Shown here: positions 1 to 25,179 of the stretch, one piece after another
How positions within the stretch are numbered: the stretch's first letter is position 1
Layout: every line of letters starts with the position of its first letter
DNA from: a virus
DNA length: 25,179 bases
IMG/VR virus record: IMGVR_UViG_3300029914_000127
Coordinates: 1-25,179 of that record
Direction: 5' to 3' (one strand)
Made by a program: the position numbers and the translations under genes
The notes under the pieces: generated by a model
What the model was told of the DNA's origin: nothing
What the model saw: only the letters and a program-made list of their open reading frames with translations
Databases searched by the model: none

Positions 1-442
1 CAAGTGTAGCGTTCGCTTCCAAAGCCATCCCAACCTCAAAGTTTACGGATTGCTCAGGGTCAGCAAGAGTTAATGTTGTACCAACTCCAGAAGTAGCAGA
101 AATTTGTCCAATCCAACCAGTACCGTTTCTGTACAACTGAGTTGCAAGAGAACGAGCTAAGGAGTTAAGAGCTCCGTCTACTTCAAGCTTAAGTGCACGC
201 ATAAATGCGCCGCTATCATTTTGAGAAGCAAGGATTGTTTCGTTAGCAACTTCACCAACAGAGTAGTTAGGTGAGCGAGTAAGAAAGAATGCTTGTAGTA
301 AAGATGTACTACCAATAGACAAAGCTGTTCCAAATTGAGCAGAACGGTTTTGAGGGTTACCATAGATCAAAGGAATTTTACGAGCATCGCCAGTAAAGCC
401 TTCGAACTTGGGAACCATAGCTAGGAACGGGTTATTTTTGTA
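1..442 (-). CDS. Major capsid protein, exon 2 (3' end beyond window)
   Basis: Main part of the phage major capsid protein, the subunit of the icosahedral shell. The minus-strand frame from 442 to the left edge is open for 147 codons, begins YKNNPFLAMVPKFEGF and continues through KIPLIYGNPQNRSAQFGTAL, a stretch I recall from capsid proteins of many podovirus-like and metagenomic phages. There is no start codon or ribosome site at its beginning. It joins in phase 0 to the 26-codon exon at 655-732 once the intron is removed, giving NLV-YKNNPF across the junction. Position downstream of portal and scaffold genes supports the call. The C-terminal part lies outside the window, so full length is unknown. 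Seen: open frame and motif. Known: family resemblance from memory. Inferred: splicing. Confidence 0.88.
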
Positions 443-654
443 CAGAGTTGTTACTACTAGACTTTAACATCTAGCGGGGATACCACTTCGGATTTCCCTC
501 TCCCGTTTCGCTTAGTTATAGCGGGAGTTCAGACTATCGCATCACCTTTCGGTGCCCTCTCACTTAGTCGTTCACGGTGCTTTCGCTTCCGCCCTGTCAC
601 CCGCTGCCGGGCTTCCAAGTCAATCAGAGTGGGTTTAAACTCGTCTACAAGTTA
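443..654 (-). ncRNA. Group I self-splicing intron in the major capsid gene
   Basis: A 212-nt catalytic RNA element with no ORF. On the minus strand, exon end CUCGUU (660-655) pairs with GACGAG (645-640) to form P1 with the diagnostic U-G pair at the 5' splice site. UUGUA (650-646) pairs with exon-2 start UACAA (442-438) as P10. GACUA (569-565) pairs with UAGUC (536-532) as P7. P8 is CACC-GAAA-GGUG (554-543). A P5-like CCCG/CGGG stem, a GAAA-capped P6-like hairpin, a P9 stem CUCCCG/CGGGAG (527-522 with 505-500) and a CUAGA/UCUAG hairpin (474-470 with 461-457) are also present. The last intron base is G (443), as required. P3 and P4 are less clear by eye and no subgroup is claimed. An in-frame UAA follows exon 1 at once, so unspliced message would give only a 26-residue peptide. 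Confidence 0.93.
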
Positions 655-732
655 AACGAGGTTACGGATTTCTTTATCTGTATACAGGGTTTTCAGCGCT
701 GGAATAAACGCTTGATTGTCTAAAATTGACAT
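655..732 (-). CDS. Major capsid protein, exon 1 (26 codons)
   Basis: First exon of the capsid gene: ATG at 732-730, then 25 codons ending in NLV at the 5' splice site. The peptide starts MSILDNQAFIPALKTLYTDK, like the N-termini of related capsid proteins, and the ribosome site AAGGA lies 9 bases before the ATG. The next bases after codon 26 are TAA, the first three intron bases. Joining to exon 2 restores NLVYKNNPFLA without changing a codon. The ribosome site is inside a 10-bp inverted repeat (735-744 and 811-820). It is too short to be noticed as a gene on its own, and an automatic annotation would probably start the capsid gene inside exon 2. Confidence 0.85.
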
Positions 733-734
733 TT

Positions 735-820
735 GTCAGTTTCCTTATGGGTAAATAAATTTTTAATTCAAAACTTTATTTTGCCGTGTTCTCATTGAAC
801 ATTAGCGCCCGGAAACTGAC
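735..820 (-). promoter_or_regulatory. Inverted repeat covering the capsid ribosome binding site
   Basis: In the 120-base gap between scaffold stop and capsid start, the minus strand carries GTCAGTTTCC (820-811) and its exact complement GGAAACTGAC (744-735), 66 bases apart. The second arm includes the GGA of the capsid Shine-Dalgarno. Each arm is directly preceded by the same heptamer CCCATAA. If the arms pair in the mRNA the ribosome site is masked. The loop is AT-rich. The pairing is seen in the sequence; the regulatory role is inferred. Confidence 0.5.
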
Positions 821-852
821 TTATGGGCAGATGTAACTTTAGCTGCGTAACC

Positions 853-1746
853 TTATCTTCCGCGTGCTTTATCCAGCATCTCTATTGCTCTTTGAAATCT
901 TTGTTCAGGAGATAGAGAACTTTCATCAGCACGGTGTGGAACTTCAGGTTTTAGATTGTTTGATAAACTCGTAGGACGCTGTGACTGGTAGACGGGTTCT
1001 CTTAAGAATTCGAGAGGTGCCTGCTGACGGTCAACAACTTCACTTGGATTTATCAAGCCTTTAATCTTCTTTAGGCTAGCGTACTTGGTTTTAAATTCGC
1101 TTTCAAGCTCGTCTTCGACAAGTTGTGCCGCTTCCTTGAAGTCAAGAATCTTCTGAGTGTTGTTGTAATGCGTTTCGATGATCTCATAGACGGTATCCAC
1201 GTGATCAGGATTTGCCGCCAGGAACTCGAAATCATCTTTATTCGCTTCAACAAAATCATTAATGGTTTTCTTGTAAGTGGAAACTTGCGCCTCGTGATTT
1301 GCTCTCTCACGCTCAATCTCCTGCTGCTTCGCCATCTCCTCTTTGTCCATCTGAGACTTTTTCATCTCTTCGATTTGACTCTTGAGAGAAGAGATTGGAT
1401 CTTCAGGGGCAGCTTCTCCTCCTTCGAGCTGAAACCTTGCGATGTCTTCGAAGGTGAGACCTAAGCTCTGCAAAAATTTAATAGGGTTCTGTTTTGCCGT
1501 CTCTTTGTTCGTCTTGTACTCGTTGGCTAGAGCAAGGTCCGCGTCTAAAGCCTTTTTTTGCTCTAAGATTGCGCTTTCCTTCTTCGCTACGCGAGCCATT
1601 CGGTAAGCTAGGTCTGGGAGCTTATATTTCGACTTTCCTGAGGCCTCACCCTGTCCAGAAGGCTGACTATCAGGCGCTTCCGTTTGCGGGGCTTCTCCGC
1701 CAATTACAGCAGGCATTGATCCGGTTGACGTGTTTAAAAATTCCAT
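853..1746 (-). CDS. Scaffolding protein
   Basis: Predicted capsid scaffold, 297 residues, which would guide capsid subunit assembly and then be lost or cut. The start at 1746 (MEFLNTSTGSMPAVIGG) is chosen because GGAG lies 5 bases upstream; the frame stays open further back but with no better ribosome site. The N-terminal ~50 residues are acidic and low in complexity, followed by strongly helical, charged segments (many E, K, Q; KSQIEEMKKSQMDKEE near the middle) likely to form coiled coils, and a basic C-terminus ending DKARGR. No cysteine-rich or enzyme motif is seen. Placement between portal and major capsid protein is the classic scaffold position. Composition and position support the call; no catalytic protease motif was recognised. 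Confidence 0.75.
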   Translation of the reverse strand: MEFLNTSTGSMPAVIGGEAPQTEAPDSQPSGQGEASGKSKYKLPDLAYRMARVAKKESAILEQKKALDADLALANEYKTNKETAKQNPIKFLQSLGLTFEDIARFQLEGGEAAPEDPISSLKSQIEEMKKSQMDKEEMAKQQEIERERANHEAQVSTYKKTINDFVEANKDDFEFLAANPDHVDTVYEIIETHYNNTQKILDFKEAAQLVEDELESEFKTKYASLKKIKGLINPSEVVDRQQAPLEFLREPVYQSQRPTSLSNNLKPEVPHRADESSLSPEQRFQRAIEMLDKARGR

Positions 1747-1988
1747 ACGACTCCAGTAAGTGAATCGGCTAAGTAGCCGCGTTGGTCCAAGAGGTCTTCG
1801 TCGCAAACTAGAAGGACTGAACCTGACGGATATCTAATCTTGAATATGTTGTCCCGCGCAAAACCTTCAGGAAATAATTCTTCCATGAGTTGGTTGTAAA
1901 AGGCTGGGGACGCGTGCAGAAAATCTGGCTTCCCACCCTTCAAACCAAACTTAGTGATGTTGTGCGTCAAGCAGGAATAAGCGCTCAT
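1734..1988 (-). CDS. Small protein between portal and scaffold
   Basis: An 84-residue protein of unknown function, MSAYSCLTHNITKFGL onward, with a mixed hydrophobic/charged composition and no membrane segment. Its ATG directly follows the portal stop codon (1989-1991) and its end overlaps the scaffold start by 13 bases, so it is almost certainly translated in the head operon. No clear Shine-Dalgarno precedes it, which suggests reinitiation after the portal gene. The tight packing supports a real gene. A role in head assembly is inferred from position only. Confidence 0.6.
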   Translation of the reverse strand: MSAYSCLTHNITKFGLKGGKPDFLHASPAFYNQLMEELFPEGFARDNIFKIRYPSGSVLLVCDEDLLDQRGYLADSLTGVVWNF

Positions 1989-3836
1989 TTACACCATCGG
2001 CGCAGTAGGTTGAAGTTCTGGGTTAATTCCCATTTCAGGTGCTGGGGTCTGTACTGCTGGAGCCTGAGGTGCTGGCGCAGCAGCTGCTTGAGCAGCCTGT
2101 TCCGGCACTTCAAGAAGCTTGGCTGCTTTGCTGATGTATGCCCGAATAAGCTCTAGAGAGCTGTCTTTGAGCTTCTTGTTGCGTGCCCAGTGATAGTAGT
2201 AATTTCCATATTGGATGCACATTTCAAGGTTGTCGTAAGGTTCTGGAGAGATGAGCTTTTGGGTATCGAGCATATCTTCGATGTTCTGCAAGATAGAGCG
2301 TAGAGGAGCCAACTTCAGACCAAACATCTTATCGGTGTCTGGGAAGTCTAGGAGCTCCATCGCCATCATCGGATCTATCAAGCCACTGCTCGCCATTTCC
2401 TGAATGAAGTTCAACTTACCAGAAGGCGTCGATGGGAAGTCCGAGATCGGGAAGCACTGCATAACATATCCGTCGCGGTCTACCTTGATATCAGCAAAGT
2501 CAATATTTTCCATGCCCTCTTTCTTGGAGAAGGAAGACACTTCGTAAGTACCGTCGCGCTCGTAAATATCGTGTACCATGTCGAGCATTTTCTCTGCGCA
2601 TTTAATATGTAAATCTTCCCACAAACGCGCAGTGTGACTGAATCTCTCAGTCTCTATGTCGTGAAAACTATCGATAGCTTTTCCGCTATTCAACCCCGGT
2701 GGCTTGGTGCCTGATGCAGTGAGTTCTGACAGACCTACGATGCCATAAGCTTGCTTAAACAAGAAGTCTGTCATCTGAAACTGGTCTGGGTGAACAGAAG
2801 GATTCACTGCGTATACTGGCGGAGTGTTGCGGTACTTCACGATGATTGCATTGTCATTGCTCAAATGAAGTGGATTCACGCCAGAAGCTTCTTCAACAAA
2901 CACCTTAGGGTTAGCTGATAAACGCATAGCCTCTTGAATGTTCATGAGTAGACGATTCAATTCGCCCTGAATAGACACCAGTTCTTCGCATACACCAACG
3001 CCCCAGAACCCTAGAATATTCGAGGAGTAACGGGTAAAAATAAAAGGGAAGTCATCTTTAACATATTCTTCATCAGCGAATGAACAGGTCTCGATGCCAA
3101 ATACGTGGCGACCTTTGATTCCATTGCACGGTAAATGCCAAGCATCATAAACCATAAGTAGTTCACTATAAGACCGTCCGGTAAAAACATTAATCGCCTT
3201 AGCTCTATTAATAGCCTCTGCATATTCGGGGAACATGTTACGTAGATAGTCGCGGGGCAAACTGCGCACACGATAAATCGCACGAGGTTTTTGATACATA
3301 CCATCAGCCATATCAACGCAGATTTCACCTGGGTATACTCGCTCTACATTTACTTTGTTGGTCTCGGGGTCTTCATATACATAAGCACACCCTGTCCCAA
3401 AAATAAACTCGTCGCGTTTAATTTCTGTAGCCATTTGATAAAAGTTGGTCTGGTAGAAGAGTCCGTTGATGAACTTGTTCAACTGCTTAGCTTGCTTCTC
3501 AGCTTTGTAAGTCCCACCTGAAGTGAGGAACATAGGCTTAACTTTATTCTTGCAAATCTTCGCAACGAGTGTGTCTATGCAAGACTTAGATACGTTGACG
3601 TTTAGTGGCGGGTTCAAAATACTCTGAAATACCGAAATAGTAGATAAAGTTTGCGAAGAATAAGTGTATTCTGGATTGGCAATAGCAAAATCGTCGCCAG
3701 AGTATTGTTTCGTATGACGGCTATTCTTCGCTCTTGTATAATAGTTATCATCATACAATGCGCCCAATGCTTCCCAAATTACTTTGTAAGCATCATCAAC
3801 TTCCCACCATAACTTCGTACCACTGTAGTCAAACAT
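1989..3836 (-). CDS. Portal protein
   Basis: Predicted portal (head-tail connector) protein, 615 residues, forming the dodecameric ring at one capsid vertex through which DNA is packaged and ejected. The start at 3836 has GAGGA about 9 bases upstream. The N-terminal half (VSKSCIDTLVAKICKNKVKP near residue 80, then ERVYPGEICVDM) resembles podovirus-type portals known to me. The middle has long helical stretches typical of the wing/stem. The last ~40 residues are Ala/Pro/Gln-rich (AAQAAAAPAPQAP), a low-complexity tail. It lies just downstream of the large terminase and upstream of scaffold and capsid, the usual order. Size matches podovirus portals. No frameshift is seen. Confidence 0.85.
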   Translation of the reverse strand: MFDYSGTKLWWEVDDAYKVIWEALGALYDDNYYTRAKNSRHTKQYSGDDFAIANPEYTYSSQTLSTISVFQSILNPPLNVNVSKSCIDTLVAKICKNKVKPMFLTSGGTYKAEKQAKQLNKFINGLFYQTNFYQMATEIKRDEFIFGTGCAYVYEDPETNKVNVERVYPGEICVDMADGMYQKPRAIYRVRSLPRDYLRNMFPEYAEAINRAKAINVFTGRSYSELLMVYDAWHLPCNGIKGRHVFGIETCSFADEEYVKDDFPFIFTRYSSNILGFWGVGVCEELVSIQGELNRLLMNIQEAMRLSANPKVFVEEASGVNPLHLSNDNAIIVKYRNTPPVYAVNPSVHPDQFQMTDFLFKQAYGIVGLSELTASGTKPPGLNSGKAIDSFHDIETERFSHTARLWEDLHIKCAEKMLDMVHDIYERDGTYEVSSFSKKEGMENIDFADIKVDRDGYVMQCFPISDFPSTPSGKLNFIQEMASSGLIDPMMAMELLDFPDTDKMFGLKLAPLRSILQNIEDMLDTQKLISPEPYDNLEMCIQYGNYYYHWARNKKLKDSSLELIRAYISKAAKLLEVPEQAAQAAAAPAPQAPAVQTPAPEMGINPELQPTAPMV

Positions 3837-3847
3837 ATTTTAATTCC

Positions 3848-4060
3848 TCAACGAAATGGATTATCCTTAGGTATAAGTTCAGTAGTTAAGTTTACAGCAT
3901 TTGGTGTTGTTGGATAGTCAATAACCTTAGTAGATATTACGTCTTTGAGTGCAGCTGCTGCAAAAAATTCTATTTCAATGCCGTTAGGACCATTTGACAA
4001 TTTCTTAATTCCATTTTGAGTACACACTTCTACTAGTTTTTCTAATTCTACTTCCATCAT
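3848..4060 (-). CDS. Small protein between terminase and portal
   Basis: A 70-residue protein (two ATGs in a row, AGGAG 4 bases before the first and 7 before the second) whose start overlaps the terminase stop as ATGA. The sequence MMEVELEKLVEVCTQNGIKK begins with an amphipathic helix, followed by a short strand-like segment (GPNGIEIEFF) and an extended C-terminus. No known domain is recognised. The coupling and the gap of only 11 bases to the portal gene indicate cotranslation. Function unknown; a head-completion or packaging accessory role is only inferred from position. Confidence 0.65.
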   Translation of the reverse strand: MMEVELEKLVEVCTQNGIKKLSNGPNGIEIEFFAAAALKDVISTKVIDYPTTPNAVNLTTELIPKDNPFR

Positions 4061-5526
4061 TTTCTCCTGACCCTGTAGTTTGTATTATTTTGTTGCAAAT
4101 AAGCTTGTTCGGTTTCTTCGAGCAAACGTTTCTCTTCTTGTTTATACCACTCTGGCGTCCCGTACTTAGGAGGTGCAAGCTTGGCCTCATAGAGGAAGTG
4201 ATAGCACTCTTTCCAACTGTAATTCGCCCCATCCGACAAATGGTTTTCAAATGAGCCATCTTCTACCCACTTATTATTTGCCATTTCCTCTACATCCCAA
4301 CACAACAACTCCCACTCACTTATTATCATTGCCTTAGATGGTACTTTAATCTTACCAGCGATCATATCTGAGTTCATCAACTCTACGAACTCTTTCTTGC
4401 GCACTTTGTCAGCAGCTTCCAGAGCAAATCCATATCGTTTCTTTAATTCTTCTGTAATCTTTTTACCGAGTCCGCCCGTGTCGATCACCGATTTTTGAGG
4501 ATTATATTTATTATTCCAATCTGCAATCTTTCTGGCCAACTGGCTAATATCTTGTTTAGTTACTTTGAATTCATCAACTAGATAAACTATTGGCGAGTCT
4601 TCGTGATAAGCCCACACAACGCCTGCGTCGGCGTCGTCAAAGCCTAAGTCATAACCTATAACGTAGTTCCATTTCAGCTTCGGCAGCTCAGTGTATATGT
4701 TTATTTTATGCGAAAATTTGTACACTTGAAGACTCATATCTTTAAGCCATAAACCTAGCCACTCTCTTCCGATAGCCGGGTCAGCTAATGTAGTCTTACG
4801 ACGCTTAAGCTCAAAGTCCAGAATATCATCAGCGGTCTTGATATCTGGATTAGCCTTCATAGCCTTAGCTAGCAAAAACGGATTGTCTTTAAATGTCCAA
4901 TGGTGATGCGAATAACCCGACTCGACGTCCGTCGCGGCTTCAAAGAACATGCCAGCACAAGTAGGTGATGGTGTCCCGATAAGGATGAGCGAGCCCTGGT
5001 GGTCAATGAGAGCAGGAACAAGCACGTCATCTATCAGCTCTCTTAAGTAAGATGGAAAACTCTGGCATTCATCAATGTACACCTTCTTTAAACTCATACC
5101 GCGAAACTTATCTATCTCTGCGGAGTCTTTAGCACCCGTTAGATAAATCATCGAGCCATTGGGATAGGTGAGCGTGAGCTCTGTGTTATCCTGTTTAGCT
5201 CCGAGATCGTATTGCTTGTTAATATATAATAAGTCTTTCCAAATAATCCTTTTAGATGAACCACGAGTCTTAGAGATGTAGACCAGGTTCATCTGCGGCT
5301 CTGATAAGCACGTGTTAATCAGGTCAGCAGCACATGAGACTGTCTTACCCGCACGTCGAGAGCACACAGCCGTTTTAAAGCGAGCTGAGTCATTGATGAA
5401 GTTTATCTGCTTGTCGAAGCAGTAATGAGTAATATCGAATTTGCTTTTGAGTAACTCAAGTGACTCCAGCTTTGCAGCCAGAGCAGCGCGTCGAATTACG
5501 TATTGTTTAACGAGATCGCTATACAA
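4057..5526 (-). CDS. terL: Terminase large subunit
   Basis: DNA-packaging motor ATPase and headful or site-specific nuclease, 489 residues. Walker A CSRRAGKT at residues 55-62, Walker B VYIDE at 149-153, and a coupling-motif-like ILIGTPS at 181-187. The C-terminal RNase H-like nuclease domain shows GYDLG (D near 293), VIDTGG (D near 349) and HLSDG (D near 432), which fit the three metal-binding acidic residues. The start is TTG at 5526, directly after the preceding TGA, with AAGGA about 9 bases upstream; no in-frame ATG occurs before the conserved region. Length is normal for a complete two-domain terminase. It acts with the portal and the small terminase gene at 6515-6955. Confidence 0.95.
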   Translation of the reverse strand: MYSDLVKQYVIRRAALAAKLESLELLKSKFDITHYCFDKQINFINDSARFKTAVCSRRAGKTVSCAADLINTCLSEPQMNLVYISKTRGSSKRIIWKDLLYINKQYDLGAKQDNTELTLTYPNGSMIYLTGAKDSAEIDKFRGMSLKKVYIDECQSFPSYLRELIDDVLVPALIDHQGSLILIGTPSPTCAGMFFEAATDVESGYSHHHWTFKDNPFLLAKAMKANPDIKTADDILDFELKRRKTTLADPAIGREWLGLWLKDMSLQVYKFSHKINIYTELPKLKWNYVIGYDLGFDDADAGVVWAYHEDSPIVYLVDEFKVTKQDISQLARKIADWNNKYNPQKSVIDTGGLGKKITEELKKRYGFALEAADKVRKKEFVELMNSDMIAGKIKVPSKAMIISEWELLCWDVEEMANNKWVEDGSFENHLSDGANYSWKECYHFLYEAKLAPPKYGTPEWYKQEEKRLLEETEQAYLQQNNTNYRVRRK

Positions 5527-5853
5527 TCAGTTCATCCTTCTTTTTTTCTTGGGCGCTTCAATGACAGAAACTTCCGATGCTACTTCCGTCCCACATTCCA
5601 CATGATAAACGCCGTCTAAGGTCATTGCTTCGGTGAAAGCTTTATCTAGTTTGTTGAAGTCAGCTTCATCTGGGATCATATGCTCAACATTAGTTAAAGG
5701 AACAAGAATTGGTACGTTACGCTTATCTTTACAAATAATCATATTTAGATGAACAAGGTAACGTAACTCTGTTACGCTATCTAAGTAAACTGATTCTCTA
5801 GCTAATCCGTTTATAGTAACAGGTCTGTACAACTTAACATGTTTTAATTTCAT
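5527..5853 (-). CDS. Hypothetical protein upstream of terL
   Basis: A 108-residue protein, MKLKHVKLYRPVTINGLA onward, rich in predicted beta strands in its first half and ending in a strongly basic tail KKKRRMN. GAGGAG lies about 8 bases upstream of the ATG, and the ATG overlaps the stop of the preceding gene (ATGA). Its stop is immediately followed by the TTG start of terL, so the pair is probably translationally coupled. The basic tail could contact nucleic acid, but no domain is recognised. Function unknown. Confidence 0.65.
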   Translation of the reverse strand: MKLKHVKLYRPVTINGLARESVYLDSVTELRYLVHLNMIICKDKRNVPILVPLTNVEHMIPDEADFNKLDKAFTEAMTLDGVYHVECGTEVASEVSVIEAPKKKRRMN

Positions 5854-6032
5854 TCATACTCTCCTCGCTCTTGTCTCGTGTAAAACTTTTTCTCAGTAGA
5901 TAATTTATTTTTTAGTTCTATCTGTTCTTCTGTTGTTAGAAAGCGCATATGTTCAACTATTTTCTCTATTTTTTTCATAGTTTTTTCATAGATTAAATCG
6001 TCTTCATTGCGAAAAGGAATTAATATCGTCAC
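5850..6032 (-). CDS. Small helical protein
   Basis: A 60-residue, highly charged, mostly helical protein (EKTMKKIEKIVEHMRFL in the middle). It uses a GTG start at 6032 that overlaps the TGA of the GNAT-like gene (GTGA), and its own stop overlaps the next ATG. Both junctions indicate coupled translation. No domain is recognised; a role in packaging is only suggested by lying in the terminase cassette. Confidence 0.55.
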   Translation of the reverse strand: MTILIPFRNEDDLIYEKTMKKIEKIVEHMRFLTTEEQIELKNKLSTEKKFYTRQERGEYE

Positions 6033-6514
6033 AAGAACCTCTGCTGCAGATAAGGGTTATAGCGGATTTTGTGTCTGTGCATCTGACGCTTAACTGTTAC
6101 TTCAAACATGGATGCTGGCCAGTGCGTACAATAAATTTGTTCAGAGTCGGGATGAAAATCTATTATGTTATTCATTATAAAGTTACAGATACCCATTCGC
6201 CTAAACGTTTTTTTGACGCCCAACCAATCCATAACTAACCCTTGGGGCTCTAGACTAAATACGATAAATCCCATGATGACCCTGGGCTCGCTGAGAGGCG
6301 CTAACACAAGCGCATTGCCGCTATGTATACAGCTTTCGATTATTTTTGGCTGATGAGCATAATAGATGTCATTTGCGATGTCTCTAGTCCCCGCACTAGA
6401 CTGATAACTTAACAGCCAACTCTGGATGATAAGCCCATAATCATCTTCTCCCGCCTCGCGAAACATAACTTGTTCATGGGGAAAATTTTGTTGTATTAAT
6501 TTTTCTAGTGCCAA
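6029..6514 (-). CDS. GNAT-like acetyltransferase between terminase genes
   Basis: A 161-residue protein with a GNAT N-acetyltransferase-like layout: an N-terminal segment with REAGEDDYGLIIQSWLLSY, a strand near residues 78-87 (RVIMGFIVFS), then the acetyl-CoA motif A region DWLGVKKTFRRMGICNFIM (about 96-114), where RRMGIC matches the Q/R-x-x-G-x-G/A pyrophosphate loop with C in the last position. The family transfers an acetyl group from acetyl-CoA to an amine; the substrate is unknown. Start is TTG at 6514, right after the small-terminase stop and without a strong ribosome site, so coupling is likely. The substitution at the last Gly/Ala raises the chance that it is a non-catalytic relative. 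The fold call is moderately sure, activity is not. Confidence 0.65.
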   Translation of the reverse strand: MALEKLIQQNFPHEQVMFREAGEDDYGLIIQSWLLSYQSSAGTRDIANDIYYAHQPKIIESCIHSGNALVLAPLSEPRVIMGFIVFSLEPQGLVMDWLGVKKTFRRMGICNFIMNNIIDFHPDSEQIYCTHWPASMFEVTVKRQMHRHKIRYNPYLQQRFL

Positions 6515-6955
6515 TTACTTACTCTTTTCCTTTAAGAAATCACGCGCCAATTCTTTGATATCTGCGTCGCTCATACCTTCTAGCTTAAGTAAACGTAACT
6601 TTTCCATTCCCACAACATCGTCCGTGATTCTGTGAAATGCTTTGAACTTGAACATGAGCGCTGCTGCGTTACCTTTGATTGTGCCATCTATGAGTCCTTC
6701 CAACATTCGCTCATCTTTTCTAAATCTGAATTCTTTACCTTTTTGATAAGCTAAATCAAACTCGGGATGATCTAATCTCCATTGATAGAGAGTTGATCTT
6801 ACTACACCGATATCGCATCCAAAATTGTCAAATGCTAAACCTGTGCTCATATAATCGATGAGTCGCTGGCAATACTCCGGTTTGTATTTTGTGACGTCAG
6901 GTATCACCGGATTCTTTTGTTTCCCTTTCAATGCTCTCGGCTTATCGCTGTCCAT
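6515..6955 (-). CDS. terS: Terminase small subunit
   Basis: DNA-recognition subunit of the packaging terminase, 146 residues. The N-terminal half carries a helix-turn-helix: a helix ending near STGLAFDNFGCDIGVVRSTL followed by YQWRLDHPEFDLAYQKGKEF, the typical order in small terminases of this type. A central oligomerisation helix and an acidic/basic C-terminal helix (DADIKELARDFLKEKSK) follow, the latter expected to contact the large subunit. ATG at 6955 with AAGGCGG about 5 bases upstream. It precedes terL in the same leftward operon, separated by three small genes. The call rests on HTH pattern, size and position. Confidence 0.8.
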   Translation of the reverse strand: MDSDKPRALKGKQKNPVIPDVTKYKPEYCQRLIDYMSTGLAFDNFGCDIGVVRSTLYQWRLDHPEFDLAYQKGKEFRFRKDERMLEGLIDGTIKGNAAALMFKFKAFHRITDDVVGMEKLRLLKLEGMSDADIKELARDFLKEKSK

Positions 6956-7100
6956 TTAACCGCCTTAATCTTTCTTTGTAACGTTTCTCTAAGTATTTGT
7001 TTAAATATTCTAAACTTATATATGCCAATCCTATTACTATCATTAACAAACTTAAATATAGCCAGGCGTGTACAAGCAATGATGTTAACTCGTCGTCCAT
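6942..7100 (-). CDS. Small single-pass membrane protein
   Basis: A 52-residue protein, MDDELTSLLVHAWLYL onward, with one membrane segment at about residues 7-30 and a strongly basic, helical C-terminal tail (LEKRYKERLRRLNG). The ATG shares bases with the RusA stop (TAATG) and has GAGGA about 6 bases upstream. The stop lies 14 bases inside the small-terminase gene in another frame. Orientation by the positive-inside rule puts the tail in the cytoplasm. No family is recognised; a holin or membrane accessory role is possible but unsupported. Confidence 0.6.
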   Translation of the reverse strand: MDDELTSLLVHAWLYLSLLMIVIGLAYISLEYLNKYLEKRYKERLRRLNGQR

Positions 7101-7483
7101 TATTTTTCCTCTGTTAACTTAATAGTTAAAGTAATTCCAGGAGTTTTTGAGTACTGTTTACGTAGTGTTAAGTTATCAATCAATCTATCATCAGTAAAGA
7201 GTATGCCATTCGCCGCGTCTAGTATTGCTTTAGCGTAGTTATCAATATCGCCGATCGGAGTTGGCCAAGTGCTTTTAGTGCTACTTTTAAGTTTAGGTAA
7301 ACGGATATCTATTAATATAGTGACAGCCTCATTTAAAGGAGGAAGTCTGCACTGAATAAAGAGAAAGTTCTTTAACTTTTGCTCGTATTCTCTAGTTCTT
7401 TTAGGCGTATATCCTATTCCCGCTTTAGTAACCCTAGGTCTACCTTTGGGAATAGGAACAATATCTAACGTATAAATTTGCAC
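7100..7483 (-). CDS. rusA: RusA-like Holliday junction resolvase
   Basis: Predicted structure-specific endonuclease of the RusA family, 127 residues, cutting four-way DNA junctions made by recombination or replication before packaging. The N-terminus has PIPKGRPRVTKAG, and the core shows GDIDNYAKAILDAANG with D79, D81 and a following TDD (98-99), matching the family's metal-binding aspartates. Start is GTG at 7483 with AGGAG 5 bases upstream; an ATG two bases upstream in another frame gives only a few codons. It is the first leftward gene next to the control region, although functionally it pairs with the ERF protein and SSB on the other strand. Length is normal for RusA. Confidence 0.88.
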   Translation of the reverse strand: MQIYTLDIVPIPKGRPRVTKAGIGYTPKRTREYEQKLKNFLFIQCRLPPLNEAVTILIDIRLPKLKSSTKSTWPTPIGDIDNYAKAILDAANGILFTDDRLIDNLTLRKQYSKTPGITLTIKLTEEK

Positions 7484-7589
7484 ATCGACTCCTGCTTGTT
7501 TTTACAACTTTAACAAGCATCTGAACATCTTACAACTTGCTGAAAAATGTTGCTTTTTTTTCATTGTTTGTCTGAATCGAATATTTATT

Positions 7590-7634
7590 GCCACAGTGCA
7601 TCAATGATGCTTGACAACACTGTTGCACTGTGGC
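7590..7634. repeat. 11-bp inverted repeat (putative operator)
   Basis: GCCACAGTGCA (7590-7600) and its exact complement TGCACTGTGGC (7624-7634) are separated by 23 bases. A second, nested dyad GCATCA-A-TGATGC lies at 7598-7610. The arms bracket the TTGACA element, the layout of an operator. The ribbon-helix-helix protein encoded at 8340-8576 is the most obvious candidate ligand (inference). An RNA hairpin is also possible. Confidence 0.6.
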
Positions 7635-7639
7635 ATTGT
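7611..7639 (+). promoter_or_regulatory. Putative early rightward promoter
   Basis: A perfect -35 hexamer TTGACA (7611-7616) is followed after 17 bases by CATTGT (7634-7639), a weak -10 match (3 of 6). It lies about 48 bases before the start of the first early gene and inside the inverted repeat. The weak -10 could mean activator dependence. Confidence 0.45.
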
Positions 7640-7686
7640 TTTGTTGTCGCACAGATAGCGGCTTACTTAACTCAAAGGAGATGATA

Positions 7687-8088
7687 ATGACTATGCTTGA
7701 ACACGAGTGGGAACAACTTAAAAGAAAAAACAGAATCGAAAAATTTGAAAAAGAGACTGACCCTGCAGAGTTAGAAAAAATTAAAAAAATGGCAAATTTA
7801 ATTAGAAAAAGTATTTTAAGCAAATCTGAAATGTTTAGAATTAATACAAGATTTTGTAAGCTTGAACACCACGATGGCGTTATTAAGTTAACTAGATGGG
7901 CAGATACATCGGAGTATACACGTACAAAACATAGCGTAAATATAAATGTTGCTATAAATGTTGCTTCTATAGACTGGAAAAAGCTCTGGGCGCAAGTGAT
8001 GCAGTTTGTAACTGAGTGTTATCAAAAAAACTTATGCATACAGCACTTTGTTGATTTAACAGCTAACGACGAAAAAAAAGAGGAATAA
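7687..8088 (+). CDS. First early protein, function unknown
   Basis: A 133-residue protein, MTMLEHEWEQLKRKNRIEKF onward. Start at 7687 is chosen because AAAGGAG (7674-7680) lies 6 bases upstream; ATGs at 7681 and 7693 are too close or slightly far. The first half is strongly charged and helical (coiled-coil-like), the second contains a strand-rich part (HDGVIKLTRWADTSEY) and ends in acidic/basic residues. No domain is recognised. As the first gene behind the early promoter it may be a host-takeover or regulatory protein, which is inference only. Confidence 0.75.
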   Translation: MTMLEHEWEQLKRKNRIEKFEKETDPAELEKIKKMANLIRKSILSKSEMFRINTRFCKLEHHDGVIKLTRWADTSEYTRTKHSVNINVAINVASIDWKKLWAQVMQFVTECYQKNLCIQHFVDLTANDEKKEE

Positions 8089-8092
8089 TTTG

Positions 8093-8347
8093 ATGACGTA
8101 TAGAATCGAATTCGTTTCTTACTATTACAACGGCAGAGAATATATTGAGAGAGAAATTATCTATCAAACTCATTATGAGAATCTGGGAGACGCTGAAAAT
8201 ATGGCGTGCGAGATCTTAGACGCGGATAAAGGCACTGATTTTAGCGTGATTATGAGCATAGCAATTTTGGATGACGAAAACGACGAAGTCGTCGTTGATG
8301 CGGGCAGTTACTTTTATAAACCGTTGCATTGGAGGAATAATGACTGA
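8093..8347 (+). CDS. Hypothetical early protein
   Basis: An 84-residue protein starting MTYRIEFVSYYYNGREYIER, with a compact alternating strand/helix pattern and an acidic centre (DADKGTDF, DDENDE). ATG at 8093 has GAGGA 8 bases upstream; a TTG one codon earlier is equally possible. It begins 4 bases after the preceding stop and overlaps the next gene by 8 bases, so it is part of the early operon. No recognised family. Confidence 0.65.
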   Translation: MTYRIEFVSYYYNGREYIEREIIYQTHYENLGDAENMACEILDADKGTDFSVIMSIAILDDENDEVVVDAGSYFYKPLHWRNND

Positions 8348-8576
8348 AAAGAGTAGCAAATATAGAGACAGAGGAGACACGTTAGGCAGAGAAAGTTATC
8401 AAAATAATACTAACGTGAGGAGATTAAGTATATACATTGATAATGAAATAGATCTAAAAATTACGACGATTGCTAACAAAAAGCGCGTACATAAGTCAGA
8501 ATTATTTAATCAAATATTGAGACTGGGTTTAGAAAAAAACGACAAAAAGGAAATAGAAAATGCAAATGCAAAGTGA
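8340..8576 (+). CDS. Ribbon-helix-helix DNA-binding protein
   Basis: A 78-residue protein with an Arc/CopG-like ribbon-helix-helix: strand RRLSIYID (27-34), first helix NEIDLKITTIANKK, turn with V50-H-K-S, second helix SELFNQILRLGLEK. Such proteins bind DNA as dimers through the paired strands. The start at 8340 follows GGAGG closely (MTEKSSKYRDRG); an earlier in-frame ATG at 8271 lies inside the previous gene with no ribosome site. It overlaps the ERF gene by 17 bases. It is a good candidate for autoregulation through the inverted repeat at 7590-7634 (inference). Confidence 0.72.
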   Translation: MTEKSSKYRDRGDTLGRESYQNNTNVRRLSIYIDNEIDLKITTIANKKRVHKSELFNQILRLGLEKNDKKEIENANAK

Positions 8577-9153
8577 ATCCATCGGCAAATTAGCAGAAGC
8601 TCTTTCTTTAGCTCAAGCGGAATTCAAGCCCGCTTTAAAAGATAGCAAAAATCCCTTCTTTAAATCTAACTATGCTGATTTAGCTAGCATAGTTGATGCA
8701 TCCAGGACTGCTCTTACTAAGCACGGATTAGCAGTTATTCAAGCGACTACGTTCTTTGAAGGGTTCTTTTGTTTGCACACTATCTTAAGTCACAAGAGTG
8801 GTGAATACATTTCCGGATTATATCCGTTAAAGCCGGTCAAAGACGACCCCCAGGGCCAAGGAAGCTGTATTACATACGCTAAGAGATACGCTTATGCAGC
8901 TATTTGTGGAGTCACTACAGATGATGATGACGGGGAAGCTGCACATGGGCGAGCAAAATCTGAAGTGCAAAAAATGGGTGAGCCAGTAGAGATATACAAC
9001 GGGGCAGTCTCACAAAAAGAGATAGTAAAAGCTATTTTTGGAAAATATGGAGTGCCAATGGATTTGATGAGTAAGCTTAATGGTTCTCTGATGAGTAGAC
9101 CAATTCGTGATGCAGACGGAATAGTCAAAGATTTTATGAGTAAACATGGTTAA
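8560..9153 (+). CDS. erf: ERF-family single-strand annealing protein
   Basis: Recombinase of the ERF superfamily, 197 residues, which anneals complementary single strands during phage recombination and genome circularisation. The family core is clear: FKSNYADLASIVDA (34-47), a central block around HKSGEYISG, and GSCITYAKRYAYAAICGVT (101-119) that matches the G-S-x-x-T-Y-x-x-R-Y signature, followed by the acidic DDDDGEAA. The C-terminal part is variable, as usual. AAGGAAAT precedes the ATG. It is placed with SSB three genes downstream and RusA on the opposite strand, a coherent recombination set. Confidence 0.92.
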   Translation: MQMQSESIGKLAEALSLAQAEFKPALKDSKNPFFKSNYADLASIVDASRTALTKHGLAVIQATTFFEGFFCLHTILSHKSGEYISGLYPLKPVKDDPQGQGSCITYAKRYAYAAICGVTTDDDDGEAAHGRAKSEVQKMGEPVEIYNGAVSQKEIVKAIFGKYGVPMDLMSKLNGSLMSRPIRDADGIVKDFMSKHG

Positions 9154-9343
9154 GTACTACCCATTTTTGATTAAATTTAATGGGTTATCTCGCGGAGTTG
9201 CTGTAATAAGTAACAAGTTTTTAGCTAAAGACAAAGAAGAAGCTGAAGATATTGTGAAGAGAGAATATATATTGTGGCCTAATGCTCGCGTCGTACGTTT
9301 AGTCCAAGAGATACCAGAACTAATTGAAGAAAGGGAGGAATAA
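9146..9343 (+). CDS. Small hypothetical protein
   Basis: A 65-residue protein, MVKYYPFLIKFNGLSRGVAV onward, with an N-terminal strand pair and a helix rich in K/E (LAKDKEEAEDIVKREYIL), then a strand and acidic end. The start overlaps the ERF stop by 8 bases. The strand-helix-strand layout with an aromatic start resembles small phage proteins often next to recombination genes, but no named family is recognised. Confidence 0.6.
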   Translation: MVKYYPFLIKFNGLSRGVAVISNKFLAKDKEEAEDIVKREYILWPNARVVRLVQEIPELIEEREE

Positions 9344-9345
9344 TT

Positions 9346-9648
9346 ATGGATTTTAAAAGAATATTCAAAAAAGAAAAAGATATAGAACAGTATATTGCAA
9401 ATAAGATTAAAAGATACAAAAAACAACTAGTTAAAATAGCAAATGATCACGATTTAACGCAAGAACAAATAGAGCAATCTCGAAAATTTGCACGAGAATT
9501 TATTGAAACATTGTGGAATAGCAAAATAACAAAAGGTACTTATATCTTCGCATCTGAAACTTTTTATCGTGAGTTTTGCGTGCAAATGTTATTTTCGATG
9601 AGCGACTATAAAAACTCTAAAAACGATAGCAAAAAGGAAATAAAATAA
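9346..9648 (+). CDS. Hypothetical helical protein
   Basis: A 100-residue, lysine-rich, mostly helical protein, MDFKRIFKKEKDIEQYIANK onward. AGGA lies about 8 bases upstream and the gene starts two bases after the preceding stop. Its stop shares bases with the SSB start (TAATG). No domain is recognised. Close coupling to SSB may mean a replication or recombination accessory role (inference). Confidence 0.62.
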   Translation: MDFKRIFKKEKDIEQYIANKIKRYKKQLVKIANDHDLTQEQIEQSRKFAREFIETLWNSKITKGTYIFASETFYREFCVQMLFSMSDYKNSKNDSKKEIK

Positions 9649-10046
9649 TGGCGGGATTAAATAAAGTAATTATTATTGGGCGCCTTGGGCAAGACCCTGA
9701 ACTTAGAACTACTGCTACCGGTATGCCTGTGGCGAATTTCTCGGTGGCTACTTCTGAGAAGAGCAAGGACGGTAAAGAAACAGTAGAATGGCATCGCTGT
9801 TTATTATTTGGTAAACAAGCAGAACTCGCTAGTAAATACTTGTCCAAGGGCAAGCAAGTTTATTTAGAGGGTAAAATCCAAACTAAAACTTATCAAGACA
9901 AACAAGGTAACGCTAAAAGTTCCACAGAAATACTTTGTCATCAAATGGTTTTTCTTGATAGCTTACAAAAAGAAACTCAAGACGCTTTTAAAGATATGAT
10001 TAAAACACCGGATGTTCCGGGATCATACGACGATATACCCTTTTGA
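9648..10046 (+). CDS. ssb: Single-stranded DNA-binding protein
   Basis: SSB of 132 residues, protecting single strands in replication and recombination and recruiting partner enzymes. It opens MAGLNKVIIIGRLGQDPELR, the standard N-terminus of the OB fold, continues with PVANFSVATSEKSKDGKETV and VEWHRCLLFGKQAELASKYL, and ends in the acidic tip YDDIPF that binds partner proteins. Linker and total length are short compared with the about 178 residues of E. coli SSB, normal for phage versions. The start overlaps the previous stop (TAATG). Confidence 0.96.
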   Translation: MAGLNKVIIIGRLGQDPELRTTATGMPVANFSVATSEKSKDGKETVEWHRCLLFGKQAELASKYLSKGKQVYLEGKIQTKTYQDKQGNAKSSTEILCHQMVFLDSLQKETQDAFKDMIKTPDVPGSYDDIPF

Positions 10047-10059
10047 ATCAGGAGATTTT

Positions 10060-10266
10060 ATGGCTAATCACAGCGGTAGAAATGTTGTCAGAAGCGCTGA
10101 AACAGGGAAAAGAATTGCAGTAAAAGAGCTCACTACTGGACTCATCTTTGCTTCTCTCAATCTCGCCGGTAAACACTTTGGCATCACTCCTACTGTGATT
10201 AAGCAATATGCCAATAATAGAGTTAAGTTTCCTCAACTACCATACAGGTTCGAATGGATAAAATGA
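10060..10266 (+). CDS. NUMOD1-like small DNA-binding protein
   Basis: A 68-residue protein, start ATG at 10060 with AGGAG 7 bases upstream (an earlier ATG at 10012 lies within ssb and lacks a ribosome site). The C-terminal half, LIFASLNLAGKHFGITPTVI followed by KQYANNR and PYRFEWIK, resembles the helix-turn-helix pattern of NUMOD1-type DNA-binding modules found on homing endonucleases and on small phage proteins. No nuclease domain is attached. Its stop overlaps the next ATG (ATGA). The family assignment is from pattern only. Confidence 0.55.
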   Translation: MANHSGRNVVRSAETGKRIAVKELTTGLIFASLNLAGKHFGITPTVIKQYANNRVKFPQLPYRFEWIK

Positions 10267-10370
10267 ACATAATCGATGTTCTCCTAATTGTGGCAGTTAC
10301 TATGCTGATTATCGGTTTGATTTATCTACCATTTTTTTTATATCTGACTAATTACCTGGGGAATCAATGA
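10263..10370 (+). CDS. Membrane microprotein upstream of endolysin
   Basis: A 35-residue protein, MNIIDVLLIVAVTMLIIGLI then a short tail, almost entirely one membrane segment (about residues 5-28). Its ATG overlaps the preceding stop and its TGA overlaps the endolysin ATG, both as ATGA, so three genes are chained. The position directly before a lytic enzyme makes it a holin or antiholin candidate; size is small for a known holin. Function is inferred from context. Confidence 0.58.
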   Translation: MNIIDVLLIVAVTMLIIGLIYLPFFLYLTNYLGNQ

Positions 10371-10828
10371 TGGAATTAGATTTTTTAAGGCCACAGTCCA
10401 AAGCTCATTTCGCTACATTAAACTCTGATGCTAAGCCCATCTTCGAGGAATTTTTGAAGCTGTGTCACGACAAAATGTTCAATGTGCAAGTAACTTCTGG
10501 CTCTCGTACTGCTGCTGAGCAAGATGCTCTCTACGAAATAGGTCGTGAGAAGCCTGGAAAGATTATCACTGCTGCTAGAGGTGGTGAATCTTCTCATAAC
10601 TACGGGATAGCTATTGATGTAGTGGTCTTGAATAGGGATGGCGAATGCGACTGGCGCACAGAGACTTACGGAATGCTCTGGACCCTAGCGAAAGAAGCAG
10701 GGCTGGATAAAAAAGGTCTTCGTTGGGCTGGCGAATGGAAAAGCTTTAAAGAAGCTGTGCATTTCGACTTAAGCAATGGCCACAGTATCGCTGCGATTAA
10801 AGATAAATATCCTTTGTACACTTGTTAA
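10367..10828 (+). CDS. M15 peptidase endolysin (VanY-like)
   Basis: Zinc metallopeptidase of the M15/VanY type, 153 residues, predicted to cleave the peptide part of peptidoglycan (L-Ala-D-Glu or D-Ala-D-Ala bonds) at lysis. Core: TSGSRTAAEQDALYEIGR (43-60), the SSHNYGIAIDV block with zinc ligands H77 and D84, and KEAVHFDLSNG with H132 as the third ligand and the acidic residue nearby. No signal peptide, so release would need a holin. GGGG lies 6 bases before the first ATG, 9 before the second. It sits in the early operon between ssb and the replication genes, an unusual place for lysis. Confidence 0.9.
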   Translation: MMELDFLRPQSKAHFATLNSDAKPIFEEFLKLCHDKMFNVQVTSGSRTAAEQDALYEIGREKPGKIITAARGGESSHNYGIAIDVVVLNRDGECDWRTETYGMLWTLAKEAGLDKKGLRWAGEWKSFKEAVHFDLSNGHSIAAIKDKYPLYTC

Positions 10829-10851
10829 TTTAATAGAGATGGAGGTCTCTT

Positions 10852-11184
10852 ATGTCGTTTTCAATTCCCCCTTTTTGGGCGCTGATGGGTTTAATTGCGT
10901 TCGGTTCGCATTTTTTCCTATATGCTTTGTATGCAGGAATAGCTATTTTAGCACTAAAGTTGGCAGCATTCTTGTACAATAAAAAACCCACTAAAACTTT
11001 CCTATTCGTGAAGGACATTTGTTCTTCCGTGAATAAGTTTTTGTCATCCAGGGGTGTGACGATCGTTTGTACTGCATTATGGACATCACTACTTGTCTAT
11101 ATGTTCGTAACATCATTCGGAGAACCTATCTGCCTATGTTACGCGATTATGTTAATTTGTCCTTTAGCTTCATTTTTACCATAG
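10852..11184 (+). CDS. Multi-pass membrane protein, holin candidate
   Basis: A 110-residue membrane protein right after the endolysin, with GGAGG 6-7 bases before the ATG. Hydrophobic segments lie at about residues 7-42 (probably two spans, WALMGLIAFGSHFFLYALYA onward), 68-88 and 91-110. The loop in the middle is basic (NKKPTKTF). Three to four spans and this size fit holins, and the neighbour is the endolysin, but no family is recognised. Cysteines cluster near the C-terminus (CLCYAIMLIC). Confidence 0.65.
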   Translation: MSFSIPPFWALMGLIAFGSHFFLYALYAGIAILALKLAAFLYNKKPTKTFLFVKDICSSVNKFLSSRGVTIVCTALWTSLLVYMFVTSFGEPICLCYAIMLICPLASFLP

Positions 11185-11209
11185 TCAAAGAAAAAATAAG
11201 GAGTCGAAG

Positions 11210-11653
11210 ATGAGTCTGTGGAAATGTATTAAGAGGTTTTTTGTCTATCATCAATGCAGTGATCCAGACACTGCATTTGAAAAGAGATTGGAGTTGTTTA
11301 GAGAAGCTGAACGCCAAAACATGCTAGTAGAAGAAGTAATTGAAGAAGTAAAAGAAGAAGCAGAAGATAGAAAACTTAATCGCAACATTAAAAAGATGGA
11401 AGAAATAGGTTTTATTATCGATGCTAAAACTGACAATGTCAGAAAAGAACTCGCAGATACACGGGAAAAACTGTTTTTGACCGTGAATTCTTATCACAAT
11501 AATACTGCTAGAGAAATGAATCAGGCAAAAGAAAGCTTTGATAATATTATCCGTGGCATGAACAATAGACTCGAAAGACTTGAGAGGAATCCTGTACCTG
11601 TACCTGAAATCGTTAAAAGGAAACCTGGTAGGCCCAAAAATGTAAAGATTTAA
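11210..11653 (+). CDS. Coiled-coil protein with AT-hook-like tail
   Basis: A 147-residue protein, strongly helical and charged (EEVIEEVKEEAEDRKLNRN, then a second heptad-rich region to about residue 125), ending with PVPEIVKRKPGRPKNVKI. The RKPGRPK core matches the AT-hook pattern (GRP flanked by basic residues), which binds the minor groove of AT-rich DNA. AAGGAG lies 7 bases before the ATG. No enzyme motif. A DNA-associated structural or regulatory role is inferred. Confidence 0.7.
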   Translation: MSLWKCIKRFFVYHQCSDPDTAFEKRLELFREAERQNMLVEEVIEEVKEEAEDRKLNRNIKKMEEIGFIIDAKTDNVRKELADTREKLFLTVNSYHNNTAREMNQAKESFDNIIRGMNNRLERLERNPVPVPEIVKRKPGRPKNVKI

Positions 11654-11728
11654 TCGGTTATGGTAATTTTAATTATTTGATAAAAGATAGAAGAATATGT
11701 TTTTACAATAAAAGTAGGAGTTTGTCTA

Positions 11729-12046
11729 GTGGGCGATTTTTTTTATCAGTTGTTCCGAGGACTAGAACGAGAACTCAACATTAACAGACACTGCGATAAA
11801 CTTATCGTGAGAGCCTTTTTTCCGTCTCTAATGCCCTCGTTCAGATCTAGGGATACTCTCGTGCTCTCTTGCCCAGAAATTGCAGCACAGACTAAAATTA
11901 GCGATTCTTGGGTGCGTGCTTGTTTGCTACGCCTTGAAGCTAAAAATATACTCTGCATTGCTAGAGAAAGAGTAAAAGGATATAGACTGTATAAGTTTAC
12001 ACCAGAAATGCGGCAGAGGATCGATGTCTTACTTGCTAGTAAATAA
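11729..12046 (+). CDS. Winged-helix DNA-binding protein
   Basis: A 105-residue protein with a winged helix-turn-helix pattern: CPEIAAQTKISDSWVRACLL (about residues 48-67) followed by the recognition-like RLEAKNILCIARERVKGYRL and a wing strand. This resembles transcription regulators or phage replication accessory proteins. The start is GTG at 11729 with AGGAG 8 bases upstream. A gap of 75 bases separates it from the previous gene, and a terminator hairpin follows 22 bases after its stop, so it may close a transcription unit. DNA-binding is likely; the target is unknown. Confidence 0.68.
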   Translation: MGDFFYQLFRGLERELNINRHCDKLIVRAFFPSLMPSFRSRDTLVLSCPEIAAQTKISDSWVRACLLRLEAKNILCIARERVKGYRLYKFTPEMRQRIDVLLASK

Positions 12047-12067
12047 CTTACATAGTAAAAGAAAAAA

Positions 12068-12097
12068 CCCCAGCTCTCGAGAAAGAGCTGGGTGTTT
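12068..12097. terminator. Bidirectional hairpin, strong leftward terminator
   Basis: CCCAGCTCT (12069-12077) pairs with AGAGCTGGG (12084-12092), loop CGAGAA. On the plus strand it is followed by TGTTT; on the minus strand it is followed by GTTTTTT, which is the better rho-independent layout. Leftward termination here would block readthrough of late transcripts into early genes. Confidence 0.75.
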
Positions 12098-12131
12098 AAG
12101 CGTTTGTTTTTCGGCCTCACTACCACGTTAC

Positions 12132-12221
12132 CCCGAAGAACTTCTTAATGAGTAGTATATAACGATTTCGATTGCAATAGCAATTTGTCATTATTTTACA
12201 AAAGTCAAAAGTTTCTTCGGG
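12132..12221. repeat. 9-bp inverted repeat upstream of initiator gene
   Basis: CCCGAAGAA (12132-12140) and TTCTTCGGG (12213-12221) are exact complements 72 bases apart in the 204-base gene-free stretch 12047-12250. Between them are TATATAA near 12156 and a small hairpin ATTGC-AATA-GCAAT (12171-12184). The stretch probably holds the promoter and control site of the replication gene; no good -35/-10 pair was found by eye. Confidence 0.45.
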
Positions 12222-12250
12222 TTACCTAACAACCAGAAGGAAATGATTCC

Positions 12251-13165
12251 ATGTCTTCGCAACTATCTCCGGAACAAAGATCTTTGAATGGTGGTCGTTC
12301 TCTCAATGCCATCTGGGATTCCCCTCGTCTTGACTGCTATGAAAAATTGTTTCTACAATTTCTAGGATCGTGTGCTGATTTCAGTGGCGATTTTACAGAC
12401 TTCAGTTTCCACTCCCTCAAAAAATTAGAAGAAGCTACAAGCCTTTCCCGACGCAAACTCCTCTACGTGGCCAAAGATTTAGAAGAAAAAAGCTATATAC
12501 TGCGCGAAAAAAGATTCTTCGTTCAAGACAATACTAAAGCTCCTTCCAACTATTCACTGACTAAAAAAATATTCGATGAGTACATCCTAATTCTTAGAGA
12601 ACGGGATGCTAAGAAAGCTCAAGATGGTGCACAGTATGCACCAGGTAGTGCACAGTATGCACCAGGTAGTGCACAGTATGCACTAGGGGTAGTGCACAGC
12701 GTGCACGAGGGTAGTGCACAGCGTGCACATGATCTCCCCCAACAGACTTCCCCCATTTCGAATTCCCCCAGTCTTTCTTTAAACCCACCCTTGGTGGCTT
12801 CCAAAGTTGAGAAAACTGAAGGTAGTAAAATTTGGGATGCTTATAAGGAAGCCTATGAAAGAAGATATCGAGTAGCACCTGTTCGAAACGCCAAGACTAA
12901 CTCTCAATGCGCTAGTCTACACAAACGCCTAGGGGAAAATGCTGTTGAGGTAATAACTTTCTATCTTACTCATAATGCCCAGAAGTACGTAGCTAACTGT
13001 CATCCTATAGGCTTCGCTCTATCAGATGCCGAATCTTTGAATACACAAATGTTGAATGGAAAAGCCGTCACTCACAAAGATGCTGTAAACGTAGATAAAC
13101 GACAGACCACCATGAATTCCCTAGAAAGAGCCCTTGAGCTTATGAGAGGGAAAAGTAATGGATGA
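12251..13165 (+). CDS. Replication initiator, lambda O-like, with internal origin
   Basis: A 304-residue replication initiator that would bind the iterons and start phage DNA synthesis. The N-terminal domain (about 20-110) has a winged-helix pattern, HSLKKLEEATSLSRRKLLYV with a following wing. A low-complexity linker (126-160) is encoded by the five iterons and reads as repeated QYAPGSA units, then a Ser/Pro-rich hinge. The C-terminal domain (about 190-304) is helical and would contact a helicase loader. AAGGA lies 9 bases before the ATG. This domain order with the origin inside the linker is the lambda O arrangement. It overlaps the next gene by 8 bases. Family call by architecture, not by a clear signature. 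Confidence 0.8.
   Translation: MSSQLSPEQRSLNGGRSLNAIWDSPRLDCYEKLFLQFLGSCADFSGDFTDFSFHSLKKLEEATSLSRRKLLYVAKDLEEKSYILREKRFFVQDNTKAPSNYSLTKKIFDEYILILRERDAKKAQDGAQYAPGSAQYAPGSAQYALGVVHSVHEGSAQRAHDLPQQTSPISNSPSLSLNPPLVASKVEKTEGSKIWDAYKEAYERRYRVAPVRNAKTNSQCASLHKRLGENAVEVITFYLTHNAQKYVANCHPIGFALSDAESLNTQMLNGKAVTHKDAVNVDKRQTTMNSLERALELMRGKSNG
12627..12728 (+). repeat. Five iterons, putative replication origin
   Basis: Five copies of a 15-bp imperfect dyad at 12627-12641, 12648-12662, 12669-12683, 12692-12706 and 12714-12728. The first three read GTGCACAGTATGCAC, the last two GTGCACAGCGTGCAC. Start-to-start spacing is 21, 21, 23 and 22 bases, about two helical turns. GTGCA and TGCAC form the dyad in each. 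They lie inside the initiator gene. A C-rich stretch follows at 12736-12790. Confidence 0.82.
12736..12790. other. C-tract cluster next to iterons (G-tracts on minus strand)
   Basis: CCCCC at 12736-12740, 12750-12754 and 12765-12769, then CCC-A-CCC at 12784-12790. On the minus strand these are G-runs 9-14 bases apart, with loops longer than a classic quadruplex but possible. They code for part of the Ser/Pro hinge of the initiator. Confidence 0.3.
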
Positions 13166-13679
13166 AAAGTACAAAGAAAGGATAATCAAAGGGTTGTACT
13201 GCTTAGCAGATATCACTGACAAAGAGCTATCTCCCGAAATAGCCAATATCTATGCCAGTAAGATAGCTCGCATTCCTCAGGAAACATTACTGTCCGTCCT
13301 CAATGAATGCTTGTCTTCAGAATCACGTTTTCCAACTATATCTAGAATATTTGAGCTGTGCGGGGTGCCGTCGCACAAATCATTAGCCGAAAGTGAAGTG
13401 AACAATATCATCTCACAAATCATGGCCGCAGCCCAAAAAGGCCATCAGAATGTAAAAGAAAAGGATATGTCACCTACTGCATGGCAAGTAGCCAGAGAGT
13501 ATGGGGGTTTCTACAAAGTTTGTTATGAGCCTGACAATTATCTTCAAAAAAATTTACAAAATATCGCAAAAGAGATTATCAGGAAAAGAGATGAGAAGAA
13601 GCAAATAGAAAGTGCTCCGTCGGAATCTAGAGGACTACAGTCAGCCAAAGATGTTCTCAAGCTAGTCACAGGACAATAG
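13158..13679 (+). CDS. Putative helicase loader (lambda P-like position)
   Basis: A 173-residue, mostly helical protein directly after the initiator, with overlapping ends (8 bases), the O-P order. The N-terminal part has a pattern seen in phage loaders and similar replication proteins: ELSPEIANIYASKIARIPQE followed by RFPTISRIFELCG (57-69) with F58-P59. The C-terminal half is charged and basic. It would bring the host replicative helicase to the origin. No Walker motif, so not a DnaC-type ATPase. The role rests on gene order and the FP-containing motif; an exact family is not named. Confidence 0.6.
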   Translation: MDEKYKERIIKGLYCLADITDKELSPEIANIYASKIARIPQETLLSVLNECLSSESRFPTISRIFELCGVPSHKSLAESEVNNIISQIMAAAQKGHQNVKEKDMSPTAWQVAREYGGFYKVCYEPDNYLQKNLQNIAKEIIRKRDEKKQIESAPSESRGLQSAKDVLKLVTGQ

Positions 13680-13689
13680 GAACGACAAA

Positions 13690-13718
13690 AAAGCTCTCTT
13701 GTAGGTCAAGAAAGCTTT
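13690..13718 (+). terminator. Hairpin after replication genes (terminator or attenuator)
   Basis: AAAGCT (13690-13695) and AGCTTT (13713-13718) with an inner TCTTG/CAAGA stem and one mismatch form an 11-bp hairpin, loop TAGGT. No long T-tract follows, so it may be weak or act as an mRNA processing site. Confidence 0.35.
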
Positions 13719-13751
13719 CAACGAAATCATCATCAGAAAGGATGAGATATT

Positions 13752-14027
13752 ATGGATAACAGAAAACTGATTACCGGACAATTCGAAAGAGGATCAGATG
13801 ATGGGTATATCCAAAATTTAGTGGAAAGCATCAAAAGGCTACAGGCCCTAGTAGTAAAGAACGATCCGATTCCAGATCCTGATATTTTCAAAGAGAAAAT
13901 AATCGATGAAATGGAGACTCTTCTTGCGAATTTTGAAAAGGAATTTTGGGAGGAACAAATAAAACGCAAAGCATATTTAGACAAGTTAGGAAGAGATAGT
14001 TCTTTTGTTAAAACATCTCCTGGATAG
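13752..14027 (+). CDS. Hypothetical helical protein
   Basis: A 91-residue, charged, mostly helical protein, MDNRKLITGQFERGSDDGYI onward, with a long C-terminal helix rich in E and K (MEALLANFE-like heptads between residues 50 and 75). AGGA lies about 10 bases upstream. It is separated from the loader gene by 72 bases that contain a hairpin. Function unknown; it lies at the end of the early block. Confidence 0.6.
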   Translation: MDNRKLITGQFERGSDDGYIQNLVESIKRLQALVVKNDPIPDPDIFKEKIIDEMETLLANFEKEFWEEQIKRKAYLDKLGRDSSFVKTSPG

Positions 14028-14080
14028 ATTAAAGAATTCCCCGCATTTTTTAATTTAGCTAATGTACAAGAAAGATAAAA

Positions 14081-14099
14081 TCCCTACACCATGTAGGGA
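14081..14099 (-). terminator. Leftward rho-independent terminator
   Basis: TCCCTACA (14081-14088) and TGTAGGGA (14092-14099) form an 8-bp stem with loop CCA. On the minus strand it is followed by TTTTATCTTTC, a terminator tail; on the plus strand no T-run follows. It lies downstream of the leftward late operon ending at 14355, antisense to one small gene, and is the most likely end of late transcription. The rest of 14028-14145 shows nothing else clear. Confidence 0.6.
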
Positions 14100-14145
14100 A
14101 GTGCAACACCAAGGATCAACTTGATTATATCACAGGAGCCGAAAA

Positions 14146-14358
14146 ATGAAATATAGTCGCATGATAGAATTGTCGCAGAAGTTACAATTAGCAATCCATT
14201 TGTTGCAAGAAGATTGCATTCACAGAGAAGAATGCGGAATTAATGCCAAAAAAATTAAAAGGATAGTAGACGAACTGAAACCCATCCACCAAGATTTCAT
14301 GCTAGAGAGTCAATATATTATCGATAGATTTGTGGAAGCTAATGATTTTAAGGATTAA
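14146..14358 (+). CDS. Small hypothetical protein, last early gene
   Basis: A 70-residue, mostly helical protein, MKYSRMIELSQKLQLAIHLL onward, with two cysteines (CIHREEC) that might bind a metal or form a bond. AGGAG lies 8 bases upstream. Its stop codon overlaps the stop of the convergent leftward gene by four bases (TTAA region). No domain is recognised. Confidence 0.62.
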   Translation: MKYSRMIELSQKLQLAIHLLQEDCIHREECGINAKKIKRIVDELKPIHQDFMLESQYIIDRFVEANDFKD

Positions 14359-14681
14359 TCTTTGCTCAGCTTATCTGCAATAAACATTGCATAGAGGGCG
14401 ACATCAGTTGCTTCTGAGACGATTCTTTGTTTAAACTTCTCGTTCTGAAAAGTTTCTCCTTGGCCTTTCGCAATCTGTAAACGCATGCAAGCCTCAAAAA
14501 GCTCATAAACTTCCCCTTTAAGCCCGTCGAATAGTTCTTCCCATCTCTTATCCTTCCAATCACCCTTGCTCGCGTTCTTGGTCAAATTTAGAGTGCTGAG
14601 CATATCTTCTGCGAACTGTTCTATTTCTTCGTCGCCCCTGAGCTTTATAGTTTCTTTCCCTATCACCGTTAAAAATTCCAT
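14355..14681 (-). CDS. MazG-like nucleotide pyrophosphohydrolase
   Basis: A 108-residue protein with the all-alpha NTP-pyrophosphohydrolase pattern: GEVYELFEA with E57-x-x-E60 and SEATDVALYA with E90-x-x-D93, the four acidic residues that bind magnesium. Members cut NTPs or dNTPs to the monophosphate, cleaning nucleotide pools or altering host signalling. A WEEL block (47-50) precedes as expected. It is short, close to single-domain phage members. It is the last gene of the leftward late operon and overlaps the previous gene by 13 bases. Substrate cannot be read. Confidence 0.7.
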   Translation of the reverse strand: MEFLTVIGKETIKLRGDEEIEQFAEDMLSTLNLTKNASKGDWKDKRWEELFDGLKGEVYELFEACMRLQIAKGQGETFQNEKFKQRIVSEATDVALYAMFIADKLSKD

Positions 14682-15241
14682 GCTAATCCGACTCCCACTT
14701 CTGATCTGTGAATGTTGTAGCTAACTACCCCTGAGAATCCTAGAAACAGGTCTCTAGATGCACTGATGACGATTTCAATATCATTAGTCGTCTTGGGCCG
14801 CTCGAAGCTCACCACGGGCAAATACGCAAGAATTCCAAGGTGATATTGATTCCCAACGGGTTCTACTACTTTTTCGCTTATTTCATCAGTTTTTTTTAAA
14901 GATCGTTTGGAGCTAAACTCCGTGAGTGCATCATGCACGTTCGAGTAAGTAGTAATAGTACGCTCTTCAGCTACTGTCTGCGGAGTCGAATCACAAACAG
15001 TGGCCTCAGAGGTTCGGAGTTGTGATGGAGATCCCAACCGCTGAGAGTATACAACAATATGCTCTCGCTTGATAGTATGATCTTCGTGAACCTGTGAAAT
15101 CTTTATATCTTCTTGCGACTCTAGAACGTGTTGCAATTGATTGGTAATTGATGCTTTTTTACTATTTATAATTGTATGACTCGTCATAAAGCCCATAGCA
15201 AAAAAGAGAACTGCTATGATAAAAGTGTGTTTTAATTCCAT
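14669..15241 (-). CDS. Membrane-anchored protein, spanin-like candidate
   Basis: A 190-residue protein with an N-terminal hydrophobic anchor (MELKHTFIIAVLFFAMGFMT, about residues 5-24), a charged helical middle, and a C-terminal part of alternating strands ending EVGVGLAWNF, a terminal aromatic residue of the kind seen in outer-membrane beta-proteins. It has no lipobox cysteine. It follows directly (TAG-ATG) a small TM/coiled-coil gene, with no Shine-Dalgarno. The inner anchor plus periplasmic body fits an i-spanin-like or envelope-spanning lysis protein, but the C-terminal strands are not typical of Rz. Inference only. Confidence 0.5.
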   Translation of the reverse strand: MELKHTFIIAVLFFAMGFMTSHTIINSKKASITNQLQHVLESQEDIKISQVHEDHTIKREHIVVYSQRLGSPSQLRTSEATVCDSTPQTVAEERTITTYSNVHDALTEFSSKRSLKKTDEISEKVVEPVGNQYHLGILAYLPVVSFERPKTTNDIEIVISASRDLFLGFSGVVSYNIHRSEVGVGLAWNF

Positions 15242-15508
15242 CTATTTTACTCGCTGATTGAGGAGCTCAATCCTGAGAACCATCTCGTTGATGCTCTTGT
15301 TCACATCATCAAGCTTGGCTTCGTTATGAGTATTGTCTGCTACACATTGGGTTGCCTGCTTTTCTAAAGCGTTCAGGAAGATATAGCTAAATCCGGCAAT
15401 CCCAACTATTGAAAGAATTGCTAGCATCATTAGCAAAACAAAGTGACCGTTGCTTCCAGCTACCCCGGAAACAACAGTCGAAAATGCCTTGTTAGTATTG
15501 TCATCCAT
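15242..15508 (-). CDS. TM plus coiled-coil protein (lysis candidate)
   Basis: An 88-residue protein with one strong membrane segment (about residues 22-46, HFVLLMMLAILSIVGIAGFS) and a C-terminal helix with heptads (KLDDVNKSINEMVLRIELL). AGGAG lies about 10 bases upstream. It is adjacent to the anchored protein at 14669-15241. Such a layout suits a holin of the single-span type or a spanin part, without a recognised family. A short palindrome TAGTTATTAACTA (15523-15535) lies upstream of its start. Confidence 0.6.
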   Translation of the reverse strand: MDDNTNKAFSTVVSGVAGSNGHFVLLMMLAILSIVGIAGFSYIFLNALEKQATQCVADNTHNEAKLDDVNKSINEMVLRIELLNQRVK

Positions 15509-15551
15509 TTTTGCAGTACTCCTAGTTATTAACTAAGCGTACCACAAATTA

Positions 15552-15998
15552 TTAGGCGGGGTACCAAGCGTTGGAATTAGAATCGTAAATGTAAGCAAAG
15601 TGTCCGCCAACAGTTCCGGCAGTGATCGCGGTACCGATGATGGATGAACCGTCAGTCGTAGCAACCGTAAGAGCCGTAACAACCTGACTAAAACTTACAA
15701 CGACTTTTTGACCGGCTTGCAAGGTCTTAGAGGTAATCGCTGGTAAGTTTATAGTCAGAGCTGCAATTGTTCCTGCTGGGTTTACAATAGAGTTGCTGTA
15801 AACAAGAGTGATTGTTGTGCCTGTAAGAGGCGTGAAATAGTCGTAAGCTTTTCCTACGGATGCAACGAGTGCTCCCACAGAATTATACTGTACAACTGCT
15901 CCGTTGATCGGAGTTAGATAGACATAAGCTCCGCCATTCAGGGAAGCGACGATTCCCGCAGGGGTTTGCGGGGTTGGGACGTAAGTAGTTTCTGACAT
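15552..15998 (-). CDS. Small beta-rich virion protein
   Basis: A 148-residue protein of low charge, rich in G, A, T, S, V and N, starting MSETTYVPTPQTPAGIVASL. The alternating hydrophobic pattern and residues such as GTTITLVYSN and TAGTVGGHFAYIYDSN suggest an all-beta fold like capsid decoration or fibre-tip proteins. No motif for a specific family. AAGGAG lies 7 bases upstream. Its place among late genes supports a structural role. Confidence 0.65.
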   Translation of the reverse strand: MSETTYVPTPQTPAGIVASLNGGAYVYLTPINGAVVQYNSVGALVASVGKAYDYFTPLTGTTITLVYSNSIVNPAGTIAALTINLPAITSKTLQAGQKVVVSFSQVVTALTVATTDGSSIIGTAITAGTVGGHFAYIYDSNSNAWYPA

Positions 15999-16013
15999 AG
16001 CAATGCTCCTTTA

Positions 16014-16409
16014 TTAGTTTGCGGCTGCTGGTGCTGTTGGGGCTGCCTCAGGGGCCGCTGGAATCGATGCGTGAACTGCCGCTGCTGCTACGCCTGCCAT
16101 CACAACATGTGAAGCTGCTGTAGCTGCTGGGAGAACTGCTTGGACCTTAGTAATCACGGCCATGATGCTTTGAATGCTAGCGTAGACTTTTTGCAATAAA
16201 GCAAGATCAGCCGCAGGAACGCCCATGATGCTCCCAAGAGCTGTCAAAGTTGTCACGGCATAGCTAACATTAGATTCCATATCTGCAATTGCGCCTTCGA
16301 GGCCACCCTTAGAAGTTATGTAAGCTTGAAATTCTGCATCAGCACTCATGAAAGCTTTTTTGACAGTTGCAAGTGCGGACTCGATATCATTTAAGAATGC
16401 GCTAGTCAT
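16014..16409 (-). CDS. Helical Ala-rich late protein
   Basis: A 131-residue helical protein, MTSAFLNDIESALATVKKAF onward, with long amphipathic helices, a GS-rich turn at LGSIMGVPAADLA, and a C-terminal Ala/Pro-rich low-complexity tail (ASIPAAPEAAPTAP). AAGGAG lies 7 bases upstream. The Ala-rich hydrophobic stretch near residues 95-115 could be membrane-active. A minor virion protein is likely; no family is recognised. Confidence 0.62.
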   Translation of the reverse strand: MTSAFLNDIESALATVKKAFMSADAEFQAYITSKGGLEGAIADMESNVSYAVTTLTALGSIMGVPAADLALLQKVYASIQSIMAVITKVQAVLPAATAASHVVMAGVAAAAVHASIPAAPEAAPTAPAAAN

Positions 16410-16419
16410 AGAAAACTCC

Positions 16420-16650
16420 TTATTTCATGCCTGGTTCACGTGGGGAAACTTTATTCGTAGAGATAGCTTTATCGTGCGGGATTCTTTCAGTGATGTGGCT
16501 AGGATTATAAACGACATCTACTTTTTGGTGGTGACCTTCACTGATAGAATAAACTCCACTGGAGCCTAATTCTGCCTTTGGCGGCGGAGGACTATTTTTA
16601 GTAATCTTATCTTCCCACTTCGCCGCTTTGTACTCGTCCATTTCTCTCAT
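16420..16650 (-). CDS. Small protein with VYNP motif
   Basis: A 76-residue, mostly disordered protein with a Pro-rich part (KNSPPPPKAELG) and the block HHQKVDVVYNPSHITER in the middle. Nearly the same block occurs at the end of the product of the next gene upstream (16647-16853), which suggests a shared binding site. AAGGA lies about 8-9 bases upstream, and the ATG overlaps the upstream stop (ATGA). Function unknown. Confidence 0.6.
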   Translation of the reverse strand: MREMDEYKAAKWEDKITKNSPPPPKAELGSSGVYSISEGHHQKVDVVYNPSHITERIPHDKAISTNKVSPREPGMK

Positions 16651-16853
16651 TTCTTTTTCCTTTTTTCTGCATGTTCAGGATTGTAAACTTCTTCTACTTT
16701 ACTGTGGTGCTTTTTTAGATGCCCCTTGTGAACGCTCTCACCTTTTTCATGATAAGCAGCAGCTATACTCTGTGCTTGTGAATGGCCTGCAGCCATCATC
16801 TCTTTGATGTTTTGTTTAAAGACTTTATCAGATTTACCTTTGTGTAATGGCAT
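16647..16853 (-). CDS. Small basic phage protein (DUF6496-like)
   Basis: A 68-residue protein, MPLHKGKSDKVFKQNIKEMM followed by AAGHSQAQSIAAAYHEKG. The N-terminus matches a short family of phage and bacterial proteins (KGKS...NI..M...G..Q.QA.AIA) that I recall as DUF6496. The C-terminal tail is His/Lys-rich and holds HHSKVEEVYNPEHAEKR, repeated in the neighbour. AAGGA lies 7 bases upstream. Role unknown. Confidence 0.62.
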   Translation of the reverse strand: MPLHKGKSDKVFKQNIKEMMAAGHSQAQSIAAAYHEKGESVHKGHLKKHHSKVEEVYNPEHAEKRKKK

Positions 16854-16864
16854 CTCTCAAATCC

Positions 16865-16990
16865 TTATTTTTTCTTTGACATCTTTTCTTTCATCATTTT
16901 CATTTTCTCTTTATGCTTCGCTTCCATTTCTTTCATCTTCTCTTTGTGAGCGTGCATCTTCCCTTTTTCTTTATCCATTTTCTTTTCCAT
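16865..16990 (-). CDS. Met/Lys-rich 41-residue peptide
   Basis: A short gene, ATG at 16990 with AAGGAG 6 bases upstream, encoding 41 residues made almost only of K, M and E (MEKKMDKEKGKMHAHKEKMK onward), an amphipathic helix with no known family. It ends 11 bases before the next gene and belongs to the operon. The strong ribosome site and tight spacing support expression. It is too short for most gene finders. Confidence 0.6.
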   Translation of the reverse strand: MEKKMDKEKGKMHAHKEKMKEMEAKHKEKMKMMKEKMSKKK

Positions 16991-17051
16991 CTCAATCTCC
17001 TTAAATTATTAAACTAGGACTGTGTTAGCTTTTACTATATCGTAAGTTTCC

Positions 17052-18110
17052 TCAAAATCCTTGTCCACCGGGAAAATTATTTACAAAGGTGTCAAGCGTA
17101 CAAGTGCTACCCGGAGCCACTCCGTAGTCGGCGGCGAAAACATAGTTTCCACTGTTATCTCCATACATCGCTATCGAGCCAAAAACCGCGTTGGCCACTC
17201 CCGTATAAGCAGTAGTTACTTTGATCGGAGATGACCTATTGGTAATATCAAAACACTCCAAAATACCCCCATGAGTCGCATCTGCTCCGCTTGGAACGTA
17301 AAGATAACTAGATTGGTTTTGGGTAACAATGGCTAAGTTACCGCTGTTGAAAGCGGCTGCTGGTGTTATTATTGAAAGCGAATTTGGCGCTAAAGGATTA
17401 GTGATGTCAACAACAATTATACGACTCACATTTCCGTCTGTTACGAAAGCTGTTGCAGTGTCCAAGGACAATGTTATTCCGAGAGGTTTTGTATTGGCCG
17501 GTAGCGTATAAGTGTTTTGTAATACTGGAGCTGTCGGGGTACTGATGTTCCAAGTCTTTAGGTAACGAACTGTCCAGGGAGTCGCCGTCTGGAAGTTAGT
17601 TGTGTACAGAGTTGTTCCGTTAATGGCTATGCCGAATGACTTATTTAAAGTTCCACCTTCTTGGTACACTTGCACGGGCAGCGCTGGATTTGTTACGTCC
17701 ACGACTGTGAGACCCTTGTTCTGCGTAGAAATATAACAATAGTTTCCTTGAACCACGCAGGAATAAAGCGCACCAGCGGCGCCCGTAATTGCACAGGTTC
17801 CCACTTTGTTAGGAGCAGAAGGGTTTGAAACATCAACGATATACAAACTACTACTGCCAGAAGATGGAACATATAAGTATTTCCCTTGAATCGCGACGTC
17901 GTAAGCCCCGGCGTAGCCTGCGATTAGTTGGCTCTTGAGTACAGGAGCTTTCGGATTATAGATGTCGAAAATAGACACTGTTGCTGAAGCGGAACCACAT
18001 ACGTAGGCATAATGCCCCTGGATTGTAAGAGCGCTTAGTTTAACGTTTGCACCAGGCACTGATGTTTGCGTAACTTGTTGGAGTAAAATCGGCAAACTGA
18101 TCATGTTCAT
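17052..18110 (-). CDS. LVIVD-repeat beta-propeller protein
   Basis: A 352-residue protein built of about six LVIVD-type repeats, each with an Asp-x-x-x-Pro turn: SIFDIYNPKAPVL, LYIVDVSNPSAPNKV, LTVVDVTNPALPVQV, LKTWNISTPTAPVLQ, IIVVDITNPLAPNSL, LECFDITNRSSPIKV, spaced about 40-55 residues. Such repeats form a beta-propeller, usually for binding proteins or sugars; most known members are bacterial surface proteins. No signal peptide is clear. Here it stands among tail genes, so a receptor-binding or virion surface role is inferred. The start follows the preceding stop by two bases, with AAGG about 12 bases upstream. Confidence 0.82.
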   Translation of the reverse strand: MNMISLPILLQQVTQTSVPGANVKLSALTIQGHYAYVCGSASATVSIFDIYNPKAPVLKSQLIAGYAGAYDVAIQGKYLYVPSSGSSSLYIVDVSNPSAPNKVGTCAITGAAGALYSCVVQGNYCYISTQNKGLTVVDVTNPALPVQVYQEGGTLNKSFGIAINGTTLYTTNFQTATPWTVRYLKTWNISTPTAPVLQNTYTLPANTKPLGITLSLDTATAFVTDGNVSRIIVVDITNPLAPNSLSIITPAAAFNSGNLAIVTQNQSSYLYVPSGADATHGGILECFDITNRSSPIKVTTAYTGVANAVFGSIAMYGDNSGNYVFAADYGVAPGSTCTLDTFVNNFPGGQGF

Positions 18111-18112
18111 TT

Positions 18113-18433
18113 TTAAACGCCCTTGCCGTTGTAAACCGCAATGACTGTTCCGGTTCCAGATGTATTCGTGTAAACTGCTTGAATGTATCTGAAACCAGCT
18201 TCAAAATAATTAACCAGAAAGTTCCCCGCAGCTCCGCCGGTGGCAGCAGAAGAGTTGGGAATTAATGTCCAGTTTGTGCCGTCACAGCTTGCATTTATGC
18301 TCACTGTTCCTGTCGGAGTTCCCGTCCAGGTGAACTGAATCGAAAAGGCTACAATATTACTTAAATCTATTGATGCACTGGTAGTCGTTGCTAGAACAGG
18401 AATATTCAGAATTATATTTTCAGTAAAACGCAT
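18113..18433 (-). CDS. Small beta-rich virion protein
   Basis: A 106-residue all-beta protein, MRFTENIILNIPVLATTTSA onward, with strands rich in T, S, V and aromatic residues and a GTVSINASCDGTNWTL block that resembles discoidin-like or fibre-associated beta domains. AAGGGG lies 5 bases upstream. It sits between two structural genes. No family is named. Confidence 0.65.
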   Translation of the reverse strand: MRFTENIILNIPVLATTTSASIDLSNIVAFSIQFTWTGTPTGTVSINASCDGTNWTLIPNSSAATGGAAGNFLVNYFEAGFRYIQAVYTNTSGTGTVIAVYNGKGV

Positions 18434-18442
18434 TGAGTCCCC

Positions 18443-18757
18443 TTATTCATTCAATCCTGGATATATTGCCGTTAATTGTGCAAAAACATTTGACCTAATG
18501 GGCGATGCCGTTACTGATACCGTCGCAGTTGTAAAAGCCGTGGAAGCACTTCTTTGAGTGAAACCAGACTGAGTGGGCCAAGTAATTATCTCGCACCTAA
18601 TATTTATGGGGTAAGAAGGAATATTGTTTACAATAATATTCCCATTGCAATCTTCCAGATAATAAATTACTGGAGAACCTGTAAACGTTTCTTGACTCTG
18701 ATTATTAGTTCCTGTTGAATCGTCAGCATATAGCTGACATAATTTCTGATATGTCAT
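18443..18757 (-). CDS. Small virion-associated protein
   Basis: A 104-residue protein, MTYQKLCQLYADDSTGTNNQ onward, with a compact beta-rich core (GSPVIYYLEDCNGNIIVNNI). GGAG lies about 7 bases upstream and the gene begins three bases after the stop of the fibre gene upstream. Late gene context suggests a virion part. No family is recognised. Confidence 0.6.
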   Translation of the reverse strand: MTYQKLCQLYADDSTGTNNQSQETFTGSPVIYYLEDCNGNIIVNNIPSYPINIRCEIITWPTQSGFTQRSASTAFTTATVSVTASPIRSNVFAQLTAIYPGLNE

Positions 18758-18760
18758 TTG

Positions 18761-20713
18761 TTAACTCCATCCTACGATTGGTAATCCGACAAAAGAGACG
18801 GTCATCGAATTATTATTAGTAAAGTTAGTTCCTTGTAATTGTGTATTGTTATTAGATGCTATAGCGCAAAACTGCACGCCGGTAGTAAAGGCAGAAACAA
18901 CCTGAATACCGATATTGGTAATCCCACTAGAAGCAGTTACGGTTCCGACTAAAATCGTATAATTTGTCGACGATATTTTCGTGGTATTTATTGCATAACC
19001 CGTTGGTAAACTGATTTGCGCCGCTACTCCAGTGTTCGTTCCGCTTGTAAAAGTGCAATTCACATCCATAGAATCGCCTATACGACGAAACCAAGTAGCA
19101 ACAGAAGTTACTGTGCCAAACCCTTGGAATGTCGGTGTATAAGCAACCCATCCAGACTGGCCATTCACATAACCTGCGCTCGATACAGTCGCTGGGGCTA
19201 ATTCTCCCACGCCGATTCCTGATGATCTGCGAATTCTCCAACGTGTTCCTGCAGTATTCGCGGTTGCCCATGAAGTTCCCGCTAGACCGTAAGTTGCTCC
19301 ACTAGAGTATGAATATTGTCCGAAAGTAATATCGATCTGACTCGTTTGAGCAGAGACAATCGTGTATCCGATTCCATATCCGATGGTGTTTTGGATTTCT
19401 AAAGGACTAATTCCTGCAGAAGCGTTATAAGTGGTGAGTGGTAACCAAGGCCCTGTGCCCGCATTTTGTATTTCAATTTGAATATTATCAGTTGACTGTA
19501 TGGGCTGAGCAAATTGAATTCTCTTCGTTCTTGTAGCAGTTAGAGTACTTGGAACAATACTACCCGCAGCACCATTTACAAAACTTGTTGTATCATTTGC
19601 ATCTGATGTGGATGAGTTAGAAGCAAATTCAGTAGAACTTGTTCCTAGGGTAGTTTGCGTGGACCATTGGGCAATCGGAATTCGTGCTTGCAAACTCATT
19701 AAGCTAGAACTACCGATGACCGTACTCCCGTTTTGCGGAAAACCCACTCCTGACGTACTTATTGTGTTACCAAAATAAAGTACCGAGGTGCTGGTCGTAG
19801 TAGCGCTCAGCATGATACCCGTGGCGCTCGTGGTACCCGTGACGTAAGATCCGACGTTGACACTCGCTGCACTCGCGGCCGTTTGAGCAGTCATTTTAGT
19901 TGTGTCAATCGTAAGACCAGAAGGCAAGGATATTGTTGCCGTCGTCGCTGTCACGGTGCCGGAAATAAAACCAATGTCCAACAGCATGCAGTCGCCAACG
20001 CGGGTGTAAAACCCGGACATGTTCGTGACAGTCCCGAAGCCTACAGCGGTAGGCGTATACGCGATGGGTGCCGATATGGGCGTTCCTATAGCCAATTGAC
20101 CAGGACCAACATAAATAGAATCGATATTGAATGTTCTGAGCGCTGCATTATTACTCAAGAAACGAATAGAATATTGATCACTAGCTGTCGACGTCCCAGT
20201 GAATGATGCCTGGAAAAATGATAATGTCGATGGCAAGTTAGTAATTGATGGAGTGATCGTCGCTTGATAAGTACCAGTCGAGCTGTAGTTTATAATCTGA
20301 ATTGTGCAATCGCCTGCAGCAAAAGTTCCACTCGTGCTGTAGTCGAGAGAAATGTTAATTGTCTTTCCGATATCCGCTACGTCTAACGTAAACATTGGCG
20401 TTTCTACGAATTGTGCTCCACTCGCTCCAGTGAGGGCCATCTGTGCCATCGCTGTATAACGCAAAGGGGAGCTCGTTACGTAACTCAAAAGAGAAGTCGT
20501 ACTTGAACCCCAGAACGTTGTGTTGGTTGTTCTGTTACCCGTTGAGGTTAAAGACGTAACTATTCCAGTCGTGGGGTTCTGGTTGAAGAAATACCACGTT
20601 TGAAGATAATTCCTCTGACCGGAGTTCGAACCGATAAATGAATTCGACGTCAGGTAGTTCTGTAGGTTATTGGCGGTACTATTCCCGCCCCAAAGTATAG
20701 GTCCATTAGCCAT
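18761..20713 (-). CDS. Tail fibre-like protein with duplicated module
   Basis: A 650-residue, Ser/Thr/Gly/Asn-rich, all-beta protein typical of phage fibres. The N-terminal 40 residues (NSTANNLQNYLTSNSFIGSN) and a carbohydrate-binding-like beta sandwich (about 85-205, DSIYVGPGQLA at its end) come first. Then a module of about 130 residues occurs twice, at about 218-350 and 521-650: YTPT-x-x-GFGTVT, R-x-GD-x-M, SGT, ISLP-x-G-x-x-I-x-TTK, closing PI-x-x-WS. A fibre or appendage binding the host is inferred. GGGG precedes the ATG. No chaperone domain is visible. Confidence 0.78.
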   Translation of the reverse strand: MANGPILWGGNSTANNLQNYLTSNSFIGSNSGQRNYLQTWYFFNQNPTTGIVTSLTSTGNRTTNTTFWGSSTTSLLSYVTSSPLRYTAMAQMALTGASGAQFVETPMFTLDVADIGKTINISLDYSTSGTFAAGDCTIQIINYSSTGTYQATITPSITNLPSTLSFFQASFTGTSTASDQYSIRFLSNNAALRTFNIDSIYVGPGQLAIGTPISAPIAYTPTAVGFGTVTNMSGFYTRVGDCMLLDIGFISGTVTATTATISLPSGLTIDTTKMTAQTAASAASVNVGSYVTGTTSATGIMLSATTTSTSVLYFGNTISTSGVGFPQNGSTVIGSSSLMSLQARIPIAQWSTQTTLGTSSTEFASNSSTSDANDTTSFVNGAAGSIVPSTLTATRTKRIQFAQPIQSTDNIQIEIQNAGTGPWLPLTTYNASAGISPLEIQNTIGYGIGYTIVSAQTSQIDITFGQYSYSSGATYGLAGTSWATANTAGTRWRIRRSSGIGVGELAPATVSSAGYVNGQSGWVAYTPTFQGFGTVTSVATWFRRIGDSMDVNCTFTSGTNTGVAAQISLPTGYAINTTKISSTNYTILVGTVTASSGITNIGIQVVSAFTTGVQFCAIASNNNTQLQGTNFTNNNSMTVSFVGLPIVGWS

Positions 20714-20716
20714 TGT

Positions 20717-22360
20717 TTACCCCAGTAGGTTTATAGTGAAGAAGCCAGAGGTCATGTCGCTAGTTACAGATGGATATCTGCGAATGGCTACACGTGTACT
20801 CGCTGCAATAGCAAGTCTTGCTTCTATACCGCCCGGAGGCACAACAAGTTGCACAACTTCGGAGCCAGCAGTACCAGTTGCTAATTCAAGAATAGATCCT
20901 GAACCATTGAAAATGCTTACCCATGAAACAGCAGCGGTCGTTGAGGCAAAAAGCTGAACATAAGCTGCCGATGTGATGTTCGTAGAGGAAGTATCCAAAG
21001 CTAAAAAGTTCTGAATGGCTAGTCCGCCCAGCGATGTATTTATACCGCCGGTTGTAGAGACTGAGATTTCACGGTGGGTAGTTCCGTCCCAGCCCATCGC
21101 TAAACCAGCTTCGACGGGTACTGCGGTAGCGGTTGATTGGGTGAACTGAGCCGCTGTAATTGCTCCGCTACTAAAGTTATTTGTGCCGTTACCAAGTTGC
21201 ACAGATACTGGATTTGTAACACTGACTGCTGTGCTTCCGATACCGAGCATTGCAGCCGTTCTAAGAGTTGAGCTTCCTGGATTTCCATAGTTCGTATCCA
21301 AAGTTGTAGGAAAGTTCGAAGAAGCTACATTCACAACTCCGGTTGTAGAAACCGAAATTTCTCTGTGCGTAGTTCCGTCCCAGCCCATCGCTAAACCAGC
21401 TTCGACGGGGACCGCTGTAGCTGTAGACTGCGTGAATTGGGCCGCAGCGATCGCTGCCGATGTGAAACTGTTGGTTCCATTTCCTGGCTCAACGAAGACT
21501 GGATTTGTTACGGATACAGCAGTTGCGCCCATTCCCAGCATTGACGCCGTGCGCAACGTGCTTGCTGTAGGTGCGCCGTAGTTAGTATCGCTTGTCGTGG
21601 GCAATGAGGAGACCGTGACAGGTACTGCAGACTGGTTACTGGCAATGGCAACCGATAATGACGCTGCCATTGTGGTTTGGCCGAGAGCCGCTGGCAATTG
21701 TGAACTCGAAGGGGCGTTGTATGTCGTCGCTCCATTGGATAACTCCACAAAAACGGGGTTAGTCGCTGAGACCGCTGTTGAACCCATACCGAGCATGCTT
21801 GCGGTTCTTAAAGTGCTGCTTGTAGGAGCGCCGTAGTTGGTATCTGAAGTCGTTGGTAAAGAAGAAACTGTGACAGGTATTGCACTTTGGTTAGATGCAA
21901 TAACTACGCCCAAACTATTCGCTTCTGTCTGTTGCCCCAAAGCTGCAGGAAATTGAGCTGTTGTGGGTGCATTATATGAAGTAGTTCCATTGCTCAACTC
22001 GACGTTTATCGGAGTTGAAGGGGTGGTGGCGAATGTTACCGGTAAAGTACTTTGGTTACTGGCGATGGCAACCGGTAAACTCGCTGCCATGGTGGTTTGG
22101 CCAAGGGCTGCGGGGAGCTGGGACGCTGTGTTTGTATTGTATGTACCCGCTCCATTAGACAACTCAACGAAGAGCGGAGTTGTGACTGTGTCTGATAGAA
22201 GCACTGGAACAGGAGTTTGGTCTGATGCAATAACAACCGGAAGGCTGTTTGCCATCGTTTGCTGACCCTCGACGATCGGAGCCCCGTTACTGTCTTCGAT
22301 TCTCACTGTCGTGGCAATGCCGCCATTATATACGGTCGGTGGCCAGTTAAAGTCAGCCAT
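20717..22360 (-). CDS. Repetitive virion protein
   Basis: A 547-residue, T/S/A/N-rich protein with internal repeats: LPVVIASDQ or SVAIASNQSAVPVTVSSLP units (about residues 40, 96, 151, 236), TLRTASMLGMGSTAVS units (about 183, 268, 365), and a near-identical block of about 43 residues ending GWDGTTHREISVSTTG twice (about 298-341 and 396-438). The fold is predicted all-beta, like tail appendages. The start at 22360 (MADFNWPPTVYNGGI) is preferred because AGGTGG lies 6 bases upstream; a GTG three codons earlier has none. Ends four bases before the fibre gene. Confidence 0.75.
   Translation of the reverse strand: MADFNWPPTVYNGGIATTVRIEDSNGAPIVEGQQTMANSLPVVIASDQTPVPVLLSDTVTTPLFVELSNGAGTYNTNTASQLPAALGQTTMAASLPVAIASNQSTLPVTFATTPSTPINVELSNGTTSYNAPTTAQFPAALGQQTEANSLGVVIASNQSAIPVTVSSLPTTSDTNYGAPTSSTLRTASMLGMGSTAVSATNPVFVELSNGATTYNAPSSSQLPAALGQTTMAASLSVAIASNQSAVPVTVSSLPTTSDTNYGAPTASTLRTASMLGMGATAVSVTNPVFVEPGNGTNSFTSAAIAAAQFTQSTATAVPVEAGLAMGWDGTTHREISVSTTGVVNVASSNFPTTLDTNYGNPGSSTLRTAAMLGIGSTAVSVTNPVSVQLGNGTNNFSSGAITAAQFTQSTATAVPVEAGLAMGWDGTTHREISVSTTGGINTSLGGLAIQNFLALDTSSTNITSAAYVQLFASTTAAVSWVSIFNGSGSILELATGTAGSEVVQLVVPPGGIEARLAIAASTRVAIRRYPSVTSDMTSGFFTINLLG
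21047..21469 (-). repeat. Near-identical duplicated coding blocks
   Basis: Two copies of a roughly 130-base block, at about 21047-21175 and 21338-21469, share long identical runs on the DNA level (for example the CAGCCCATCGCTAAACC stretch at about 21090 and 21381). Recent duplication or gene conversion within the repeat protein is likely. Confidence 0.7.
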
Positions 22361-22361
22361 A

Positions 22362-22718
22362 TTAGCCACCTACTTTCTTGGTAACAATTGTAATTGTTAA
22401 ATCAACTTGTCCAGCAGATGGAACATATTCAATTTGTGTCGCTGCGTACGGAAGTTGATTTAAATTTATTGTGTGACTTCCTGAGTTACCAGCTAGGGAA
22501 ATTGGAACTCCGAAGTTCAAATTGTCCCAAGGGTCGCTTGGTTGATTTTTTACTTGCACAAAAAATGTTCCTGTAGGCGTCCCTGAACCATTCGCCCAGG
22601 TGATGACGTAACCAACATTATCTCTTTGAAGTTCGTTGGTTTCTTGACTTGTTACTGTGGCCACTACGGCGGTTTGTGAAAGGACGGTGTACGGCTGCGA
22701 GTTTAGCTTTGTACTCAT
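22362..22718 (-). CDS. Small virion protein
   Basis: A 118-residue beta-rich protein, MSTKLNSQPYTVLSQTAVVA onward. The start at 22718 is chosen because AAGGA lies about 6 bases upstream; the frame is open for nine further codons. The core GYVITWANGSGTPTGTFFVQ and a following DPWDNLNFG suggest a sandwich fold related to the product of 18113-18433 (GTPTGTVSINASCDGTNW). The stop is one base before the next ATG. Structural role inferred. Confidence 0.65.
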   Translation of the reverse strand: MSTKLNSQPYTVLSQTAVVATVTSQETNELQRDNVGYVITWANGSGTPTGTFFVQVKNQPSDPWDNLNFGVPISLAGNSGSHTINLNQLPYAATQIEYVPSAGQVDLTITIVTKKVGG

Positions 22719-22746
22719 GGATATCCTTGCGTGGTGACAAGGCAAA

Positions 22747-22763
22747 GGCTTGAGTTACAAGCC
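22747..22763 (-). terminator. Short intergenic hairpin
   Basis: On the minus strand GGCTTG-TAACT-CAAGCC followed by TTTGCC lies in the 79-base gap between the large virion gene and the next gene. A short stem and weak T-run suggest partial termination or mRNA processing. Confidence 0.35.
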
Positions 22764-22797
22764 CGTGTCTCTGTGTTTGTGGAGTGTGACTATCTTA

Positions 22798-25179
22798 CTA
22801 TTGGCCTAGTGAACTTTGCAATGGTGTCTGTGCGTTCTTGCTGCCCTTGCTCTTCGCAAATTGTGCACCACTGAACTCGGCGTTGTTCGCTCCAGCCTGC
22901 TGCATGACTTGTTGAGTCTGAGGACTGTGCATCTGCTGCATGCTCTGGATAAACTGAGGAGTCATAGATAAATCGAGGGGACGCCCGAGAAGCACACTCA
23001 AGTCCAGTCGCTTTTGATAGCTCAATTTCACTTTACTATTGATGACTTCTTGCATGACTGACTCTACCATTTGATTGTAAATCTCTGGGTATAAACCCTT
23101 CACAATTGCTGCATTCTGAATGGTAATCATGCTATTATTTAAATCATCTAACAGAGTGAGAGGAGACTGAATCAAGCGCTCCATATTAGCGAACTCTGAA
23201 ATTTCATAATCGCTCGGAGGGATTTCTGGTCTGAAACCCAGAAAATTATCATCGTCCATTTTTGGGATAGCGCCTGAGAGCATCTGCAAAGCTTCGGCCA
23301 TTTTTACAGATAAAGCTGCCGCTGTCTCTGGAGCAACTTCGTTCAAAGGACCCAATTTATCAGCAATTTCTTGTTGGAACATTTGGGTGTCTTGAGTTAG
23401 TGAAGAATATTTCTCGAGATTTTTTTCATACTGCTTCCTTTTTTCTTCCATAGTATCTTGTCCAGAAATAAGATCCTTGACGAAGTCCTGGTGAAAAGGA
23501 AGAGTTTTTCCAATGACTCCTATGCTTTCGTTTCCAGAATTCAGAAACTGGCTGACCGATTTTTTGATAAACTTATCGTTTTCATAAATCTGCTTCTCCA
23601 TCCATCCGAGCAAACGCACCGCCTGCGCGGGGGAGCGGATTGCCGCATAGGTAGCGCCTGTCGGTATTCCAAGTCCACCCGAAACTATACCGCTGGCGAT
23701 GGCTCCAATATCAATTCCCTGAGGACGTTCAGTGTACCATTTGAGCTGACGATATTTATTAATATTGCCCAGCTTTTTTTGAATATCCGTGAAGTTCTGA
23801 AGAGTATCATTCACCATTCCACCTTGAGGCTGAACTTGCTCACCGATTAGAGTAGCTCCACTAGGGTTTCTGTTGAGAGTTGAAAATTTAGGATTAAATC
23901 TATCCCCACTTATTTTCCCTGTCGCAATAGCATCGGCGAGGTCATTCGTAGAATCGATGAAGAATTTAATAGCTGCGTCTTCTTCTTCAGAGCTAGCTTT
24001 ATGTGCTTTAGTTACGTAGGCATTCACCCTTTTAGGGCTAAAAGCTCTTTGCTCTCTGCCATTAATGGATTGAGTAGAGCCGAAATGTTTTAAGAACTGC
24101 TTTTTCGCTTGTGAAAGTTGGGAAAAAGATTCATTTATGGCTGCTTGCCTCGAAGCTATGCTACCCCAGATATCTTCATTTTCTAGAAAATCCATGGTGA
24201 AGCTACGTAGTTTTTTTATCTCTGTGAGAGAATCTTCACGAAGCGCATGGACTAGTTTGTCGTACGGGATGGAATCATCCAAAGTTCTTTTGAATTCATC
24301 GATGGATTCATAAATCTGAGAAGGGCCTTTTTTAAACGAATCTTTGCCTGAAATGATCGTTTGAATCTCTTTTTGTAGTTTGTTGGTTTCGTTTTCTAAT
24401 CTATCCGTTTTGGCTTTAGGATAAGTTATCCTATCCTTGCGCATTTCTCGGATAGCTTGTTTAGCTTCCAAGAGAAGAGATTCGGCGCCTATACCTGCCT
24501 GACCAAGGTTAACTTCTTCATTCACAATTAAACGTTCAACTGGTCTGATACCTTTAAAGTATTCTTTTTCAATAGCGTCTGTCGAAACAAAACTTTGCTT
24601 TATTAATTCGCTGAACTCTGATGCTTCACTTTCTCTTTGGGAAAGATAGTTTGCTATCGGCTTACGAGTTGATTCATAACCTTCTTTAGTAAAAGCTCCA
24701 CTCGTTAAGTCTTTTAATCCCTGTTTGTCGGCTCCAGAAATAGGAGCAGATATTGCTGTATACAAATTAGCAAGCTTTTGGCCGGTAGCTCTTAAAACAG
24801 GAATAGCTGAATTAGCTAATTTCTCTGCTGCAATAGGAGTGAGCTCTCCGGCTCCTTTGAATAAGAAGCCAAATCCTCCTCCAATAAGAGCGCCCAGACC
24901 AAGACGAGAAAATATGTCTTCTGCATTTTTTGGAGGAGAGCCTAGAGCACTTTCACTGATAAGTTGACCAGTGGAATAGAAGACGCCTTCAACAGCGCTT
25001 CCGGCGCCAATCGCCGCAGCTTTCTTGGCTATCCTACCGGCTACTGAGTTCGAGGCAGCTTCCGTTCCGAGCTTAGCAGCAGTTTTAGCAGCTATCTTTG
25101 AGCCCACTTGCGCACTGCGAGCAACCAGAGAACCGGGAACAAAAAGAGTTCCTGCTATCCCACCAATTTCTCCAGCGAT
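22798..25179 (-). CDS. Large internal virion protein (5' end beyond window)
   Basis: Open frame of 793 residues with no start visible before the right edge; a GTG at 25107 is in frame but the frame remains open upstream. The N-terminal visible part is Ala/Gly/Lys-rich with hydrophobic stretches (AKKAAAIGAGSAVEGVFYST, then GALIGGGFGFLFKGAGELT), followed by long charged helices, a Gly-rich segment near 495-525 (AIASGIVSGGLGIPTGATYA), and a Gln/Met-rich C-terminus (SMQQMHSPQTQQVMQQ). Such proteins with membrane-active Gly/Ala regions and long helices are ejected with DNA in podovirus-like phages. No transglycosylase motif is visible. Function inferred from composition, size and position upstream of the fibre genes. 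Confidence 0.65.
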   Translation of the reverse strand: MAGEIGGIAGTLFVPGSLVARSAQVGSKIAAKTAAKLGTEAASNSVAGRIAKKAAAIGAGSAVEGVFYSTGQLISESALGSPPKNAEDIFSRLGLGALIGGGFGFLFKGAGELTPIAAEKLANSAIPVLRATGQKLANLYTAISAPISGADKQGLKDLTSGAFTKEGYESTRKPIANYLSQRESEASEFSELIKQSFVSTDAIEKEYFKGIRPVERLIVNEEVNLGQAGIGAESLLLEAKQAIREMRKDRITYPKAKTDRLENETNKLQKEIQTIISGKDSFKKGPSQIYESIDEFKRTLDDSIPYDKLVHALREDSLTEIKKLRSFTMDFLENEDIWGSIASRQAAINESFSQLSQAKKQFLKHFGSTQSINGREQRAFSPKRVNAYVTKAHKASSEEEDAAIKFFIDSTNDLADAIATGKISGDRFNPKFSTLNRNPSGATLIGEQVQPQGGMVNDTLQNFTDIQKKLGNINKYRQLKWYTERPQGIDIGAIASGIVSGGLGIPTGATYAAIRSPAQAVRLLGWMEKQIYENDKFIKKSVSQFLNSGNESIGVIGKTLPFHQDFVKDLISGQDTMEEKRKQYEKNLEKYSSLTQDTQMFQQEIADKLGPLNEVAPETAAALSVKMAEALQMLSGAIPKMDDDNFLGFRPEIPPSDYEISEFANMERLIQSPLTLLDDLNNSMITIQNAAIVKGLYPEIYNQMVESVMQEVINSKVKLSYQKRLDLSVLLGRPLDLSMTPQFIQSMQQMHSPQTQQVMQQAGANNAEFSGAQFAKSKGSKNAQTPLQSSLGQ

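What the first reader, a model, noticed from the sequence alone, without database searches (positions are those of the whole stretch)
443..654. ORF-less group I intron splits the major capsid gene
P1 (CUCGUU/GACGAG with U-G at the splice site), P10 (UUGUA/UACAA), P7 (GACUA/UAGUC), a GAAA-capped P8, P9-type stems and a terminal G at 443 agree on one exact pair of splice sites. Removing 212 nt joins V26 to YKNNPF in frame, restoring a capsid motif. Phage group I introns are known mainly from DNA metabolism, lysin and terminase-type genes; one this small in an MCP gene, with no homing endonuclease, is unusual. The stop codon right at the intron start makes capsid synthesis depend on splicing.
Basis: partly seen in the sequence, partly recalled or inferred. 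Interest (0 to 1): 0.9.

Follow-up and report, generated by a model that had tools for sequence, protein, structure and literature searches.

The report
Self-splicing intron in phage capsid gene
A 212-base stretch with the hallmarks of a self-splicing RNA (a group I intron), carrying no protein gene of its own, interrupts the shell-protein gene of an uncultured bacterial virus; its relatives, which the standard RNA database model misses, sit mostly in shell-protein genes of other such viruses.

Summary
Confirmed: window 443-654 (minus strand, 212 nt) is a group I intron in a major capsid protein (MCP) gene. A near-identical phage (L002) has the gene without the insert, reading EIRNLV-YKNNPF; four other records carry the identical intron. 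A covariance model from 48 relatives, none from the window or its capsid family, finds it at E 4.9e-28 and nothing else in the window. In 64 cores the P3-P8 structure with its pseudoknot is 96.2% paired, with 280 double-changed cells against 75 in shuffles. P1, P10 and the terminal G agree on the splice sites. Rfam misses it, but also every relative tested. The rarity claim is not upheld: capsid introns are published (LittleE, Tuc2009, crAss-like phages), and this lineage lies in MCP genes in 91 of 119 loci of one capped scan and 60 of 106 new loci of another, at about two dozen sites, sometimes three per gene. A 34%-identical capsid gene holds an 85%-identical intron one nucleotide from the same site. 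Splicing was not observed; how these introns move is open.

The parts
655..732 (-). MCP exon 1, 26 codons (MSILDNQAFIPALKTLYTDKEIRNLV), ends ...CTCGTT
   Evidence: reading frame; intact continuation in L002
443..654 (-). group I intron, 212 nt, no listed ORF of 60 aa or more inside; starts TAA, ends G
2..442 (-). MCP exon 2 (starts YKNNPFLAMVPKFEGF), runs off the window
   Evidence: PHROG 14242 major head protein, E 4.5e-5 for the part from MVPK in the window, 1.3e-7 for the 376-aa frame in G001
655..660 (-). P1 5' strand in exon 1 (CUCGUU), pairs with the guide at 640-645, U.G at the splice site
640..645 (-). internal guide sequence (GACGAG), P1 3' strand
646..650 (-). P10 5' strand (UUGUA), pairs with UACAA at 438-442 in exon 2
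   Evidence: 5 bp here; over 50 introns mean run 2.28 against 1.06 permuted, 0 of 2000
627..633 (-). P3 5' strand, pairs with 555-561
   Evidence: 7 of 7 pairs with double changes, 98.7% of cells paired; the window has an A.A mismatch in one
593..619 (-). P4 (619-616 with 596-593) enclosing P5 (612-608 with 603-599)
   Evidence: P4 invariant in the alignment, outer P5 pairs formed in all 64, inner two in 67% and 48%
574..592 (-). P6 (592-589 with 577-574) and P6a (586-585 with 580-579)
   Evidence: last P6 pair CG 38 / GC 26
565..571 (-). P7 5' strand with bulged C at 570 (G-binding helix), pairs with 531-536
   Evidence: 4 of 6 pairs with double changes, all 64 sequences paired; bulge C 45 / A 19
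555..561 (-). P3 3' strand
543..554 (-). P8, GAAA loop
531..536 (-). P7 3' strand
457..527 (-). P9 (527-522/505-500), P9.1 (498-491/484-477), P9.2 (474-470/461-457)
   Evidence: in 24 sequences, the window among them, 14 of 17 predicted pairs have compensated double changes
443..454 (-). GUAACA plus ACUCUG: recurrent 3' end of the lineage and terminal G
   Evidence: GTAACA found in the searched stretch in 71 of 88

Best explanation
The 212-nt insert is a group I self-splicing intron. The MCP pre-mRNA folds so that the guide GACGAG (P1) holds the 5' splice site with a U.G pair. A guanosine bound in P7 attacks after U655. The freed exon 1 then attacks after the terminal G443, aligned by P10, joining V26 to Y27 and removing the in-frame UAA, so that full-length capsid protein is made only from spliced RNA. 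The intron encodes no endonuclease. It belongs to a lineage of compact introns found almost only in phage sequences here, which has repeatedly entered MCP genes. It has most likely been moved between phages by recombination of short flanked segments, perhaps helped by an endonuclease encoded elsewhere. Shown here: sequence, conserved structure, intron-minus allele, relatives. Inferred: catalysis, splicing in the cell, mode of movement.
For: Intron-minus allele L002 and identical introns in L003-L006. Hit with a model trained on other introns, E 4.9e-28, and none in L002, L007 or L008. Covariation of P3, P6, P7 and P8 with the pseudoknot: 96.2% of cells paired against 39-48% when slid; 19 of 32 pairs with double changes. 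P9 stems covary. P1 U.G and P10 agree with the lineage. The lineage model's three weak hits in phage Twort (E 0.04, 0.13, 0.76) all overlap Twort places found by RF00028 (two above its cut-off, one below). Around the insertion 12 mismatches to L002 lie within -12..+41, none in -177..-13 and none in 42..106. An 85%-identical intron sits one nucleotide away in a 34%-identical MCP.
Against: No RNA evidence of splicing. No Rfam group I hit at E<=10, nor at E<=1 for the relatives tested. Unremarkable minimum free energy, z -1.21. One P3 pair is A.A in the window. In the P10 test 14 of 50 introns had no P10 pair at the predicted ends. At E<=1 the lineage model finds nothing in seven of eight classical intron phages, T4 among them, so kinship with known subgroups is weak.
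Confidence: 0.96

Rival explanations
1. A decayed or non-splicing intron: the MCP is made by initiation at the internal ATG of exon 2 (LAMVPK), without splicing.
For: Exon 2 alone is an open frame with an ATG (376 aa in G001).
Against: No Shine-Dalgarno-like sequence seen by eye before that ATG (AACCCGTTCCTAGCT). The structure is intact and the intron identical in the window and four other records. Exon 1 has kept its reading frame, and its 26 codons read on into exon 2 in L002.
Confidence: 0.02
2. A different kind of insert: group II intron, translational bypass element, or assembly chimera.
For: None found beyond the Rfam silence.
Against: Group I P3/P7 pseudoknot covariation; the same insert in four other records and a clean intron-minus allele; related inserts in many other contigs. 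Rfam's search, which covers all 4227 families, names no other intron family either.
Confidence: 0.01
3. A bona fide intron of an already described subgroup that Rfam's single model happens to miss, so that the lineage is not new.
For: Rfam's seed is called incomplete (PMC11878797, passages). Introns of about 206 nt in Jug phages were found with subtype models (PMC12363816, section 8 and passages). Twort introns are weakly similar.
Against: At E<=1 RF00028 hits 8 of 8 classical intron phage records (4 above its cut-off) but 0 of 4 records of this lineage.
Confidence: 0.45
4. The capsid-gene excess reflects sampling (oversampled phage groups, one old insertion copied vertically) rather than a preference.
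For: Host-gene labels cluster on the intron tree. The first pattern was taken from the window's own core, and the gene classifiers were trained mainly on exons of that scan.
Against: About two dozen mapped insertion sites in four MCP families. 69 of 102 distinct cores lie in MCP genes. The second pattern, anchored elsewhere, gives 60 of 106 new loci in MCP genes. Three strong introns in one MCP gene, in three loci.
Confidence: 0.25

Closest known systems
LittleE MCP intron (mycobacteriophage Cluster J; Pope et al. 2013, PMC3706429, passages seen)
   Same: Intron in a phage MCP gene, U before and G at the 3' end, intronless relatives; splicing proven there by RT-PCR and N-terminal sequencing
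   Different: 819 bp with an endonuclease gene (LAGLIDADG-like in the paper, HNH in the record); hit by RF00028 below its cut-off, not by model R1
BAKA/Optimus minor tail gene intron (same paper, passages seen)
   Same: Small (265 bp), no endonuclease gene, in a virion gene, splicing shown by RT-PCR
   Different: Tail gene; RF00028 hit below cut-off in Baka, no R1 hit
Tuc2009 major structural protein 4 intron (record note)
   Same: Group I intron annotated in a capsid-region structural gene
   Different: An HNH endonuclease gene lies just before the second exon; RF00028 hits below cut-off, no R1 hit
crAss-like Delta/Zeta phage introns (PMC7886860, passages seen)
   Same: MCP genes invaded, one MCP split into five fragments
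   Different: There identified mainly by endonuclease domains; relation to this lineage not tested
Jug phage introns (PMC12363816, section 8 and passages seen)
   Same: About 206 nt on average; 37 of 76 in three re-analysed genomes supported by metatranscriptome reads
   Different: Huge gut phages; examples given are terL, nrdD and DNA polymerase; sequence relation not tested
Introns of podovirus ctn9Y15 (MW202674, P22-like coat gene), Roseobacter phage CRP-118 (ribonucleotide reductase), Desulfovibrio phage 7757 (nrdD)
   Same: Same lineage: blastn and R1 hits
   Different: Other host genes or capsid family; the Desulfovibrio one is followed by an ORF that looks by eye like an HNH endonuclease

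Membership tests
group I intron | conserved core P3-P8 with P3 x P7 pseudoknot | tested here: met
   96.2% of cells paired, 19 of 32 pairs with double changes; shuffles as high: 0 of 500 on four of five measures, 1 of 500 on the fifth
group I intron | P7 G-binding helix with bulged nucleotide | tested here: met
   P7 pairs formed in 64 of 64; bulge C 45, A 19
group I intron | P1 with U.G at the 5' splice site | tested here: met
   present; helix ends 16-18 nt before GACTTGG in 72 of 102; in the window alone not beyond chance (22% of shuffles)
group I intron | terminal G and P10 | tested here: met
   (window 5 bp; 14 of 50 relatives none)
group I intron | removal restores the host gene, intronless homologues exist | tested here: met
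   (L002); L007 and L008 read through
group I intron | match to Rfam RF00028 | tested here: not met
   A detection tool, not a defining feature: the relatives tested fail as well although their alignment shows the defining structure
group I intron | guanosine-dependent splicing | not testable with these tools
   needs RNA work
group I subgroup IA (T4-like) | P7.1/P7.2 between the P7 5' strand and the P3 3' strand (recalled, from no call) | tested here: not met
   the P3 3' strand follows the P7 5' strand after 3 nt; R1 gives no hit in T4
other GISSD/GIID subgroups (IB, IC, ID, IE) | subgroup model match | not tested
   models not available here
mobile group I intron with its own homing endonuclease | endonuclease gene in the intron | tested here: not met
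   no listed ORF of 60 aa or more inside; HNH, HNH_3, GIY-YIG, Endonuclease_7, LAGLIDADG_3: 0 of 6 records of this phage group; the records are fragments

The most novel reading that the evidence does not exclude
The intron belongs to a previously unrecognised lineage of compact group I introns, nearly confined to phages, that preferentially colonises capsid genes. It enters unrelated MCP families at many sites, stacks several copies in one gene, and passes between phages whose capsid genes have diverged to 34% protein identity, often without an endonuclease of its own, possibly by reverse splicing into abundant late capsid mRNA or by endonucleases acting in trans.
Probability: 0.4. Interest if true: 0.78.

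Novelty: new member of a known kind. Interest (0 to 1): 0.56.

Why it matters
Annotation that leans on the Rfam model will miss this lineage, so capsid genes of such phages can be recorded as broken or as two genes; the podovirus MW202674 coat gene is recorded in two pieces with a hypothetical protein between them. The MCP is a common marker gene and a protein needed in many copies, so splicing in it bears on phage biology and on marker surveys. The lineage also makes an open question testable: how introns without endonucleases reach new sites. The covariance model and the intron-plus/intron-minus sequences (L003-L006 against L002) are starting material.

Tried and rejected
Rfam as the deciding test: rejected after controls showed that at E<=1 its model catches classical phage introns but none of the relatives tested. 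Single-sequence folding: not decisive. AlphaFold model of exon 2: mean pLDDT 44.7, so no fold search was made. Blastn with L116:3900-4260 was aimed at the wrong stretch (the MCP exon) and was repeated with the intron. Tree of intron cores: 119 columns, 3 of 61 inner branches well supported; at least 22 host-gene changes without the unassigned rows (26 with them), so only a hint of movement between genes. The first automatic P1 search gave helices elsewhere for some loci (distances such as 36-59), hence the fixed-distance version. Weak model hits at 23-50 bits in multi-intron genes are not counted as proven. Search for a homing endonuclease in the phage's own records: none of five families.

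Counts and rows dropped: 130 cores gave 102 distinct ones. Of these, 88 had the regular P7 spacing and enough flank; of the 88, 65 were kept below 90% identity and 64 were aligned, L043 being dropped for a long P8 insert. Model R1 used 48 of these 64, leaving out the window, seven others of or near its capsid family and eight that I judged irregular. A3 used 24 of 70 distinct tails. The P10 test used 50 of 88, those with a helix at the expected distance and a recognisable short 3' end; their lengths, 195-273 nt, are therefore biased to short introns. In one search only introns mapped on both sides were placed (36 of 38, 7 of 31, 42 of 77, 6 of 18 in the four MCP families; 0 of 4 in three one- or two-intron sets); sites closer than 7 residues were merged, and neighbouring sites may be one site misplaced, so 26 is approximate. 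Of 48 unassigned places listed, 30 were scanned with PHROGs; of these, 8 matched MCP families (L176, L202 and L233 only weakly) and 9 matched nothing at E<=0.001.

Full report
What was checked. The finding places a 212-nt group I intron at 443-654, minus strand. The sequence is as described: exon 1 MSILDNQAFIPALKTLYTDKEIRNLV, then TAA..., terminal G at 443, then YKNNPFLAMVPKFEGF. Exon 2 matches PHROG 14242, major head protein (E 4.5e-5 for the part in the window; 1.3e-7 for the 376-aa frame in the near-identical record G001). The neighbours fit a head-packaging region: portal and terminase large subunit and terminase small subunit.

Natural intron-minus allele. A scan of viral contigs with exon 2 gave eight loci. 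L003-L006 carry the identical 212 nt. L002 is a close relative without it and reads EIRNLVYKNNPFLAMVPKFEGF without interruption; L008 reads KDLVYKKNPLLAIMPKD; L007 has no insert either; L009 has an ORF inserted elsewhere. Against L002, 12 mismatches fall within -12..+41 of the junction, none within -177..-13 and none within 42..106; further out the two differ again. The intron-minus allele has C, not U, at the position of the last exon base. Such an island is what one expects if the intron arrived, or was lost, with short flanks by recombination.

Structure. Rfam gave nothing, but it also gave only a sub-threshold hit for the T4 nrdB intron (35.7 bits against a cut-off of 50). Blastn found relatives in named phages: podovirus ctn9Y15 inside a split P22-like coat gene, Roseobacter phage CRP-118 between two ribonucleotide reductase pieces, and a Desulfovibrio phage. 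With the window and other held loci these made 102 distinct cores. In 64 of them the classical P3-P8 structure, including the pseudoknot, is 96.2% paired, with 280 double-changed cells (shuffled mean 75) and 19 of 32 pairs double-changed; sliding the partners drops pairing to 39-48%. The P7 bulge is C in 45 and A in 19. P9, P9.1 and P9.2 covary too, 14 of 17 pairs. Model R1, from 48 relatives without the window or its capsid family, finds the window at 128 bits, E 4.9e-28, and nothing else in it; L002, L007, L008 and the two T4 stretches are negative. P10 over 50 introns averages 2.28 pairs against 1.06 after permutation, 0 of 2000 as high, although 14 introns show none. R1's three weak hits in Twort (E 0.04-0.76) overlap places found there by RF00028, one of them below RF00028's cut-off.

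Lineage and host genes. At E<=1 RF00028 hits 8 of 8 classical intron phage records (4 above its cut-off) and 0 of 4 records of this lineage. Fifteen loci with relatives, one of them tested before, gave no Rfam hit at E<=1, and L011 and L013 none either. Of the 102 distinct cores 69 lie in MCP genes. By locus and with gene profiles: scan A, 91 of 119 MCP, 15 ribonucleotide reductase, 6 portal, 1 terminase, 6 unassigned; scan B with a different anchor, 106 new loci: 60 MCP, 5 portal, 2 ribonucleotide reductase, 39 unassigned. The profiles were trained mainly on exons of scan A, so B is the fairer figure. By my reading of the lists, each of the 106 has at least one R1 match at E<=0.01, though not always at the pattern itself. 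PHROG scans of 30 unassigned places add MCPs (L157, L201, L207, L227, L249; weakly L176, L202, L233), tape measure proteins (L150, L180, L195, L196, L243, L247), portal or connector proteins (L216, L222) and an RNA ligase (L167). The MCP families are PHROG 1357, 283 (P22 coat), 9953 and 14242. About 26 sites are used (8, 2, 11 and 5; approximate). L155 and L212 (P22-like coat) and L162 (the window's own capsid family) have three strong introns each, with exons in order along the MCP profile. The first pattern occurs once in the genome collection of 84,980 species, and a relative lies in a Rhodanobacter plasmid, in a gene that the profiles call ribonucleotide reductase.

A shared site. L077's MCP is 34% identical to the window's over 140 aligned positions, and the flanking DNA is 33% (60 nt upstream) and 38% (120 nt downstream) identical, yet its 204-nt intron is 85% identical (170 of 201 aligned bases) and lies one nucleotide from the homologous position. 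L162 has an intron a few codons further on. The simplest reading is that introns travel horizontally to this stretch of capsid genes.

Mechanism. Splicing as in any group I intron is inferred from structure. Because UAA is the first intron codon, unspliced RNA gives a 26-residue peptide. Initiation at the internal ATG of exon 2 is possible but shows no Shine-Dalgarno-like sequence to the eye. No endonuclease lies in the intron, and none of five families occurs in the six records of this phage group, which are fragments. The phage has its own ERF, SSB and RusA genes, which could serve recombination.

Place among known things. MCP introns are known: LittleE (PMC3706429, passages), Tuc2009 (record note), crAss-like phages (PMC7886860, passages). 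Small introns without endonucleases are known: BAKA and Jug phages with metatranscriptome support (PMC12363816, section 8). In the listings and passages seen from ten literature searches I found no description of this lineage or of a capsid-gene preference across unrelated phages; the library holds open-licence papers only. So the window's intron is a new member of a known kind. That its lineage is distinct and favours capsid genes is the interesting part, and it awaits a dereplicated survey and comparison with subgroup models that I could not run.

Noticed in passing
window 715-850 (minus strand), MCP leader: GUCAGUUUCC pairs with GGAAACUGAC, which overlaps the likely MCP Shine-Dalgarno; the leader folds far better than shuffles (z -3.82, 0 of 200). 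Possible translational control of the capsid gene; the leader looks almost the same in L002-L006, so no covariation test was made.
   Followed up: partly
L155, L212, L162; more weakly L110, L181, L194, L152, L219: Capsid genes with three strong introns of this lineage, possibly four or five in the second group if weak model hits are counted.
   Followed up: partly
L009 1-2957: A relative's MCP gene is preceded, at residue 15 of the exon 2 query, by an ORF that looks by eye like an HNH/endonuclease VII type nuclease; a different insertion, and R1 gives no hit there.
   Followed up: no
L139 1986-2124 (Rhodanobacter plasmid NZ_CP088981): Relative in a ribonucleotide reductase gene; by eye P4 has a compensated change (U.G to G-C) not seen in the phage alignment; the plasmid gene table lists no gene there.
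   Followed up: partly
L138 995-1134 (Verrucomicrobia MAG contig, 40 kb): The only hit of the pattern in the genome collection, in an MCP-type gene, possibly a phage contig.
   Followed up: no
L113, L084, L101, L081, L013: Loci of the lineage with LAGLIDADG (L113), GIY-YIG (L084; L101 by similarity) or NUMOD3 (L081) ORFs nearby; L013's nrdD also carries an intein domain.
   Followed up: partly
L014 1440-1539 (Escherichia phage W70), L016 1422-1529 (Zobellviridae phage KZY1): Weak R1 hits (E 0.03-0.04) beside genes annotated as primase/helicase pieces: possible distant cousins.
   Followed up: no
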